This document shows positions 1-64,000 of a DNA stretch of 64,000 nt, piece after piece; the stretch's first letter is position 1, and every line of letters begins with the position of its first letter. Source of the DNA: Chryseobacterium sp. FP211-J200 (GTDB lineage Bacteria > Bacteroidota > Bacteroidia > Flavobacteriales > Weeksellaceae). The notes beneath the pieces were generated by a model. That model saw only the letters and a list, made by a program, of their open reading frames with translations. It was not told the DNA's origin and searched no databases. The position numbers were made by a program, and so were the translations under genes. The DNA lies in assembly GCF_001643375.1 (NCBI RefSeq), contig NZ_LSHB01000009.1:19993-83992 (forward strand), given 5' to 3'.

Positions 1-2
1 AT

Positions 3-518
3 TTTAACTGGCATTTGGATATCAAAAAATCAACCGCTACTCCACCGATAGAAATCAGACGGGAACTTTCACGTATTGCGAAAATCGCAATTATGAAATC
101 AGCTAAAATCTATAACTGGCGAGGTCAAAAAACATTTTCCGAAAGCGGAAATGTAAATCACGAACCTTTATGGATTGATGAAAAAACAAGAGAAGGAATT
201 AAGAAATATAAAATCAACCGAAAGCACCCGATAATAAAATCGTTGCTGGAAGAAAACAACAAAATGGTTGGAAAAGCATTGAAATTGCTGGAAGAAAATG
301 TTCCAATAGAATTGATTTTATCAAACCAAAATGAAGACCCGGCATTTCACGAATTAGAAAAGCAAGCCGACAAACCAACTGATGATTTAATCAATCTGGC
401 TGTTGAGTTGTACAATATAAATGTAAAACAAGGAGTGCCAAGTGAATTGGCAAGACAACAAATTATGAGTTCAACGCCTTTTAATTTGTTTCCGTTAATC
501 AATGAATATCTGAAATGA
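3..518 (+). CDS. C-terminal part of a MORC-like GHKL ATPase (defence operon), 5' end outside the window
   Basis: The reading frame is open to the left edge, so only the last ~170 residues are present; the TTG at 15 is not a credible start. The visible part has the tail typical of the ATP-binding proteins that precede Z1 helicases: a short IDIKKS-type strand, a PP-x-IR turn, then a helical region. It overlaps the Z1 gene by 4 bp (ATGA), so the two are translationally coupled. MORC/MutL-like GHKL ATPases with Z1 helicase, REase-fold and AIPR genes are a described restriction-like defence cluster (Iyer, Abhiman and Aravind). The ATPase domain itself is not visible, so its identity rests mainly on context. 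Confidence 0.7.
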   Translation, partial: FNWHLDIKKSTATPPIEIRRELSRIAKIAIMKSAKIYNWRGQKTFSESGNVNHEPLWIDEKTREGIKKYKINRKHPIIKSLLEENNKMVGKALKLLEENVPIELILSNQNEDPAFHELEKQADKPTDDLINLAVELYNINVKQGVPSELARQQIMSSTPFNLFPLINEYLK

Positions 519-3355
519 GTTTATTACAATCAGCAAGAGCAATAGCACATACTTTGTTGTCACTTCATCAGGGACAAATCACTGATGAAGTGCTTTTATC
601 TGTCATTGAAAAAGCATCTGCAATCAACATAGTTGAAGGACAAACTTTTGACAAACAAGAATTGTTTGAAATTTTGCGTGCTGATTATAGTGTAGGAAAA
701 GGCGAAATCACAATTTTATCTGATGATGTTGAACCTTGGCTAAATGATGAAAAAGCCAATGTCAATTTTGATTTGTGGAACAGATATAAGTTGTATATGT
801 CGGAAAATGACCCGTCATTTCCTGTAAACGATTTGGACGACTTCACAGATAAAATCCTTGATAAATGCGTTAATCCGAAAAAACAAGGTTCTTGGGACAG
901 GCGTGGAATGGTTGTCGGACACGTTCAATCGGGAAAAACTTCAAACTATGTCGGACTCATCAATAAAGCGACTGATGCAGGTTACAAAGTAATCATCATT
1001 ATTGCAGGCACAATCAGTTCGCTACGCAGACAAACACAGGAAAGAATTGATTCGGGTTATATTGGACGGAACAGTTCCGCATTTATCCGGGAAAACCAAA
1101 ACCGACTTATTGGAGTTGGTAAATACAAAACGGAAACCGATATTTATTCTTTAACTTCTTCGTATTACAAAAGCGGAGATGAAGGCGATTTCAGTCAATC
1201 CGTTGCGAACAGATTAAACATTCCAATCGGAAAAAATCCTGTTGTTTTCGTTATCAAAAAGAACAAAAGTATTCTTGAAAACCTGATTGACTGGTTTTCA
1301 AAAAATGAAAATATACGAGAAGTTGACGGAACGCCAAAACTGTTTGATGTTCCAGCACTGATAATTGATGATGAAGCCGATGCGGCTTCTGTAAACGCTT
1401 CACGGGATATAAACGACATCAAAACTATAAACCGTTTAATCCGAACGTTGTTAAACATTTTCAACCAAAATACTTTTATCGGTTACACAGCTACGCCTTA
1501 TGCAAACTTGTTTATTTCACAGGATTACAACGAGGAACAAACGACAGTCGTAAAAAACAAAACATACAAAATAGGAGAAGATTTATTTCCAAGAGATTTT
1601 ATCATTAACATTAAAGCACCGACCAATTACATTGGTGCAGCAAAAATTTTCGGCTACGAAAATACAAGTCCAGAACTCACAAAAGAACCGTTGGATATTT
1701 TCAGAGAAATTGACGATTACGACCCGCCATTTTTCAGAACAATCAACAGAGAAAACAAAGATATTTTGCCCGAATATCTTCCGCCAAGTTTGGAACGAGC
1801 TATAAAATCGTTCATTCTGACCTGTGCCATTCGCAGAGTGAGGGGGCACGAAAACAAACACAATTCAATGTTGGTTCACGTTGCGTTGCTGGTGCGTTGG
1901 ATTGACAGAGTTGCGTATTTGGTAAATGAAAAAACAAAAGAATACAAAAATGCCATTCAAAGTGAAGATGAAACTTTATTGAGTGAATTGAAAGAATTAT
2001 ACGAAACCGACTTTTTACCCACAACAAAAAATGTGTTGGATAATTTAGATTATACCGACATCAGAATAAAAGAGCATTCCTGGGAAGAAGTCAAAAAGGA
2101 ACTCAAAAATGCTGTTCTAAAAATTGATGTTCGTTCCGTTCACGGCACACGTTCTACGACAAATTTAGAATACCATAACATTGAAGAAATTGATTACAAC
2201 CGACACGAAAACGGTTTATCTGTTATTGCTGTTGGCGGTAGTCGTCTGTCAAGAGGAATTACGCTCGAAGGTTTGTCAATTTCGTATTATATCAGAACAA
2301 CCCGAATGTATGATTCGCTTATGCAAATGGGACGTTGGTTTGGTTATCGCCCTGGTTACGTTGATTTGTGCAGATTGTACACAACCAACCAAATTTTTGA
2401 ATGGTTTAACCATATCACAATGGCAACCGAAGAAATGCGAAACGACTTTGACGAAATGACGGCAACACATCAGCGTCCAAAGGATTTTCGTTTGAAAGTC
2501 AGAAATCATCACGGTTTATTGACCATTACGAGCTTGAATAAACTTTATTTTTCACAAGACATTGAAATTTCATTTTCTGGGGAAAATCCGCAAACGTATT
2601 GCTTGCTGAAAACAAAATCTGCGATTGAAAACAACTTTAATGCGTTAAAAAGTTTGGTTTCAACAATCGGTTTCCCTGCAAAAGAGAACAGAGTTGAAAA
2701 TAAAGGAAAAACAAGGTACTTATTTTATCCCAATACAAACATTGAAGCACTTTGTAATTTCATTGATGCGTACAAAATTGAGCAACCAAGTATTAACAAC
2801 GCAACATTAAGCGACTACATCAAAACACAGTCGAAAGGCAATAAAATCAAGGAATGGAGCATTTGTATTATTTCAAATACTGACGAAAAAGTTTTTATTG
2901 ATTACAAAGGCAAAACACCAAGAAACGAACGAAAATCAAATGAAAGCCTTGCGACTTTTAAGTTGCAACACAATAACGAAGTTATCACAATGGGTTGCAG
3001 TGTGCGTAATCAGCAAATCGGGCGTGGTGGCGAATTTTATCTGATTTCAAAAAATCAGATTGACCAGACAGGCGACAGATATTTTGATTTGTCAAAAGAT
3101 AAAGATTATTCAAAAATGGCTTATGCGGATATTAAAGCACAGCGGCAAGCGGAAAAGAAAGGTCTGTTATTGATTTACGCATTAGACGAAAGAGGAACGC
3201 CAAATGTAAACAACGGTATCCCAATTGTGGGTTACAGTTTACATTTTCCAAGAATTGATGACGAAGTAAAAGTTTCATATACAGCAACAATTAATAAAGG
3301 TTTTGATGAAGAAGTAATGACCGATGATGATAACCCTGAAACTGAAAACGAATGA
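515..3355 (+). CDS. Z1-domain superfamily II helicase/ATPase of a MORC-type defence system
   Basis: This 946-residue protein has a P-loop around residue 138 (GHVQSGKTSN), a DDEAD Walker B near residue 286, and the SRGITLEG and QMGRWFGYR motifs of the second helicase half near residues 575-620. That layout is characteristic of Z1-domain proteins. Family knowledge places Z1 helicases in restriction-like phage defence, where they should translocate on DNA and work with the neighbouring ATPase and nuclease. The start overlaps the upstream stop by 4 bp, and the stop overlaps the PD-(D/E)XK start by 4 bp, so the genes form one operon. The length is normal for the family and no lesions are seen. Confidence 0.9.
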   Translation: MSLLQSARAIAHTLLSLHQGQITDEVLLSVIEKASAINIVEGQTFDKQELFEILRADYSVGKGEITILSDDVEPWLNDEKANVNFDLWNRYKLYMSENDPSFPVNDLDDFTDKILDKCVNPKKQGSWDRRGMVVGHVQSGKTSNYVGLINKATDAGYKVIIIIAGTISSLRRQTQERIDSGYIGRNSSAFIRENQNRLIGVGKYKTETDIYSLTSSYYKSGDEGDFSQSVANRLNIPIGKNPVVFVIKKNKSILENLIDWFSKNENIREVDGTPKLFDVPALIIDDEADAASVNASRDINDIKTINRLIRTLLNIFNQNTFIGYTATPYANLFISQDYNEEQTTVVKNKTYKIGEDLFPRDFIINIKAPTNYIGAAKIFGYENTSPELTKEPLDIFREIDDYDPPFFRTINRENKDILPEYLPPSLERAIKSFILTCAIRRVRGHENKHNSMLVHVALLVRWIDRVAYLVNEKTKEYKNAIQSEDETLLSELKELYETDFLPTTKNVLDNLDYTDIRIKEHSWEEVKKELKNAVLKIDVRSVHGTRSTTNLEYHNIEEIDYNRHENGLSVIAVGGSRLSRGITLEGLSISYYIRTTRMYDSLMQMGRWFGYRPGYVDLCRLYTTNQIFEWFNHITMATEEMRNDFDEMTATHQRPKDFRLKVRNHHGLLTITSLNKLYFSQDIEISFSGENPQTYCLLKTKSAIENNFNALKSLVSTIGFPAKENRVENKGKTRYLFYPNTNIEALCNFIDAYKIEQPSINNATLSDYIKTQSKGNKIKEWSICIISNTDEKVFIDYKGKTPRNERKSNESLATFKLQHNNEVITMGCSVRNQQIGRGGEFYLISKNQIDQTGDRYFDLSKDKDYSKMAYADIKAQRQAEKKGLLLIYALDERGTPNVNNGIPIVGYSLHFPRIDDEVKVSYTATINKGFDEEVMTDDDNPETENE

Positions 3356-4329
3356 TAAACATTAAATCAATTTGGGAAAATCAAAAGCCGACAGGCGAAG
3401 TTATCATCAGAACAAGAATTGATGAAATTCCGCATTTGAATTGTTTTGCGGCTACAAACCATATCACGGGACAACATTTATACATAATGTCGGTTTCAAA
3501 AAATGTAGTAATTCCTGAACTGAAAAATTATCGTTTCAAAGGTGTTGAAATCTATACTTTACCGATTGAACCCGAGGATAAAATAGAATTTTACATCTAT
3601 CTTTTAGACAATGAATTAAAAGTTATTTTTTCCTTATTCATTCAAAACATTCTGGAAGATATTGAACCAAGTGTTACAGAAAGTGAAGCAATTACAACAA
3701 CGCTGAATGTAGTTTCCAAATGGAAAAAAATGTTTGATAAAATCAATTTCAACGGCTTGTCACTGGAACAACAAAAAGGATTGATTGGCGAATTGTTGTT
3801 TCTGAACTATCTTTTAAATGACGAAAAAACATCGGCAAATGCTGTAAATGCGTGGACTGGTGCGGAAATGGAATTTCAGGCAAAAGATTTTACTTTGGGT
3901 GCAGTTGGAATAGAAATCAAATTTACTTCATCAAAACAACCACGAATAAAAGTTTCAAACGAAAGACAATTAGATGCTGAAAATTTAAGCGATTTGTTTT
4001 TGGTTTTGTATTCAACGGAAGCCGTAAAAGACAACGGATTTTCGCTTAATTCTTTGATTGCACAAACCCGAAAAGTGATTTCAACCGATGAAGAACGCAG
4101 TATTTTCAATTCAAAATTGCAGTTAAACGGCTATTTTGACGAAGACAGTGAGCATTATGGCAGAATGTATTCACTCAAAAAAACATTTGGTTTTGCAGTA
4201 ACTTCTGACTTTCCTAAAATTGTAAAAAATCAGTTGCCTTTGGGAATTTACGATACTTCGTATTCAATAGAAATTTCAGCCGTAGAAAGTTTTATTGTGG
4301 AACCCGAAAATATACTTGCAAAGGTTTAG
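3352..4329 (+). CDS. PD-(D/E)XK-motif protein of the Z1 defence operon
   Basis: This 325-residue protein is the expected third member of the operon, annotated elsewhere as PD-(D/E)XK motif protein (DUF4420-like). A conserved GLIGELLFL helix near residue 145 supplies a Glu. After a W-x-G-A-E turn comes a GIEIKFT strand near residue 185, which fits the E-x-K part of a restriction-endonuclease core. It probably cleaves or binds invader DNA recognised by the complex. It overlaps the Z1 gene by 4 bp, and the AIPR gene follows 3 nt later. A degenerate, non-cleaving REase fold cannot be excluded. Confidence 0.85.
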   Translation: MINIKSIWENQKPTGEVIIRTRIDEIPHLNCFAATNHITGQHLYIMSVSKNVVIPELKNYRFKGVEIYTLPIEPEDKIEFYIYLLDNELKVIFSLFIQNILEDIEPSVTESEAITTTLNVVSKWKKMFDKINFNGLSLEQQKGLIGELLFLNYLLNDEKTSANAVNAWTGAEMEFQAKDFTLGAVGIEIKFTSSKQPRIKVSNERQLDAENLSDLFLVLYSTEAVKDNGFSLNSLIAQTRKVISTDEERSIFNSKLQLNGYFDEDSEHYGRMYSLKKTFGFAVTSDFPKIVKNQLPLGIYDTSYSIEISAVESFIVEPENILAKV

Positions 4330-4332
4330 GTA

Positions 4333-6705
4333 ATGGAAAGAGCGTTAGAAAATTATATTGAAGAATTAAAATCAGATGTCGCTTCACGGGTTTATTCGGA
4401 AGGCGAAGGAGCAAGTTTTGAAGATAAATTCACAGAATATTGCATTGAAGTTTTGGAAAGCATCGGAAAATCCGAAGGAGCAAGAGTTTTGTCATACATT
4501 AACCCAAACAGTCAGGGCGGAATTGATTGGAAAATAAATGGGTTTTGTCTGAAAGATTTTGTGAAAGACGAAAACAAAAAAGAGTATTACGAAACGCTGG
4601 ATTTGTTTATCACTTTCTACAAAAACGAATACGATTACAACATTACAAAAGACGATTACACAAAGTCGCTCAATCAAATAAAACGTTTTATTAACTCTGC
4701 ATTAAAACGCCATATTGACTATATTGATAAATCAAACACCGAATTATATCATTTAATCGAAACCATTGGAAAACAAGGCAAAGATTTTGACCGTATCAAT
4801 GTTTATTTCCTGATAAATGGCTTTTCAAATCACGACAAAGAAAAGATTGAAGTTGCTGACGCTGATATTTTCGTCCATACCTGGGACATTGCCCGATTGT
4901 TCAAAATCAATGAAAGCAACAGTGTTCACGAACCGATAGAAATAGAATTTGAACATTTTACCGAAAACGGAAAAGGTTTGCAATGCCTGCAAGTTCCGGG
5001 TATTGATGAAATGTATGATTGTTATCTGGCAATTGTGCCTGGTGAAATATTAGCAAAATTGTACAAAGAATTTTCAAATGAATTATTGGAAAGCAATGTT
5101 CGTGCGTTTTTGGGACAGGCAGGAAAATTCAACAAAGGAATCAGAGATACCATTCGCACAAAACCGCAAATGTTTTTGCCGTACAACAACGGTATTACTG
5201 CCACAGCCGAAAGCGTTGAAACAAAGTTTGTGGACAATCAACTTGTCATTACACGATTGTACGATTTCCAGATTGTGAACGGTGGACAAACAACGGCCTC
5301 GCTTTATCACACACAAAAGAAATTTAAAGATGCTAATTTGAGCAAAATTTTTGTTCAGATGAAACTGACGGTTATCAAAGATAAAGACCAGAAAAACATT
5401 GAAGTTCCCAACATTTCACGCTTCGCAAATAGTCAGAACAAAGTTTCAGAATTAGACTTGTCGTCAAACAATCCGTATTTTGTGCAGATTGAAAACCTGT
5501 CGAGGAAAAAATATGTGGTCAATCCTGAAAATAAAAATCAGTCACGTTTATGGTTCTTTGAACGTGCTAACGGACAATATCGGGAAACACTGAACAAACA
5601 AACGCCTGCACAACAAAAGAAGTTCAAAGAACAGAATCCGTCAAGTCTGAAATTTGTAAAATCAGATATTGCAAAATTCATCAACGGTTGGGAATTAGAA
5701 CCGCATTTTGTAGCTCAGGGTTCGCAGAAAAACTTTATTCATTATACAAAAAAAATCACGGATTTAGTCAGCAAAAACAAATTGCCAGGAGAGAATTTTT
5801 ATCGTAAACTCATTGCTAATGCTATTTTGTTTAAAACCATTGACCAGCTTTTCGGAAGAAAAGGAGTTAATGCGATTGGCGACACAAGTTTGAAAGCTCT
5901 TTCCGTTGCTTATACAGTTTCGTATTTCCACCATTTGACAAACAACAGAATTGATTTGTGGAAGATTTACGAAGAACAAAAAATTGACGATTTTTTGAGC
6001 AATCAGTTATCAAAATTGCTTGTATTTGTTTACAACCACATTATTACAGAAGCAAGCGGAAGTTTGATTTCGGAATATGCAAAACGTGCTACTTCGTGGG
6101 AGAAACTGAAAAATACAGCATATTCCGAAGATTTGGTTTCGGTTTTAAACGAGTATTTGATTTCGGAAGAAGAAAAAATACAACGGGAAAACGAGAAAGA
6201 AATTGACACGAACAACATAGAAGATTCCGTTTTTGTAATCAGCGAAATTCAAAAAATGGGATTGAAATTCTGGGACGGTTTTAGAATTTACATAGACACT
6301 AATAAGCCTGATGGTTTTGATTGGTCTATCGCTTTTGATTTGGTAAGCCGACTGAACAAGAATAAAAATCTGACGGCAAGGGAAATTACCTTTGGTAAAA
6401 AAGTGTTAGACTATATTCAGGAAAATTCAGCACTTATTGACGAAGTAAAAGCCTTGTCGAAATTAGAAGACAAAGAAATTGTAGAAGTGAAATTTATCTA
6501 CGATAAACTTCTATTAGTTTCAAAAGACGATTGGAAACGAATTATAGATGTAGCCAGCCATACAAAAGTGTTCGATAACCTTGAATTAGCAAACGTAAAA
6601 GCCGTTCAAACCGCATTGGCTAAAAAGGAAAAAATAAAAGAGCAAGCCTTAATTCGGGCTTATGAATCATTGGGGAAATTGAAAAAGTTTGGCATTAAGG
6701 TATAG
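4333..6705 (+). CDS. AIPR-family (abortive infection phage resistance) protein
   Basis: This 790-residue protein ends the operon. It shows the AIPR signature: an FLPYNNGITATA segment near residue 280, then QIVNGGQTTASLY near residue 315 and an NISRFANSQNKV stretch near residue 360. AIPR proteins are known from abortive-infection loci and from Z1/MORC clusters. Their activity is not firmly established, although a nucleic-acid-acting role is usually assumed. The start lies 3 nt after the PD-(D/E)XK stop. No frameshift is seen, so all visible parts of the operon are intact. Confidence 0.88.
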   Translation: MERALENYIEELKSDVASRVYSEGEGASFEDKFTEYCIEVLESIGKSEGARVLSYINPNSQGGIDWKINGFCLKDFVKDENKKEYYETLDLFITFYKNEYDYNITKDDYTKSLNQIKRFINSALKRHIDYIDKSNTELYHLIETIGKQGKDFDRINVYFLINGFSNHDKEKIEVADADIFVHTWDIARLFKINESNSVHEPIEIEFEHFTENGKGLQCLQVPGIDEMYDCYLAIVPGEILAKLYKEFSNELLESNVRAFLGQAGKFNKGIRDTIRTKPQMFLPYNNGITATAESVETKFVDNQLVITRLYDFQIVNGGQTTASLYHTQKKFKDANLSKIFVQMKLTVIKDKDQKNIEVPNISRFANSQNKVSELDLSSNNPYFVQIENLSRKKYVVNPENKNQSRLWFFERANGQYRETLNKQTPAQQKKFKEQNPSSLKFVKSDIAKFINGWELEPHFVAQGSQKNFIHYTKKITDLVSKNKLPGENFYRKLIANAILFKTIDQLFGRKGVNAIGDTSLKALSVAYTVSYFHHLTNNRIDLWKIYEEQKIDDFLSNQLSKLLVFVYNHIITEASGSLISEYAKRATSWEKLKNTAYSEDLVSVLNEYLISEEEKIQRENEKEIDTNNIEDSVFVISEIQKMGLKFWDGFRIYIDTNKPDGFDWSIAFDLVSRLNKNKNLTAREITFGKKVLDYIQENSALIDEVKALSKLEDKEIVEVKFIYDKLLLVSKDDWKRIIDVASHTKVFDNLELANVKAVQTALAKKEKIKEQALIRAYESLGKLKKFGIKV

Positions 6706-7020
6706 CATTGATGTCCCATTACAACAAGACACTAATGGTTGATTTTGAAAAAAACTATACATTTAAAGATAAATATGAGGAGGAAAGTAATTTTCGTATA
6801 TTTGCTATGAGCTAACGGAAACACGTTGAAAAGCAAAGCAATAAGCACCGTTACTAAATCGTTACCTGACTTTTTTGATAATCTTTATAAAAGCTTAGTA
6901 TTCAACCGATACAGCTTTTTCCTGAAAACTTTAAAATAAATTAAAAAAAACACTGTTGCTTGTATTGATTATAGATCTCTGAAATGCTCGTCGATCAAAG
7001 GTATAATTTGGGGTAAAAAA
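6706..7020. other. Intergenic stretch after the defence operon
   Basis: These 315 bp are AT-rich with no convincing ORF on either strand. No rho-independent terminator follows the AIPR stop. The stretch separates the rightward defence operon from the leftward HTH gene and may hold a junction between two cargo modules. Confidence 0.5.
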
Positions 7021-7041
7021 AACACCAACTCTCGTTGGTAT
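7021..7041 (-). terminator. Terminator of the small HTH gene
   Basis: CACCAAC (7023-7029) pairs with GTTGGT(A) (7034-7040) around a TCTC loop. On the minus strand the stem is followed by a long U-tract, from the A-run at 7014-7022. It begins immediately after the stop codon of the HTH gene. Confidence 0.75.
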
Positions 7042-7042
7042 T

Positions 7043-7276
7043 TTATTCATTTATAAGTTTAAAAAATTGTTCAAGAGTAAGTTTTCTTGCTTTACAGATT
7101 CTATAAAGTGTTTCAACAGGAATCCTATATGTATTGTCACTTTTAATTTTTCTGACCGTACTTTCTTCAACATCGTGATTTTTAGCAAACGAATTCTGTG
7201 ACTTATCTTCTTTAAGCCAAGGAATTAACCAATTTTTAGTTATATAAGAACAGATTTTCTCGTTTATGTCAATCAT
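7043..7276 (-). CDS. Small Cro/CI-type HTH regulator next to the dCas12f-sigma locus
   Basis: This 77-residue protein contains one helix-turn-helix (residues ~25-60: SQNSFAKNHDVEESTVRKIK) followed by a short helical end, the usual form of a one-domain XRE repressor. It is divergent from the sigma/dCas12f transcription unit. The ~70 bp between its start and the rightward promoter contain three palindromes, so it is a reasonable candidate repressor of that promoter and of itself. This link is inferred from position only. Confidence 0.75.
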   Translation of the reverse strand: MIDINEKICSYITKNWLIPWLKEDKSQNSFAKNHDVEESTVRKIKSDNTYRIPVETLYRICKARKLTLEQFFKLINE

Positions 7277-7306
7277 TCAACAAAAGAAATATTTTGTTAT
7301 CAAAAT

Positions 7307-7328
7307 ATTACGGCCGTTCGACCGTAAT
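7307..7328. promoter_or_regulatory. Inverted repeat, possible operator
   Basis: ATTACGG (7307-7313) and CCGTAAT (7322-7328) form a perfect 7-bp inverted repeat with an 8-bp spacer. It lies 31 bp upstream of the HTH start and about 20 bp upstream of the rightward -33 element, where a repressor could act on both directions. Confidence 0.4.
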
Positions 7329-7346
7329 TAAATTATTTTTGTTACA

Positions 7347-7378
7347 TTTGTAATATAAGTTACAAGAATGTAACTTTG
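7347..7378 (+). promoter_or_regulatory. Bacteroidetes promoter driving the structured RNA and the sigma-dCas12f genes
   Basis: TTTG at 7347-7350, a 20-bp spacer and TAACTTTG at 7371-7378 match the Bacteroidetes consensus (TTTG, N19-21, TAnnTTTG) exactly. Transcription should begin near 7384. Both elements sit inside palindromes: TTACA-tt-TGTAA at 7342-7353, and GTTACA-agaa-TGTAAC at 7359-7374. The promoter is therefore probably controlled by a DNA-binding protein, perhaps the neighbouring HTH protein. Confidence 0.75.
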
Positions 7379-7383
7379 CGATA

Positions 7384-7555
7384 GTTAAATGAAATATAGA
7401 AGCTATTGCTTAGATTCTCGACTGGAAAACTGGCACTTTTCAAGAAGCAACGAGTTGATAAGTAAATGTGCCCACGACTTCGGCGTGGGCTCACTTATCG
7501 TTGCTCGGTATGCCAGTACCACCAGTCGGTAAGTTGAGTTCCACGCTTTTTCTTT
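7384..7555 (+). ncRNA. Structured leader RNA, candidate guide-RNA scaffold for the dCas12f-sigma system
   Basis: Nested pairing covers 7419-7528. CGACTGG (7419-7425) pairs with CCAGTCG (7522-7528). ACTGGCA (7429-7435) pairs with TGCCAGT (7511-7517). GCAAC (7447-7451) pairs with GTTGC (7500-7504), or alternatively CGAG (7451-7454) with CTCG (7504-7507). GATAAGT (7457-7463) pairs with ACTTATC (7493-7499), and GCCCACG (7470-7476) with CGTGGGC (7484-7490). The tip is a C(UUCG)G tetraloop at 7478-7483, which strongly favours an RNA function. The CGAG...GCUCGGUA arrangement resembles the conserved stem of known Cas12f tracrRNAs as I remember them. A T-rich tract (7547-7555) could end the RNA. Ends and any guide are unknown. 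Confidence 0.65.
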
Positions 7556-7647
7556 TGTGCTAAACCTAAAGAAATGAGGATTAAGATGTAGGTAGAATTC
7601 TTCTTAGTAGATATAAGCAGTTCCTTCAGCAATAATTTTGCTAAAAT

Positions 7648-8472
7648 ATGCTGCTTATGAAAAGAACAAACTCTTTGCCCAGAAAGTTGAGCAATCTTCA
7701 GTTGTACGAACTGCTGAAAAAAGGTAATCCTGTTTCTCTCGAACACATTCATCTGCGCCACAAAAGACTTCTTTTCTGGGTTGGATGGCAAATACTGAAG
7801 GATGATTTCGTAGTGGATACGATTGTTCAGGATACCTTCCTAAAATTGTGGCTGTACCGCGACACCATCGAATCGCCTGATCATATTACCGGCTTTTTAC
7901 GCTTTGTGATGAAAAGGGATTGTATCGCGTATGTCACTGCTCCCAGGAATAAATTCACCCGCCTGATGGCTTCTCTTGACAGTTTTGAGAATTACCAGGA
8001 GTATCTTGCAGGTTACGATCCTTTGAAAGATAAAGAGTATTTACACGGCCAGGAATCCGACCAAAATAAATTCGATGAAATCACAAAGGTATTACCCGTT
8101 CTGAATCCCAAAAGGAAACACCTGATAGAACTCTGCCTGGAATATGGCTTCCAGTACAAACCCATTGCAGAAGCTATGGGAAGCAGTGTGACAGGCATCA
8201 GCACGGAGGTGAGCAAAGCCATACAAGAGCTTCGGAAAATTCTTAAGGTCACTTCTTTTGAGCCACCACAAGAAAAAACTTTCAATAAAGAAGAGCAATC
8301 AGAACAACTCAGCAGTCAACAGCTCGAGATCATCAAAAGACGGTTTGAGCAGAAATCTTCTTTTGCGGTGATTGCACAAGAACTCAAACTACCTGAGAAG
8401 GAAGTCCATCGGGAATTTCTGTACGCCTATCAGCACCTGCAAAATCATAACCGATCTGAAATACCGCTTTAA
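7648..8472 (+). CDS. ECF-like sigma-70 factor coupled to a dead Cas12f
   Basis: This 274-residue protein has a sigma2-like region (residues ~30-85, with the VQDTFLKLW helix that contacts core RNA polymerase) and a sigma4-like region (~150-200, a helix-turn-helix around YKPIAEAMGSS). An unusual third part (~221-270) looks like a second sigma4-type HTH: LSSQQLEIIKRRFEQ, then VIAQELKLPEKEV. ECF sigmas are normally under 200 residues, so ~75 residues are extra and could bind the dCas12f partner. No anti-sigma gene is nearby. The Cas12f-like gene starts 1 nt after the stop, and the gene lies downstream of the structured RNA and its promoter. The ATG at 7657 is an alternative start. Confidence 0.85.
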   Translation: MLLMKRTNSLPRKLSNLQLYELLKKGNPVSLEHIHLRHKRLLFWVGWQILKDDFVVDTIVQDTFLKLWLYRDTIESPDHITGFLRFVMKRDCIAYVTAPRNKFTRLMASLDSFENYQEYLAGYDPLKDKEYLHGQESDQNKFDEITKVLPVLNPKRKHLIELCLEYGFQYKPIAEAMGSSVTGISTEVSKAIQELRKILKVTSFEPPQEKTFNKEEQSEQLSSQQLEIIKRRFEQKSSFAVIAQELKLPEKEVHREFLYAYQHLQNHNRSEIPL

Positions 8473-8473
8473 T

Positions 8474-9568
8474 ATGGAAAAGTCTACAATAACGCTGACG
8501 CGCAAAATTCAACTGGTGATAGATGTTCCAGTCGACAGTAAAAGCGAAATGTGGGAAAAACTTTACCGGTATCAGAACCGCTGTTTCCGGGCGGCTAATC
8601 TGATTGTTTCACATCTGTATGTTCAGGAAATGATCAAGGATTTCTTTTACCTCACCGAAGAAATCCAATATAAGTTAGCTGATGAAAAAAAGGATGAAAT
8701 GGGAATCTTCGACCGTTCGAAAACAAACACCACAGCACGTCTAGTCTTTGACAAATTCAAAGGAGAAATCCCCACAGACATTCTGGGATGCCTGAACAAT
8801 ACGATACAATCTACCTTTTCCAAAAACAAAGCCGACTACTGGCAGGGCTCAAAATCACTACAGAATTTTAAAAAAGACATTCCCATTCCCCTTCCGGTGA
8901 AATGCATCAGCAAAATGAAGTATGATCCGGAAAAGAAAGCGTTCACTTTCAATATGTTTGCGATTCCGGTCAAAACCTATTTAGGGAGAGATTTCTCTGA
9001 TAAACATTTAATTCTGGAACGCCTTTTAAGAGAAGAGATCAAGCTGTGCAACTCACAGGTACAGCTGAAAGGCGGTAAGATCTTTTGGCTGGCCGTCTTT
9101 GAATTTGAAAAGGAAGACCACGGTTTAAAACCCGAAATCATTGCTGAAGCTTCTTTGTCATTAGAACATCCGATTGTGGTAAAAGCCAACAATGTGCGGA
9201 TGGCTATCGGCTCGAAAGAGGAATTCCTCTACCGCAGGCTGGCGATACAGGCCAGTAATAAAAGGATCAGAGGCGGAGCCGCTTATTCCCGTTCCGGACA
9301 CGGAACCAAACGCAAACAGAAGGCATTGCACAAAACTGAGGATCTGGAAAACAGTTTTGTCAGTCACCATCTTCATCTGTACAGCCGGCAGTTGATTGAT
9401 TTCTGCATCCGGCAGCAGGCGGGCACCCTGATTCTCAAAGATCAGGAAGACAAAATAGGGATTGCAAAAGAACAGGAGTTTGTACTTCGCAACTGGAGTT
9501 ATTATGAATTGCAGGCCAAAATAAAATACAAAGCAGAAAAGGCCGGTATCGAATTGATCATCGGATAG
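8474..9568 (+). CDS. Nuclease-dead, C-terminally shortened Cas12f/TnpB-family protein (dCas12f)
   Basis: This is a 364-residue protein; the in-frame ATG at 8474, 1 nt after the sigma stop, is the natural start. An IPIPLPVK stretch near residue 135 and the block from ~265 onward (SGHGTKRKQK, then IDFCIRQQAGT, then NWSYYELQAKI) follow remembered Cas12f1 sequences closely. The RuvC-I strand, normally GIDVG, reads LSLEHP (Asp replaced, Glu231). The RuvC-II strand, normally MENL, reads LKDQ (Glu replaced by Lys322). The protein stops at GIELIIG, before the zinc finger and the RuvC-III Asp. It should bind guide RNA and DNA but not cut. The coupled sigma gene points to RNA-guided transcription initiation. 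An inactive transposon TnpB is the alternative; no TnpA or IS605 ends are seen. Confidence 0.85.
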   Translation: MEKSTITLTRKIQLVIDVPVDSKSEMWEKLYRYQNRCFRAANLIVSHLYVQEMIKDFFYLTEEIQYKLADEKKDEMGIFDRSKTNTTARLVFDKFKGEIPTDILGCLNNTIQSTFSKNKADYWQGSKSLQNFKKDIPIPLPVKCISKMKYDPEKKAFTFNMFAIPVKTYLGRDFSDKHLILERLLREEIKLCNSQVQLKGGKIFWLAVFEFEKEDHGLKPEIIAEASLSLEHPIVVKANNVRMAIGSKEEFLYRRLAIQASNKRIRGGAAYSRSGHGTKRKQKALHKTEDLENSFVSHHLHLYSRQLIDFCIRQQAGTLILKDQEDKIGIAKEQEFVLRNWSYYELQAKIKYKAEKAGIELIIG

Positions 9569-9569
9569 C

Positions 9570-9690
9570 TAAAAAAATGAGGGTGCTTGTAAACCCGTAG
9601 GGTGAGGTTTTGAACACTCACTAAATACTGGAAAATGAAACTTTTTTCCGGTGTATACAACGGCGTGGGTTTCTTTTTTTTCAAAAATTA
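9570..9690 (+). ncRNA. Structured region after dCas12f, candidate guide/crRNA-like RNA
   Basis: Immediately after the dCas12f stop are GGGT (9581-9584) with ACCC (9593-9596), GTGAG (9602-9606) with CTCAC (9617-9621), and ACTGGAAAA (9627-9635) with TTTTCCGGT (9644-9652). The segment ATGAAAC at 9635-9641 resembles the AUGAAAC/GUGAAC-like 3' end of CRISPR and Cas12f repeats. The bases from 9642 on could then be a guide. A T8 run at 9674-9681 could terminate transcription. I see no second repeat copy. An ordinary 3' UTR with a terminator is the competing reading. Confidence 0.42.
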
Positions 9691-9751
9691 AGAAAGCATA
9701 ACCAAAAAATCAAATTGCAATAGGAGAATCCTACATCATCAAAGGTGTCAT

Positions 9752-9835
9752 CAATCAATCCAGCGTGATTGATTGCTTCCCTGCTTCCTTGAATTCTTGC
9801 TTTCTTGAAGTCTTGAATTCTTGTTTCCTTAATTG
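9752..9835. repeat. Inverted repeat plus 8-bp tandem repeats between dCas12f and mob
   Basis: CAATCAATC (9752-9760) and GATTGATTG (9767-9775) form a perfect 9-bp stem with a 6-nt loop. From 9788 the tetranucleotide CTTG recurs every 8 bp (9788, 9796, 9804, 9812, 9820), followed by CTTA at 9828. CTTGAATT occurs at both 9788 and 9812. The region lies just past the 3' end of the relaxase gene. Its role is unknown: protein-binding repeats or slippage-prone sequence. Confidence 0.5.
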
Positions 9836-9876
9836 CCATCAATCAAAAGAAATCACTCTGCAATACGTAGTGGTTA

Positions 9877-11037
9877 TTAGAGTCTTTTTCTCTTTCTTTT
9901 ATTTTGAATTGGAATATCCTCAGCCTCATAATTTGTACTGTTGTTACCGAATTGCAACAGAGAGAAAAGCTGATTTGTCATTCCAGTATCTTTAAAAATC
10001 TCATTGAAGGCTGAAAATGGAACCGTATTTTCTTGTGAAATTTTCTGTGCTATTTTTTCCATTTCCGATATCAGCTTTTGCTTATCTGTTCTATCTAGGT
10101 GTGGATTTCTGAATCGTGAAAATTTGATTTCCCTCTCAACAATGTTAATAACAGAATCCAGATATTTTTTCTTTTCTGAAGCAAAAACGGTAGGGTTGGT
10201 CAATAATACAGCGTTTTTGTTTTTGGATAAATGTACCTGCTTTTTTAAATCATCAACCTTTGTATTGAGCTCAGTAATTTGTTTTGATTTGGATTCCAAT
10301 TCCGTTTTATTTTTTAGAATTGTGCTTTTGTAAGTTCGAAATGCTTTTTCATAATTTTCAATGGTCTTGTCAGTCTTAATTTTTTTAAAACCTAGAAAAT
10401 CATTTTCCTTGACAACCAGCTCCTCCGATTTCTTCGAACCCATTTCAGATTTCATTAGGTCATACCTTTCTTCCAAAACTTTGAGATCTTCTTCCTTCTG
10501 CTGAATCTTAAACTCAATGGCTTCCAATCTTCCTCTGGAACCAGAAATCCCTCTTTCCATATTGAGGCATTCAGCTGTCAGATCCTGCATTTTTGAATAA
10601 TGAAAGGATTGGTGTTTGAGTGTTTTGCCAGTATTCAAATCCTGCCAGTCAGCTATCAAATGAGCATGGTAATTTGGTTTCCATTCTTTCGTGTCTTTAT
10701 CAGTGTGTCCTTCATCTTTGTGAATGGCGATCTGAAATACACGGATGCTCAATTCTTCTTCCAGTCTCTTTGCTAAGTTTTGAAGTTCCAGCATCGTTGT
10801 ATCTTCTTTGATCACGACAACCGCTTCCCGAACAGGCATTGCATTCTTCTGTAATTTTCTTCCGGACTTTTCTTTGCAATACGCTTCGATCTTTTGAATC
10901 CTGTCAGCTATTCTCTGTTCCATCCAGTATTCATTTCTTGGCGTCAGGTCTTTCCGGATGTAATCAAAAGTTTTCTTCCTGAAATTGTGGGTTTCAGAAT
11001 CGGACTTAACAACTTTGAAATTAATAGAGGTCTTCAT
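9877..11037 (-). CDS. MobV-family relaxase
   Basis: This 386-residue protein has the MobV/Pre relaxase motifs: an IHKDEGH segment near residue 106 (HxDE) and NYHAHLI near residue 122 (HxH metal ligands). The N-terminal block around residues 50-100 carries the PVREAVVVI strand typical of the family. The C-terminal half (~170-270) is coiled-coil. The enzyme nicks oriT and stays attached to the 5' end during mobilization by a helper conjugation machine. It is encoded by the same strand and in the same order as in NBU-type elements (int, xis-like, VapE-like, primase, mob). Confidence 0.88.
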   Translation of the reverse strand: MKTSINFKVVKSDSETHNFRKKTFDYIRKDLTPRNEYWMEQRIADRIQKIEAYCKEKSGRKLQKNAMPVREAVVVIKEDTTMLELQNLAKRLEEELSIRVFQIAIHKDEGHTDKDTKEWKPNYHAHLIADWQDLNTGKTLKHQSFHYSKMQDLTAECLNMERGISGSRGRLEAIEFKIQQKEEDLKVLEERYDLMKSEMGSKKSEELVVKENDFLGFKKIKTDKTIENYEKAFRTYKSTILKNKTELESKSKQITELNTKVDDLKKQVHLSKNKNAVLLTNPTVFASEKKKYLDSVINIVEREIKFSRFRNPHLDRTDKQKLISEMEKIAQKISQENTVPFSAFNEIFKDTGMTNQLFSLLQFGNNSTNYEAEDIPIQNKRKRKRL

Positions 11038-11198
11038 TGCTTTTACATCTTTAAAGTTTTACACTTTTATTGTTTTATGCTTTTAAATTTTCGCTGAAGA
11101 TTGCTGTAGTTATATTACGCAGCAATAATTTTTACCTGTGTTTATTTTACACACCTTGGATGAAAATGACAGTGTCCTTTACACTGGTAAATAGAACC

Positions 11199-11304
11199 AA
11201 CCTGATATTATTTTACTCAGGTTAAAAGCCTCGCAGAGCGTATTAGAAACTTTGTTGGGAGGCACGACCTTCAAAGTTGCGAATGCGCTCCTAACTTCTG
11301 CGGG
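11199..11304. other. Large imperfect inverted repeats between primase and mob, candidate oriT
   Basis: AACCTGA and TCAGGTT form a 7-bp inverted repeat near 11199-11223. A much larger nested structure follows. GAGCGTATT (11236-11244) pairs with AATGCGCTC (11282-11290) with one GT pair. AACTTTG (11248-11254) pairs with CAAAGTT (11272-11278), and AGG (11260-11262) with CCT (11268-11270). CGCA and TGCG flank it at 11232 and 11299. The position just upstream of the relaxase gene is where mobilizable elements keep oriT. A structured RNA is the other possibility. Confidence 0.5.
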
Positions 11305-11332
11305 TAGTAGGTAAAAAATACAGCACGCCTTA

Positions 11333-12316
11333 TCAGCGTTTCCTTTTAAAACCATTTGAATTTTTGATTTTCGGCTCCTGATTTACTGCTTTCATTTTAT
11401 TAGGTTCCTGTGATTGTTCAGATTGTTTTCCTGCCTTATTTGATACATTATTTTTCATTCTGTGTATCAAAAATTCGTTGAGATCTTTATGGTTTGAATA
11501 GAAACTGGCATGGTCTTTTGCTGCCGGAAAAGATCTTATGATCTCAGACCTGCATTTAATTCCCGCATTATCGTTGTCCAGAAAAAGATGGATGTCAGGA
11601 TAGTTTTTCAGATGTTCGATGGATTTGTTTAAAAGAGCAATGGAATTCATTACAAGGATATCTCCTACAAAAGACTTCTGCATTTCAATAAAAGACAAGG
11701 CATCCATAAAACCTTCAAAAACGGCTACGCCTCTGATATCCCTATTTTGAATATTTGATTTATCCTGACCATTGCTGTTGAGATCTATTATGGAAACATC
11801 CTTTTTCAATAATGAACCTTTGTAAAAAGCATTACGCAATTCAAAACCGCCAGATAAGTTCTCAAAACCAATGGTGTAGAGTTTCTTACTTCCGATGGTA
11901 AATCGTACTTCTTTTATATGATCATAGACTTTGGGACTTAATCCACGTCCCTGCAAATATTGTTTTAGGTTTGGATTCTGGAGATCCAGTATTTCATCTA
12001 TTGTGTAATTTGGTTCTGACTTTTTAATCTGTGCTTGCTGATGAAAAGAAGAAAAATTTTGCTTTTGCGCCCAGTCCAGAACTTCATTGACCGAAGCATT
12101 TAGATATTTCTTCATAAAGTCGGTGTTATTCCCACCGACACCTTCTGAATGGAGATACCAGGCATTAATTCTTTTTTCCAATTTGAAAGAGGCTTGGGAT
12201 TCGCTGGCAAAGGGGTTGAGATACCAAGCTTCTTTTTCATTTTGTTTCGTGGGAAGGTGTCCGAGAGAAAGGAGGACTTCTTCCAGCGATATGCTGTTAA
12301 ATTGTTTACAGTTCAT
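11333..12316 (-). CDS. Toprim-domain primase-like protein of the mobile element
   Basis: This 327-residue protein has a CHC2-like N-terminal region without the zinc-binding cysteines (residues ~1-65, with NPFASESQASFK and GVGGNNTDFM) and a Toprim core. The core contains VFEGFMDALSF near residue 200, giving the catalytic Glu, and HLFLDNDNAG near residue 245, giving the DxD acids. It is the counterpart of the primase (prmN1) of NBU elements, which supports replication after transfer. The C-terminus from ~290 is low-complexity and basic. Confidence 0.85.
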   Translation of the reverse strand: MNCKQFNSISLEEVLLSLGHLPTKQNEKEAWYLNPFASESQASFKLEKRINAWYLHSEGVGGNNTDFMKKYLNASVNEVLDWAQKQNFSSFHQQAQIKKSEPNYTIDEILDLQNPNLKQYLQGRGLSPKVYDHIKEVRFTIGSKKLYTIGFENLSGGFELRNAFYKGSLLKKDVSIIDLNSNGQDKSNIQNRDIRGVAVFEGFMDALSFIEMQKSFVGDILVMNSIALLNKSIEHLKNYPDIHLFLDNDNAGIKCRSEIIRSFPAAKDHASFYSNHKDLNEFLIHRMKNNVSNKAGKQSEQSQEPNKMKAVNQEPKIKNSNGFKRKR

Positions 12317-12339
12317 TTTTTCTATGTTTTTAATTAAAA

Positions 12340-12520
12340 TACTTACCTAGTTACCGATCTGTTGATCATCAAATAAATAATCCTCTTTTTGCGACTACCT
12401 TGATCTACCTACTTACCCAATTTATTATTGAGGTAACTTAGGTAGGTTTGGATTTATCTACTTACCTAATTAAAACATTCACATTGTGTCACTTAAAGCT
12501 ATTAGGTAGGTTGGTAGAAT
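12340..12520. repeat. Iteron-like TACTTACCTA repeats between VapE-like gene and primase
   Basis: Copies of ACTTACC(TA) occur in direct orientation at 12341, 12411 and 12460, with inverted copies (TAGGTAGGT/TTAGGTAGG) near 12439 and 12502. ATCTAC precedes several copies. The clustering of one 9-10-bp word in both orientations, next to replication genes, suggests a binding array or a replication origin of the excised element. Confidence 0.5.
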
Positions 12521-12532
12521 AATTCTGTCTAA

Positions 12533-13699
12533 TTATTTTATGGTCTTCAATCGAATGAGATAACCGTAGATCTGTCTTTGTGGATGTTTAACTCTTGGAA
12601 ATTTGAAAGAGGATAAAGCTCTCCCGATCTTTAAATGATTCAAACGGACACCGTGAGAATTCAGATCGATCATCACTTCTGTCGCAGTCATAAATTCTTC
12701 AAGATTATCGGAGGGTTCGTAGAACTTGTTCACGATCTCCTGTTCCAGGGTCATTTGTGTAAATCGTTCATTGCGTTTTTCATTCTCCAGAATATCTGTT
12801 ACAGACAGTTCCGGATTATAATTTTTCCTTTTAAAAGCTTTGTAGTAAGCCTGCGCCCAAACTTTATCAATATTGATCTCTGACGAATAAATGAAGTTGA
12901 TCTTCTCGGTCACTTCAAAAATGATCCACCTTACACTTCCCGAATCATCGGTTAAAAAATCTGTTTTATTGGTAGATCCCACAAAGCTGCAGATCCGCTC
13001 CAGATATTCTGATTTCCTTGCGTAAGGCAATCTCTCGTTAATATGCGTTTTGGAGATATAAGCCTTTAGTGAATTGATGTCTGCTTTAGCCAAAACTGAC
13101 AATTCATCCAGATTGATGATCAGATTCTTGCACAATTTGATCCTGCTGTCTTTGTCCAGACCAATGTCTTCAGAAATATAATTCATCAGTTTTTCAGGAA
13201 TAAAAAACCTTAAATAGGTTGATTTTCCGCTATTCTGGATGGCATTCGCAAGAACCAGACAATGTTTGTTTATCTTTTCTTTTTCCAAAGCACAGAGTAC
13301 CGCTCTGGTAAACCATTTTTCGGTGTGATAGAAAAATGAAGCGTCATCATTGGTTTTCACATAAGAACAAAGCTTCCTGATATGATCTTCACCATCCCAA
13401 TCTTCCAGACTTTTAAAATATTCTGAAATGGGATCATACTGTTCGATCAAATGACTTCTGACCAGGATCTCCAGTTTATTGATCGGGATATCAATTCCTG
13501 ACTGAATAAGTTCGATAAACAATGAGTTCAAATTTAGATCTGACCATTTTTTATCTGAACTCAATTTGATCTCAAACTCCAGAGATATAGTATTAAACCG
13601 AATGGAATATTTAGAATTGAGATAATTCAATGCCCGGTCAAAGATCGTTTTAGTTTCTGTACCGGTTTGATACAGCGTTTTATTCTCTTCCATAAACAT
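12533..13699 (-). CDS. VapE/VirE-type P-loop protein of the mobile element
   Basis: This 388-residue protein resembles virulence-associated E proteins. An LEDWDGEDHI motif near residue 95 comes before the ATPase core. The Walker A is QNSGKST near residue 157, and a NLDEL segment near residue 195 fits Walker B. VapE proteins are helicase-like ATPases common in phages, satellites and NBU/CTn elements, where they accompany primases. The ATG three codons in (13693) is an equally good start. It precedes the primase on the same strand, with the repeat array between them. Confidence 0.82.
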   Translation of the reverse strand: MFMEENKTLYQTGTETKTIFDRALNYLNSKYSIRFNTISLEFEIKLSSDKKWSDLNLNSLFIELIQSGIDIPINKLEILVRSHLIEQYDPISEYFKSLEDWDGEDHIRKLCSYVKTNDDASFFYHTEKWFTRAVLCALEKEKINKHCLVLANAIQNSGKSTYLRFFIPEKLMNYISEDIGLDKDSRIKLCKNLIINLDELSVLAKADINSLKAYISKTHINERLPYARKSEYLERICSFVGSTNKTDFLTDDSGSVRWIIFEVTEKINFIYSSEINIDKVWAQAYYKAFKRKNYNPELSVTDILENEKRNERFTQMTLEQEIVNKFYEPSDNLEEFMTATEVMIDLNSHGVRLNHLKIGRALSSFKFPRVKHPQRQIYGYLIRLKTIK

Positions 13700-13767
13700 T
13701 TGGGATTGTGGAAACGGAACATATAATTTTTATATCTGAGCTCTACTTCCAGGTAAAACAAACATCT

Positions 13768-13797
13768 AAAACCTGACTGCTGCCACAGTCAGGTTTT
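13768..13797 (-). terminator. Strong terminator after the excisionase-like gene
   Basis: AAAACCTGACTG (13768-13779) and CAGTCAGGTTTT (13786-13797) form a perfect 12-bp stem around a 6-nt loop. The A-run before it and T-run after it make it able to work in both directions. The stem includes the first bases of the stop codon of the 13796-14077 gene. Confidence 0.85.
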
Positions 13798-14077
13798 ATT
13801 TTTTGCGTAAAGAAAATTCTATGGCTTCCTGTTGAATTTCATCATTTGATTTATGGCTGTTTTTCAACAACCATTCATCAATTTTAGTTCGTTCAAAAAA
13901 AAGAACTTTCCCATTAGGTTTAGAAAAAGGAAGACTGTTGGTATGAACTAATTTATAGATATAGGATTTTTTAAATCCTGTATAATCTGAAAGTTCTTCA
14001 ACATTAAGAATAGATTTGAGACCGACAATATGCTTTTCAATTCGGTTCAGCTTGTGAAGGATGATTTCGTTTTCCAT
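13796..14077 (-). CDS. Excisionase-like HTH protein
   Basis: This 93-residue protein has a winged-helix HTH_17/AlpA-type core (residues ~22-70): SVEELSDYTGFKKSYIY-like helices, then a LPFSKPNGKVLFF wing and an IDEWL helix. Such proteins act as directionality factors or as regulators of excision in Bacteroidetes elements (orf2x of NBU1). It precedes the VapE-like gene in the same direction, with a terminator between them, so the two may be transcribed separately. Confidence 0.82.
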   Translation of the reverse strand: MENEIILHKLNRIEKHIVGLKSILNVEELSDYTGFKKSYIYKLVHTNSLPFSKPNGKVLFFERTKIDEWLLKNSHKSNDEIQQEAIEFSLRKK

Positions 14078-14201
14078 TGCTTTACTATTTTAAAATTTGT
14101 GTGGCAAAGGAAAACAAATGACAATGTCATTAAAATACTCGGATAGTCAAAACGCCTTTTAATAAAGGGTTTTACAGTATAGAATTTGAATATGATCGAT
14201 T

Positions 14202-15002
14202 TTACAAAACGAAATTGGTGTATGCACTGTTTAAACTGCCATACGGAATTTGAGAAATTTCTCCTTTCTCATACTTTACGAAGTTTGCTATAATGAAGTT
14301 CATTAAGCTCCTTCTTTTTGCTCTCTCGAATTTGATGTCGCCTCCTTCCAGAATTGAATGTAACAACGAAAATAATTCGGTATAGGTAATTACATTTTTA
14401 CCAGATGTCCCAACCCATCTAATTTTATTCTCGACTTCTTTTCCTTTCAATAGATCTTCAAGATCACCCAATGAACTCTCCTCAATATTTTTAGTATTTG
14501 ATCTGATGATCTCGTCAATTTCGGACAATGTTATTTTTCGGATCGAAATACTTTGATTGACAAAATTCTTGATCTCAGGCAGAAGCGCAGATTCAAATTT
14601 TTTCGTCCAAATCAATCTTCCAAGCATCACAGCACCAACCACTAAATAGAATAGGATGGACAGACGATAGAAGAACAGTACATATTGATTGGAAATCGAT
14701 ATATCTTTCAACATCATCAGTAAAATACCAAAATAAATACTGTAGATGAAAATTCTAGGCCTTTCGATCCTCGCGATCCACCAATCACGATCGAGGCAGA
14801 AAAAATAATAAAGGATCCATTTTACATTTACTCGACAGAACGGATAGAGAATAAAAATGATCGAAATAAGGAAGATGCTTTTTAATAAATAAACCCTGAA
14901 ATTTTCAGGAATTAAATAAACGCCCAACAAAATTATTACTGAGATAATAAATGCCAGCAGAATTAATAGGGATGGTCTACTTTCTATATTTTTTTTCATC
15001 AT
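14202..15002 (-). CDS. Membrane protein of unknown function
   Basis: This 266-residue protein is not recognised. Four hydrophobic segments are visible (roughly residues 10-30, 38-55, 85-100 and 107-127), followed by a soluble ~140-residue C-terminal domain that looks cytoplasmic and contains acidic helices. It lies between the excisionase-like gene and the HipBST set inside the mobile element, so it is cargo. A defence or exclusion role is possible but nothing in the sequence shows it. Confidence 0.65.
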   Translation of the reverse strand: MMKKNIESRPSLLILLAFIISVIILLGVYLIPENFRVYLLKSIFLISIIFILYPFCRVNVKWILYYFFCLDRDWWIARIERPRIFIYSIYFGILLMMLKDISISNQYVLFFYRLSILFYLVVGAVMLGRLIWTKKFESALLPEIKNFVNQSISIRKITLSEIDEIIRSNTKNIEESSLGDLEDLLKGKEVENKIRWVGTSGKNVITYTELFSLLHSILEGGDIKFERAKRRSLMNFIIANFVKYEKGEISQIPYGSLNSAYTNFVL

Positions 15003-15081
15003 AACTCAATATCAAATGACACAAAAAAACAGTTTATTAAAAAACGCATATAGCTCTAGGTGTAGAATGGGGTATAAAAAA

Positions 15082-16029
15082 TTAACTGTTTTTGAATAAT
15101 TGAAATCTATAATTTAGTAGATCTTTATATATCATTTTGTTTTCCTGCATGAGGAAAGATATATCAATCAAATCCATCATCTTTTTTTCAGCCTTTATAA
15201 ACCTATTGAAAATGTTTGCAATTTGTTTGTCAGACAATCCGAATTTTAATCCTAAGTTAATGAAATCAGCTTTTGTCAATCTACTTTTCTTTCCTCCGAT
15301 CGTCAATGCTGTTTCTTCTTTATCTTCCGGTAAATGAAGCTGGACATTCAGCAGATCATAAGCAGGTGAAAACACCCAATTTTCACCTTGTAAGATCATA
15401 GAGAAATTCTTCAGGTGCATATCATTATTCCCTGTGATATAACTGAAAATAACCACTTCATAAAGTCGTAAAACATCAAGTAAAGTATTAGAAGAATACT
15501 CATTCACAGCTTTGCCAACTTTCTCCATGGAACTTTTATACTTGTCAGATGCCTCCGTTATCTGAAACATATCCAACATATGTATTTTCCCGTTAGATGC
15601 TGTTCTGTCAATTCTTTTTGTGATGTACGAAAGCTCTCCCGATTTTAATCTTATCAGTGAAGACACCACGGTCTGAATTCTTGATAACTCTGCCAACCGC
15701 ATTGTCAGATGTTCGTTTTCCGGCATTTGAGGGAAAGCCATATTCTGAGGTTTCAGGATGTAATTACCTCCTAAAGCTTCCAGAACTGTCAACCTTCCCT
15801 TAGTCCCATCTTCTAGTTTTTCTTTCGTGAAGTTTAAAGACAATTTTGGTTGGACGCCTGGTACCGAAATAGATGTTTCTATAACCTCCTTAGCTAAAAT
15901 TTCCATTTCGCTTAAAGAATAGTTAAGCACTGGAGCTGTAGCGGTTCCGAAAATTATCTTACTGCATTTCGGATGAAAGTCAACTTCATTGTCTTTCAAC
16001 AGTTGATAACAAAAAAGACACTTATTCAT
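15082..16029 (-). CDS. hipT: HipT-type Ser/Thr kinase toxin (split HipA)
   Basis: This 315-residue HipA-like kinase lacks the N-terminal subdomain, which is encoded by the preceding gene. A small Cys/His cluster (CLFC...HPKC) begins the protein. An SISVPGVQPKLSL glycine-rich loop near residues 53-65 includes the SIS autophosphorylation motif known from HipT. ITKRIDR follows near residue 135, and the GNNDMHLKNFS catalytic loop near 205 and PAYDLLN metal-binding segment near 225 are present. HipT phosphorylates a tRNA synthetase (TrpS in E. coli). The 8-bp overlap with hipS and the hipB-hipS-hipT order support a tripartite HipBST system that stabilises the element or aborts infection. Confidence 0.88.
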   Translation of the reverse strand: MNKCLFCYQLLKDNEVDFHPKCSKIIFGTATAPVLNYSLSEMEILAKEVIETSISVPGVQPKLSLNFTKEKLEDGTKGRLTVLEALGGNYILKPQNMAFPQMPENEHLTMRLAELSRIQTVVSSLIRLKSGELSYITKRIDRTASNGKIHMLDMFQITEASDKYKSSMEKVGKAVNEYSSNTLLDVLRLYEVVIFSYITGNNDMHLKNFSMILQGENWVFSPAYDLLNVQLHLPEDKEETALTIGGKKSRLTKADFINLGLKFGLSDKQIANIFNRFIKAEKKMMDLIDISFLMQENKMIYKDLLNYRFQLFKNS

Positions 16030-16357
16030 CTGTAGATAGATCTAAAGGTTCAACACTGACCGCTCCTATACAGTTTTTACAGCAAGCTAAAAGCAAGCCC
16101 ATACGGTCGTTTTTATTGATTTTCCAGTTATCTGACGCAATGTCCAATAGCCAGCCTTCTGGAATCAACCCTTCAAAAAAAGGAAATAATCTTCTGTCCC
16201 TGTAAATATTGTCCTTTACAGGCATAGAAAATGTAAGGAATTGTGTTGGATATTCTTCAATATAAGAGGGCTGATATGCGAATGTATATTCACCATCATC
16301 AGTTTCTGAAACGATTCCTGCAAAAATATCTTTATAAAAAACCTTGCCCTGTCTCAT
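16022..16357 (-). CDS. hipS: HipS-type protein (HipA N-terminal subdomain), likely antitoxin
   Basis: This 111-residue protein corresponds to the N-subdomain 1 of HipA. It has a GKVFYKDIFAGIVSE opening strand pair, a FSMPV strand, the FFEGLIPEGW motif near residue 60 and a DRMGLLLACC helix. In HipBST systems HipS neutralises HipT. It overlaps hipB by 4 bp (ATGA) and hipT by 8 bp, so all three proteins should be made together. Confidence 0.87.
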   Translation of the reverse strand: MRQGKVFYKDIFAGIVSETDDGEYTFAYQPSYIEEYPTQFLTFSMPVKDNIYRDRRLFPFFEGLIPEGWLLDIASDNWKINKNDRMGLLLACCKNCIGAVSVEPLDLSTDE

Positions 16358-16566
16358 TCTTCAACTTCTTTATTATTCATTGGTATAAGTTTACTACCAA
16401 ACATCAGAAGCACCTGATTCACCTTTGCTAAACTCAGATTATCTTTTCCCTGTTCTATTTTACGAACTACTGTAAGTGCAACGCCAGTTCTATCAGCAAA
16501 TTCCTCTTGTGTCAAATTTGCTTCTTTGCGTTTTTTCTTTACAAAATTTGAAAGATTGGTATACAT
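16354..16566 (-). CDS. hipB: HipB-type HTH repressor
   Basis: This 70-residue single-domain XRE protein has the helix-turn-helix at residues ~15-50 (LTQEEFADRTGVALTVVRKIEQG), and a conserved FGSKL strand near the end closes the dimer as in HipB. It should bind the operators upstream and repress the hipBST operon, and may add DNA-binding to the HipS-HipT complex. It overlaps hipS by 4 bp. Confidence 0.87.
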   Translation of the reverse strand: MYTNLSNFVKKKRKEANLTQEEFADRTGVALTVVRKIEQGKDNLSLAKVNQVLLMFGSKLIPMNNKEVEE

Positions 16567-16609
16567 AGCTATATGCTTTTACATCGATTATTAAGTAAAG
16601 TTATAAAAA

Positions 16610-16667
16610 TATATGCAAATAGATATAAAAATGAAAAATAAAGTATTATTATATCTAAATACATATA
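16610..16667. promoter_or_regulatory. Candidate HipB operators
   Basis: TATATGCAAATAGATATA at 16610-16627 and TATATCTAAATACATATA at 16650-16667 are near-perfect reverse complements of each other (half-sites TATATG and AGATATA). They lie 45-100 bp upstream of hipB, between hipB and the integrase gene. This is the placement expected of operators for autorepression. Confidence 0.5.
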
Positions 16668-16739
16668 ACAATACCTACATATGTGTTACTATTTATTGCG
16701 ATGAACAAGAAATGAAATTCATTTTTATGCAATTAAATT

Positions 16740-17879
16740 TCAAAACTCAATATTTAGTTCCGGGATAATCTCAGCAGCTTCTTTCATTTTGCTATCCACG
16801 ATTTTAGCATAAATCTGCGTAGTTCTCAATTCTCTATGTCCTAGTCTTTTGGAAACTGTGTAAATGTCAGCACCATTTTCCAGAAGTAGGACAGCATTCG
16901 TATGTCGAGCTGAATGAAAAGTAATATGTTTCGGAACCGCAGCACGATTGCACCAGCGGATAATTTCAGTATTGTAGGTCATTCCATATTTTAACCCTTT
17001 GAAAACTCTTTCTTGCGGATCTTGTCTTTCACCCAACAATTCTCTGGCTTGTTTTGAAATATATAGATATTCTACACCTTCTGTTTTTTCTTGTCGGAAA
17101 TTGACTCTGGAAATATCACCTTCATCACGGACTTCTTTCCAAATCAAAGTATTGATATCTGACCAACGTAATCCTGATAAACACGAAAAAAGAAAAGCTT
17201 TTTTCAAAACCGGATATTTACATTCCGCTTTTGCTAATCGTTGTAGTTCATCAAAAATAAGATATTCTCTTTGGCTTTCAGCCTGCTCAAATGATTTTAT
17301 TTTTGCTGCATAATTTATGGTCAAATATCCATTATCGAAAGCATTTCGAAGTGCAGCTTTAAACTTGTTGAAATAAGAATATTTGGAGTTCTGAGAAAGA
17401 GGTAAATCACTCTTACTGATTGCATCCTTTTCAAAGTATTTCCGAACTTTTTTAATGAAATATTCATCAATTTCCTCAAAAGTTAAATTCTTTGGAACTA
17501 CTTTTTTCAAATGCTGGTAAGTAGAGAACCAATTACCATAATTATTTGACGAATCGAGCGTTCGTTTTTCCTCAGCAAGATCAGCGAAGAAATTTAAAAA
17601 TACCCGTTTAGCTTTCGCAGTATTTTTCAACTCAAATCTTCCTTGCGCAAATTCAGCTTTTCGAATTGCAATAACATTTTCTGCAAATTCCAAAGCTTCT
17701 TTATTTTCTTTTTTTTCTTTGGCAGTTTTTGGATCTATAATTAGATAGGTGTCTAAGTTCTCAAAATTTCTCAGATGCTTTCTTTTTCCGTTATCAGTAA
17801 TTTCAGAACCACGGTAAAACTCGATTGACAGACTGATCCTTCCGTCCTTTAATTTTCTTTGACTAAGTGATATTTTCAT
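16740..17879 (-). CDS. Tyrosine recombinase (integrase) of the mobile island
   Basis: This 379-residue protein has an N-terminal arm-binding domain with the Bacteroidetes RKLKDGRISL opening, a SAM-like core-binding domain (~100-195) and the catalytic domain. Catalytic residues are visible: Arg in SGLRWSD near 235, HSARHT at 322-327 (His322, Arg325), LGHREL with His348, and Tyr357. It lies 167 bp from the 3' end of mnmE, a known target gene for integrative elements (for example SGI1 in Proteobacteria), and is the probable integrase for the island to its left. Confidence 0.92.
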   Translation of the reverse strand: MKISLSQRKLKDGRISLSIEFYRGSEITDNGKRKHLRNFENLDTYLIIDPKTAKEKKENKEALEFAENVIAIRKAEFAQGRFELKNTAKAKRVFLNFFADLAEEKRTLDSSNNYGNWFSTYQHLKKVVPKNLTFEEIDEYFIKKVRKYFEKDAISKSDLPLSQNSKYSYFNKFKAALRNAFDNGYLTINYAAKIKSFEQAESQREYLIFDELQRLAKAECKYPVLKKAFLFSCLSGLRWSDINTLIWKEVRDEGDISRVNFRQEKTEGVEYLYISKQARELLGERQDPQERVFKGLKYGMTYNTEIIRWCNRAAVPKHITFHSARHTNAVLLLENGADIYTVSKRLGHRELRTTQIYAKIVDSKMKEAAEIIPELNIEF

Positions 17880-17888
17880 AAATTCTGT

Positions 17889-17953
17889 TTTGTACTACTT
17901 TGTACTACTTTTCACTATTTTCGAGGTATGAAGTAGTACAAAAGTGGTACAAA
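17889..17953. repeat. Inverted/direct repeats before the integrase gene, possible arm or attachment sites
   Basis: TTTGTACTACTT occurs at 17889-17900 and again at 17899-17910. It is mirrored by GAAGTAGTACAAAAGTGG at 17930-17947, extended by TACAAA to 17953. The whole stretch is an imperfect inverted repeat of about 24 bp per arm, located between the integrase start and mnmE. It could be an integrase arm-binding region or operator near the right att site. Confidence 0.5.
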
Positions 17954-18046
17954 TATATAAATAAACACTAAAAAGAGAAAATAAAAACTATATAAATATC
18001 TGATAGTCAACTAAAAGAAAGAAAAAGAAATCAAAGAAAAGCTAAT

Positions 18047-19432
18047 TTATTTCCCGATACAAAATTTAGAAAAAATATTCCCCAGCACCTCATCGTTGCT
18101 GAATTCCCCAGAGATCTCACCAAGATATTCCAACGCATTGCGTAGTTCATAAGCCAATAGCTCGGTCGTGATTTGAGAACTTACAGCTTCTTCAACCTTT
18201 CTCACCGAGTCAAGTGATTTCTTCAAAGCTTCGAAGTGGCGTTGGTTGGTGATAATCACATTATTTTCTTCGGATTTTAAATGCTCAACGAACGAGGACA
18301 ACTCATTTTTGAGGTCCTGAATGTTTTGATTTTCGACAGCCGAAATTTTTATGAAATCAAAGTCAGATGTGATCTCTGTTCTAAATGCGGATTCCACAAG
18401 CTCATATTTTGTAGGTAGAACTTCGTCAATTTTCGTAGCACAGATGATCAGTTTTAGATCTTCTCTCAACAGCGGTTTTAGAATTTCAAAGTCTTCCGAA
18501 AAATCTTCCGTCGCCGCATCCGCCAAATAGATCAGAACGTCCGCAGAATCTACTTTTTCCTTTGCCTTTTTTACGCCAATTGCTTCTATCTCATCCACCG
18601 TTTCGCGCAATCCTGCCGTATCTATCAGTCGGAAAGCGTTGCCTTTGATGTGCAAAATTTCCTCGATCGTATCTCGCGTAGTTCCGGCAATATTGCTCAC
18701 GATTGCCCTTTCTTCTTTCAAAAGCGCATTCAAAAGTGTGGATTTTCCAGCATTAGGCTTTCCGATGATGGCAACAGCTGTCCCATTTTTTATAGCGTTA
18801 CCGTACTGGAAACTTTCGATGAGAGAACTTAATTTACCTTCGATCCTATTAAGCAATTGGTTGAGTGCTGTTCTATCTGCAAACTCTACATCTTCCTCAG
18901 CAAAATCCAATTCCAGTTCTATCAGAGATGTAAAATTCAAAAGGTCATTCCTAAGGATAGAGATCTCTTGAGATATCCCACCTTTCAGTTGATTCAGAGC
19001 CACTTTTCTGGATGCTTCATTATCAGAGGCGATCAGGTCTGCGATGGATTCAGCTTGCGAAAGGTCAATCCGTCCATTCATAAAGGCTCGCATCGTGAAT
19101 TCTCCTGCTCTCGCCATTCTAGCACCATTTTGGATCAGAACTTCCAAGATCCTTTTGGCAATGTAAGGCGAACCGTGAAATGAGATCTCCACAGAATTTT
19201 CTGTCGTAAAGGTCTTCGGAGCATGGAAGACAGAGATCATCACCTCATCGATCACCTCACTCTCATCCTTTATGAAGCCGTAATGTACCGTATGAGAATC
19301 TACTTTTTCCAAGTTTTTTCCCTGGAATATCTTGCTTACAATTTCAAAAGATCGCTCTCCGGAAATCCTGATGATCCCGATAGCTCCTATTCCGTTTGCC
19401 GTGGCCAATGCACAGATCGTGTCTTGATTCAT
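18047..19432 (-). CDS. mnmE: tRNA uridine-5-carboxymethylaminomethyl(34) synthesis GTPase
   Basis: This is a full-length 461-residue MnmE. It has an N-terminal tetrahydrofolate-binding domain (starting TICALATANGIGAIGIIRISG), a central G domain with GKPNAGKSTLLNALL near residue 225 (G1), DTAG near 271 (G3) and an ATKID segment near 340 (G4), and the C-terminal FCIGK motif whose Cys is functional. With MnmG it modifies U34 of several tRNAs. Its 3' end abuts the integrase module, and the intact FCIGK end means insertion restored the coding sequence. A core att repeat should overlap the last bases of the gene. Confidence 0.97.
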   Translation of the reverse strand: MNQDTICALATANGIGAIGIIRISGERSFEIVSKIFQGKNLEKVDSHTVHYGFIKDESEVIDEVMISVFHAPKTFTTENSVEISFHGSPYIAKRILEVLIQNGARMARAGEFTMRAFMNGRIDLSQAESIADLIASDNEASRKVALNQLKGGISQEISILRNDLLNFTSLIELELDFAEEDVEFADRTALNQLLNRIEGKLSSLIESFQYGNAIKNGTAVAIIGKPNAGKSTLLNALLKEERAIVSNIAGTTRDTIEEILHIKGNAFRLIDTAGLRETVDEIEAIGVKKAKEKVDSADVLIYLADAATEDFSEDFEILKPLLREDLKLIICATKIDEVLPTKYELVESAFRTEITSDFDFIKISAVENQNIQDLKNELSSFVEHLKSEENNVIITNQRHFEALKKSLDSVRKVEEAVSSQITTELLAYELRNALEYLGEISGEFSNDEVLGNIFSKFCIGK

Positions 19433-19883
19433 GTTACAAAGTTACGTGTTTTTCCGCATATTTTTCAGGAGCCGGGAACCTGCTGTCCACTATATCTTTT
19501 TTATTTTTTTTCACATTTGTCATCCTGAATAAAACCGAAGCACAAAAAAAATAAAAAAGGATGTCGTTACCATCAGGGCTATGGATTTTTCTGTAAAACA
19601 AGATTTTCAAATTGATTGACTGATATTTTAACTGTAAATGATTGTCTCAATGATTATAATTTATTCTGGAGCGATCATGATGATTTTTTTTGTCAATAGT
19701 TTGAAGTTTTTGATTTTTTTACTTGATTAAGAAAAGCTGCATATAGATTCCAGTGATACAACTTTTATCGTCTTATGTCTTAAATAATTTTGTAAATTAG
19801 TAATCATTTATACCTAATGGACCGTTAAAATCCAGTTAATATCATAGTGAAAAAAGTATTTGATCTAACCTCATCATACAAAT
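19433..19883. other. Intergenic region upstream of mnmE and of the LRR gene
   Basis: About 450 bp without a credible ORF. It is divergent and should contain promoters for both neighbours. TAATTTTG at 19787-19794 matches the TAnnTTTG -7 element for the rightward gene, but no good -33 box is seen at the right distance. No stable hairpins were noticed. Confidence 0.4.
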
Positions 19884-20786
19884 ATGGCTCTCAAAAAATT
19901 TAATCTCAAAAACGCACAGGAATCAAAAAGTATTTTTATAGATAAAGCAAGTGATTATGAAGTAATAGATTTTAAAGCGATCGGCCATATTGAGGAATTG
20001 GGCTTCAGCAGTAAAAAAGATTACCATATCCCAGAGGATTTGGTTTTACTGAAGAATCTAAAAAGTCTTGGCGTGAATGACCATTGTCATCTCCCGTCGA
20101 ATATTGATCAGCTCAAATCCTTAGAAGAGCTTAATCTAAGCAATGAAGCGATTTACAATGTTCCCGATTCTATCAAGAATACGACGTCGATCACAGACCT
20201 GAAGATTGTCTTCGATCCTAAAGATAAAGAACCACAAGTTGCTCCTGATTGGATCTTTGATGTAAAAAACATCGAAACACTGAGCGCACCGGTCTGCAGA
20301 TTTTCGGAGATCAAAATAAATAATGATAACGCCAACCAGTTGAAAGAAGTAGACCTCAGCTGTTCCCTGTCTGATTTGAAAATCTTTCCAGATCTGTCAT
20401 CCTTAAAAAATGTAAAGAAGCTAAATCTGAGCGCCGAAACTGTGATGGGGCAAAAAATGCCTAATTATGAACTTTTTGGGCAAATGCTGGAGAGCATCAA
20501 GGATTTGGGTCAGATAGAAGAGTTGGATATTTCTTTTTGGAGAACCAAGAAAAAATCGGAAAGACTTGTGGTCAAAGATGGTAAAGTGTCAATTCCAGAT
20601 GTTTTTGATCATTTTCCCAATTTATTTAGACTTTCGATTGCAGACATGAAGATCGATTTTGTACCAGAATCTATCCTTGAACTTAAAAAATTAAGGGAAC
20701 TTCAGATCCAAGGCAATAACTTCAGCAAAGAAGAAATAGCAAGGATCAAAAGCAGATTGACCAATTGTAGTATCCGAAATTATTAA
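19884..20786 (+). CDS. Leucine-rich repeat protein, cytoplasmic
   Basis: This 300-residue protein has no signal peptide. Irregular leucine-rich repeats run through most of it (LKNLKSLGVNDH, LKSLEELNLSN, LKNVKKLNLS, then LKKLRELQIQGNNFS). The repeats are of the simple bacterial LxxLxxLxLxxN kind and probably form a curved protein-binding solenoid. Partner and function are unknown, and it appears to be a single-gene unit. The C-terminal repeat is closest to consensus. Confidence 0.75.
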   Translation: MALKKFNLKNAQESKSIFIDKASDYEVIDFKAIGHIEELGFSSKKDYHIPEDLVLLKNLKSLGVNDHCHLPSNIDQLKSLEELNLSNEAIYNVPDSIKNTTSITDLKIVFDPKDKEPQVAPDWIFDVKNIETLSAPVCRFSEIKINNDNANQLKEVDLSCSLSDLKIFPDLSSLKNVKKLNLSAETVMGQKMPNYELFGQMLESIKDLGQIEELDISFWRTKKKSERLVVKDGKVSIPDVFDHFPNLFRLSIADMKIDFVPESILELKKLRELQIQGNNFSKEEIARIKSRLTNCSIRNY

Positions 20787-20877
20787 TTCTGGATCTACAT
20801 TAAAATTGATGAAGATAGGAGTGGGATAGGAGTGGAGCCAAGTTATTTCCGAAGATTCACCTTCTTTATTTTCAAGG

Positions 20878-21078
20878 TCAAATTTTCTTCAAAGCAGAAG
20901 ATTTGTGAACAGCACTTTTACCGGTCTTCTCGCTCATGACCTCATATTGCGGGCTTTCTTCGGACGCTCTTCTTTGTCTGTTCATGAAGACAAAATCCTT
21001 GGTATGGACATTTGTGATGATCCCGTGTGTTTCGCCAAACTGAAATCTCCATTTGACTTTATCTCCTTTTTTCAGCAT
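20878..21078 (-). CDS. Small Tudor-like (DUF2945/HVA1 type) protein
   Basis: This 66-residue protein begins LKKGDKVKWRF and has a GxxHGxI strand followed by a basic segment and a SAVHKSSALKKI end. These features match the DUF2945 family, described as hypervirulence-associated Tudor-domain proteins. It is a small SH3-like barrel, and its role in bacteria is not established. It stands alone and convergent to the LRR gene. Confidence 0.8.
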   Translation of the reverse strand: MLKKGDKVKWRFQFGETHGIITNVHTKDFVFMNRQRRASEESPQYEVMSEKTGKSAVHKSSALKKI

Positions 21079-21201
21079 AATGTTTGTTCTTTTTGCAATT
21101 CAATTGTTACGTATAAATATTCATCAGAGAAAACTTAGATCATATTTTATAACTTTAATAATTGAACTTCAATTTATTTGCCAAAGAGAGAGCAGTGTAT
21201 T

Positions 21202-21969
21202 CTAAGTCATTCGGCTGTTGATCTTCTTGATGTCTTCTTTGATCTCAACAAAAAGATTTTGGATGTTATGTTGGGAAAACTCCTCCGGTTCATATTCCTG
21301 AGTAGAGATGCTACAGGCAAATTCCCAGATCTCCTTGATCTCGCTTAGCGGGATCTTGTAAGGTTCATAAAAATTATTGTCAGATTTTACGCAAATAGCA
21401 GTGGCTTCATGAAACTGAAATCTTTTGTAGGTGATCCCATCATTGGTTGTGATGAAGATGTAGGTCTTGTCGGTCTTCAATTCAGAAAGGTCTTCTACAT
21501 ATTTTCCAACGATATACGTTCCATCCTTATATGGTGGCATAGAATCGCCTTGTGCCGGGAAAGCGCGGTATTTTCCATTTCGGAGGAAAGGCAATGAGAT
21601 GGTCTGGAGACTCTCTATATATTCGGGATCTGCGTAGCCATTCAGATAACCCATGGAGGCTTTTTGGGGGATGATCTCGATCTGGTTGTTCCCGGAAGCA
21701 TCAACGGTAATTGGTACCAGGATCCTGTTGTCCGGCAGGTTGAGCATTTCTTCCAAAGGATATTTTCTGATGTCTACCGATACCAATAGATCGATGCTGA
21801 TACCAAAATATTTTGACAGTCTCAACAGGATCTCTATCGGTGGTTCAGAAGTGCCATCCTCATACTTGGCATATCTTACTCTGGTTATAAGTAATGCATC
21901 TGCAATTTTTTGCTGAGAGATCTTTTGCCTGGCTCTCAACAACTTGATGTTATCTGCTAATTTCGACAT
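21202..21969 (-). CDS. XRE-family regulator with S24/LexA-like peptidase domain
   Basis: This 255-residue protein takes the ATG at 21969 as start; the longer frame adds 14 hydrophobic residues that do not fit an HTH protein. An XRE helix-turn-helix occupies residues ~5-60 (QKISQQKIADALLITRVRYAKYEDG). A LexA/CI-like S24 domain (~110-220) contains FPAQGDSMPPYKDGTYIVG, with the catalytic Ser in GDSM. Such proteins are CI-like repressors or stress regulators. It is divergent from the patatin gene and may control that cluster. No prophage genes are nearby. Confidence 0.85.
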   Translation of the reverse strand: MSKLADNIKLLRARQKISQQKIADALLITRVRYAKYEDGTSEPPIEILLRLSKYFGISIDLLVSVDIRKYPLEEMLNLPDNRILVPITVDASGNNQIEIIPQKASMGYLNGYADPEYIESLQTISLPFLRNGKYRAFPAQGDSMPPYKDGTYIVGKYVEDLSELKTDKTYIFITTNDGITYKRFQFHEATAICVKSDNNFYEPYKIPLSEIKEIWEFACSISTQEYEPEEFSQHNIQNLFVEIKEDIKKINSRMT

Positions 21970-22268
21970 TGGTATGAATTGTATCAACAAATATAATAAA
22001 AATTGATACAAATGCTACTATATTTACATTGTAAAATTTTTTTACGCCAGAAAGAAACTCCGCATTTCTTCTTTGCTATCTTTTTATTGTCTTAAAACAT
22101 TTCTCAAAACATTACAGATATTTTAATAGAACTCATTTGACGTTATGCTTTGTTAAAGATGTACAGAGACGTTGAAATTAATTTCTAAATTTGAATGTAA
22201 GTATTGTAAAGACGAATAATCGAGAGTAGATATAAAGTTTTAAATTCCTTTTTTTGAAAAGAATAATT

Positions 22269-24026
22269 ATGGACAAAACATCAGAAGAAAAAATTCATAT
22301 TGGTTTAGTATTGGCGGGCGCAGTAACAGCTGGAGCCTACACTGCCGGTGTCTTGGATTATCTTTTCAATACCTTATTTATTTGGGACGAGAAGTATAAA
22401 GAAGATCCGACCACTACACCCAAACCCAATGTGGTTATTGATATTTTCACAGGAGCATCTGCGGGAAGTATTGCTGCAGCGGTCGCACTCATAGGACTCG
22501 CTAAAGATTCTTTGAAAGAAGTCATCGATCCATATTCCAAGGAAGCTTCTGATAATCTGTTGTTTGATACTTGGGTCAATTTCGGTTTGAAGTCTGAAGA
22601 GGAAATCAGCGAATATCTGTTCTCCGCTGCAGACCTGGAAGAAGGTAAATTGGACGCTCTGCTCAATGTCGAGTTTATGGACCATCTTATCGATAAGATC
22701 GTGATGAAGGCCAGATCGATCGAGGTCAATATATTGCCAACTTTCATCAATCCAAATCTGGATGTCCTTTTTACTTTGAGTAACTTGAAGGGAATTCCCA
22801 TCGATTTGTACTTCGATTCTGACAAAAAAAGGGTAGCGCACACGATGTCCTACCACAAAGCATTTGCCTATTTCCAGAACAACAAACCTACAAGTGATGT
22901 GTCCAAACTCGACCTGGATCTTGGTGATGAAAACTCTCTTCGATTCTTTCTAAAATGTGCCAGGGCAAGCGGTGCATTTCCAGTTGGTCTTAAAAGTATT
23001 TCTTTTACCGGGATTCCCAAAGATTATATCAATGCCAACCTTAAACGTATTTTTGGTGAAGGCTTCAAATTCGTTCCCAGAGTAGAGGAGGAATACAGTT
23101 TCACTGCGGTAGACGGAGGAATGACCAACAATGAGCCAATAGCAGAAGCGTTGAATGTCATTGGAAAGGAGTTCAATAAAAATTATAAGCTGATCATGAT
23201 CGATCCTTTCCCCAATTTCATACCCGAGAATCCATTTGCAACCAAGGATGTCAAAGAGGATCTGTTCCACATCATTCCACAACTGATATCCACGCTGAGA
23301 CATCAGGCTTCTTTCAAAGAAAGGGATATCAGTGAGATGTTCGACGACAATACCGACAAAAATATGATCTGGCCGACACGCTATGATAAAAATAAAAAGC
23401 CACTGAAAAATACCATTGCATGTGGCGCATTGTCGGGTTTTTCGGGTTTCATCCATAAGTCGTTCAGGGTGCATGATTTTATGTTGGGGAGAAAGAACTG
23501 TCAAAGTTTTCTGCGTTATTATTTCCACCTCAATGAAGCGCAACATCCATCAGCTTCGGAATGGACCTCTTCCCTGAAAGATGCCTACGCCTTTGTCGAT
23601 AGACACACGGATGAGATCATGTTGCCTATTATTCCAGATTTCCGGATAGAATCTAAAAAGATTGAAAACAACAGGACTTATTTTGATCCTTACATCAATG
23701 AAGACAATACCAAAGGTCTGGTGTTTCCGTCCATCGATTATCAGAAAGACATTGTTCCCTTAGAAAAACTAATGAACAAAAGAGTGAAGGGAATTGTGGA
23801 TATTGCCTATGACCATCTAAGGAAAAAAGATGATGAGGCAACTGTACCAATTGTCAAAAAAAGGAATGAACTGGTTTTCATCAAAAATTTCAAGATCAGG
23901 TTGTGGAGAATCCTTGGTTATACTTTTATGAAAACCGTAGGAAACCGCTTCATTGCAAAAACCGTCTCGAATAAACTGACCAACATTCTAATCGAGGAGC
24001 TGTTCAAATACAAACTTTTAAAATAA
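22269..24026 (+). CDS. Patatin-like phospholipase
   Basis: This 585-residue protein (ATG at 22269 chosen over an upstream TTG) has the patatin fold signatures: an LAGAVTAGAYTAGVL oxyanion-hole loop near residue 15, the nucleophile GASAG near residue 62, and the catalytic Asp in DGGMTNNEP near residue 282. Patatins hydrolyse phospholipid acyl chains. No signal peptide is visible, so it may act in the cytoplasm. An amidase gene follows 6 nt later, and an unknown gene after that. A lipid-attacking enzyme next to a cell-wall amidase suggests a lytic or competition function, but no immunity gene is evident. Confidence 0.88.
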   Translation: MDKTSEEKIHIGLVLAGAVTAGAYTAGVLDYLFNTLFIWDEKYKEDPTTTPKPNVVIDIFTGASAGSIAAAVALIGLAKDSLKEVIDPYSKEASDNLLFDTWVNFGLKSEEEISEYLFSAADLEEGKLDALLNVEFMDHLIDKIVMKARSIEVNILPTFINPNLDVLFTLSNLKGIPIDLYFDSDKKRVAHTMSYHKAFAYFQNNKPTSDVSKLDLDLGDENSLRFFLKCARASGAFPVGLKSISFTGIPKDYINANLKRIFGEGFKFVPRVEEEYSFTAVDGGMTNNEPIAEALNVIGKEFNKNYKLIMIDPFPNFIPENPFATKDVKEDLFHIIPQLISTLRHQASFKERDISEMFDDNTDKNMIWPTRYDKNKKPLKNTIACGALSGFSGFIHKSFRVHDFMLGRKNCQSFLRYYFHLNEAQHPSASEWTSSLKDAYAFVDRHTDEIMLPIIPDFRIESKKIENNRTYFDPYINEDNTKGLVFPSIDYQKDIVPLEKLMNKRVKGIVDIAYDHLRKKDDEATVPIVKKRNELVFIKNFKIRLWRILGYTFMKTVGNRFIAKTVSNKLTNILIEELFKYKLLK

Positions 24027-24032
24027 AATGCC

Positions 24033-25022
24033 ATGGAGACCAAGTATGGATTTACAAAGATGACCTCAACGGAGTTTGAAAGTTATATTTCAAAATTAAA
24101 GATTGCCAGAACAGTACTTTCTGTTCAGCAGCATCATACTTACATCCCGTCTTACAATCATTTTAATGGTAAAAATCATTTGGAACTGCAAAAGGGGATG
24201 AAGAATACGCACATCAATGCCAACGGCTGGGCAGACATAGGTCAGCACATTTCTATTTTCCCCGATGGTTCTGTGGTGACAGGTCGAAGTTTCGAAAAGT
24301 CACCGGCCTGCATCTATGGCAGCAATGCCAATCATTTTTGTATTGAAAATGTGGGGAATTTTGACAAAGGTGGAGACCAGATGACCACTCAGCAAAGAGA
24401 AGCCATCATAACCGTAACTGCAGCGTTGCTCAAAAAATTTGGACTAATTCCCAATACGAACACGATTGTCTATCACCATTGGTTCAACCTCTCCACAGGT
24501 GCCAGAAATAATGGAAGTGGCAACAACAAATCTTGTCCGGGAAGCAATTTCTTCGGCGGTAATAAAGTAGAAGACTGCAATAGAAATTTTATCCCGTTGA
24601 TTGCCGAAGCTTTATCGATCAAAAGTGCAAACCCGACATCCAAAGTTTTAAAATACGTGGTGGTGAATACAGAAACGCTTAACATCAGAACTGGACCATC
24701 TTCCTCAAACGCAAAAGTAAAAGACAGAAAACCGGAATTGTTTGGCAGTGTTCTAAGAGTGTACAAAGAAAAGGATGGCTGGTTCAAAGTGTCTTCTTCA
24801 GCGGAGCATTTGGTTTCAGGCAGATTTACCAATGAGGTCAAAAGGGCTTTGGTGAAATCCGATATTCTAAATGTGAGGGCCGGTGCCGGAACTTCATTTC
24901 CAAAAGTGGGCAGTTTAGATAAAGGGACAGAGGTTTTTATTTATAGCCAAAAAGATGGCTGGTCACAGATCGCGATGGATGACCAATGGGTAAAGGATTC
25001 TTTTATTGAGTTGACTTCTTAA
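24033..25022 (+). CDS. N-acetylmuramoyl-L-alanine amidase with two SH3 domains
   Basis: This 329-residue protein has an Amidase_2/PGRP domain at ~20-190: QHHTY near 33 gives the first zinc-ligand His, an ADIGQHISIFPDG strand near 68, and YHHWFN and KSCPG near 148-170 give the remaining ligands. Two bacterial SH3 domains follow (~208-262 and ~270-328; LNIRTGPSSS and LNVRAGAGTS openings). It should cleave the amide bond between MurNAc and L-Ala. No signal peptide is visible, so a phage-like or specialised export route, or a cytosolic role, is needed. It lies 6 nt after the patatin gene. Confidence 0.87.
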   Translation: METKYGFTKMTSTEFESYISKLKIARTVLSVQQHHTYIPSYNHFNGKNHLELQKGMKNTHINANGWADIGQHISIFPDGSVVTGRSFEKSPACIYGSNANHFCIENVGNFDKGGDQMTTQQREAIITVTAALLKKFGLIPNTNTIVYHHWFNLSTGARNNGSGNNKSCPGSNFFGGNKVEDCNRNFIPLIAEALSIKSANPTSKVLKYVVVNTETLNIRTGPSSSNAKVKDRKPELFGSVLRVYKEKDGWFKVSSSAEHLVSGRFTNEVKRALVKSDILNVRAGAGTSFPKVGSLDKGTEVFIYSQKDGWSQIAMDDQWVKDSFIELTS

Positions 25023-25143
25023 ATTATATTGCTCAAAAGTTGTTTAATTTTAAGTATCTTCCTTAAGTATTTTAATTTTCTGAACAGAAGGAGATCAATG
25101 ACCATTATTCATTTAGTAACAGACAATTTTAAATTAATCTGAC

Positions 25144-26019
25144 ATGAAAAATTTTTCACAATTGAATGCCCAAGAAGCGGTTGCATTGTACCGATCAATG
25201 GATCTGAAGGCCGAAGCTGAAGAAATTTTAAATCAAAATCCCAACGCCGATCTGGAATCTGTTGCGTGGCCTTGGAACAGGGAACCGAGAGCTTGGGAGC
25301 ATTCTTCTTATGCCTTTGGTTTTATTCCGGAAAGCAGCTCTACGGAAACTTCGCTCAAGATCGTTGAAGCTCGGAACGTTTCTGCGGATGAATCCCTCAA
25401 GAATACACAGGTCAACATTTCATTGGATTACTTTCGTGCCTATGAATATCCGGGGAGAGGTAAGCATCGGGTGTTGTTCAAATTCAATGCAAAGAACTAT
25501 CTGACAGATTCTTCGGAGCAGGATCTAAGTTTCAATCAAATCTTCTCCATACAGGAAGGACAGAATGCACCGATCTCCGGCTATCCCATCTTTATTGGTT
25601 TAAATACAGGAAAACAGCTGATGCAGTTTGATGTAGAGATCATCAATGTTTCCAATGACAATGATGACCAGCTTTTGGACACCATGGAAAAAGGAGTTGT
25701 CAAGAATGGCATAACCTTGCTCGGAACGCTGAATCCCATCATTCCGATCTTAAGCGAATATGCGACAGGCATTACAAAATTAATAGCCGGTCGCAATAGG
25801 AACAGGGAGATCACAGCTCCCAAAATGGGACTTTATTTTGATAATATCGCCTCTCATCTCAAAATGGCAAGAGGTGTTTACATTGCGTTACAGACCTCAG
25901 ATCCAGGATCATTTGACTGGAGCAAATGGCATTACAATAGAAATTTTGGGACTATTCAGTCTTTATATGGAGTACATAAAGAATTGCCGTTCAATTACTT
26001 TGCGTTCAGTATCAGCTAA
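25144..26019 (+). CDS. Unknown protein with a C2-like beta domain
   Basis: This 291-residue protein is not recognised with certainty. After a helical start (~1-45), residues ~80-185 alternate strands with a pattern like a C2 or immunoglobulin-like sandwich (LKIVEARNVS, RVLFKFNAKNYL, MQFDVEIINVSND). A glycine-rich, weakly hydrophobic stretch (~200-225: VVKNGITLLGTLNPIIPILSEYATGITKLI) could insert in a membrane. No signal peptide is present. It follows the amidase gene by 121 bp on the same strand. With patatin and amidase it may form a functional set. Confidence 0.6.
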   Translation: MKNFSQLNAQEAVALYRSMDLKAEAEEILNQNPNADLESVAWPWNREPRAWEHSSYAFGFIPESSSTETSLKIVEARNVSADESLKNTQVNISLDYFRAYEYPGRGKHRVLFKFNAKNYLTDSSEQDLSFNQIFSIQEGQNAPISGYPIFIGLNTGKQLMQFDVEIINVSNDNDDQLLDTMEKGVVKNGITLLGTLNPIIPILSEYATGITKLIAGRNRNREITAPKMGLYFDNIASHLKMARGVYIALQTSDPGSFDWSKWHYNRNFGTIQSLYGVHKELPFNYFAFSIS

Positions 26020-26114
26020 GCAGATTTACATTTGTAAGTGAATCTTAAGAGCTTAGTTTTTTACGAGTGATTGGCTTGTATGGAATTTGTGACAACCCAA
26101 ATGATAATTTAAAT

Positions 26115-27596
26115 CTAAGAAAAAATATAGTTCAAATAATTTTCAACAGATTCATAGTCATTGACCTGCAGTTTTTTCTTGAGTCTCATCTTGCAAGCTC
26201 TTACGCTTTGCGGAGAAATACCAAGGCTGTTTGCCATTTCGTTGCCATTCAGTTTCAATGTCATAAGAACCAAGATTCGTATTTCTGCCTCTGTAACAGG
26301 AATGTTGCTCTGCTTGATCCTTTTGAAAAAATCTGGATATATTTCTGCAAAGCGCTTCTTGAATTTGTCCCAACCGTCATCGGTAAAGATCTTCTGTTCC
26401 AATAGTTCATTGACCTCATCTTCAATGTCTCTCGGTTCTTTGTCTGGCTCTTGCAGTTTGCTGATGATGTTGTTTTTATCAGTAAGGTCGATGATGTAGG
26501 TCCTCAGGTCGTCTTCTTTTATTTGAATGATCTGTTTTGAGGTTTCAAGTTCTGCTTCAAGCTGTTTTTTTCTGAATTTGATGATTGACAAATAACGGTA
26601 AATAAAAAATGCCGAGACCAACAAGGCGATCATCACACAGGCTCCGACGAACATAAAACGGTCATTGGCAATTTCCTTTTCATTTTGCAGGTTTTTGATC
26701 CGGAGATTTTTGACCTCGATTCCCAAATTGGCTTGAAACTGAGATAGGATTTTACTTTGATTGGCCTTCATCAGGCTTTTTTCGATCTCATTGTGTTTTT
26801 TGAAATAGTACAATGCAGAATCAGGCATTTTAAATCGATCAAAATTGTGGGAAAGTTCATAAAGACCCTCGCTTATACGAACTTTGCTTTTGGTCTTATA
26901 GCTTATTTTAAGGCATTTTCTGGCGGCGTCAAGAGCCTTTTCCTTTTTTCCTTGCTTAGCATAAACTGTACTCAGATTTTGATAGGCAACCGCCTTGCCT
27001 TCCAGATCATTTATTTTTTCACACTGCTCTAAAGATAAAAGGTAGAATTTCAGAGCTTCATCATAGGCTCCAGAATATCTGTAGATCTGACCTTGATTAT
27101 TGTAAGCCGTTGCCAGATCATGAGGTTTGTTGATTTCCTTGAACAGCCTGATCGCTTCATTGTTTTGGATAAATGCTTCCTCAAAATTTCGTTGTTCTTT
27201 TAGGATCAATGCCCGGTTCGTGTGCGTTAAACCCAAAAGCCTTTGCATTCCATTTTTTTCCGCTAATGCCGCTGATTCTGTATAGCATTCTAAGGCGGCC
27301 GTGTTGTTTTCAAGCCGCCAATGCACCAATCCGAGATTGTTGAGTAGGGTAGCGGTTTCTTTTTCATCACCGGAGGCTTTTACTTTTTTATAAGCCTTAG
27401 TGAAATAATTAAGTGCTTCCTGATAGTTTCCAAGATGCCATTGCTCATCGCCAAGCTTCCTGAAATTGCCTGATTCGTCTTTTGCAGAATGGTTTTTATT
27501 AGCAACAGATTTAGCGCCTTCATCATTGCAGAAAACGGCAAACAGTAAAATTAAAAACAGGAATAGTATTGGATTTACTTTATTCATCTTCAGCAT
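26115..27596 (-). CDS. TPR regulator with membrane anchor and LuxR-like HTH
   Basis: This 493-residue protein has an N-terminal hydrophobic segment (~8-23, lipoprotein-like FCND) and at least six tetratricopeptide repeats (~45-270). A transmembrane helix (~318-335: FVGACVMIALLVSAFFIYRY) follows, then a coiled-coil (~340-380) and a C-terminal HTH (~430-490: VTEAEIRILVLMTLKLNGNEMA, then ISPQSVRACKMRLKKKL). This architecture is common in Bacteroidetes, where the periplasmic TPR part is thought to sense a signal and the cytoplasmic HTH to regulate transcription. Target genes are unknown; the large secreted protein next to it is a candidate. Confidence 0.82.
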   Translation of the reverse strand: MLKMNKVNPILFLFLILLFAVFCNDEGAKSVANKNHSAKDESGNFRKLGDEQWHLGNYQEALNYFTKAYKKVKASGDEKETATLLNNLGLVHWRLENNTAALECYTESAALAEKNGMQRLLGLTHTNRALILKEQRNFEEAFIQNNEAIRLFKEINKPHDLATAYNNQGQIYRYSGAYDEALKFYLLSLEQCEKINDLEGKAVAYQNLSTVYAKQGKKEKALDAARKCLKISYKTKSKVRISEGLYELSHNFDRFKMPDSALYYFKKHNEIEKSLMKANQSKILSQFQANLGIEVKNLRIKNLQNEKEIANDRFMFVGACVMIALLVSAFFIYRYLSIIKFRKKQLEAELETSKQIIQIKEDDLRTYIIDLTDKNNIISKLQEPDKEPRDIEDEVNELLEQKIFTDDGWDKFKKRFAEIYPDFFKRIKQSNIPVTEAEIRILVLMTLKLNGNEMANSLGISPQSVRACKMRLKKKLQVNDYESVENYLNYIFS

Positions 27597-27631
27597 AATA
27601 ATCCAAATTTAAATTTTTATACTGCGTAAAC

Positions 27632-27666
27632 AAAAAAAAGGCTCTGGATATTTACCCAGAGCCTTT
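27632..27666 (-). terminator. Terminator after the T9SS protein gene
   Basis: AAAGGCTCTGG (27637-27647) pairs perfectly with CCAGAGCCTTT (27656-27666). On the minus strand the stem is followed by a T-run (27632-27639 complement). It ends the 27684-30836 gene, 17 bp after its stop. Confidence 0.88.
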
Positions 27667-27683
27667 GATTTTAGTAATCAAAA

Positions 27684-30600
27684 CTATTTGATGATCATTT
27701 TCTTGGCTTGTTTGATGCCAGAAGATTCTAATTGATAAAAGTAAATGCCGGTTGGTAAACCTTTGGTATCAAATGTTATGAGGTTACGCCCCGCAGGATA
27801 AACCGCCGAAGCTATTTCCCTGATCAAGCTCCCTTGCGTATTGTAAAGTCTTATGACAACCTTTCCACTACTAATGAGAGTAAATGGAATTGTTGTGCTA
27901 TTTGAAGCAGGATTGGGATAGTTTTGACCTAGCGCATCTTTTGTTGTCGAAGAATTTAAGTCATCCGAAAGACTCAGTGTTTCGTCATGCTCTGTTTCAA
28001 AAAAGTAAAGCCCTTTGAAAAAAGATTGGTTACTCACGCTGCCTGCCAGCAAAAGCCTGCCATCAGAATGTGGGATAAGCTTCTGTCCAAAAAACTCAGC
28101 ATATTCTGGTCCGTTGAAAAACGTCTCTCCTTTGTTTTGTCCGTCTTTATCGATTTTGATCAAGGAAGCAATTGGAAAAGGCTGGTTAAAGATCTTGTGA
28201 GGGAACGGATCGATAAGAACTTGATCCATAACATAACTCACATCAGAAGCATCGATATGGAAATCGTTGTAGTAACGCATGTTTTCTGATGCGAAATTCC
28301 AAAGTTCATCACCAGAAGCATTGTATTTTACCAAAGTATTATTAATGTCACCATTAAGTGCAAGGCTGTAACCTACCATTGCAATATCGCCGTTGCTGAA
28401 AGGTTTTATGGTGTATGAGCGCTCATCTCTGTCAGCATCACCGAAGGTCTTGCTCCAAAGTATATTTCCTGTTGCACTTATTTTTGCTGTAACAATATCG
28501 TCAGCATAAGTTTCTTTATTTTTCGCATAACCATTAACATAAATACTATTATCCTCAGCAATATACAGGTCCGTCCCATAAGAGTTTGAACCTTCAATGG
28601 TTACGGGAGCGATCCAGCCTGGCGTTCCATCCGCATTGAACTGAACGGTTGTCAGGTCGACATTTTCGGAGATGAAGCTACCGTTACCGTGTGAACCTGT
28701 AAGTATTAGTCGGTTGTTGGAATCCACCTTTCCGGAATTGATTCTATAAATGTTATTATCACTTGATCCAGGCATATAAGTTTTCCAGGCAAGAGAGCCG
28801 TCAGCAGCTAATTTAATTCCTAAAAAAGAACTTGAACTACTTCCTTCTGTTTGTTTACCAGTACCAGCAAGATAAACCGATCCGTCTGCCTGAGGTTCCA
28901 TCACATAGACCTGAGGATTGAAAATTTCAATGTCCTTTGACCAGATCTGATTGCCCTCCGGTGAAAGTTTCATCACTTTTAAAGCTGGAGGATTCTGCTC
29001 AAAACCAGGCAATAGACAAACATAAGTGTTTCCGTTGGCATCGGCTCTTGCTACAATACCTTCCGCAGCATTTCCATTTTCTGAATTAAAGACGGCATCC
29101 CAAACTATATTTCCTTCGGTATTGTGTTTTACGAGGAAGTAATTGTTATTAAGCATTCCATCGGCATAGTTATAATACGAACCTGTCGAAAACGTGTTGC
29201 CATTCTTATCATTGAAAGAATTGAGCAATGTCGCATCCTTGGTTCCTAAGTTGGCGTAAGTGGCGTTCCACTGTGGTGTTGGACTGGTGGTTTCAAAGGT
29301 TGATTTTACAGTTTCAAAGACAGCGCCTTTGTCAGTGTAATAGGAATTGACAGAGAAATAGATATTCCCGTTAGCATCAGTTCTTGCTCCCGCCATTTGT
29401 CCCATACTTGCCATTCCTGTGGATGTAGAGATAACAAAAGCAGATTGCCCCAAAAGTTCTCCATCCGCTGAATATTTGTAGGCACGAGCTGCAACATCCT
29501 GTTCCCATTCTTCTGCGCCTGGCGTCATACCATTGGCTGAGGTTATAATATTGCCTTCTTGGTCAAAGGTTAGAGAAGCATTATTAATGTCGATGAGATC
29601 ACTGGTTTCTTTGCTCCAATTCTCTTCACCATTATTGGTATAAGAAAGTAATACAGTTCCGTCATCTGAAAATCCTCCTGAATGGCTGCCTGCTACATAC
29701 AATGCATTATTGTTAAAGCCTATTTTCCAACCCATTGTTCCTTCGCTCTCGCTTCTGTAAGTTCGAACCCATTCTTGCTGGCCTTCAGAATTATATTTGA
29801 TGGTTCCAATTCGGTTAAGGAAGGTGTCAAAAGTTCCGGTCACATAAACATTGCCGTCGCTGTCTGTAGTTATGGCCCGTGCTACAGAGTTGGTGACGTC
29901 AGCAATATTCTCAGGGTCGGTACTTTCATAATTATAATCCTGTTCCCAAAGCTTCGAACCGTTAGCATTATATTTGATCGTATGGTAATTTAGCCAGCCT
30001 TCTGAATTGGGACTATAGCCTGTGACCAAAACATTTCCGAAGGTATCTACTGCTACGGCTGTTGCTTCATTCCAGTTTTCTCCCCCTGCCGGATTTTCTG
30101 TATGGTGCCACTGCTCAACACCGTTGCTGTTATATTTGATGGTCACAAAATCACTAGAATTTCCGGACCATGCAATTCCGGTGATGTAGACGTTGCCATT
30201 GGCGTCCGTGGTCATGCTGTTTGGAACATCAAGTCCTTCCTTACCGTTATCAAAGGTCGTATCCCAAATTTTGGAACCGGAAGTGTCATATTTCACTACC
30301 CGGATATCCATATCGTTACCATTCCATTTAAGACCAGATACAATGATATTTCCCAAATTATCAAAGCTGATCTGCATTCCGTATTCTACGGCAAACTGTG
30401 CCGCCAGCTCCCGTTTTTGCCAAAGTGTCTGTCCATCTGGCCCGATCTTGATCGTAAATAAGTCTCCAGACGATTGGTTTTCGTTAGAGCTTCCTCCTGT
30501 AATATAAGTATTTCCCAGACCATCTGTAATTGAGGCGTAAGGGACATTATTGCCTTTGTAGGCTTCGCCACCGTAGAACTGGTTCGTCTTAGTTGATATT

Positions 30601-30836
30601 TTTGATTCGGGTATTGACAGGCCCATTTGGGCTAGCATTTTTTGTTGCGGATCAAAAGAGGTTTTGTACCCATCGTTTGCTCTGAAAGAGCTCCATCGGG
30701 ATAGTAAAGAAATGCTGCCATTCTTTTGAGAAGCGAGGTAGCCGTTTTGTTTTTTTAGATTTGTGCTTTGTGCAGCAGCACCAATACTGATGGCTGTAGA
30801 CACAAAAACAACAATGGATCTGATAGTAAATTTCAT
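27684..30836 (-). CDS. Large secreted SBBP/beta-propeller protein with T9SS type A sorting domain
   Basis: This 1050-residue protein has an N-terminal signal peptide (~1-22, ending AAAQS). Many degenerate ~50-residue repeats of the SBBP type run through ~90-930 (DGLGNTYITGG, TDANGNVYITG, VDTFGNVLVTGY and similar) and probably form one or more beta-propellers. The C-terminus (~970-1050) is a Por secretion signal, with LGQNYPNPASN, LYNTQG and a final KKMIIK, which directs export by the type IX system. The function is unknown; such proteins are usually surface or secreted factors. Confidence 0.88.
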   Translation of the reverse strand: MKFTIRSIVVFVSTAISIGAAAQSTNLKKQNGYLASQKNGSISLLSRWSSFRANDGYKTSFDPQQKMLAQMGLSIPESKISTKTNQFYGGEAYKGNNVPYASITDGLGNTYITGGSSNENQSSGDLFTIKIGPDGQTLWQKRELAAQFAVEYGMQISFDNLGNIIVSGLKWNGNDMDIRVVKYDTSGSKIWDTTFDNGKEGLDVPNSMTTDANGNVYITGIAWSGNSSDFVTIKYNSNGVEQWHHTENPAGGENWNEATAVAVDTFGNVLVTGYSPNSEGWLNYHTIKYNANGSKLWEQDYNYESTDPENIADVTNSVARAITTDSDGNVYVTGTFDTFLNRIGTIKYNSEGQQEWVRTYRSESEGTMGWKIGFNNNALYVAGSHSGGFSDDGTVLLSYTNNGEENWSKETSDLIDINNASLTFDQEGNIITSANGMTPGAEEWEQDVAARAYKYSADGELLGQSAFVISTSTGMASMGQMAGARTDANGNIYFSVNSYYTDKGAVFETVKSTFETTSPTPQWNATYANLGTKDATLLNSFNDKNGNTFSTGSYYNYADGMLNNNYFLVKHNTEGNIVWDAVFNSENGNAAEGIVARADANGNTYVCLLPGFEQNPPALKVMKLSPEGNQIWSKDIEIFNPQVYVMEPQADGSVYLAGTGKQTEGSSSSSFLGIKLAADGSLAWKTYMPGSSDNNIYRINSGKVDSNNRLILTGSHGNGSFISENVDLTTVQFNADGTPGWIAPVTIEGSNSYGTDLYIAEDNSIYVNGYAKNKETYADDIVTAKISATGNILWSKTFGDADRDERSYTIKPFSNGDIAMVGYSLALNGDINNTLVKYNASGDELWNFASENMRYYNDFHIDASDVSYVMDQVLIDPFPHKIFNQPFPIASLIKIDKDGQNKGETFFNGPEYAEFFGQKLIPHSDGRLLLAGSVSNQSFFKGLYFFETEHDETLSLSDDLNSSTTKDALGQNYPNPASNSTTIPFTLISSGKVVIRLYNTQGSLIREIASAVYPAGRNLITFDTKGLPTGIYFYQLESSGIKQAKKMIIK

Positions 30837-31105
30837 CTAATACAATTTAATTTTGTTAGGTAAATTTATTCCAAATATCATTCTTTAATTGGCTTACAGT
30901 GTTGACAATGCTGTTGACAAATGATATTCTATGATGATATCGGCTTGATATTGGTCTGTTTTTGAGAGCTTATTATTTCCACGATTAGGACTTGAAGAAT
31001 ATAAATAGTTTAGGCAAAGCCACTGGATTAATTAATTGGATTTTTTTTGATCGACTTCAGATCAAAACCTCAATTTTTTCAGTATTGAAGCTCCTCAGAA
31101 AACAC
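30837..31105. other. Upstream region of the T9SS protein gene
   Basis: About 270 bp without ORFs. It should hold the leftward promoter of the T9SS protein gene, but no clear TTTG/TAnnTTTG pair was found. The right part lies between this gene and the terminator at 31106. Confidence 0.35.
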
Positions 31106-31131
31106 AAAACCCACTTTATAAGGTGGGTTTT
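31106..31131 (-). terminator. Terminator downstream of the Crp remnant and cupin operon
   Basis: AAAACCCAC (31106-31114) and GTGGGTTTT (31123-31131) form a 9-bp stem with an 8-nt loop. It lies just beyond the stop of the Crp-like remnant, so it probably ended the operon when that gene was intact. Confidence 0.7.
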
Positions 31132-31142
31132 ACGACTTAATT

Positions 31143-31343
31143 TTAATAATAGATATTTCTATTGATGATCTTCAGAACTTCCTGCTTTTCAATATTTTTT
31201 ATGTTGCGGATGACGGTTTCTACCCGAAGGACTATTATAGATGCCAGTTGTTGTCTGGTCAATGTTATTTCGTAGGAATAGGAACTCTTATCTGGGCTGA
31301 AGCTTTTATGGTAGTCCAAAACACCCCTGATCCTGACATCTGC
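31143..31343 (-). pseudogene. Remnant of a Crp/Fnr-family regulator (HTH end only)
   Basis: An open frame of 65 residues ends with the C-terminal helix-turn-helix of Crp/Fnr proteins: SYEITLTRQQLASI, then LRVETVIRNIKNIEK and LKIINRNIYY. It has no start codon in a sensible place, and a stop precedes it at ~31344. The cNMP-binding domain (~150 residues) is missing. In another frame just upstream, a MIDHNF start with a CFPC pair could be the old N-terminus, which would mean an internal deletion; this is less certain. It was probably the regulator of the adjacent cupin/Dabb/porin operon. Confidence 0.7.
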
Positions 31344-31376
31344 TTACAGGGGAAACATCTTTCATCAAAATTATGA

Positions 31377-31865
31377 TCAATCATGGTCTTTATCTGCGAC
31401 AAAAAAATCGTCTGCATTCTCCGCGATCGGAATGTATAGTCTTTCCCACGCCTTGCTTCTCACCATATCCCAACTGTGACCTTTTCCTTTCAGATCTTCA
31501 GCCAGAAGCACAGTTCCAGGTTTGATGATAAAAGTAGAACCATCCGTCACTTTGAATCTGATATTTCCCTTCAGAGTGATCACATATTGTCTTCTTGGAG
31601 CGGGATGCGCATTTTTTTCCCAATCTTCTGTCTTGTTGCTCATCCAGAATGTGGTCGTGTTCAGATGTTTCAAAGTAGGAATTCTGCCTTTCTCGAAGGT
31701 ACAAGAACCATCAGGATTGTTGATGAGCCTCACTGCAGGAATATATTCTTTCGATTCTTCCTTATTGACCTTGATGCTGAGGTTTTTGTTTTCTTTGTCT
31801 TGTGCTTTCATTACGAATGAGCTTAGTGCCAATGCGAGGCATATTCCTTTGATGAATTTTTTCAT
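31377..31865 (-). CDS. Secreted cupin-fold protein
   Basis: This 162-residue protein has a signal peptide (~1-21, ending VMKAQ). A cupin barrel covers ~60-150: the segment PRRQYVITLKGNIRFKVTDG and then FIIKPGTVLLAEDLKGKGHSW match the two cupin motifs, although the usual His triad is weak. It probably binds a small ligand or metal in the periplasm. It is the last intact gene of a leftward set with a Dabb protein and a porin. Confidence 0.75.
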   Translation of the reverse strand: MKKFIKGICLALALSSFVMKAQDKENKNLSIKVNKEESKEYIPAVRLINNPDGSCTFEKGRIPTLKHLNTTTFWMSNKTEDWEKNAHPAPRRQYVITLKGNIRFKVTDGSTFIIKPGTVLLAEDLKGKGHSWDMVRSKAWERLYIPIAENADDFFVADKDHD

Positions 31866-31883
31866 TTTAAATATAATAATTTA

Positions 31884-32303
31884 TTAATTGTAAACAGTAT
31901 CATAGACCAACATTTTCTCAAACATTGGCTTGTATTTTTTAACTAAAGCCAAATGCTCTGGTAATTTCCCGTAAGCTTCCAGTTCTTCCAGAGAATCAAA
32001 TTGCATCGCGCAATTGTAGCTGTAAGTGCTGTCTAGAACTGTTCTCGGACTGGATCCTGCTGGTTTTCCGTAACGTAGATTTTTTTGATAAGGAAGTTTT
32101 TTAAGACCTTCGAAGAAATTTTCGAAGTCTTTCACTTCTGCTGCGGAAAGGTCTTTTCTAAGCCAGAAGAATAAATTGTGAGCGTACACTTTTGTAGGTT
32201 TTATGGGATTGATATTGGGTAAAACTGATGCGAATAGGGTTCCTGATAAAAGTAGCAGGGCAGAAGCCTGTACGGATCGGAACAAGAATTTTCTTCTTTC
32301 CAT
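31884..32303 (-). CDS. Exported Dabb (stress-responsive A/B barrel) protein
   Basis: This 139-residue protein has a signal sequence (~1-27) containing RRKFLFRS, a possible Tat-like start. A Dabb domain follows: VYAHNLFFWLRKDLSAAEVKDF, then SYNCAMQFDSLEELEAYGKLPEH. Dabb domains form dimeric alpha/beta barrels and are found in stress proteins and in some small-molecule enzymes; the activity here is unknown. It lies between the porin and cupin genes on the same strand, with short gaps. Confidence 0.8.
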   Translation of the reverse strand: MERRKFLFRSVQASALLLLSGTLFASVLPNINPIKPTKVYAHNLFFWLRKDLSAAEVKDFENFFEGLKKLPYQKNLRYGKPAGSSPRTVLDSTYSYNCAMQFDSLEELEAYGKLPEHLALVKKYKPMFEKMLVYDTVYN

Positions 32304-32317
32304 TTTATTTATTATTT

Positions 32318-33646
32318 TTAATTAAAATCAATTCTATATTTAAGGACAAACTGCCATTGTCTGTCAGAAACAACACCCTTGTTTAATGCATCTCCAGTGA
32401 AAATCGGTCGGTTCTGCGCATCAAAGGTCAATCGGGAAGACATGCCGTTCATTAGTAATGATATTCCGGCGTCATAAACAATCGCATTATCCTGAAGTCC
32501 TTTCAGATTGGACAATTGCATCCCAACTGCGGGCTGTAGTTGTAGGTTCTTTTTGTCTTTATTAAAGTAAGGAAGCGTGCCACCAACTTGTACGTAATAG
32601 GTGTTTCCAGTCCCGATCACAGGCATTGCATTTCCAGCACCATTGAGACTTGCCTGTGAAGCATTCACGGAAGTTGCGGGATTATTGGTCCCAACGTAGC
32701 GAACATAGTTGGGGCCGTAATCATTGTACATCGCCATCCCATATGCACTTATGGATGTTCCTTTGTCTTTGTTGATAGGTGCGTCATAGAAAAGGTCGAC
32801 CGCATAATTCTGCATATCATCATTCAGAACATTGTTATCAAAGTACTTGTGCCAAGTTGCATTGTGGATGTAATCGAAACCTGCTCCCAAACTCAAGACC
32901 TTCTTTTTGCCGCCATAAGTCCCGGAATTGAAAGGTGTTGTGATATTTTCTTTGTCAAGAAATGCATATCGGAAATAACCTGAAAAATCTTTACCTGGCG
33001 CGTTTTTGCTGAAAGTAGCAACATTCACTTTTGGTTCAGCGGTCGCCATTGTGTAAGGATCTGCAACTACCAATCAGTAATCAAATCTTCCCAATTGGCC
33101 TTTCGCATAAACGCTTAATTCTCTTACCGTAAAATCTGTTGCTCCAGCGTTGGAAGTAGCATAGGCAGGAAGGTCATACAACAAAGTGTTCAAAGGTCCA
33201 GTTGTGAATCTTGATAGACCTCTCCAAGTGGAACGCCCAGCCCCGACCGCAATTTTATCATTAAAAGCATACTCCGCGTAAGCATCCAAAAGGTCGATGT
33301 AATTGCTTGCTTTCGCATTCATATTCACGTTGGTGGTTCCGGCCTGTAGAACGAACATCAGTTTTTCCGTCGGTTTGTAGGTCATCTTTACTCTCACCCT
33401 TCTAAGAGACAGATCGGAAACATCAGATTTTGCCTGGTCGTTGATAAGACTTCCTGGATTCAGCTGGGTGTATCTTGCCCACAATTCTGCATAGCCGCTG
33501 AAGGAAACGTAGCGTGTATGTTCGTCATTCAGATAATGCGTGAGTCCCGGATTATTAAAGTCATTTTTTTTCTGAGCCTCCATTTTGGCTGACATTCCCA
33601 TGATGGTAAGTATGGCCAGCCCTGCTTTGATAGATTTTTTGTTCAT
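32318..33646 (-). pseudogene. Outer-membrane porin interrupted by one in-frame stop codon
   Basis: Two consecutive open stretches, 33074-33646 and 32318-33073, are in the same frame and separated only by a TGA at 33074-33076. Together they encode ~442 residues: a signal peptide (~1-24), beta-strand-rich OmpL/porin-like repeats (YVSFSGYAELWARY, LSLRRVRVKMTYKP) and a terminal WQFVLKYRIDF strand ending in an aromatic. The context GRFDY-stop-LVVADPYT suggests a CGA to TGA mutation in an otherwise intact gene. It heads the Dabb/cupin operon. A sequencing error or a very recent nonsense mutation would look the same. Confidence 0.8.
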
Positions 33647-33851
33647 AATATTGATTGTCCTCTTTTTGTTGATTTCAACGGGACAAAATTACTTTCGGAA
33701 ATCCCGGGTCGTCGTTAGAAAACCATTAGAAAATCTTTAGAAATTCATTAAGAATAAAAATATGAGATACCTTTGCAGAGAATTTAAAGGACGATGATAA
33801 TCAGCTGATTGATATTGGGGATCTTGAAGTTTGTCCTGTAACAATGTTCAT

Positions 33852-34541
33852 ATGAAGGTTTTAATTATTGAAGATAATGCCCGTGTTTCCGCACTTTTGA
33901 AAAGAGGTTTGGAAAGTCAGGGTTATCAGATCTATATTTCGGAAGACGCGGAAGATGCGTTGGTAATGGTCGATAAAATAGTGTTCGAGCTTGTGATCAC
34001 AGACATTATGCTTCCCAAGATGAACGGAATCGAATTAAGCAGATTGATCAAGAAAAAAAATCCAGAACTTCCCATCATTATGCTGACCGCACTAGGAACG
34101 ATCGATGAAAAGATCGAAGGTTTTGATGCAGGCGCAGACGATTATATGGTGAAACCTTTTGAGATCAGAGAACTCTACGCCAGAATAAAAGCGATCTTAT
34201 TAAGGAAATCAACTTCATCACAGAAAAATGAACTTTCGGATCACATCGAATATAAAGATCTAAAAGTGGATAAAAATACCAACCGTGTTTTCCGAAATGA
34301 AAAAGAGATCAATCTTACGCCCAAAGAGTTTAAACTATTGGTTTTTCTAATGAGCAACGCCGATAGGATACTGGCTAGGGACGAGATTGCGGAGAATGTC
34401 TGGGGAAATCATTTTGATACCGGAACCAATTATATCGATGTTTACATTGCTTACCTCAGAAAGAAAATCGATAAAGATTTTGATGAAAAACTGATTCATA
34501 CAAAACCTGGAGTAGGTTTCATATTCACTGATCAATTATGA
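33852..34541 (+). CDS. OmpR/PhoB-type response regulator
   Basis: This 229-residue protein (the ATG at 33852 gives the normal MKVLIIEDN opening) has a receiver domain at ~1-118, with acidic residues EDN near 8-9, phospho-acceptor Asp in ITDIMLPKMNG near 51, and Lys in MVKPF near 101. A winged-helix output domain covers ~130-228 (INLTPKEFKLLVFLM, then NYIDVYIAYLRKKID). It overlaps the histidine kinase gene by 4 bp. It is divergent from the broken porin operon, which it may have regulated. A TACCTTTG element at 33768-33775 could be its -7 box. Confidence 0.92.
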   Translation: MKVLIIEDNARVSALLKRGLESQGYQIYISEDAEDALVMVDKIVFELVITDIMLPKMNGIELSRLIKKKNPELPIIMLTALGTIDEKIEGFDAGADDYMVKPFEIRELYARIKAILLRKSTSSQKNELSDHIEYKDLKVDKNTNRVFRNEKEINLTPKEFKLLVFLMSNADRILARDEIAENVWGNHFDTGTNYIDVYIAYLRKKIDKDFDEKLIHTKPGVGFIFTDQL

Positions 34542-35911
34542 AAATTGCTACCAGAACAGCACTCAGTTACGCATTGTTGACTGCTGGGATCCTTTTCGTT
34601 TTTGCGTACGTCTTGTATTTTGTTTCCGAGAAGAATAGGGAAGACGAGTTCAATGACCGATTGGGCTACAAGATCATTTGGCGCTCTGAGTTTATATTTG
34701 ATGCGAAAATTCCTAATTCGAAGATCAAAGAACTCCACGAGCGCAACAAAAAAATGCTGAACGAAGCTGACATCAGTGTTTACAACAGTGACAGGAATTT
34801 GATCTTCACAGATATCACGCCTTCCTCCAAAAATCAGCATTACCTAGATAAACTCATCAGGAGTGGAAAGAACAGGATGACATGGCTGAGAAGAGAACGG
34901 CAGTACATGGCAATCAAATACGAGTCTGGTGGCGCCAATTATTACATCATTGGAAGTGCGGTAGATGTGACAGGAAAAGAACATATTTCGGAATTTAAGG
35001 ATGATGTAATTGTTGTATATTTTATTTCCATCGCTGTCATTTTCATCATAGGTTTTCTCTTTTCATATTACACCTTGAAACCTTTAAAAGATATCATTCT
35101 CCAGATCCGCGATATTTCGGAGCATAATCTGAACAAAAGATTGGTCATTCCAAAAGCCAAAGACGAGATCTCTGAACTGGCGGAAACTTTCAATTCGACT
35201 TTTAACAGATTAGAAAAATCATTCAACAACCACAAGCAGTTTGTGACGACCATTTCGCACGAATTCCGAACGCCGCTTTCCACATTGATAGCCGAGCTGG
35301 AACTGGCAAAGGAACTTAATATTACCTTGGATGATTACAAACTGTCCATTGATAATGCTTTGCAGGACGCCAATCATGCATCGCAGCTTTCATCGGCACT
35401 TTTGGATTTTGCGCGGGCAAGTTATGACGTTTCGCAGATCAGTTTTACGGATGTTCGTTTGGATGAGGTGCTGGCAGATGCGAAAGTTGCATTGCTACAA
35501 AAAAATCAGGATTACAAGATCGGGATCAATTATATGGATAATCTCGCAGACAAAGATGAGAGCAATTATGATTTTAACGGAAATCCTTACCTGCTCCAGA
35601 TCGCTTTTCTCAATCTGATGGAAAATGCCTGCAAATATTCGCCAGACAAGTTTTGTAATGTAGAGATAGAAGTTCAAAAATATGCTTTGGAGATTCGCTT
35701 TATAGACCGTGGAATAGGAATTTCGGAGGAAGATCAGTTAAATATCTTTGATCTGTTTTACCGTGGAAATAATAAAAATTACGGCAAAGGCAACGGAATC
35801 GGTTTATCTATTGTCAAAAGGATCATAGAGATCCATCAGGGAGAATTGGAAGTTGCATCTGAACTGAAAGTAGGAAGCGTTTTCAAAATAAGGCTGCCAG
35901 CGAAGAAATGA
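34538..35911 (+). CDS. HAMP-domain sensor histidine kinase
   Basis: This 457-residue kinase has transmembrane helices near residues ~8-28 and ~155-175 flanking a periplasmic sensor of ~125 residues. A HAMP linker follows (~176-228), then the dimerisation helix with phospho-acceptor His in TISHEFRTPLST near 242, and the ATPase domain with an NLMENACKYS N-box near 360 and GKGNGIGLSIVKR near 423. It is translationally coupled (4-bp overlap) to the preceding response regulator. The signal is unknown; heavy-metal or envelope sensing is typical for this class. Confidence 0.92.
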   Translation: MKIATRTALSYALLTAGILFVFAYVLYFVSEKNREDEFNDRLGYKIIWRSEFIFDAKIPNSKIKELHERNKKMLNEADISVYNSDRNLIFTDITPSSKNQHYLDKLIRSGKNRMTWLRRERQYMAIKYESGGANYYIIGSAVDVTGKEHISEFKDDVIVVYFISIAVIFIIGFLFSYYTLKPLKDIILQIRDISEHNLNKRLVIPKAKDEISELAETFNSTFNRLEKSFNNHKQFVTTISHEFRTPLSTLIAELELAKELNITLDDYKLSIDNALQDANHASQLSSALLDFARASYDVSQISFTDVRLDEVLADAKVALLQKNQDYKIGINYMDNLADKDESNYDFNGNPYLLQIAFLNLMENACKYSPDKFCNVEIEVQKYALEIRFIDRGIGISEEDQLNIFDLFYRGNNKNYGKGNGIGLSIVKRIIEIHQGELEVASELKVGSVFKIRLPAKK

Positions 35912-36028
35912 TCATGATATGAATGATCCAATTGGAATTTTGTTTTACTGGCCTAATGTCATTTTTACCAAAGTTTATCATTTTGATAGGTTCTTTAATA
36001 TTTATCTTTGTCCATAATTTTTTGCAGA

Positions 36029-37375
36029 GTGAACAAAATACTTATCATCGACGACGAGGAAAAAATAAGAACCTTGCTTTCCCGAATTATCGGTTTGGAA
36101 GGCTTTGAAGTTTTCCAGGCCTCTGATCTGAAAAACGGAAAAAAAAGACTCGAGGTTTCTGACATCGATGTTGTGATATGTGATGTCAAGCTTCCTGACG
36201 GCAGTGGTGTAGAATTTTCCAAGTTTATCAAAGACAAATACCCGTCACTGGAGATCATCCTGCTTACCGCTTTTGGAAATATTCCCGATGGCGTGCAGGC
36301 TATCAAAAATGGCGCCTTTGATTACATCACAAAAGGGGATGACAACAACAAGATCATTCCATTGGTTTACAAAGCCATCGAAAAAGTTGCCTTGAACAAA
36401 CGGGTCCTTCAATTGGAAAAACAATTGGGAAACAAATATTCTTTTGATGCGATCATCGGTAGATCAAAACAGATAAGGTCGGCCATAGAATCCGGAAAAA
36501 AAGTGGCGGTTACAGACGCTACAGTGCTGCTCACAGGCGAAACTGGAACTGGAAAAGAAGTTTTTTCGCAAGCGATCCACAATGCGAGCAACCGAAGCAA
36601 ACAGAATTTTGTCGCGGTCAATTGTTCTGCATTCAGCAAAGAATTACTCGAGAACGAATTGTTCGGGCACAAAGCCGGTGCTTTTACTGGTGCGATCAAG
36701 GATTCCAAAGGGATTTTTGAAGAAGCCAACAATGGAACTGTTTTCCTGGACGAGATAGGAGAAATGCCTCTCGATCTGCAGGCAAAACTGCTGCGGGTAT
36801 TGGAATCAGGCGAATTTCTGAAAGTTGGCGATAACAAAGCGACGAAGGTCAATGTCAGAATTATTGCGGCCACCAACCGAGATCTGGAAAAAGAGATCGA
36901 AGCCGGGAACTTCCGAGAAGATCTGTTTTATAGGATCAATATTTTTAATATTTCGCTACCATCACTTAGGGAAAGGGTTTCGGATATCGAGGAGTTGGCG
37001 CATTACTTCCTGAAAAATTTTTCTCTCAAAACGGGAAAGAAAATTAATTCAATCAGTCAGGAATACCTTGAAGCCCTAAAACACCATCCTTGGAAGGGCA
37101 ACATCCGCGAACTTCGGAATGTGATAGAGAGAAGTGTGATCCTGACCGATGGTTCCGAACTGGAATTGACCTCGCTTCCATCAGATTTTCAAAATGTTAA
37201 TTCCAATATTTCCGATAACAAAAGTTTGTCGGCGTTCTCTCTTGCAAGCGCAGAAAAAATTCAGATCCAGAAAACTTTGAACTACACCAAAGGAAACAAG
37301 GCAGAAGCAGCCCGATTGCTAGAAATTGGTATTGCCACGCTTTACCGCAAGATCGAAGAATACAAAATTTCATAA
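36029..37375 (+). CDS. Sigma-54-dependent NtrC-type response regulator
   Basis: This 448-residue protein (the GTG at 36029 gives MNKILIIDDEEK) has a receiver domain at ~1-115 (Asp in VVICDVKLPDGSG near 50). The AAA+ domain covers ~135-370, with Walker A GETGTGKEVF near 166, the sigma-54-contacting GAFTGA near 218 and VFLDEIGEMP near 237. A Fis-type HTH ends the protein (GNKAEAARLLEIGIATLYRKI). It precedes the kdp block. In Bacteroidetes kdp clusters this protein probably replaces KdpE, activated by the kinase at 45521-47245. I found no clear -24/-12 site upstream of the kdp genes. Confidence 0.9.
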   Translation: MNKILIIDDEEKIRTLLSRIIGLEGFEVFQASDLKNGKKRLEVSDIDVVICDVKLPDGSGVEFSKFIKDKYPSLEIILLTAFGNIPDGVQAIKNGAFDYITKGDDNNKIIPLVYKAIEKVALNKRVLQLEKQLGNKYSFDAIIGRSKQIRSAIESGKKVAVTDATVLLTGETGTGKEVFSQAIHNASNRSKQNFVAVNCSAFSKELLENELFGHKAGAFTGAIKDSKGIFEEANNGTVFLDEIGEMPLDLQAKLLRVLESGEFLKVGDNKATKVNVRIIAATNRDLEKEIEAGNFREDLFYRINIFNISLPSLRERVSDIEELAHYFLKNFSLKTGKKINSISQEYLEALKHHPWKGNIRELRNVIERSVILTDGSELELTSLPSDFQNVNSNISDNKSLSAFSLASAEKIQIQKTLNYTKGNKAEAARLLEIGIATLYRKIEEYKIS

Positions 37376-37393
37376 GATCATTATCATATTGAG

Positions 37394-37422
37394 AAAAAGC
37401 CTATCATTTTGATAGGCTTTTT
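37394..37422 (+). terminator. Terminator after the NtrC-type regulator
   Basis: AAAAAGCCTATC (37394-37405) pairs perfectly with GATAGGCTTTTT (37411-37422) around a 5-nt loop, followed by more T. It separates the regulator from the kdp transcription unit. Confidence 0.9.
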
Positions 37423-37534
37423 TATTGGTCAAAAATTCATTTTTAATTTTAATGTATTGATTGTTTGTTAGTTATTGACTTTGGTTGCTAGTGGGAATAT
37501 TTATTGGCATTAGTGATTCAAAACAATTACTAAA

Positions 37535-37894
37535 ATGAATCACACAGAAGCAATACAGGAGATCATACAAGTGGTTCCGGATTCCAAAGCGGAGTTCGAA
37601 GAGGTTTATAAAACCAAAAATTCCTTTATGGTGATCAATGTCTTTACAAGACAGATCAGAAACCTTATCAGGAAAGGTGAAACCACGATTTTGATCCGGT
37701 CATTCGACAAAATGGATGACCTGTACCAAAAGGGCGATCAGGCTCTGAAAAATGCGGTGGAAAATGTATTTGTCTATTCTTTGGACAGCCTGACATTTTC
37801 CTGCGACAACACCTACAAAAATTTGATCTTTTCAAAAATGCCAACAGGTCTGCATCAGGCCTATCTGCGTCAGATCTACAAATCAGGCTTTTAA
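37535..37894 (+). CDS. Small DUF7674-like protein, first of two paralogs before kdp
   Basis: This 119-residue all-helical soluble protein is related to the one at 38143-38526. Both have a central VFTRQIRNLIRKGE / VDHMKDLLGQTK-type helix, an FDKMDDLYQKGD / VKRMDWIYKRGN turn, a NAVENVFVYSLDSL / YLIENIFIRSFESL helix and a final P-x-x-h-x-x-x-Y helix. I believe such proteins are annotated DUF7674. They recur before kdp genes in related bacteria, so a role in regulation or assembly of the potassium pump is inferred. Confidence 0.75.
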   Translation: MNHTEAIQEIIQVVPDSKAEFEEVYKTKNSFMVINVFTRQIRNLIRKGETTILIRSFDKMDDLYQKGDQALKNAVENVFVYSLDSLTFSCDNTYKNLIFSKMPTGLHQAYLRQIYKSGF

Positions 37895-37907
37895 AACAAG
37901 CCATATC

Positions 37908-38045
37908 ATGCATAGAAAAATAATAAAATCGGGAAACTGGGAAAGCTGGAAAAGATCCAAAACCAAACATGACTTTGAGATTCTCATCATCAATGTTGCG
38001 GTGATCCTAAGTGTTTTTGTGTTTGCAGCAATTATTCAACCCTAA
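37908..38045 (+). CDS. 45-residue single-span membrane peptide
   Basis: ATG at 37908, TAA at 38043-38045. Seventeen basic or polar residues (rich in Lys, Trp and Ser) are followed by one hydrophobic helix (~23-42: EILIINVAVILSVFVFAAII). It lies 13 bp after the first DUF7674-like gene. The spacing and coding pattern fit a real small membrane protein of the kdp block, but it is not otherwise recognised. Confidence 0.55.
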   Translation: MHRKIIKSGNWESWKRSKTKHDFEILIINVAVILSVFVFAAIIQP

Positions 38046-38058
38046 TAAGTATACCATT

Positions 38059-38139
38059 ATGACAACGATTTTAATTCTCTTGGGAGCAACGCTCTTTTCG
38101 ATTTTTTTCCTATTGATAAGAACATTCGAAAAAATTTGA
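38059..38139 (+). CDS. 26-residue membrane peptide
   Basis: ATG at 38059, TGA at 38137-38139. The peptide starts MTTILILLGATLFSIFFLLI and ends in a basic RTFEKI tail, making a single transmembrane helix of KdpF size. It begins 13 nt after the previous small gene and ends 3 nt before the second DUF7674-like gene. It may be an accessory subunit of the potassium pump. The KdpF motif is not present here. Confidence 0.5.
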   Translation: MTTILILLGATLFSIFFLLIRTFEKI

Positions 38140-38142
38140 GCG

Positions 38143-38526
38143 ATGCAAAAGATCAATCAAAAAAAGACAGTGGAATATCTGAAGGCTTTTTATCCTGATA
38201 TCAGGAATGAAATTACCAACCTCTCGGACCGCAACAATTTTGCTGGGATCATGCAGACCACGGTCGATCATATGAAAGATCTTCTGGGACAGACCAAGAT
38301 CCAGTCTGTGATCCGCAATGTCAAAAGAATGGACTGGATCTACAAACGAGGCAATTCCTATGTGAGATACCTGATAGAAAATATCTTCATCAGATCATTT
38401 GAAAGCCTGAAAAGAAAAACAAATCCGCAGCAATGGCGATTTCTCTTCCAGGAGATTCCCGCAGATTTTAAGAACATTTATATGGAACAGACAAGAAAAG
38501 ACCATCAATTAATCAACAGATCATGA
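38143..38526 (+). CDS. Small DUF7674-like protein, second paralog
   Basis: This 127-residue protein is helical, with no signal or membrane segment, and is a diverged duplicate of the 37535-37894 product: same order of helices and the conserved MDWIYKRGN and IENIFIRSFESL stretches. Its stop overlaps the kdpF start (ATGA at 38523), so it is coupled to the pump genes. Function unknown, probably cytosolic. Two paralogs framing small membrane peptides suggests they act on the same partner. Confidence 0.77.
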   Translation: MQKINQKKTVEYLKAFYPDIRNEITNLSDRNNFAGIMQTTVDHMKDLLGQTKIQSVIRNVKRMDWIYKRGNSYVRYLIENIFIRSFESLKRKTNPQQWRFLFQEIPADFKNIYMEQTRKDHQLINRS

Positions 38527-38600
38527 TCACATTATTCATCATTGCCATTGCCGTTTTTGGCTACATAGGCTACGTTTTGATCAATCCGGAAAAATTCTAG
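38523..38600 (+). CDS. kdpF: Potassium-transporting ATPase subunit KdpF
   Basis: This 25-residue peptide has one transmembrane helix followed by the conserved NPEKF end that marks KdpF. KdpF stabilises the KdpFABC complex in the membrane. It is too short for routine ORF calling. The start overlaps the preceding stop by 4 bp. Confidence 0.85.
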   Translation: MITLFIIAIAVFGYIGYVLINPEKF

Positions 38601-38605
38601 AAACG

Positions 38606-38716
38606 ATGAACAAAAGGACTAAAAATGAAATGAAGGACTGGCTCAGGATATTCGGCTGGATTTTTTTCGTCATCGCATTCCTCTTTATCATCATTAAGAT
38701 CAAAACAATCAATTAA
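38606..38716 (+). CDS. 36-residue single-span membrane peptide between kdpF and kdpA
   Basis: ATG at 38606, TAA at 38714-38716. A basic N-terminus (MNKRTKNEMKDW) is followed by one strong transmembrane helix (~15-33) and a short KIKTIN tail. It starts 5 nt after kdpF and ends 36 bp before kdpA. The orientation should place the N-terminus in the cytoplasm. Not recognised; probably an accessory of the pump. Confidence 0.55.
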   Translation: MNKRTKNEMKDWLRIFGWIFFVIAFLFIIIKIKTIN

Positions 38717-38752
38717 ATTTTTAAAGAAACTATTAATAAACGATTCTATAAA

Positions 38753-40453
38753 ATGGACAAAGAAATATTAGGAATTATATTGATGTTCGCCCTCGCAGTC
38801 GGTTTTGCACTGCCGCTCGGCCGCTACATCTCAAAAATTTTCGGAAACGAAAAAACCTGGCTGGACAAGCTGTTAAATCCTGTAGACCAATTATTCTACA
38901 AGATCTCGGGCATCGATCCTGAAAAAGAAATGACCTGGAAACAGCATTTGACCGCCTTATTGACCATCAATCTTGTATGGTTTTTGGCAGCGATGTTCGT
39001 TCTGACCAATATGAGCTGGCTCCCGATGAATCCGGACAATAATCCATCGATGAGTGGTGATCTGGCTTTCAATACCGCGGTCAGTTTTGTCACCAATACC
39101 AATCTTCAGCACTATTCGGGAGAGACTGGAATGTCCTATCTCGGACAGTTGACCTTGATGCTTTGGCAGTTTATCAGCGCCGGATGCGGAATAGCTATAG
39201 CAGCTGTTGTATTTTTTGCGATGAAAGAAAGAACGACCGATAAGCTCGGGAATTTCTACTTCTTTTTCGTGAGAAGCTGTACAAGGGTTTTATTTCCTAT
39301 TGCAGTGGTAGTTGCTTCATTATTAGCATTCAATGGTACACCGATGACTTTTGAGGGCAAAGATTCCATCATTAATTTACAAGGTGATAAAGTAGAAGTT
39401 AGCCGTGGTCCTGTGGCAGCATTTGTAGCCATCAAACATTTGGGAACCAATGGCGGTGGATTTTTTGGTCCCAACTCCGCGCATCCTTTAGAAAATCCGA
39501 ATTATTTTACAAACATTGTTGAGATTGTAACTCAGATGCTGATTCCGTTGGCGATGATATTCGCAATGGGATTTATTATTAAAAGAAGAAAACTCTCATG
39601 GACAATTTTTGGCGTCATGACGGTTGGTTTTTTAATGCTGATGATTCCAACAGTGATTTCTGAGGTCAATGGCAATCCTGCGATTTCCGATATGGGAATT
39701 TCTCAATCGATGGGAAATATGGAAGGGAAGGAAGTCCGTTTTGGTTCTGCAGCTTCTGCTTATTGGAGTATTGCGACAACTGTTATTTCTACAGGAAGTA
39801 TCAATTCTATGCACGACAGTTTTATGCCACTCAGCGGAATGAATCAATTGCTTGGGATGATGGTCAATTGCTTCTACGGTGGTGTTGGCGTCGGTTTCCT
39901 GAATTTCTACATCTTTATCATTCTCGCCGTTTTCATCAGTGGATTGATGGTAGGAAGAACACCGGAATTCCTAGGTAAGAAAATCGAAGCCAGAGAGATG
40001 AAGATCGCGATGATCATTGCGCTTCTGCATCCACTTTTGATCCTGGCAGGAACCGCGATTGCAAGTTATACTTATGCGAATAATCCCGAAGCTTATGCCA
40101 GTTGGCTCAATAATCCAGGCTTTCACGGCTTCAGCGAAATGCTGTACGAATTCACATCGTCAAGTGCCAACAATGGAAGTGGTTTTGAAGGTTTGGGAGA
40201 CAATACACCGTTCTGGAATATCGCCTGCGGAATCGTGATGTTGATGGCAAGGTATCTTCCGATTATCGGCCCAGTAGCCATTGCCGGAAGCCTCGCTGCC
40301 AAAAAATACATCCCGGAAAGTGCTGGTACTTTGAAAACCGACACACCAACTTTCGGACTGATGGTCTTCGCCGTTATCGCACTTGTTGCTGCGTTATCTT
40401 TCTTCCCGGCTTTGGCTTTGGGACCTATCGCAGAACATTTTTCACTTAAATAA
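38753..40453 (+). CDS. kdpA: Potassium-transporting ATPase subunit A
   Basis: This 566-residue channel-like subunit of the Kdp pump has about ten transmembrane helices and four selectivity-filter-type loops, for example NTAVSFVTNTNLQHYSGE near 100 and GTNGGGFFGPNSAHPLENP near 225. KdpA binds potassium and passes it to KdpB for ATP-driven uptake under limitation. The length and motifs are normal. kdpB follows 10 nt downstream. Confidence 0.97.
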   Translation: MDKEILGIILMFALAVGFALPLGRYISKIFGNEKTWLDKLLNPVDQLFYKISGIDPEKEMTWKQHLTALLTINLVWFLAAMFVLTNMSWLPMNPDNNPSMSGDLAFNTAVSFVTNTNLQHYSGETGMSYLGQLTLMLWQFISAGCGIAIAAVVFFAMKERTTDKLGNFYFFFVRSCTRVLFPIAVVVASLLAFNGTPMTFEGKDSIINLQGDKVEVSRGPVAAFVAIKHLGTNGGGFFGPNSAHPLENPNYFTNIVEIVTQMLIPLAMIFAMGFIIKRRKLSWTIFGVMTVGFLMLMIPTVISEVNGNPAISDMGISQSMGNMEGKEVRFGSAASAYWSIATTVISTGSINSMHDSFMPLSGMNQLLGMMVNCFYGGVGVGFLNFYIFIILAVFISGLMVGRTPEFLGKKIEAREMKIAMIIALLHPLLILAGTAIASYTYANNPEAYASWLNNPGFHGFSEMLYEFTSSSANNGSGFEGLGDNTPFWNIACGIVMLMARYLPIIGPVAIAGSLAAKKYIPESAGTLKTDTPTFGLMVFAVIALVAALSFFPALALGPIAEHFSLK

Positions 40454-40463
40454 TTGAATTAAA

Positions 40464-42503
40464 ATGAAAGGAAATCAAAATAATTTGTTTCAGGCCGACT
40501 TGGTGAATGAAGCATTGAAACAGTCTTTTATAAAACTGAACCCATCCAAAATGTTCCGTAATCCCGTAATGTTTATGGTGTGGATAGGAACATTGGTAAT
40601 GGCTGGCGTGTGTGTCTGGATTGCGCTTGGCGAAAAAGATCAAGGTAGTTTGATCTATAATATTATCGTAACTGCTGTCTTATTTATCACCTTGCTGTTC
40701 GCCAATTTTGCAGAAGGTATCGCAGAAGCAAGGGGAAAAGCACAGGCAGATTCACTCAGAAAAACAAGAGAAGAAACGCCTGCAAAATGGATACAGCCGG
40801 TGGGGGAAATTTTTAATGATGAAATCACCATCGTTCCTTCTTCTCAACTTAAAAAAGGCGATGTGTTCCTTTGTGAACCAGGCGACATTATTCCATCAGA
40901 CGGCGAGATCATCGAAGGTCTTGCAACAATCGATGAAAGTGCGATCACTGGAGAAAGTGCACCCGTGATTCGTGAGTCCGGCGGTGACAAAAGCAGCGTG
41001 ACAGGAGGAACAAAAGTACTTTCCGACAGGATCAAAGTCAAAGTGACCACAGAACCAGGCGAAAGTTTCCTTGACAAAATGATTGCTTTGGTAGAAGGGG
41101 CGAGCAGACAGAAAACACCAAACGAAATAGCCTTAACAATTCTTTTGGCTGGTTTCACATTGGTATTCATCATCGTAACTGTAACTTTAAAACCTTTTGG
41201 AGATTATGCCCACACGCCGATTACGATCGCCGCTTTTATTTCGTTGTTTGTGTGCTTGATTCCAACTACGATTGGTGGACTTTTATCAGCCATCGGAATT
41301 GCCGGAATGGACAGAGCCTTGAGAGCCAACGTGATCACAAAAAGTGGAAAAGCAGTGGAAACTGCGGGTGACGTGGATGTTCTTTTACTGGATAAGACAG
41401 GAACAATTACCATCGGAAACAGAAAAGCAACCCATTTTCATATCGCAAATGGAATCGATGAAAAACATTTCACAAAAGCCGTGGTCTTAGGTTCTATGGC
41501 GGATGAAACACCGGAAGGAAAATCCATCATAGAGCTGGCAGGAATTGATCCTAAAACTTATGAGATCAACAATCCTGAGTTTATCAATTTCACAGCGGAA
41601 ACCAGAAGTTCAGGTGTGGATTATGACAACATCAGAATCAGAAAAGGCGCTTCAGATTCAATCAAAAACTTAGTTGAAAATGCGGGTAATTCTTTCCCAA
41701 AAGAAACGGAAGAAGCGGTGAAAACCATCTCCAGCAACGGCGGAACACCATTGGTCGTTTCCGAGAACGAAAAAGTATTGGGTGTCGTGGAGCTTCAGGA
41801 TATCATCAAACCAGGAATCCAGGAACGTTTTGAACGCTTGAGAAAAATGGGGATCAAAACCGTTATGGTAACTGGAGACAATCCTTTGACTGCCAAATAT
41901 ATCGCTGAAAAGGCGGGCGTAGATGATTTTATTGCCGAAGCCAAACCGGAAGACAAGATGAATTACATCAAAAAAGAACAGGCAGAAGGTCGATTAGTAG
42001 CAATGATGGGAGACGGAACCAATGATGCGCCAGCTCTCGCCCAAGCCGATGTAGGCGTTGCGATGAACAGTGGAACACAGGCTGCAAAAGAGGCCGGAAA
42101 TATGGTGGATTTGGACAACGACCCTACGAAGTTAATCGAGATTGTGGAAATCGGAAAACAATTGTTGATGACCAGAGGAACGCTCACGACTTTCAGTATT
42201 GCGAATGATGTCGCTAAGTATTTCGCAATCGTTCCAGCACTTTTCATCGCCTCGATTCCGGCTTTGCAGGGACTGAACATTATGAACCTTCATTCTCCGG
42301 AAAGTGCCATTCTGTCGGCTGTTATCTTCAATGCGATCATTATTCCCGTCTTGATTCCGCTGGCTTTGAAAGGTGTGGCTTATAAACCAATTGGTGCAAG
42401 TGCATTGCTCAGAAGAAATCTTTTGATCTACGGTCTGGGCGGCGTTTTGATTCCATTTATAGGTATAAAAATTATTGATCTTATTGTAGCACTGTTTATT
42501 TAA
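40464..42503 (+). CDS. kdpB: Potassium-transporting P-type ATPase subunit B
   Basis: This 679-residue P-type ATPase has an actuator TGES motif (ITGESAP near 162), the phosphorylation motif DKTGTIT near 310, KGAS near 395 in the nucleotide-binding domain, TGDNPLTA near 471 and [12 protein letters not shown] near 514. These are all the catalytic signatures of the ATP-hydrolysing subunit. It is followed by a 148-bp insertion-like repeat rather than directly by kdpC. Confidence 0.97.
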
Positions 42504-42651
42504 AATGATTTGGGCAGCTGTTCCGTCCTCCGTTCCCGCTATTTTTTGCCCAGCTTTTCCAGCCACAAAAAATGAGCTCCACTCAGGCCGGGCTGCAGAT
42601 TCAACATCAAAAGACGTAACAACATATCATCGAATATTAAAATTAAATCAA
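42504..42651. repeat. Structured intergenic repeat between kdpB and kdpC
   Basis: This GC-richer insert has GGGCAGC near 42510 and GGGCTGC near 42588 as partly complementary ends, CT-rich blocks (CCGTCCTCCGTTCCCGCT), a TTTTTTGCCCAGC segment and then AGCCACAAAAAATGAGCTCC. I recall closely similar short dispersed repeats in intergenic regions of Chryseobacterium genomes, so this is probably one copy of such an element. It interrupts the normally tight kdpB-kdpC spacing. Only one copy is seen in this window. Confidence 0.55.
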
Positions 42652-43212
42652 ATGAAACAACATATTCTTCCTGCTTTAAAACTGACATTGGTTTGTCTGC
42701 TGTTTTTCTCAGGATTTTACACACTCATCATTTTCGGGATCGCGCAGTTTTCTCCAAACAACGGGAAAGGCGAAATCGTAACTGTTGGTAACAAAAAATA
42801 TTACACAAATGTGGGACAGGCATTCACGAAAGATCAGTATTTCTGGTCACGTCCGTCAGCTGTAGATTATAATGCTGCAGGAGCCGGCGGAAGCAACAAA
42901 GGACCTTCCAATCCTGATTACCTGAAAACTGTTCAGGAAAGAATTGATAATTTTATCAAACACAATCCTGAAGTTTCAAAAGCCGATATCCCGTCTGATC
43001 TGGTTACCGCCAGCGGAAGTGGACTGGATCCAAACATCTCTGTTCAGGCAGCTGATGTTCAGGTGAAAAGAATTGCGAAGATCAGGAATGTTAATGAAAA
43101 CAAAATTCAAGATCTGGTAGCATCCAATACAGAAAAACCTTTTCTAGGATTATTCGGAACAGAAAAGATCAATGTCCTAAAACTCAATATCGCGCTTGAC
43201 GGTTTGAAATAA
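42652..43212 (+). CDS. kdpC: Potassium-transporting ATPase subunit C
   Basis: This 186-residue protein starts at the ATG at 42652; the longer open frame upstream is repeat sequence. It has one N-terminal transmembrane helix (~10-32), then FWSRPSAVDYNAAGAGGSNKGPSNPDY near 65 and VTASGSGLDPNIS near 120, the two signatures of KdpC. KdpC stabilises the complex and raises nucleotide affinity. Its expression may be affected by the repeat just upstream. Confidence 0.95.
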   Translation: MKQHILPALKLTLVCLLFFSGFYTLIIFGIAQFSPNNGKGEIVTVGNKKYYTNVGQAFTKDQYFWSRPSAVDYNAAGAGGSNKGPSNPDYLKTVQERIDNFIKHNPEVSKADIPSDLVTASGSGLDPNISVQAADVQVKRIAKIRNVNENKIQDLVASNTEKPFLGLFGTEKINVLKLNIALDGLK

Positions 43213-43233
43213 TTAAAAAAAAGAATAATAGAA

Positions 43234-44316
43234 ATGAAAAAAATAGCTTTACTGACATTGTCGATGTTAGGAATATCAACACTTCTTTTTGCACAGGAAG
43301 AAACTAAAAGTCCTCTTAAAATAAGCGCTTACGCTGAGGTCTATTACCAATACGATTTTAATAATCCTGAAAACAACATGCGCCCGGGTTTCATATACAG
43401 CCACAACCGGAACAACGAGGTCAATTTGAATCTTGGATTCGTAAAAGCCAATTACAAAACCGAAAGATTGCGCGCCAATCTAGCTCTGGCAAACGGAACT
43501 TATATGAATTCCAATTATGCTGCAGAACCCGGCGTTCTCAAAAATATTTACGAGGCTAATGTTGGTTTGAAAATTTCGAAGACCAAAAATCTTTGGGTCG
43601 ATGCCGGAATTATGCCGTCACACATCGGTTTTGAAAGTGCTATCAGCAAAGACTGTTGGACCTTGACAAGAAGTCTTTTGGCCGAAAACTCACCTTATTA
43701 CGAAAGCGGCGCAAAAATTTCCTACACCAGTGATAGTGGTAAATGGCTTTTGAGTGGATTGGTTCTGAATGGCTGGCAGAGAATTCAGCGTGTGGACGGG
43801 AATTCCACTGTCGCTTTTGGACACCAATTAACCTACAAACCGACTGATAAAATCATTTTGAACAGCAGTTCATTCATCGGAAATGATAAACCGGACAGCA
43901 TCAAACAGATGCGCTATTTCCATAATCTGTACGGAATTTTCCAGCTGAGTAAAAAGTTGGCTTTGACTACAGGTTTTGACATCGGCGCTGAGCAAAAGAT
44001 AAAAGGCAGCGAGCAGTACAATGTTTGGTTTTCGCCTGTGATCATCGCAAAATATGCAGCCACAGACAAGTTGAGTTTTGCAGCAAGAGGCGAGTATTAC
44101 AGTGATGAAAAAGGCGTCATCATTGCGACGGGAACACAAAATGGATTCAAGAACTTTGGCTATTCTTTGAATGCGGATTATTGGATCCTTCCAAATCTGG
44201 TGTGGCGTACAGAAGTGAAAAATCTCAGCAGCAAAGACGATATTTTCCTCGATCGGGATGATCATTTGAATAAAAATAATTTTATGGCGGTGACATCACT
44301 GGCTGTAAGTTTTTAA
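43234..44316 (+). CDS. Outer-membrane porin (OmpL-like/BBP2 family) of the kdp block
   Basis: This 360-residue protein has a signal peptide (~1-20, ending LFAQE). The rest is alternating beta-strands (SAYAEVYYQYDF near 32, VDAGIMPSHIGFESAISKD near 130) ending in SLAVSF with a terminal aromatic. It matches the putative beta-barrel porin-2 family and probably lets ions or small solutes through the outer membrane. It starts 21 bp after kdpC, so co-expression with the potassium pump is likely. Confidence 0.82.
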   Translation: MKKIALLTLSMLGISTLLFAQEETKSPLKISAYAEVYYQYDFNNPENNMRPGFIYSHNRNNEVNLNLGFVKANYKTERLRANLALANGTYMNSNYAAEPGVLKNIYEANVGLKISKTKNLWVDAGIMPSHIGFESAISKDCWTLTRSLLAENSPYYESGAKISYTSDSGKWLLSGLVLNGWQRIQRVDGNSTVAFGHQLTYKPTDKIILNSSSFIGNDKPDSIKQMRYFHNLYGIFQLSKKLALTTGFDIGAEQKIKGSEQYNVWFSPVIIAKYAATDKLSFAARGEYYSDEKGVIIATGTQNGFKNFGYSLNADYWILPNLVWRTEVKNLSSKDDIFLDRDDHLNKNNFMAVTSLAVSF

Positions 44317-44332
44317 TAGTTTCCATATTACC

Positions 44333-44364
44333 AAATCCCTTGTTGAATTTTTGACAAGGGATTT
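44333..44364 (+). terminator. Hairpin after the porin gene
   Basis: AAATCCCTTGT (44333-44343) and ACAAGGGATTT (44354-44364) make a perfect 11-bp stem with a 10-nt loop. The T-run after it is short, so it may be a weak terminator or an attenuator between the transporter and sensor genes. Confidence 0.6.
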
Positions 44365-44375
44365 ACCTAAATTTG
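44343..44375 (+). promoter_or_regulatory. Possible promoter for the KdpD-like/kinase pair
   Basis: TAAATTTG at 44368-44375 fits TAnnTTTG, and a TTG at 44343-44345 lies 22 bp upstream. It is 16 bp before the next start codon. It overlaps the preceding hairpin. Confidence 0.35.
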
Positions 44376-44391
44376 ATATAGATAATCTGTT

Positions 44392-45513
44392 ATGGATGAA
44401 AAAAGGTCAGCTCAGGATTTTCTTAATTTAATAAAAAAATCAAGGCGCGGGAAATTCAAGATCTACATTGGGATGAGTGCTGGTGTGGGAAAAACGTATC
44501 GGATGCTTCAGGAGGCACATTCGCTTTTAACTAATGGCATCGATGTGAAAATCGGATACATCGAAACACACAATCGGAAAGAAACGCATGCTTTGCTAGA
44601 CGGTTTACCAATTATTCCCAGAAGAAAATTATTTTATAAAGGTAAAGAGCTGGAAGAATTGGATGTTCAGGCGGTGATAAACCTTCGTCCGGAAGTCGTG
44701 ATCGTGGATGAATTGGCGCACACCAATATCGAAGGCAGCAAAAACGAAAAACGCTGGCAGGACGTGATGGAAATCCTGGATGCTAGCATCAATGTCATCA
44801 GTGCGGTCAATATCCAACATATCGAAAGCCTGAATGAAGATGTCAAAAACATAACGGATATCGAAGTTAAGGAACGCATTCCAGATAGCGTTTTGGCTCA
44901 GGCAGATGAGGTCGTGAACATCGATTTGACCGCCGAAGAATTGATTGACAGATTGAAAGCAGGCAAAATCTATGACGCTGCAAAGATCAATTCGGCGCTC
45001 AACAATTTCTTCAAAAATGACAATATCTTGCAGCTTCGGGAACTGGCTCTGAAAGAAGTGGCTTCCCAAGTTCAAAGGAAAGTAGAAACCGAAGTTTCAA
45101 ATATTAAAAATATCAGGAAGGAAAAATTTCTGGCTTGCATCAGTTCCAACGAAAAAACGGCTAAGAATGTCATTAGGAAAGCAGCGAGACTAGCCAATTA
45201 TTACAACAGCAAATGGTATCTTCTCTATGTTCAAATCCCGAGAGAAAGTGCAGATAAAATAGCACTCGATAAGCAGCGTCATCTGATTAATAATTTTAAA
45301 TTAGCCACAGAATTGGGAGCAGAGATCATCAAGGTAGAAAATGCCAATGTCACAAGAGCAATCATACAACAATGCGAAGAGCGGAAGATTACAACTGTTT
45401 GTATCGGAAAACCGCATCTCAACCTCTGGAAAATCATTGTTGCAACCGACACTTTCAATTCGCTTCTAAATAAACTTTCAAAAGAGAACATCGACTTGGT
45501 AATTTTAAGTTGA
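44392..45513 (+). CDS. KdpD N-terminal sensor protein without kinase domain
   Basis: This 373-residue protein carries the KdpD domain (~20-225; Walker A MSAGVGKTYRML near 28, VIVDELAHTNIEGS near 103) and the universal-stress-protein domain (~248-370). It ends before the transmembrane and histidine-kinase parts that complete E. coli KdpD. A separate kinase gene starts 7 nt later, so the potassium/turgor sensor appears split in two. In related bacteria this layout is normal, not a truncation. It likely modulates the adjacent kinase. Confidence 0.87.
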   Translation: MDEKRSAQDFLNLIKKSRRGKFKIYIGMSAGVGKTYRMLQEAHSLLTNGIDVKIGYIETHNRKETHALLDGLPIIPRRKLFYKGKELEELDVQAVINLRPEVVIVDELAHTNIEGSKNEKRWQDVMEILDASINVISAVNIQHIESLNEDVKNITDIEVKERIPDSVLAQADEVVNIDLTAEELIDRLKAGKIYDAAKINSALNNFFKNDNILQLRELALKEVASQVQRKVETEVSNIKNIRKEKFLACISSNEKTAKNVIRKAARLANYYNSKWYLLYVQIPRESADKIALDKQRHLINNFKLATELGAEIIKVENANVTRAIIQQCEERKITTVCIGKPHLNLWKIIVATDTFNSLLNKLSKENIDLVILS

Positions 45514-45520
45514 ATTAAAA

Positions 45521-47245
45521 ATGAAGATAAAAACTAAATTAAATGCCGGCGTAGGCTTGCTTTTCCTAATGATATTGGTATTGTCTGTCCTAAGTGGATG
45601 GTACATCAATCAACTGAAAAAAGATACCAATAATATTCTGGAGGCCAATTACAATACACTGCAGTATTCCAGAAATATGCTTTTGGCCTTGGAAGAGATC
45701 AGCTCCGATCCTTTGGCTTATGGCGTCTTTGAAAAACATTTGGAAAAGCAGCAAAAAAATGTCACAGAACCTGGTGAGAAAGAAGCGACGGACAATGTTG
45801 CAGTTCATTTCCAAGCCTTAAAAAAAGATTCGGGCAATGTAGCATTGCAGTCATCCATCAGAAAAGATATTGCCGAATTGATGCAGCTGAATATGAGCGC
45901 GATCGAGCACAAAAGTAGCATTGCAGATTCTACAGCGAAAAGTGCGATCATGGCAATCTCCGTGACTGGGATGCTTTGCTTTCTCATTGCATTTATTTTG
46001 CTGGTCAATTTGCCATCCAATATCGCAGATCCAATTCAAATTCTAACAGGAAGTATCAAACAGATCGCGAATCAGAATTACAGGGAGAGAGTGCATTTTG
46101 AAAGCAAAAGTGAGTTCGGTGATTTGGCAATGTCGTTCAACATCATGGCAGAAAAACTTCAGGAATATTCTGAAAGCAAGCTGGACAAGATCATCCGTGG
46201 AAAACGCCGCATCGAAACCCTGATCGATAATATGCATAATCCTGTGATAGGCATTGATGAAAACAAGAAAGTCCTTTTTGTAAATAATGAAGCCTTGAAG
46301 ATCACAGGTCTGAAAAAAGAAAATTTTGTCGGAAAACTGATCCAGGATGTTGCCGTCATGAATGATCTGGTAAGGAATATCATTAAAGAAATTATTGAAG
46401 GAAATACCAAAAATGCCTCCGAAACAATGAAGATCTACGCAGACGGAAAGGAAAGTTACTTCGAAAAGGAGATCATCGACATCAATGTGACACCAACTGG
46501 TGAGCAGCAAAGTCAATTCATTGGGCAAGTGATCATGTTGAGAAATATTACACCTTTCAAAGAACTGGATCTGGCTAAAACCAATTTTCTGGGAACTGTT
46601 TCACATGAGTTCAAAACACCAATTTCTTCTATCCAAATGGGATTGCAGCTTTTGGAAAATGACCAGATCGGAAGTCTGAATGACGAGCAGAAAAATCTGG
46701 TGAATGGGATCAAAGAAGATTCTGATAGGTTGCTGAAAATCACGGGAGAATTGCTGAACATTACCCAAGTGGAAAGCGGTTCTATGCAACTCAACATCCA
46801 ATCATCAGACATCAGAACGATCATCGATTATGCCATGAATGCCAACAGATCGGCGGCAGAGCAAAAACAGATCCTCTTTAACATTAATATAGAAAATGGA
46901 CTTAAAGAAGTATTAGCCGATACAGAAAAAACATCTTGGGTTCTTAATAATTTGATTTCAAATGCTGTGCGTTATTCTTATGAAAATTCCCAGATCACTG
47001 TGGACGTTAAAAAGGTAGGGGAGCAGGTCCAATTTTCTGTCACCGATGCGGGACAAGGGATTCCGCCCCAATATATTTCCAAAGTTTTTGATCGGTATTT
47101 CAAAATCCCAGGAACCAAAAAAGAGGGAACAGGTCTGGGATTGACAATCAGCAAACAATTTATTGAAGCACAAGGCGGTAAGATCTCTGTTGAAAGTGAA
47201 ATAGGAGTGGGAAGCCAATTTTCCTTCACATTGCACGAGCGCTAA
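45521..47245 (+). CDS. HAMP-PAS sensor histidine kinase of the kdp block
   Basis: This 574-residue kinase has transmembrane helices at ~8-28 and ~145-165 flanking a helical sensor. A HAMP domain follows (~168-220), a PAS domain (~230-350: LIDNMHNPVIGIDENKKVLFVN), the phospho-His in TVSHEFKTPISS near 363 and an ATPase domain with NLISNAVRYS near 486 and GTGLGLTISKQF near 540. It is 7 nt downstream of the KdpD-like gene and is the likely output kinase for the sigma-54 regulator at 36029-37375. Confidence 0.9.
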   Translation: MKIKTKLNAGVGLLFLMILVLSVLSGWYINQLKKDTNNILEANYNTLQYSRNMLLALEEISSDPLAYGVFEKHLEKQQKNVTEPGEKEATDNVAVHFQALKKDSGNVALQSSIRKDIAELMQLNMSAIEHKSSIADSTAKSAIMAISVTGMLCFLIAFILLVNLPSNIADPIQILTGSIKQIANQNYRERVHFESKSEFGDLAMSFNIMAEKLQEYSESKLDKIIRGKRRIETLIDNMHNPVIGIDENKKVLFVNNEALKITGLKKENFVGKLIQDVAVMNDLVRNIIKEIIEGNTKNASETMKIYADGKESYFEKEIIDINVTPTGEQQSQFIGQVIMLRNITPFKELDLAKTNFLGTVSHEFKTPISSIQMGLQLLENDQIGSLNDEQKNLVNGIKEDSDRLLKITGELLNITQVESGSMQLNIQSSDIRTIIDYAMNANRSAAEQKQILFNINIENGLKEVLADTEKTSWVLNNLISNAVRYSYENSQITVDVKKVGEQVQFSVTDAGQGIPPQYISKVFDRYFKIPGTKKEGTGLGLTISKQFIEAQGGKISVESEIGVGSQFSFTLHER

Positions 47246-47365
47246 TTCAATTTATAAAAACTGACTTTTCTTAATGTAAATTTAATAAACTCAAACCAGC
47301 TTTTACACGGAGACGACTTAGTTTTAAAGATGGAAAATGATATCTTTACCACGTAATAAACTACA

Positions 47366-49702
47366 ATGCAGATATCATCCTTCAAGATTGCCACTTCTAT
47401 TGCCGCAATTTGTTTTAGCACCACACTTTTTGCACAGCAGAATTATTCGGTCAGTGGTACGATAAAAGATCAGAAAAATGGAGAATTGCTTATTGGTGTA
47501 TCGGTAAAGATAGCCGAAGACCCGACAATTTCCATCAATGCCAACGAATACGGTTTTTACTCGCTTTCCCTCCCGAAAGGTTCCTATACGTTGATGATCT
47601 CGAATCCTGGATTCAGAGATTTTCAGCAGATCATCAATGTGGAAGAAGATATCAAACTCAATATAGAACTAAATCCGGAAGTGGAGGAGCAACGAAGCAC
47701 TAATATTGAAGAAGTGGTGATCTCTGCAGTCAAAAAGGATAAAAATCTTTCTACTGCTCAAATGGGAACTGAAACTTTGAGCATCAAACAAATTGAAAAA
47801 TTACCTGTGCTCTTCGGTGAAAAAGATGTGATGAAAACAATCCAGCTTCTTCCCGGAATCAAAAGTAATGGCGAAGGAAGCAGCGGTTTCAGTGTACGTG
47901 GTGGTGCGACGGACCAGAATTTGATTCTTCTGGATGAAGCGCCGGTTTACAACGCTTCGCACTTGCTTGGATTTTTCAGTACCTTCAATAGTGATGCTTT
48001 GAAAGATGCAAGCATTATCAAAGGAAATAGTCCCGCTCAATACGGCGGCCGATTGTCTTCGGTTTTGGATGTGAAGATGAAAGACGGGAACAACAAAGAT
48101 TACAATGTAAATGGCGGAATTGGTCTCATCAGCAGCCGATTGAGTGTAGAAGGTCCCATCCAAAAGGAAAGGTCTTCTTTCATAGTTTCTGGGCGACGAA
48201 CTTACGCAGATATTTTTTTGAGAGGAACTGATGATTTTAAGGACAGCAAATTGTATTTCTACGATCTCAACTTAAAAGCCAATTATCAGATCAATGACAA
48301 TAACCGATTATATTTATCAGGATATTTCGGACGAGATGTTCTTGGTCTGGGCGATACTTTTGCAACCGATTGGGGAAATACAACCGCAACTTTGCGCTGG
48401 AACAGCATTATCAACAGTAAATTATTTTCTAATACGTCATTTATCTACAGCAATTACAATTATAATGTCAGTTTGACCAGCAATGACAATACTTTCGGTC
48501 TCGATTCCCAAATTGAAGACTGGAATCTGAAGCAGGATTTCACTTGGTTTGCCGGGAACAAACATTCGGTGCGGTTTGGTTTGCAATCCATTTACCATAC
48601 AATTACGCCGAGTAGCGCATCTGGAACCAGCGTGAGCAGCTTTCTCAGAAACCCGAGATATTCTTGGGAGAATGCTCTTTACATCAATGATGATTTCAAA
48701 GCGACAGAGAAGTTGACCATCAACTACGGATTGCGACTTGCGATGTTCAGTGTTTTGGGAGGCGATACTTTTAATAGTTATGAAAACGGAACACTCGTCA
48801 ATTCAGAATTTTTAGAAAATGGAAAATTCGGGAAAACTTATGTCAATCTGGAGCCAAGGATCACAGCGAATTATAGAATCAATGAGGTGAGCAGTGTGAA
48901 AGGTGGCTATTCCCGAAATACGCAGAATCTACATTTATTAAGCAACAGCGGCAGTGGAAATCCAACCGACCAATGGATTGGAAGCAGTTACACCGTGAAA
49001 CCGGAGATCTCTGACCAGATCAGCGCAGGTTACAGCCGAAACTTCAACAATAATAATTATGAACTGAATGCTGAGATCTACTACAAATCCATGCAGAATC
49101 AAATCGATTATAAAAATGGCGCGCAGATCAGCTTCGACACTGCTGCCGATGTAGAAAGCGAACTGTTATTTGGAAAAGGAAGAGCCTACGGACTAGAATT
49201 AATTGCCAAAAAGAAAAGCGGAAAACTCACAGGTTGGATTTCCTACACCTTATCAAAAACCGAAAGAAAGATCATCGGGATCAATGATAATGAATGGTAC
49301 AACGCAAGACAGGACAAAACCCACGATATCTCTGTTGTTGCCACTTACGAACTGAATCCGAAATGGTCTTTCTCCGGATTGTTCCTCTACAGCACCGGAA
49401 ATGCCGTCACATTCCCAACCGGAAAATATCAACTGAATGGACAGACTATTTTCCAGTACAGCAATAGAAATGCGGACAGAATGCCTGCATATCACAGGAT
49501 GGACCTGAGCGCCACTTACGAACCTGTTTCTAAAAAACGATTCAAAGGTTCATGGTCGTTTGGGATCTACAATGTTTATGGCCGGGAAAATGCGTATACC
49601 ATCAATTTCGAAGATAATCCGGACAAACCAGGAACTACCAGAGCGATGCAAACTTCCCTGTTCCGTTGGGTTCCGAACATTACTTACAATTTCAAATTTT
49701 AA
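47366..49702 (+). CDS. TonB-dependent receptor with carboxypeptidase-regulatory-like domain
   Basis: This 778-residue protein has a signal peptide (~1-24, AQQNYS). A carboxypeptidase-regulatory-like beta domain covers ~28-105, the plug ~120-230 (LPVLFGEKDVMKTIQLLPGIKSN, then GFSVRGGATDQNLILLDEAPVYN), and a 22-strand barrel ends in VPNITYNFKF. It takes up an unknown substrate with energy from TonB. The adjacent DUF4249 lipoprotein gene, 2 nt downstream, forms the common receptor/lipoprotein pair of Bacteroidetes. Confidence 0.93.
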   Translation: MQISSFKIATSIAAICFSTTLFAQQNYSVSGTIKDQKNGELLIGVSVKIAEDPTISINANEYGFYSLSLPKGSYTLMISNPGFRDFQQIINVEEDIKLNIELNPEVEEQRSTNIEEVVISAVKKDKNLSTAQMGTETLSIKQIEKLPVLFGEKDVMKTIQLLPGIKSNGEGSSGFSVRGGATDQNLILLDEAPVYNASHLLGFFSTFNSDALKDASIIKGNSPAQYGGRLSSVLDVKMKDGNNKDYNVNGGIGLISSRLSVEGPIQKERSSFIVSGRRTYADIFLRGTDDFKDSKLYFYDLNLKANYQINDNNRLYLSGYFGRDVLGLGDTFATDWGNTTATLRWNSIINSKLFSNTSFIYSNYNYNVSLTSNDNTFGLDSQIEDWNLKQDFTWFAGNKHSVRFGLQSIYHTITPSSASGTSVSSFLRNPRYSWENALYINDDFKATEKLTINYGLRLAMFSVLGGDTFNSYENGTLVNSEFLENGKFGKTYVNLEPRITANYRINEVSSVKGGYSRNTQNLHLLSNSGSGNPTDQWIGSSYTVKPEISDQISAGYSRNFNNNNYELNAEIYYKSMQNQIDYKNGAQISFDTAADVESELLFGKGRAYGLELIAKKKSGKLTGWISYTLSKTERKIIGINDNEWYNARQDKTHDISVVATYELNPKWSFSGLFLYSTGNAVTFPTGKYQLNGQTIFQYSNRNADRMPAYHRMDLSATYEPVSKKRFKGSWSFGIYNVYGRENAYTINFEDNPDKPGTTRAMQTSLFRWVPNITYNFKF

Positions 49703-49704
49703 TT

Positions 49705-50511
49705 ATGAAAAATATATTGCTGATCATATTCTCATTATTCCTGTTCATTTCCTGTGAAAAAGAGATCGATCTTGATCTGGCCGACCAAAGTGGAAAGATT
49801 GTTATCGAGGGAAATATTACCGATCAAGCTGGACCTTATTTTGTGAGAATAACAAAGTCGGTCGCTTTCACTAATGAAAATCAATATCCAGCGGTAGAAG
49901 ATGCGCAGGTCACTATGAGTGATGATCTGGGAAAGACGGAAACTCTACAATATATCGGAAATGGATTCTATCAGGTTTCCAATTTCCAAGGCCAATCTGG
50001 ACGGACTTACACTCTGAAGGTTTTGGTAGATGGACAAGAATATGTTTCGCAAAGTACGATGCCGGAAGCAGTCGATTTTGAAGGTCTGGAGCAGGATTCT
50101 TTTTTAGTGGCTGGAGAAACGAGTTACACACTTTTACCGATTTTTACGGATCCGCCATCGCTAGGCAACCGTTATCTTTTTCGTTACAACGTGAACGACC
50201 GTTCCAAGTCCAACTTCATGGAGTTCTCGGACAATGTAAACAATGGATTGCCCAACCAAAGACCATTATTATTGCCCAATGATGATGAAGATGACAGCGT
50301 GAAAGTAAAAGTTGGAGATACAATTACAGTTGAGATGAACTGCATAGATGATAAAGTATATACTTTCTATGCGGCGCTGCTGCAGCTTTCTGGCGGTGGT
50401 GGTCCTGGTGAAGGAATTACGCCCACAAATCCGCCGAGCAATATCAGCAATGGTGCCTTAGGTTATTTTTCTGCACACACAGTGAAAGTAAGAACGGCTG
50501 TCATCGAATGA
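49705..50511 (+). CDS. DUF4249 lipoprotein, partner of the TonB receptor
   Basis: This 268-residue protein starts at the ATG at 49705, 2 nt after the receptor stop. A lipoprotein signal (FLFISCEKEID, acylated Cys near 16) is followed by a beta-rich domain with IVIEGNITDQAGPYFVRITKS, the usual DUF4249 opening. DUF4249 proteins sit beside TonB-dependent receptors and probably act as surface substrate-binding partners, comparable in position to SusD. Confidence 0.87.
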   Translation: MKNILLIIFSLFLFISCEKEIDLDLADQSGKIVIEGNITDQAGPYFVRITKSVAFTNENQYPAVEDAQVTMSDDLGKTETLQYIGNGFYQVSNFQGQSGRTYTLKVLVDGQEYVSQSTMPEAVDFEGLEQDSFLVAGETSYTLLPIFTDPPSLGNRYLFRYNVNDRSKSNFMEFSDNVNNGLPNQRPLLLPNDDEDDSVKVKVGDTITVEMNCIDDKVYTFYAALLQLSGGGGPGEGITPTNPPSNISNGALGYFSAHTVKVRTAVIE

Positions 50512-50574
50512 TCTCATTGTCCATCAACTTTTGAAGTTTTGTAAAGTAGGAAATAGAGTAGTGGATTTTTAAAA

Positions 50575-51180
50575 TCAATATTTCTCGAGGTCAGAGAATT
50601 TCAGGTCCTGGATCTTCGGTAAGGATGAGATTTTTAACTGACTTTTTCTTTTATTTAAAATTTTATCGGAACCTAACTCTTGATCAAATTCGATTTTGGT
50701 TCCGGTCAAAAGATCGATCTTCGTTTCCGAAGTCTTATTTTTTCCGTCCCAGATCACTCTGGAAATATTAGTCAGTTCAAAATTACCATTCTTAAATCTG
50801 AAGGTGTAACGACTTTTGAGGTCATTTTTGTCTGTCAGCATCTGCAGATTGCCATCTTCTACGAAAAAATCCGGAATGGTACCGTCGCTGTGTTCTCCTT
50901 TTTTTTCTATTGGATACTGGCTTTCAATTATTTGGGTGGATGATACGGCGAGTTTAAGGTCTTTACTATTTGATTGAGAAAGGAAGATCTGCAATCTCAA
51001 AGGTCTGGTGTCACTTTTCACATCCATTTGTACAAGAACCCTGTCATTTTTTTTATCCTTGTTCAGGTCGCCTATTTCCTCCTTTGCGATGACATCAAAA
51101 TTATCCTTGATTTTTTGAGCATACAGCTGAGACGTTGCTGACAGAAAAATAAAGGTGATGTAAAGTGAAATTTTTTTCAT
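50575..51180 (-). CDS. Exported protein after the lipase effector, possible immunity protein
   Basis: This 201-residue protein uses the ATG at 51180, which gives a clean signal peptide (~1-20, SQLYAQ). An FG-GAP/EF-like start (IGDLNKDKKNDRVLVQM) is followed by beta-strands and FRFKNGNFEL, a pattern of small periplasmic beta proteins. It is the last gene of a set with a lipase-type effector and a membrane protein. A periplasmic protein of this kind could neutralise a phospholipase delivered from neighbours; this is inferred from position. Confidence 0.6.
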   Translation of the reverse strand: MKKISLYITFIFLSATSQLYAQKIKDNFDVIAKEEIGDLNKDKKNDRVLVQMDVKSDTRPLRLQIFLSQSNSKDLKLAVSSTQIIESQYPIEKKGEHSDGTIPDFFVEDGNLQMLTDKNDLKSRYTFRFKNGNFELTNISRVIWDGKNKTSETKIDLLTGTKIEFDQELGSDKILNKRKSQLKISSLPKIQDLKFSDLEKY

Positions 51181-51217
51181 GGTTTTTAAATTGATCTTAG
51201 GAAATAATTTAAGCTCA

Positions 51218-51571
51218 TTAATCAGAAATTCTCTCAAATTGGATTGGTGAAACAAATTCATGAAAAGTCATGTACATTATAAATTGATAAGCAGCAATGA
51301 TAAGCAGCACAAACAGAAAAATTACAACAAAATAAACTGTGGCTTTATTTGATATCTTCTTTATAGCTAAACTAATGAGCGAGAAAAAAATAGTAGGAAG
51401 CAATGCACCAATACAGCCGATCTGAAGAAAAATATCGATAATAGATTTCGTTTGGATCTCCGAAAAATCAGATAAAAGATGGTTCGAAATATAAAAGTAC
51501 GTGATTCCTATTGCTGATAAAATGAAGATCAATAGGTTGAAAAAGATGAATTGCGTTGTACCTTTCATCAT
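51218..51571 (-). CDS. Small membrane protein overlapping the lipase effector, candidate immunity
   Basis: This 117-residue protein has three strong transmembrane segments (~8-28, ~48-68 and ~78-100). Its start overlaps the effector stop by 4 bp, the tight coupling typical of effector-immunity pairs. Not recognised by family. Confidence 0.62.
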   Translation of the reverse strand: MMKGTTQFIFFNLLIFILSAIGITYFYISNHLLSDFSEIQTKSIIDIFLQIGCIGALLPTIFFSLISLAIKKISNKATVYFVVIFLFVLLIIAAYQFIMYMTFHEFVSPIQFERISD

Positions 51572-53262
51572 GATTTCTTTTTATACCCTGGATTCACTCC
51601 GGAACTGAACGCACTTCTAAGCTCTTTTTCCACATCTGCCCAAAACTGGGTGTGACTGAGACTGTGTGATGCCGTTGCCAGATAAGCTACAGAACCTGGC
51701 CGCTCTGCCAAGGTAATGCTTTTATCGTTCTCTGCCACAAGGTCTGCATTGTACTCTGTTACCAATCTTTGATAGACCAAAAGGTTTCTTCGCAGGATCT
51801 TTACTTGTGCATCCAGATTGCCGGTGACAACATATTCTGCGTAGTCCAAATAATTATTGATCTTGACGAGACTGTCTGGGGAGAGAAACTGACTGAACAA
51901 TCGCATCAAAACCTCTTGCAGATTATTACTTTGCATTGCACTAGTTGTCCCACTGATAAACCTTTTGAAGTTTGACATCTTACCGCGGGTATGGTAAGGA
52001 TCGCTTTTGGTGATATTGATATCGATGACGGTCAGGGCTTTGGTCTGTTTTTTTGGATCCCACAAGGTAAGGTCAATACTGTCTGTGATGCCTTGGCTTT
52101 CTGCAAAGACCTTAGCAAGCAGATTGAGAAAGTAGCTGTCTCGCACGCCAGTTCTGATGTCAAGCAGTGTATTGATGGTGGTGATCCCTTGCGTAAGATT
52201 CAGGTTGCTGGCCCAAGCGATCTTATCTCGTCTGGTACCTCCGGAATAATTTTGATGCACGTCGTAGGTCCATTTCAGGGCAGAATTGAGAAGGGTGATG
52301 AAGGAGTTTTTTTCAGCTTCCAATTTAGAGTTATCAATTTTTATCGAATTGATGTAGTTGATGACCTCCAGAATGATCAGATTAAGACCAAGGAACGCAT
52401 CGGACATCTCTTTCCAAGCCAGGTTTGCCTTTTTTTCACTGTACCAGCCTTTTAGATATTGGGTGATATATTCTGTCTTGATGCCTTTTACGATATTGAT
52501 CCCTCTTTCAAATTTCTCGATTTGAAAAGCCTTCAACAGTCCTTCCAGATTCACGAGACTGAAGTTGGCAATCAATTGCTGTGTCAGATCATATTCATTA
52601 TGAACATTGATGATCTTGCAATCAGCATGAAGTCTACTGTGATTCAGTTGGTGTTTTTTTTGGAAAAAAGGTGTGGAGAGGTAGGTGATGCTTTTGATCT
52701 TCCAGGATTTGGGAAACTTGCTGTTGGTGGCTATCAGCTCTGTGAATTGGTTGATAACGTTGCCGCCATGAGAATGTCCTACCAGATGGATATGAACGTC
52801 CTGATTGGTCCAAAAGGGATATATTTTCAGGAATTTGTCCAACAATCTCGTGGAACCTAGATTTCGTTCTTTGGTATCATTGTCACCAGACCAGCTGAAA
52901 AAATCACCTTCGATGTGCAGATCCAGGAACTGAAATTTGAGGTCTTTTATTTTTGCCCAGAAATTAACTTTGCTCTCCTGATTTTCTTTGTCTATTCCTC
53001 TCCAATATTTGGTGTTGGCCTCGTGTTTTTTTCCAGTGATGTTGAGTGGGTCTGTGGTTCCAGCTATGAACATGACGATGTCTCTTATCTTGCCAGTTTT
53101 GGCCGGCGGCGCTTTTGGTGAACCCAGAAAGACACCGTTTTCTTTGCCATTTTCTGTTAAAACTCTACTGGCGCTTGTAACAATATTCTCATTCGAGTAC
53201 ATGTTGTGTCCTTTTTCCGACACTTTGGTATAAGTTCCTTTTACGATCCTTGTTCTGCTCAT
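51568..53262 (-). CDS. T6SS-type lipase effector with shared N-terminal segment
   Basis: This 564-residue protein has residues 1-50 as the SRTRIVKGTYTKVS segment shared by five genes in this region (MYSNENI, then VTENG-like, then a SPKAPP linker). Next is an alpha/beta-hydrolase domain (~60-240), with VMFIAGTTDP near 65 as oxyanion strand and VGHSHGG near 162 as nucleophile elbow (GxSxG). The remaining ~320 residues are helical. It is probably a phospholipase or lipase delivered by the VgrG-linked secretion system, acting on membranes of rivals. No signal peptide is present, as expected for T6SS cargo. Confidence 0.8.
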   Translation of the reverse strand: MSRTRIVKGTYTKVSEKGHNMYSNENIVTSASRVLTENGKENGVFLGSPKAPPAKTGKIRDIVMFIAGTTDPLNITGKKHEANTKYWRGIDKENQESKVNFWAKIKDLKFQFLDLHIEGDFFSWSGDNDTKERNLGSTRLLDKFLKIYPFWTNQDVHIHLVGHSHGGNVINQFTELIATNSKFPKSWKIKSITYLSTPFFQKKHQLNHSRLHADCKIINVHNEYDLTQQLIANFSLVNLEGLLKAFQIEKFERGINIVKGIKTEYITQYLKGWYSEKKANLAWKEMSDAFLGLNLIILEVINYINSIKIDNSKLEAEKNSFITLLNSALKWTYDVHQNYSGGTRRDKIAWASNLNLTQGITTINTLLDIRTGVRDSYFLNLLAKVFAESQGITDSIDLTLWDPKKQTKALTVIDINITKSDPYHTRGKMSNFKRFISGTTSAMQSNNLQEVLMRLFSQFLSPDSLVKINNYLDYAEYVVTGNLDAQVKILRRNLLVYQRLVTEYNADLVAENDKSITLAERPGSVAYLATASHSLSHTQFWADVEKELRSAFSSGVNPGYKKKS

Positions 53263-53558
53263 TTTTGGTTTGCTTTAGAATTATCGCTATTTCTTGCTTA
53301 ATATCAAATATTTAAAGGTTTTGTTTGATAAGAATTTCTCTGTCATAATATCCTTGGTAGATTTTGTCTGTGACCAAAATAATAATTGCAGCTATTACGT
53401 TGCCATTTTATACATAACGAATAAAAAAAAGTAATTATTTTTTGTTATAATACAATTTTATTCAGTCATAAGCTATTTTGTTACAAATAAGAAGTCGTTG
53501 AGTTCCGAGACTATATGCAACTCGAAAAAGTATAGTTGTCCTTAATTTTTTTTAGGAT
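53263..53558. other. Gap between effector modules
   Basis: About 295 bp, very AT-rich, with no supported ORF, repeat or strong hairpin. It probably carries the promoter of the lipase module. Confidence 0.35.
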
Positions 53559-54188
53559 TTATTTTTCAGAAACGGCGCCGTTCTCTCCATCGATCAGAAA
53601 AATGTGGTCTAATTTCAAAGCGCTTCCGGTTTTCCCTCCTGGGCCATATTTGCCGCTTGTGACTGTAACCTTCCAAACTTTTGATGACTCATCAAAGTAC
53701 ACGGAAATGGCTTTGTTACCATTTGGAAGATGCCATCCTTTGCCAGTTTTCAGATCAAGGAAATTTTTACCCGACAGGAATTTGAGGATGTATGGATATC
53801 TTATCTTTCCGAATTTAGCATCTTCGTCATTTTCAGCTATGACTTTTCCCTCTTTGTCGTATTCATACGACTTGCCCACACTTACATTGGAAAAGCTATC
53901 TATTGTGGATCGCTGATTTCCGTTTTTGTCATAGGTATTGTATTGGGAGAGAAAATCGGGGGCTGGTCTGTAGACGGTCTCATCAAAACCTTCATCTGTT
54001 TCGTACTGCTCAACTGTTGTCCCATCTTGGCGTACAATCGTCGTATTTCCTTTGTCCCAATGTTTTCTGAAATTCTCGATATCAAATTTTTTCATTTTCT
54101 CATTTTTTACGTTTACATTATTTTTCTCGTTTTGACCATTACAGGAATAAAACAACAAGAAAACAATAGAAAAAAAAATTCTGTTCAT
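53559..54188 (-). CDS. Lipoprotein, probable immunity protein of the metzincin effector
   Basis: This protein of ~209 residues has a lipoprotein signal (LLFYSCNGQ, Cys near 16). Its middle contains YDKNGNQRSTIDSF and YDKEGKVIAEN strands like those of YwqK/MORN-type proteins, and then a beta-rich end. It follows the metalloprotease-type effector by 9 bp on the same strand. A lipoprotein placed in the outer or inner membrane would be a suitable shield against a periplasmic protease. The exact family is unknown. Confidence 0.62.
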   Translation of the reverse strand: MNRIFFSIVFLLFYSCNGQNEKNNVNVKNEKMKKFDIENFRKHWDKGNTTIVRQDGTTVEQYETDEGFDETVYRPAPDFLSQYNTYDKNGNQRSTIDSFSNVSVGKSYEYDKEGKVIAENDEDAKFGKIRYPYILKFLSGKNFLDLKTGKGWHLPNGNKAISVYFDESSKVWKVTVTSGKYGPGGKTGSALKLDHIFLIDGENGAVSEK

Positions 54189-54197
54189 CATGGTGAT

Positions 54198-55589
54198 CTA
54201 TTTTAGTTTGATAGGATTATTAAGGGCATGCCACTGCCAACCAAACAGGATCTTGCCTTCAACAGGCGTCCTTGGTCGTCCGTTGATATCGAACGACCAA
54301 TGGCAGTAGTCCATGATATTATCTGTCTGTTGTGCTTTATAAGAATACTCTGCAGATTTCTCGATGCCGTCAAATGTGTGTGGCAATCCCATTGCGTGGA
54401 AGGTTTCGTGTGCGATTGTCGAGCGATTGTGCTGGTCAAAAAACACACCATGTTTTGTATTCAGATTGGAAAAACCATACGTTAAATAGCGCGGGTCTAA
54501 AGGGTCTGGATACTCATCTGGTATAAAATATAATTTGTAGTAATTGGTGTATCTTTTTGGATAAGCTTTCTCAAATTCATTATCCAGATGTTTTAACATT
54601 TCAATGAAGCTCCTATCCAATATACCCGAATCGTCGTATATAACGCCGTTTCTGGAATATCTATTTTTAAAAGTGACGGAACGTGTGAGATCCAATGGTT
54701 TTATTAAATATCTAATGTTTGGTTTGATCAGGGATTGAATCAGATTTTGACGAAAAAAGGCATCGCCACCAGAGGCCATTTTCCCGATCTTAGGAACTGC
54801 TGTCAATTTTGTTTTAACAGGTACGATGACGACATTGATCTTTTTGATATGCGTACTGTCGTTTGCCAAGACTTTGACTTGTCCACAAATCTCATTGTCA
54901 GCCAGAACATCTATCAAAACATTGTCTTTCAAAGGTTTTGTAGCTTTGATCGTGAGAAAATTGTAGAGGTTGTATTTTCCGTTTTTTATAGGTATTTCTG
55001 TTTTGTTGAGAACTAGCCCAGTGTTTTCTTTTTGAGGTTTGATCTCTAATTTTTTTGGTGTTTCCTGCACATCTATTTTGAGACTTAGTTTTGCAATGTT
55101 TTCATTGGGAATTATGGCTACTACTGGAACATGATAGTGGTAAGGATTTCCTTTTTTTGATTTCCAATTGATCTGTAAATTTTTGAAACTGTTTAATAAT
55201 TTGGAATACATCGCTGGTGATTTTTTAAAAAAATTGGTCCAACTATTTGTATCACTTACAATTACCGTACGGGAAGAATCTTCGTAATGCTTACCCAGGA
55301 TATCCTTTATCCAATGCTTGTCGCCAGCCAAACCTGTGTCACCTGTTCTGATCCAATCAAATCCAAATTCGCCTTTCCAATTTCCGTGCGGCCGAAACTC
55401 AACTAGACATTTAGCTTTGATTTGGGACGAGGGTGGATTGTTTGGATTACCAAAAAAAATTCCTTCATCGATCCCGTTCTCTGTTATTTGGCCTGTAGCA
55501 GTGCTGACAATACTCTCGTTAGAGTACATATTGTGTCCTTTTGCAGAGATCTTTGTATAAGTTCCTTTTACGATTCGTGTTCTACTCAT
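54198..55589 (-). CDS. T6SS-type metzincin metalloprotease effector
   Basis: This 463-residue protein has the shared N-terminal segment (~1-52), a long middle part with repeated beta-sandwich-like strands (~150-260) and a C-terminal zincin domain. The zinc site TIAHETFHAMGLPHTF near residue 395 is a complete HExxHxxGxxH, the metzincin signature, followed later by NIMDYCHWS, whose Met fits the Met-turn. It should degrade periplasmic or cell-envelope proteins of target cells. The immunity-like lipoprotein follows immediately. Confidence 0.85.
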   Translation of the reverse strand: MSRTRIVKGTYTKISAKGHNMYSNESIVSTATGQITENGIDEGIFFGNPNNPPSSQIKAKCLVEFRPHGNWKGEFGFDWIRTGDTGLAGDKHWIKDILGKHYEDSSRTVIVSDTNSWTNFFKKSPAMYSKLLNSFKNLQINWKSKKGNPYHYHVPVVAIIPNENIAKLSLKIDVQETPKKLEIKPQKENTGLVLNKTEIPIKNGKYNLYNFLTIKATKPLKDNVLIDVLADNEICGQVKVLANDSTHIKKINVVIVPVKTKLTAVPKIGKMASGGDAFFRQNLIQSLIKPNIRYLIKPLDLTRSVTFKNRYSRNGVIYDDSGILDRSFIEMLKHLDNEFEKAYPKRYTNYYKLYFIPDEYPDPLDPRYLTYGFSNLNTKHGVFFDQHNRSTIAHETFHAMGLPHTFDGIEKSAEYSYKAQQTDNIMDYCHWSFDINGRPRTPVEGKILFGWQWHALNNPIKLK

Positions 55590-55806
55590 TGTTGGTCGGC
55601 TTAATGGTTTTTAAATCCTTTATTATCAACACAATTCATTAAATCTAGTTTACCTTGATTTTGTTTTAAACAGCAATTTTACAATAAATAATCATTTTCG
55701 TTTTTTATATTTCATTAGATGATTAAAATAACAACAATTTGTTTTAAAAAATATTTCTGGAGACCTTGGGTGTCTGATGTTTATCTTTTTATAACGGAGG
55801 AATGAA

Positions 55807-56178
55807 TTATTTGAATAATGGTTTCAGTCTTACTGTATCAATTTTTTTTGTATCGGTTGTAAAACCATGTCTACTTCCATCGAATAATTTATAATCTGAA
55901 TAGTCCTTCTTTGAAAACTTAATCACATATTCCCTGGAGCGGCCTTCTAGTGACATCATATGATAACCTTCTTCGACCATGGTGAAAGTATATTTTCCTG
56001 AAGAATTTGTTTTGGTATTCTCTTCACGATTTTCTCCTTCATATGTCACTGTGACATTTGGTAAAGCTTTATTAGTAGTAGAATCTATAACATAGCCACT
56101 GATGTAGGGTCTAACAACCATTTTTTTACAAGAGAAAGCTATATACAGAATAATGATCACAGAGATTACTTTTTTCAT
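55807..56178 (-). CDS. Lipoprotein with carboxypeptidase-regulatory-like fold
   Basis: This 123-residue protein has a lipoprotein signal (IAFSCKK, Cys near 17), then one CarboxypepD_reg-like beta domain (SGYVIDSTTNKALPNVTVTY, then TNSSGKYTFTM). It resembles the products at 56252 and 58400 in plan: short lipoprotein plus one beta-sandwich. It is the second lipoprotein after the frameshifted zincin effector and probably an immunity protein or a duplicated copy. Confidence 0.65.
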   Translation of the reverse strand: MKKVISVIIILYIAFSCKKMVVRPYISGYVIDSTTNKALPNVTVTYEGENREENTKTNSSGKYTFTMVEEGYHMMSLEGRSREYVIKFSKKDYSDYKLFDGSRHGFTTDTKKIDTVRLKPLFK

Positions 56179-56251
56179 GAGATTTTAATTTTTGTCAACC
56201 AGATTAATCCTAAAATATCTTCTTCGGCTGCCACTAATAAATATCTTTCTC

Positions 56252-56548
56252 CTAGTTTTTTCTCATGTAAAAAATATGTCCATCAAAGCATTTACCATTT
56301 GGTTTGCACCCATATTTTTGAAGCGTATCTGTTATATATCCATCTCTTTTGATAATCAAATCATCACATTCTGAAAAAGAAAATTTACCATCTACTGTGG
56401 TAACAAATTTATTGGATGGGTTTTCTTTGTCAATAACTACAACATTTTCTAAGGGTTTTCTTTCTTTTTCATCATAGATGTATCCATATTTTTTTGAACA
56501 ATTTACAAGACAAATAGCAAATATGATTATTAAAATTTTATTCATCAA
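56252..56548 (-). CDS. Small lipoprotein overlapping the frameshifted zincin effector, candidate immunity
   Basis: This 98-residue protein has a lipoprotein signal (ICLVNCSKK, Cys near 17) and a small beta domain (GYIYDEKERKPLENVVVID). The start overlaps the upstream stop by 4 bp, as for the 58400 lipoprotein and its effector. It is expected to protect against the zincin-type toxin. Confidence 0.65.
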   Translation of the reverse strand: MMNKILIIIFAICLVNCSKKYGYIYDEKERKPLENVVVIDKENPSNKFVTTVDGKFSFSECDDLIIKRDGYITDTLQKYGCKPNGKCFDGHIFYMRKN

Positions 56549-57989
56549 TTATTTTTTATTTTTGTTAGCCAAATTAAACTTCTGATATCTTCTTTAGATG
56601 CCATAGTTAAATTGTAATCGTATTGAAATTGATATGGATCATCTTTATAATAATGCATCAAATTAATTTCACCTGTAGATTTTTCTAGTGGATAGCTTTT
56701 TTTACCGTTTGGAGTTTGCCATATTTCTGACGAATCATCGTGAGTGAATGAATACCATGTCCCACCATATGCTCGCAGTATAGTATGCCCTAATTCATGT
56801 GCAGCAGTATACATAAAATCTTCATCAACCTTATCTTTGATAGTATCTAAATATATCCCCAATCATCAATAAAAGAGGGCTCATACCAATCTAAAAAATT
56901 ACAATATCCAACATTGTAGTAAATTTTACCTAAAACTCCAGCATTCCCTGATCTACCCCAATTATCATTAGTATTAAAAATGAGATCCAAAGGATTTAAA
57001 CTTTTAAAATTAGTGTTTATTGATGTTGTAGTAATTTGATAATTATCGCTGCCAATTTCCAAAAAGTGATTTCCGATTCTTCTCCAATGTTTATTAATTC
57101 CGTCCATCGCCAATTTTTCCAGATCAGCAAAACTCCTGGTTCTCTGTTTGATAATTGGCTTATTGGGTTTTAAGTCTGATTTTGGTATATTATCCCAAGG
57201 ACATTTATTTTCCCAATGGGTTTCGTCTCTTACACCTGCCAGTTGAGATCTACATTCTAGTCCATGTTCGCCACCATCTTTTAGATTAACCCGCAAGGTA
57301 GTGTCAATCTTTTTGTTGATTTTATCAATTCTTACATCCACCCAATCAACTTCTTTATGGGTAAACTTGATAGGTTGATCTATTGTAAAAGTTTTTTTCT
57401 TGAATTCTGCTTGTCCTACAATACTTACAGTAAGCCCTTTTTCACTCTTTAACAAGGTACTGTCGTAAATTCCATTTTTATTAAAGCCTGTCCAAGAAAG
57501 AATATATTTTCCAGCAGGCCAATATCTTTTTATTACAACTGGCGTTGTAACTTTAGGATTATTAGATTTTGCTTTTGGGTTCTTACTTTTAGCCGTAATG
57601 ATCACTTTTTCAAGTTCTCCAGAAGCTGAGAATGATTCGTATAAAATATCTTCTCCATTTTTTATAGTTAAATGCCACTGATTGATGCCGGCACCCGTCA
57701 CAGTTAATTCAAACTGAATTTTATCATTTTCAGGATTTCCCTTATAGTCAGGAATTCCGAGAGGAACAAAATCTTTTTCTATCAATTCTAGTTCTATGTC
57801 AAAATCTGGTTCATCGGTATATTCTAATTTTGGAGCCGATTGGGGCAAACCTATAGACAATCCTTTTTCAGTACCTTCCTCAGTTACAAAATTACTCGCA
57901 GTAGTAATTATACTCTCATTGGAGTACATACTGTGTCCTTTTGCAGAAATTTTTGTGTAAATTCCTTTTACGATTCTGGTACGGCTCAT
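56545..57989 (-). pseudogene. Frameshifted zincin-type T6SS effector
   Basis: The 380-residue 5' frame (56847-57989) has the shared N-terminal segment and a beta-rich middle part almost identical to the 58813-60249 protein. It ends at FIDDWGYI. The next frame (56545-56862) continues with IYLDTIKDKVDED and then AAHELGHTILRAYGG, the zinc motif. One base missing from the G4 run near 56858 would join them into about 480 residues, the length of the paralog. The gene is thus a recent single-base frameshift, or phase-variable, or the base is a sequencing error. A lipoprotein immunity gene overlaps its end. Confidence 0.8.
57270..57989 (-). repeat. Duplicated 5' half of zincin effector genes (copy 1)
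   Basis: This ~720-bp stretch is almost identical to 59541-60249. Differences are scattered single bases until about 57270/59541, where similarity falls abruptly at the start of the toxin-specific part. It shows exchange of C-terminal toxin cassettes behind a conserved delivery half. Confidence 0.85.
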
Positions 57990-57991
57990 AT

Positions 57992-58303
57992 CTAATGTGC
58001 TTTTGATTTTTCTCCGCTATTATTTTGTACTTCTTTTTGTGCGTGCTTGTTGATAGAATCATTGGATTGGATGTTCATGCTTTTCTCACTCACCTCGTTT
58101 CTTTCCATTTTCGTTTCACTATGCACGTCACCATCAATCATTTCCGCTAGTTTTCCTGTGATGAATACGCTTGCATCGCCCACCACCGAGGTCATTTTCA
58201 TAGCACCGATACTTTGTGTGGAATTCATTCCGATGCTTATACCTTCATAAATGTTTAAAAAGATAATCACGAATTCCTCCCAAACAAGATTTCTTGGTTC
58301 CAT
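57992..58303 (-). pseudogene. Orphan C-terminal fragment of VgrG
   Basis: From ~residue 22 of the open frame onward (GISIGMNSTQSIGAMKM...) this is a near copy of the VgrG C-terminus at 63638-64000, including the SVVGDASVFITGK strand and the KHAQKEVQNNSGEKSKAH end. The first ~20 residues are unrelated. In a different frame the DNA upstream encodes a tail with YITNDEYPSSGMSSPIM, a remnant of another gene. It sits 2 nt before an effector, exactly like the real VgrG end, so it marks a duplicated VgrG-effector junction. Confidence 0.8.
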
Positions 58304-58399
58304 CTGTCTGAAAGGAAGTAAGCATTATAGGCGACGACATACCAGAGGATGGATACTCATCGTTCGTTATATAGGCAAATTTTAGTGCATTTTTACCAT

Positions 58400-58816
58400 T
58401 TATTTGGGTATTGAATCTCTTTTGATTGATTTTAAATCTTCAAAGTAGATAATCCCTAAATCAATTGTTTCTTTTTTATTATAATCATCTTTATTATATT
58501 TTTTCTTTACATCAAGATATTTATAAACTCTGTTTTTCTCTAAAAAAAATATATGTTGGGTCGTGGTAGAATAAAATCTTAGGTCAGAGTAATTATCAAC
58601 AAAAATTCCATTATAAAAAAAATATCCATTGTTATCTGTTTTTACTGTATCGGCAAGAGCATTAACAGCATATTTGCTCACAAAAAATTTAACTTTTGTA
58701 ATTGGTTTATTATCAACTTTTGAATAGATCTCGCCTTTGACATTTGGCATTACTATATATTTTTTCTGCGTACAGTTACTCAGCATTAAAATAATTAAGT
58801 ATATATATATTTTCAT
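58400..58816 (-). CDS. Lipoprotein coupled to the intact zincin effector, candidate immunity
   Basis: This 138-residue protein has a lipoprotein signal (LMLSNCTQK, Cys near 15), then a CarboxypepD_reg-like beta domain (VKGEIYSKVDNKPITKVKF). Its start overlaps the stop of the 58813-60249 effector by 4 bp. The pairing of a periplasm-facing lipoprotein with a protease-like toxin supports an immunity role. Confidence 0.68.
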   Translation of the reverse strand: MKIYIYLIILMLSNCTQKKYIVMPNVKGEIYSKVDNKPITKVKFFVSKYAVNALADTVKTDNNGYFFYNGIFVDNYSDLRFYSTTTQHIFFLEKNRVYKYLDVKKKYNKDDYNKKETIDLGIIYFEDLKSIKRDSIPK

Positions 58817-60249
58817 AATATTTTTATTTTAGAAAGCCAAATCAATTTTAATAAATCAAACTCAGTAATAATTGTTCGTGAAATATCGTAGTAATCTTGG
58901 TAATATTTCATTAAATCAATCTCACCGTCAGTCGGTATGTAGGGTGCATCATCGTTTACATCTTGGGTAATCAAATTTATCCAAGTTGTTGTGCCATTAT
59001 GTCCCTTTGAATAAATTTGACCGCCGTAAGCAAGGAGTATTTCATGCCCAATTTCATGCGCTGACACCATTTTAAAATCTTCAACTAATGATGGTAAATT
59101 TAAAAGAACATTCTTCTCTTCATTAATATTTTCAGATCTGTAGATCCAACCCTTATTTTTATAAAAAACGGATGAAGGATTTGATTTTTTCCAAGAATCC
59201 CGGTATAAATATCCCTCGTAAAAAAATAATTTTCGTGAGGCTTCAAAGTTTCTTGATCTACCTGCTTCAATATTTGTTTGATAAATAATTGAAGGTGCAG
59301 ATAATCCGTTATTATCTGCTTTTGAATGAATAAAAACTTCATATTTGTCTGATGCAATACTGACACCTTTCCCAACATTACTTGAATTTCTAGACCAAAA
59401 TTGATTAATACCTTGAAGTGCTAATTTTTCTAAATTAGCATATGTTCTTTCTTGAATTTTAATTGGAGGTTTATTGTAAAAAGATAAAGCTTCTTTTGAT
59501 ATTTTATCCCAGGAACTCAAACCTTCTGTACCACCATCTTTTAAATTCACCCTCAAGGTAGTGTCAATCTTTTTGTTGATTTTATCAATTCTTACATCCA
59601 CCCAATCTACTTCTTTATGGGTAAACTTGATAGGTTGATCTATTGTAAAAGTTTTTTTCTTGAATTCTGCTTGTCCTACAATACTTACAGTAAGCCCTTT
59701 TTCACTTTTTAATATGGTGCTGTCGTAGATTCCATTTTTATTAAAGCCTGTCCAAGAAAGAATATATTTTCCAGCAGGCCAATATCTTTTTATTACAACT
59801 GGCGTTGTAACTTTAGGATTATTAGATTTTGCTTTTGGGTTCTTACTTTTAGCCGTAATGATTACTTCTTCAAGTTCTCCAGAAGCTGAGAATGATTCGT
59901 ATAAAATATCTTTTCCATTTTTGATAGTTAAATGCCACTGATTAATGCCAGCACCCGTCACAGTTAATTCAAACTGAATTTTATCATTTTCAGGATTTCC
60001 CTTATAGTCAGGAATTCCGAGAGGAACAAAATCTTTTTCTATCAATTCTAGTTCTATGTCAAAATCTGGTTCATCGGTATATTCTAATTTTGGAGCCGAT
60101 TTGGGCAAACCTATAGATAATCCTTTTTCTATACCTTCCTCAGTTACAAAATTACTCGCAGTAGTAATTATACTCTCACTGGAGTACATACTGTGCCCTT
60201 TTGCCGAGATCTTTGTATAAGTTCCTTTTACGATCCTTGTTCTGCTCAT
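58813..60249 (-). CDS. Zincin-type T6SS effector, intact paralog
   Basis: This 478-residue protein has the shared N-terminal segment (~1-50), a middle region (~60-235) nearly identical to the 57989 gene, then a specific toxin domain. The zinc motif SAHEIGHEILLAYGG near residue 408 has HExxH and a downstream EIDLMKYY stretch that could give the third ligand. It is presumably a metalloprotease or related zincin exported with VgrG. A lipoprotein gene overlaps its stop by 4 bp. Confidence 0.82.
   Translation of the reverse strand: MSRTRIVKGTYTKISAKGHSMYSSESIITTASNFVTEEGIEKGLSIGLPKSAPKLEYTDEPDFDIELELIEKDFVPLGIPDYKGNPENDKIQFELTVTGAGINQWHLTIKNGKDILYESFSASGELEEVIITAKSKNPKAKSNNPKVTTPVVIKRYWPAGKYILSWTGFNKNGIYDSTILKSEKGLTVSIVGQAEFKKKTFTIDQPIKFTHKEVDWVDVRIDKINKKIDTTLRVNLKDGGTEGLSSWDKISKEALSFYNKPPIKIQERTYANLEKLALQGINQFWSRNSSNVGKGVSIASDKYEVFIHSKADNNGLSAPSIIYQTNIEAGRSRNFEASRKLFFYEGYLYRDSWKKSNPSSVFYKNKGWIYRSENINEEKNVLLNLPSLVEDFKMVSAHEIGHEILLAYGGQIYSKGHNGTTTWINLITQDVNDDAPYIPTDGEIDLMKYYQDYYDISRTIITEFDLLKLIWLSKIKIL
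59541..60249 (-). repeat. Duplicated 5' half of zincin effector genes (copy 2)
   Basis: Near-identical partner of 57270-57989; see that entry for the extent and meaning of the duplication. Confidence 0.85.
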
Positions 60250-60473
60250 TGTTGGTAGGCTTAATGGTTATTATAAGTTTATTATCAATGTTTGAAAGTT
60301 TTTTAGCAAAATTCATACTAAGTTCTTTATTTTTAGAAAGAATTATGTGTTATGAATTAGATTAGTTTTATTATTCGTAATATGTGGAGTCTATTGATGG
60401 TAAATTATTGATTTTTATTTGCTTGCTATTTCTACTGTTGAAGATTTTCATAGCATAATTTATAATCAATCAT

Positions 60474-60612
60474 ATTAAAATAATTAGATTTACAACATTT
60501 TGAATTATCTTCCATTGCCATTGGTTATAAGAATTTGTTTTAGAAGAATAATCCATCATATTTAAAGTTGATTTTTCCTTAAATTTATTTATATTCTTTC
60601 CTATAAACTAAC
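60474..60612 (-). pseudogene. Degenerate toxin-tail remnant (third copy)
   Basis: The minus strand encodes NKFKEKSTLNMMDYSS followed by NQWQWKIIQN, homologous to the ends at 61001-61146 and 61558-61981. It then diverges and meets a stop near 60474. There is no start of its own; it begins within the end of the neighbouring immunity gene. No T6SS leader is attached. Confidence 0.65.
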
Positions 60613-60995
60613 TTTCCATTATCCCATTTTTCTTTTTTGATAATTTTTCTATCTTCGTCATAATATTTCCAAATTCCTTGATATTTGCCTTCCAGAAACT
60701 CTCCTTCAGCATAAAGGCGTTTAGTGACACTTGCATTGTCTCCTCTTGCAATACTGTGACTATACAATGTAATTCTACCATCAATGACGTTGCAATTATC
60801 ATCAAGATAAAAGCAATATAAATTGTCTGCATTTTCCTTTAATTCTCCTAAATTTAATATAAGATGACCTCCTTTTTGGTTTGGTAAAGATTTTTTAGGT
60901 TTTATCAATTTATATCTGGGAGGCTTTTCTATTTTTTGTTGTGCGCAAGCATAAGTAAATGAACAAATTAAAAGTAAGTATATAATTAGTTTCAT
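60585..60995 (-). CDS. YwqK/MORN-like lipoprotein, immunity copy B
   Basis: This 136-residue protein has a lipoprotein signal (FTYACAQQK, Cys near 17). The C-terminal half has the MORN/YwqK pattern: EGEFLEGKYQGIWKYY, then KIIKKEKWDNGKLVYRKEY. YwqK-type proteins are antitoxins to LXG-type toxins in Bacillus. It is a paralog of the 61131-61553 product (identical EGEFLEGKYQGIWKYY). Each copy is preceded on the minus strand by a toxin tail. Confidence 0.75.
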   Translation of the reverse strand: MKLIIYLLLICSFTYACAQQKIEKPPRYKLIKPKKSLPNQKGGHLILNLGELKENADNLYCFYLDDNCNVIDGRITLYSHSIARGDNASVTKRLYAEGEFLEGKYQGIWKYYDEDRKIIKKEKWDNGKLVYRKEYK

Positions 60996-61000
60996 TTTTA

Positions 61001-61146
61001 TTATTTATTATCAATCATATTACCATAATAATTTTTTATATCATTTTGCATTATTTTCCACTGCCATTGAGTAAAGATATTTACTTTGGAAGAGTAGTCC
61101 ATAATATTCAAAGTTTCTTTTTTCTTGAATTTATTTATATTCTTTT
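61001..61146 (-). pseudogene. Toxin-tail remnant (second copy)
   Basis: The minus strand encodes INKFKKKETLNIMDYSS, then TQWQWKIMQNDIKNYYGN and a stop at 61001-61003, 5 nt before immunity copy B. It is homologous to the end of the 61558-61981 pseudogene. It begins inside the 3' end of immunity copy A, so only the toxin tail was kept after a tandem duplication. Confidence 0.7.
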
Positions 61147-61553
61147 CTATAAATCAACTTTCCATTTTCCCATTTCTCTTTTTTAATGACTTTTCCGTTC
61201 TTATCGTAATACTTCCAAATCCCTTGATATTTGCCTTCTAAGAATTCTCCTTCTGCAAAATTATAAGGTATAAGTTTAGGATTATCATCTCCTGATGTTT
61301 GGTAATATGAATTAAGTGTTGATTTTCCATTAATTAAATGGCATTCAGTATCTATTTCTAAACAATATAAACTATCAGAATTTTTTTTAAGTTCTCCCAA
61401 ATTAAAAAAATAGCTTGGTTTTGTGAGAGATTTAGCTTTTTTAATTTTTCCATAATCCTTTGGTGGAAATTTTGGTGGTTTGTTTGTTTTTTGCTGCGCG
61501 CAAGAATGTAAAAATATTATTAAGCTAAAAAATAAAAAAAATCTGTTTTTCAT
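61131..61553 (-). CDS. YwqK/MORN-like lipoprotein, immunity copy A
   Basis: This 140-residue protein starts at the ATG at 61553 (the longer frame adds 10 residues). Lipoprotein signal (FLHSCAQQK), then EGEFLEGKYQGIWKYY and KVIKKEKWENGKLIYRKEY. It lies 4 nt after the stop of the toxin pseudogene at 61558, the arrangement of a toxin-immunity pair. Likely function: protection from the toxin of which only remnants stay here. Confidence 0.75.
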   Translation of the reverse strand: MKNRFFLFFSLIIFLHSCAQQKTNKPPKFPPKDYGKIKKAKSLTKPSYFFNLGELKKNSDSLYCLEIDTECHLINGKSTLNSYYQTSGDDNPKLIPYNFAEGEFLEGKYQGIWKYYDKNGKVIKKEKWENGKLIYRKEYK

Positions 61554-61557
61554 AGCA

Positions 61558-61981
61558 TTATTTATTTTCAGTAACATTACCATAATAATTTTTCAAATCA
61601 GATTGCATTATCTTCCATTTCCATTGGTTATAAGAATTTGTTTTGGAAGAATAATCCATAATATTTAGAGTTTCTTTTTTCTTAAATTTATATTTATTTT
61701 GTTTATAGACCTCTAAATTATTTTTTTCGGTTTTAAGATTTCTTTCATTAATTATGTTGGAATCCTGGTTATCTTTTATATTATCTTTTGCTTTCTGAAT
61801 GTCTTTCTTTTCTTTCTCAATACTATCATTTTGCTGTTTTACATATTTATTTATATCAGGATTTTCCTTATAATAGTTTGGGTGCGCTTTCTTATATGCA
61901 AACGCTTACTTGCTCTGTTAGCTTTTGAAGATTGGCCACGTTTTTGGCGTGCCCTGTTTCTGATGTAGAATTAGTTTCCAT
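61558..61981 (-). pseudogene. Frameshifted orphan toxin gene
   Basis: From an ATG at 61981 one frame reads METNSTSETGHAKNVANLQK, then stops at VSVCI. The next frame begins near 61905 (AFAYKKAHPNYYKENPDI), passes a charged coiled-coil region (~residues 50-95) and ends with the MDYSSKTNSYNQWKWKIMQ tail and a stop at 61558-61560. One frameshift near 61901-61905 would reconnect them into about 140 residues. It lacks the shared T6SS leader. It is followed 4 nt later by immunity copy A. Confidence 0.65.
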
Positions 61982-62076
61982 TGTATTTATGTTTTTAATG
62001 TTAATGGAAACTAATTTATGAAATTATTTGTATTTAATTTACTATCAATGAAATATAATTATAGTTTTTATAATTT

Positions 62077-62814
62077 TTATGGCTTTTTAATTGTCAACAT
62101 ATTTGCAAAAGGGGTGATTTTAATATTTTTTATAATGTTTAGTCTTGCTTCATGTATTGCCTTTTTCCATTGTTTTTGACTTAGAAAATGAAAAGCTCCA
62201 ATGTTGAAGAAAATAAAGTTAATGGTATCTCTAAATTGTTCTGATAGAATTATTGAACCATCATTTTTTAAAACTCTTTTGGCTTCTTTAAAAAACAAAA
62301 CCCTGTCATTATGGTTTAGTATTTCATGAACCGCTGTAATAGCTAAAATTATGTCTTGAGAATTGTTTTCAAATGGAAGCTTATCGGGATGTATTTTTAT
62401 CTCTTTTGGGTTGGGTGGAAATACTTTTTTGGAAACCTTGATTCCACTTTCATGTTCGTGTCTATTGCCATAAATATCACAAACACTTAAATTCAAATGG
62501 GGATATTTGCTTTGTAATTTTTGGGATAAGGGGTCAAAACTTGCATGAATTAAAACTACATTTTCGGTGTTTTCAAAATCTATAATTCCTTTTAAATTCT
62601 CTAGTTCATACAAATCTGATTTGTCATAAAGAATATAAGAAGCCAATATTGAAGCGATAATATTCAATAGGATTAGTACACCAATAATCTTTAATAATAT
62701 ACTTAAAACAGAGGAATCTATCTTATATGAAATGAAAAATAATAGAATTGAAACGAGTATTCCTAAAAGTATTTTCTTGTAATTGAAAAGTATGACGAGC
62801 TGGGTAATTTTCAT
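62077..62814 (-). CDS. Membrane-anchored SAM-dependent methyltransferase-like protein
   Basis: This 245-residue protein has two N-terminal transmembrane helices (~12-30, ~36-62) and then a class I methyltransferase-like domain: VVLIHASFDPLSQKLQSKYP (~87-106), LSVCDIYGNRHEHESG (~109-124), a DIILAITAVHEI strand near 155 and LKNDGSIILSEQF near 185. The glycine-rich motif I is poor, so activity is uncertain. It stands between the toxin remnants and the GH19 module. It could be a stand-alone immunity or modification gene. Confidence 0.6.
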   Translation of the reverse strand: MKITQLVILFNYKKILLGILVSILLFFISYKIDSSVLSILLKIIGVLILLNIIASILASYILYDKSDLYELENLKGIIDFENTENVVLIHASFDPLSQKLQSKYPHLNLSVCDIYGNRHEHESGIKVSKKVFPPNPKEIKIHPDKLPFENNSQDIILAITAVHEILNHNDRVLFFKEAKRVLKNDGSIILSEQFRDTINFIFFNIGAFHFLSQKQWKKAIHEARLNIIKNIKITPFANMLTIKKP

Positions 62815-62821
62815 ATATAAA

Positions 62822-63078
62822 TTAATTGCTTTTTATCTTTATTATATCGATAAAAAAAGAAATTACAATTGAATAAATTAATGGCATTATAAAAGTACTG
62901 GGTTTGTTAAAATTAATCGGTAAACCAAATAAAATAAAAGATCCAATTATTAAAAAAACTGATATTCTAAAATTTCGATAAGCTTAAAAATAATAGTAGA
63001 AATAAGACTTGTAAAAAGCCATATTTTTAGAATATAGATTAAAATTGAAGAGTTTGAAATGGCTTCCTTATTATCCAT
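62822..63078 (-). pseudogene. Frameshifted small membrane protein, likely former immunity protein
   Basis: From ATG at 63078 the frame encodes MDNKEAISNSSILIYILKIWLF and a hydrophobic stretch, then stops. A second frame beginning near 62980 continues with SVFLIIGSFILFGLPINF and ISFFIDIIKIK to a stop at 62822-62824. A single shift near 62975-62985 would restore an ~85-residue protein with about four hydrophobic segments. It lies downstream of the truncated GH19-like effector, the usual place for an immunity gene. Confidence 0.6.
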
Positions 63079-63090
63079 ATTGTATATTTT

Positions 63091-63635
63091 TTATATTTCA
63101 TCTTCTGAAATTTCTTTGTATTGTGGAATATTTCCTACATATAAAGTTGGTGTTGTAGTAAATTTTTTGTTAAAATCATTAAATTTTGTTCTGACAATTT
63201 CAGGCTGCATTATAGTTGTTTTTACCACCATTCTTCCCCTTCTTCGAAAGTTGAAAAATTAGCAGACTCTAAGGCAATTTGAGCAATGAAATGGGCTTTT
63301 CGCAAACAAGTATCCAATCCAAAATTACTTTTATATTTATTGCGATAGGGAAGAAATGAATCGATAATGGTAGTTTGTTTTCTACTCAATGTTTTGACGC
63401 CTAAGGTTTTCCTTATCAACTTTGATGTTATTGCTTCTGAACATTTTGGGCATTTTAGAACGGAGACTTCATTGGAGACAAATTTTAAAGGATTACTGTA
63501 ACTTACTCCATTTTTCATGCCTGTCTCAGTAACTTCTTTTCCAGCTGTTGTTATAATACTCTCATTAGAATATATACTGTGACCTTTTGCCGAGATCTTT
63601 CTATAAGTTCCTTTTACGATTCTGGTACGGCCCAT
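63091..63635 (-). pseudogene. Truncated GH19/lysozyme-like T6SS effector
   Basis: The 137-residue 5' frame (63222-63635) has the shared leader (SRTRIVKGTY variant GRTRIVKGTY), a CPKC zinc-knuckle-like motif near 62, and the first part of a GH19-type chitinase/lysozyme domain: LRKAHFIAQIALESANFSTFEEGEEW with the Glu that would be catalytic. It stops right after EEWW. Another frame then gives a 46-residue tail (MVVKTTIMQ...NIPQYKEISEDEI) to 63091. The rest of a ~200-residue enzyme is missing. It follows the VgrG stop by 2 nt. Confidence 0.7.
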
Positions 63636-63637
63636 GT

Positions 63638-64000
63638 CTAGTGGGCTTTTGATTTTTCTCCGCTATTGTTTTGTACTTCCTTTTGTGCGTGCTTGTTGAT
63701 AGAATCATTAGATTGAATGTTCATGCTTTTCTCACTCACTTCGTTTCTTTCCATTTTGGTTTCACTATGCACATCACCATCGATCATCTCGGTTAGTTTT
63801 CCTGTGATGAAAACGCTTGCATCGCCCACTACCGAGGTCATTTTCATAGCACCGACCGTTTGTGTAGAGTTCATCCCGATGCTTTGGCTGCTGTTCATCC
63901 CGATGGTCTCACTGGCATTCATCCCGACGGAAGTGGTCATGCTTTCCGTAACGTTGATGTTCATGTTCTTACAGTTCAGCGTCATCGTCTCTGGTGCTGT
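63638..64000 (-). CDS. vgrG: C-terminal end of a type VI secretion VgrG spike protein (partial)
   Basis: The frame is open to the right edge (TAPETMTLNC...), giving 121 residues of the C-terminus. The visible part has the repeated short-strand pattern of the VgrG needle: INVTESMTTSVGMNASETIG, then IGMNSSQSIGMNSTQTVG. It then has KMTSVVGDASVFITGKL and ends in KHAQKEVQNNSGEKSKAH. VgrG tips the T6SS tube and carries effectors. The truncated effector follows after 2 nt, and the same tail is duplicated at 57992-58303. Confidence 0.87.
   Translation of the reverse strand, partial: TAPETMTLNCKNMNINVTESMTTSVGMNASETIGMNSSQSIGMNSTQTVGAMKMTSVVGDASVFITGKLTEMIDGDVHSETKMERNEVSEKSMNIQSNDSINKHAQKEVQNNSGEKSKAH

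Follow-up and report, generated by a model that had tools for sequence, protein, structure and literature searches.

A sigma factor gene and a gene for a Cas12f-family protein that has lost its catalytic residues (dCas12f) form a pair in the window, i.e., the whole stretch of 64,000 nucleotides of Chryseobacterium sp. FP211-J200 that was analyzed. A scaffold with a lineage-variable part lies 3' of the pair, and the genome holds four copies of a leader, three of which contain the core of the guide. The reading we prefer, and consider probable though by no means secure, is that dCas12f, the sigma factor and the guide RNA bring RNA polymerase to leader DNA, both at their own operon and at two susC-susD (susCD) operons. 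Because the guide core matches the leaders of these three operons, RNA-guided switching-on of the genes behind them is likely. The features of the region are the following:

7043..7276 (-), small divergent gene of XRE/Cro-type HTH, 77 aa (Pfam HTH_26, E 2.5e-6)
7347..7378 (+), putative Bacteroidetes-type promoter TTTG-N20-TAACTTTG (TTTG at 7347-7350, TAACTTTG at 7371-7378)
7360-7373 (+), inverted repeat TTACAAGAATGTAA between the promoter boxes
7384..7557 (+), structured leader RNA with a T-run at its end (7547-7557) and two folds that exclude each other
7483..7500 (+), predicted dCas12f target site GCGTGGGCTCACTTATCG with a G before it, located on the 3' strand of the terminal hairpin of the leader
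7528..7546 (+), leader tail GGTAAGTTGAGTTCCACGC with complementarity to the target strand, an attenuator-like hairpin ahead of the T-run
7648..8472 (+), ECF-type sigma factor gene, matching region 2 weakly and region 4 twice
8474..9568 (+), Cas12f-family gene (dCas12f), 364 aa, matching PDB 9n9c_A, with Ser227/Lys322
9579..9661 (+), predicted guide RNA scaffold, with a profile match at all loci and a fold z of -3.75
9662..9681 (+), predicted guide GGCGTGGGTTTCTTTTTTTT, lineage-variable sequence after a conserved ATACAAC

The Sigma Factor and dCas12f Gene Pair

The gene order, the coordinates and the gap of 1 nt between the sigma and Cas12f-family genes are as an earlier note on this DNA had claimed. 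In the sigma protein Pfam matched Sigma70_r4 in two stretches (2.1e-9) and Sigma70_r2 at 5e-4, below its cut-off. By comparison with the second copy, the likelier start of the sigma gene is probably 7657. The solved 'RpoE' (PDB 9n9q_C) aligned with residues 20-268 of the 274 of the sigma protein (E 3.5e-75), and PDB 9n9c_A ('Nuclease-deactivated Cas12f') with residues 1-364 of dCas12f (E 1.2e-159). Since both proteins are full-length relatives of the solved pair 9n9c/9n9q, this kind is already known; the pairing of a catalytically dead Cas12f relative with a sigma factor was thereby confirmed, and the description of the sigma factor as atypical was not.

In an alignment with a solved Cas12f effector, Ser227 and Lys322 were found at the catalytic RuvC-I Asp and RuvC-II Glu positions; both residues are thus missing, as had been stated. 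The protein ends after 'GIELIIG' and is therefore without the RuvC-III/zinc-finger end, again in agreement with the earlier description. The Pfam TNB profile matched over its positions 1-20 of 60 only and below its cut-off, and the guided_TnpB model NF040570 matched at E 1e-14, likewise below its cut-off. Among 79 loci compared, 62 allowed scoring of at least one of the two catalytic positions (the other 17 were gapped and left unscored), and none of the 62 had Asp or Glu there. The gap between the two genes was 1 nt at 64 loci. A sigma gene accompanies dCas12f at 77 of the 79, the remaining two being partial matches; judged by the sigma gene, the counter-case that the earlier note had named, tnpA-linked homologs without that gene, was not seen.

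A tyrosine integrase lies beside mnmE on the same stretch (16740-19432), which fits the claim that the locus is cargo of an integrative element. Three Y1_Tnp (tnpA-type) matches were found in the genome, all on other contigs and none on C9 or C16, and an accompanying tnpA is absent as claimed. No cas1/cas2 domain was found among the neighboring genes scanned, and no CRISPR-like array in 5000-14000, where there were four imperfect two-copy repeats only. The plasmid and phage collections held no close dCas12f; their 4 and 2 records were all TnpB-like with about 25-31% identity. Other leader copies, too, have a small divergent gene at the equivalent place, in some cases of HTH type (ORFs mostly judged by eye); that at L131 matched Pfam HTH_3, and that at L132 had no Pfam match.

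A Predicted Guide RNA 3' of the dCas12f Gene

The scaffold was found 3' of the Cas12f gene at all 79 loci; 76 of these had supplied the profile used for the search. The sequence 3' of the conserved ATACAAC differs between lineages, and the canonical guide is present at 67 of the 79 loci, counting the guides of L015, L031, and L075 as parsed by eye. Second or third copies of the unit with other guides occur at L033, L062-L064, L067, L071, and L072, and remote copies at L058 and L211. Covariation in the scaffold was not above that of shuffles. On this comparison between loci, the RNA 3' of the dCas12f gene is likely to be the guide RNA. The T-run in the guide region may also serve as the end of the transcript.

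The Upstream Leader RNA and Its Promoter

Positions 7347-7378 presumably represent a promoter, judged by the Bacteroidetes-type consensus. When 17 susC-type leaders were aligned, TAAYTTTG was found in all and the TTTG box in 16 (it is absent in L132). The leader RNA had a better fold than shuffles (z of -4.45), and it covaries. Both the promoter and the structured RNA that had been noted upstream of the genes are thereby upheld. Between the leader tail and the target strand, 10 of 14 pairs were changed on both sides. No Rfam covariance model matched the leader at E up to 1, or up to 0.5 in further searches.

Two of the genome's four leader copies, at C35 and C54, stand before SusC and SusD genes. 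At 21 of the 79 dCas12f loci, two of them partial, the own-operon leader was not found. Within the genus, leader matches were present in 22 of 23 genomes and dCas12f matches in 11 of 23, and a restriction of the leader to dCas12f genomes was therefore rejected. Leaders of susC type were about equally common in genomes with (9 of 11) and without dCas12f (7 of 12); serving the system is therefore not what the leaders exist for. Among 48 leader regions taken from the genus, four (L166, L171, L184, and L207) had no nhmmer match and 26 were of susC type; SusC was read from the N-terminus and a length of about 1000 aa, Pfam being run on L131 and L132 only. In Sinomicrobium, RelA-SpoT, AbiE/methylase and HEPN genes were found behind such leaders.

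Matches Between Guides and Leaders

The genome has four occurrences of GCGTGGGCTC. One lies in the guide of the second copy of the system (C16), and the others in three leaders, that of the window's own operon at C9 and those of the susCD operons at C35 and C54. The guide of the window (GGCGTGGGTTTC...) is exact to the leaders over 8 nt only, and past these it shows T/C differences (possible G-U wobbles) plus true mismatches; the guide of the sister copy matches 12 nt at C54. With up to three mismatches the whole guide of the window had 18 matches in the genome vs. 10 for the control. GCGTGGGYTY had 13 matches vs. 4, of which two were guides, three were leaders and eight lay elsewhere. In four other genomes we searched GYGTGGGMTYWCTTATT, a hand-written pattern admitting letters already observed in guides and own leaders, with up to one mismatch. 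All 13 matches were guide units (four), own leaders (four) or other leader sequences (five, two of them remnants), and the reversed pattern gave 0, 0, 2, and 0 matches. The leader of L060 contains GTGTGGG, and so does its second guide unit, which is scaffold-poor.

The target site is present in 48 of 58 own-operon leaders and lost in the other ten, including the sister copy's own leader, and the canonical guide is retained at 17 of the 21 loci where no leader was found. GYGTGRG is preceded by a G in all 48 own leaders that have the site and in 50 of 51 distinct site-bearing leaders of other kinds (the latter from 68 regions that gave 58 leaders, with four without the site and three duplicates dropped), a G that RNA structure may keep. 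An A replaces it at L131 and L210. Guide letters seem to follow leader letters within genomes at positions 9-12 in G034, G007, and G041, which is suggestive, but this is contradicted in G035, G039, and G040. For L067 and L072, a search for targets in trans was made with one guide apiece; the sole exact match was the guide RNA itself, and up to two mismatches gave 14 matches vs. 11 and 6 vs. 6 in controls. Two contexts among the latter six matches were viewed, and both seem coding by appearance.

It may be argued that the guide is aimed elsewhere, that the agreement of 8-12 nt with the leaders is fortuitous, and that the leader is a mere attenuator common to this operon and the susCD operons. 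The shortness of the exact match of the window's guide, the leaders in genomes without dCas12f, the lack of association between own leader and canonical guide, and the eight of 13 GCGTGGGYTY sites outside guides and leaders all speak for it. Against it, every genomic GCGTGGGCTC occurrence is a guide or a leader, and so is every match of the longer pattern in the four other genomes. We regard this reading as rather unlikely.

Echinicola carries a different guide, and in two of three genomes its core matched ahead of SusC-type operons, at distances of 140 and 207 nt past leader-like RNAs (Pfam was run on regions L303/L304). The two sites are not independent, because their flanking sequence is common to both. 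The L218 site is one letter off the guides of its genome and the leader match there is weak (E 0.27), and the L210 site is one of those preceded by A. Several perfect matches of the Echinicola pattern are guide RNAs, among them the solo L211; L215, also perfect, looks as if it were probably coding and was left out of account. Matches with up to one mismatch were not above control (11, 9, and 11 vs. 12, 15, and 11), and this reduced our confidence in the main explanation.

Proposed Mechanism

The upstream leader is likely to be the target and not the guide RNA, and initiation is predicted near the attenuator of the own and susCD operons. Transcription that begins at the upstream housekeeping-type promoter would tend to end at this attenuator. 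dCas12f would bind the 3' RNA (scaffold and guide) and open an R-loop at the leader site (5'-G, GCGTGGG...). RNA polymerase, recruited by the sigma factor, would then start downstream of this site, either at the attenuator-like tail and T-run or beyond them. The result would be a higher expression of susCD and of the dCas12f-sigma system itself.

More tentatively, one RNA-guided sigma factor might run a regulon via one conserved RNA switch, comprising susCD, defense-type genes in some relatives (RelA-SpoT, AbiE/methylase and HEPN in Sinomicrobium) and its own operon. Its guide would be the switching strand, in DNA copy, of bistable attenuator leaders that make up a new family, and binding would both bypass the attenuator and start transcription. 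Taken together these propositions are possible but doubtful; if true, they would describe a self-amplifying surface-and-defense program carried by mobile elements.

A different role for dCas12f in the leader would be that of a TldR-like roadblock that represses polymerase coming from the upstream promoter, with the sigma factor serving other promoters. A conserved housekeeping-type promoter does stand upstream of the target, and related dead TnpBs are named repressors (TldR; PMC13418256). The sigma gene at 77 of 79 loci, and the presence of a sigma homolog together with dCas12f in one PDB entry (9n9q), argue against this role, which we hold to be quite improbable.

The earlier note assumed that the RNA which carries the guide of the Cas12f protein is the upstream leader itself. 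This RNA is indeed well structured and precedes the gene in the same orientation, but each of the 79 loci has, 3' of the gene, another conserved scaffold that ends in variable sequence, and the leader was not found at 21 of 79 and is present before susCD without dCas12f, which leaves this assignment very little chance. The earlier interpretation was supported for a dead Cas12f/sigma pair on a stretch with an integrase and not supported for the upstream guide RNA and the atypical sigma factor. In Cas12f proteins, DNA binding goes through the guide. That the guide instead pairs with leader RNA, at the tail (TTCCACGC) or the 5' hairpin strand, as an antiterminator that relieves attenuation, is scarcely credible given this mode of binding and the Echinicola sites outside the leader, even though the guide core is complementary to both.

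With RNA-guided activation at the leaders as the preferred reading, two susCD operons and the own operon of one genome become candidates for natural targets of the recently described RNA-guided transcription machinery, and the Sinomicrobium leaders before RelA/SpoT, AbiE/methylase and HEPN genes are further candidates. The leader RNA family, with two covarying exclusive folds, no Rfam match and a presence in 22 of 23 genus genomes, is a candidate regulatory switch itself.

Comparison with Known Systems

The RuvC region of Cas12f nucleases and IS605 TnpB can be aligned with the protein found here (NF040570; PDB 9nzo), whereas Asp/Glu are lost and the zinc-finger end is absent in the latter. Compared to an IS605 TnpB element, neither an intact RuvC site nor a Y1_Tnp match on the contig was found, and in contrast to CRISPR-Cas type V-F no CRISPR array lies beside the effector (5000-14000). 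TldR is not known to have a sigma partner. According to PMC13418256, TldR proteins are RNA-guided repressors exapted from TnpB, nuclease-dead TnpB/Cas12f-like proteins that keep guide RNA and DNA binding, as is predicted for the locus here. TldR represses, whereas the best PDB matches of the protein here are dCas12f and Cas12f effectors.

Our literature search, with preprints outside its scope, found no paper on the dCas12f-sigma system or the leader, although one may be in print. A preprint on exapted Cas12f homologs reportedly describes that RNA polymerase is recruited by RNA guidance and that a 5' G suffices as the motif. The dCas12f-RpoE (sigma-E) system differs in what is described of the target, since a bistable leader family common to own and susCD operons was not found described in the literature searched. 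At the protein level no difference was noticed, and its dCas12f (PDB 9n9c, 9n9m, and 9n9o; with RpoE in 9n9q) and RpoE are full-length homologs of both proteins here, in the same pairing.

The dCas12f-sigma operon and its relatives

The operon in the window comprises:

7384-7557, + strand: structured leader (sequence, fold)
7648-8472, + strand: sigma gene, start probably at 7657 (sequence)
8474-9568, + strand: Cas12f-family gene (364 aa), one base after the sigma gene

Over its full length the Cas12f-family protein matches 'Nuclease-deactivated Cas12f' (PDB 9n9c/9n9m/9n9o/9n9q, E 1.2e-159). The sigma protein, in which two stretches match sigma region 4 and the region 2 match is weak (Pfam), aligns with 'RpoE' of PDB 9n9q (E 3.5e-75). 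Alignment with a Cas12f effector revealed that the zinc-finger end is absent, and the positions which we take to be those of the catalytic Asp and Glu read Ser227 and Lys322. We compared 79 loci: the window, the second copy of the genome and 77 named relatives. Scoring at one or both catalytic positions covered 62 loci, and none has Asp or Glu there (17 were unscored owing to alignment gaps). The sigma gene was located upstream of dCas12f in 77/79 loci, the remaining two matches being partial, and the gap was 1 nt in 64 and 2 nt in eight of these 77. The core claim of the earlier note, a Cas12f-family protein without catalytic residues paired with a sigma factor, was right.

The second copy, on contig C16, has 85% protein identity to the window copy and is flanked by genes resembling metal-resistance genes (judged by eye). 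Near the window copy a tyrosine integrase gene (16740-17879) adjoins mnmE, and a HipA_C-domain gene (15082-16029) lies beside the integrase. Matches to dCas12f were found in 11 of the 23 genus genomes, one of them partial.

Predicted guide RNA

The Cas12f gene is immediately followed by a scaffold, GAGGGTGCTTGTA..ACCC..GTGAGGT..AACACTCACTAAAT..ATACAAC, present in all 79 loci (profile built from 76 of them), although some copies are shortened (e.g., L039, L073). It is so conserved that covariation could not be demonstrated. Lineage-specific sequence begins past ATACAAC when loci are compared: (G)GCGTGGG... follows the scaffold in 67/79 loci, while Echinicola, Zunongwangia, Joostella and others have quite different guide letters. 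The unit is present two or three times in some relatives, and in Echinicola shivajiensis a solo copy stands elsewhere in the genome (L211). By its sequence, a scaffold with a variable end 3' of dCas12f has the anatomy of a guide RNA, which dCas12f would bind.

Leader RNA

At 58/79 loci the leader could be located ahead of the sigma gene; it has no Rfam match. Fold A is a long hairpin of five helices (93.1% of cells paired; 82 double-change cells vs 22.5 in shuffles). In fold B the terminal helices give up their 3' strand to the tail GAGTTCCACGC, right before a T-run (95.2% of cells paired; double changes at 10 of 14 pairs; 19 double-change cells vs 2.5 in shuffles). The folds use one common strand and therefore cannot coexist. 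Predicted energies favor fold A over B for the window leader (-58.6 vs -45.2 kcal/mol) and the contig C35 leader (-63.1 vs -51.1 kcal/mol), and fold B is the minimum for the contig C54 leader (-52.4 kcal/mol). As modeled, the leader resembles an attenuator. Upstream of it lies a Bacteroidetes-type promoter, whose boxes are kept in aligned susC-type leaders (TAAYTTTG 17/17, TTTG 16/17).

Conservation extends to the approximately 300 nt that separate the leader from susC (AGTATCAG..GATACAATAGGAGGGTACAACCTATTGCGGC..; L131, L132 and other aligned susC-type loci, 17 in all), possibly as a second RNA element. A second leader class, AACGCTCACG..CGTGGGCGCTC, occurs at seven loci (L169, L173, L174, L180, L181, L187, L202), where no susC-like gene was seen downstream; L180 lies amid genes resembling mobile-element genes. 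Weaker relatives (L170, L175, L189, L193, L200, L204, L208) are in several cases close upstream of assorted genes, and in several a downstream GGAACT or GGGACT could pair with the tail.

Guide matches in leaders

The host genome carries the leader at four places: both dCas12f operons, C35 and C54. The latter two are without dCas12f and have SusC and SusD genes downstream (Pfam). The 10-mer GCGTGGGCTC occurs four times in the genome, once in the C16 guide and once in each of the C9 (the window contig), C35 and C54 leaders. The window guide GGCGTGGGTTTC.. agrees exactly with the leaders over 8 nt and beyond that mainly via T/C differences; the C16 guide and C54 leader agree over 12 nt. Genome-wide, GCGTGGGYTY gave 13 matches vs 4 in the control (two guides, three leaders, eight elsewhere), and the whole window guide with ≤3 mismatches gave 18 vs 10.

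Four Flavobacteriaceae (L060, L061, L065, L066; guides GCGTGGGCTCTCTTATT or GTGTGGGATTACTTATT) were searched with a 17-nt pattern (≤1 mismatch). Written to admit guide and own-leader letters already seen, it gave 13 matches: four guide units (that of L060 without full scaffold), four own-operon leaders and five previously unknown leader sequences; controls gave 0, 0, 2 and 0. Of these five, two are leader remnants in Flavivirga that neighbor a transposase (IS110 by look). At L242 (~1331) and L252 (~1332, reverse strand), leader fragments broken near the terminal hairpin loop adjoin transposases of 331 aa that are near-identical and likewise IS110 by look. The other three of the five, in Sinomicrobium (L305, L306, L307), carry guide-like sites and are followed by a small gene of unknown kind and then by RelA/SpoT, AbiE (AbiEi/AbiEii) with DNA N6-methylase, and HEPN genes, which ties the leader family to defence-type cargo.

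Echinicola has a different guide. In two of three genomes there, a core match follows a leader-like RNA (R1, E 0.0033 and 0.27) at a distance of 140 and 207 nt and precedes a SusC-type operon (L303: thioredoxin-like, SusC, SusD, by Pfam; L304: SusC by Pfam, SusD by eye). These are supporting evidence only, since the search as a whole was not above control (11, 9, 11 vs 12, 15, 11 matches), the two sites have common flanks and, at the second, one letter departs from the guides of that genome.

A leader-model search of 10 dCas12f genomes (G038 equals G016 by coordinates) showed leaders besides those of dCas12f operons in 9. Within the 1.5 kb of sequence available for 18 such leaders, a SusC-like start was seen at 9 and a thioredoxin-like start at one (by eye).

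Leaders as proposed targets

Several observations count against a target role. The leaders were not made for dCas12f, since they match in 22/23 genus genomes and susC-type leaders occur in 7/12 dCas12f-free as well as 9/11 dCas12f-bearing genomes. The guide-core site in the 3' strand of the terminal hairpin is lost in 10/58 own-operon leaders, that of the second copy among them, and the canonical guide is kept at 17 of 21 loci without leader (partial loci make up two of the 21). In Echinicola the hairpin persists in the dCas12f leaders though the guides differ, and past the core the guides show no consistent tracking of leaders of the same genome. A 5'-G precedes the site in 48/48 own and 50/51 other distinct leaders with the site; this agrees with the motif reported for the dCas12f system, but the G may be kept by the RNA.

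From homology with the solved pair and the guide-directed RNA polymerase recruitment reportedly carried out by a dCas12f-sigma system, we propose activation. The guide RNA complex would bind DNA and form an R-loop at the switching strand of the leader, RNA polymerase would be recruited in a sigma-dependent manner, and transcription would begin at the tail of the putative attenuator or past it; susCD and the own operon would therefore be transcribed regardless of the attenuator. Alternatively, the complex could repress as a roadblock at the same sites, or the matches could be fortuitous seed matches.

Comparison with known systems

The leader family and its proposed shared-target role are likely to be new, since they were not found in the literature searched (bioRxiv preprints lay outside the search). 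The machinery itself, as judged from the match of both proteins to the solved PDB pair, the sigma gene upstream of dCas12f and the lost catalytic residues, is of a kind already known.
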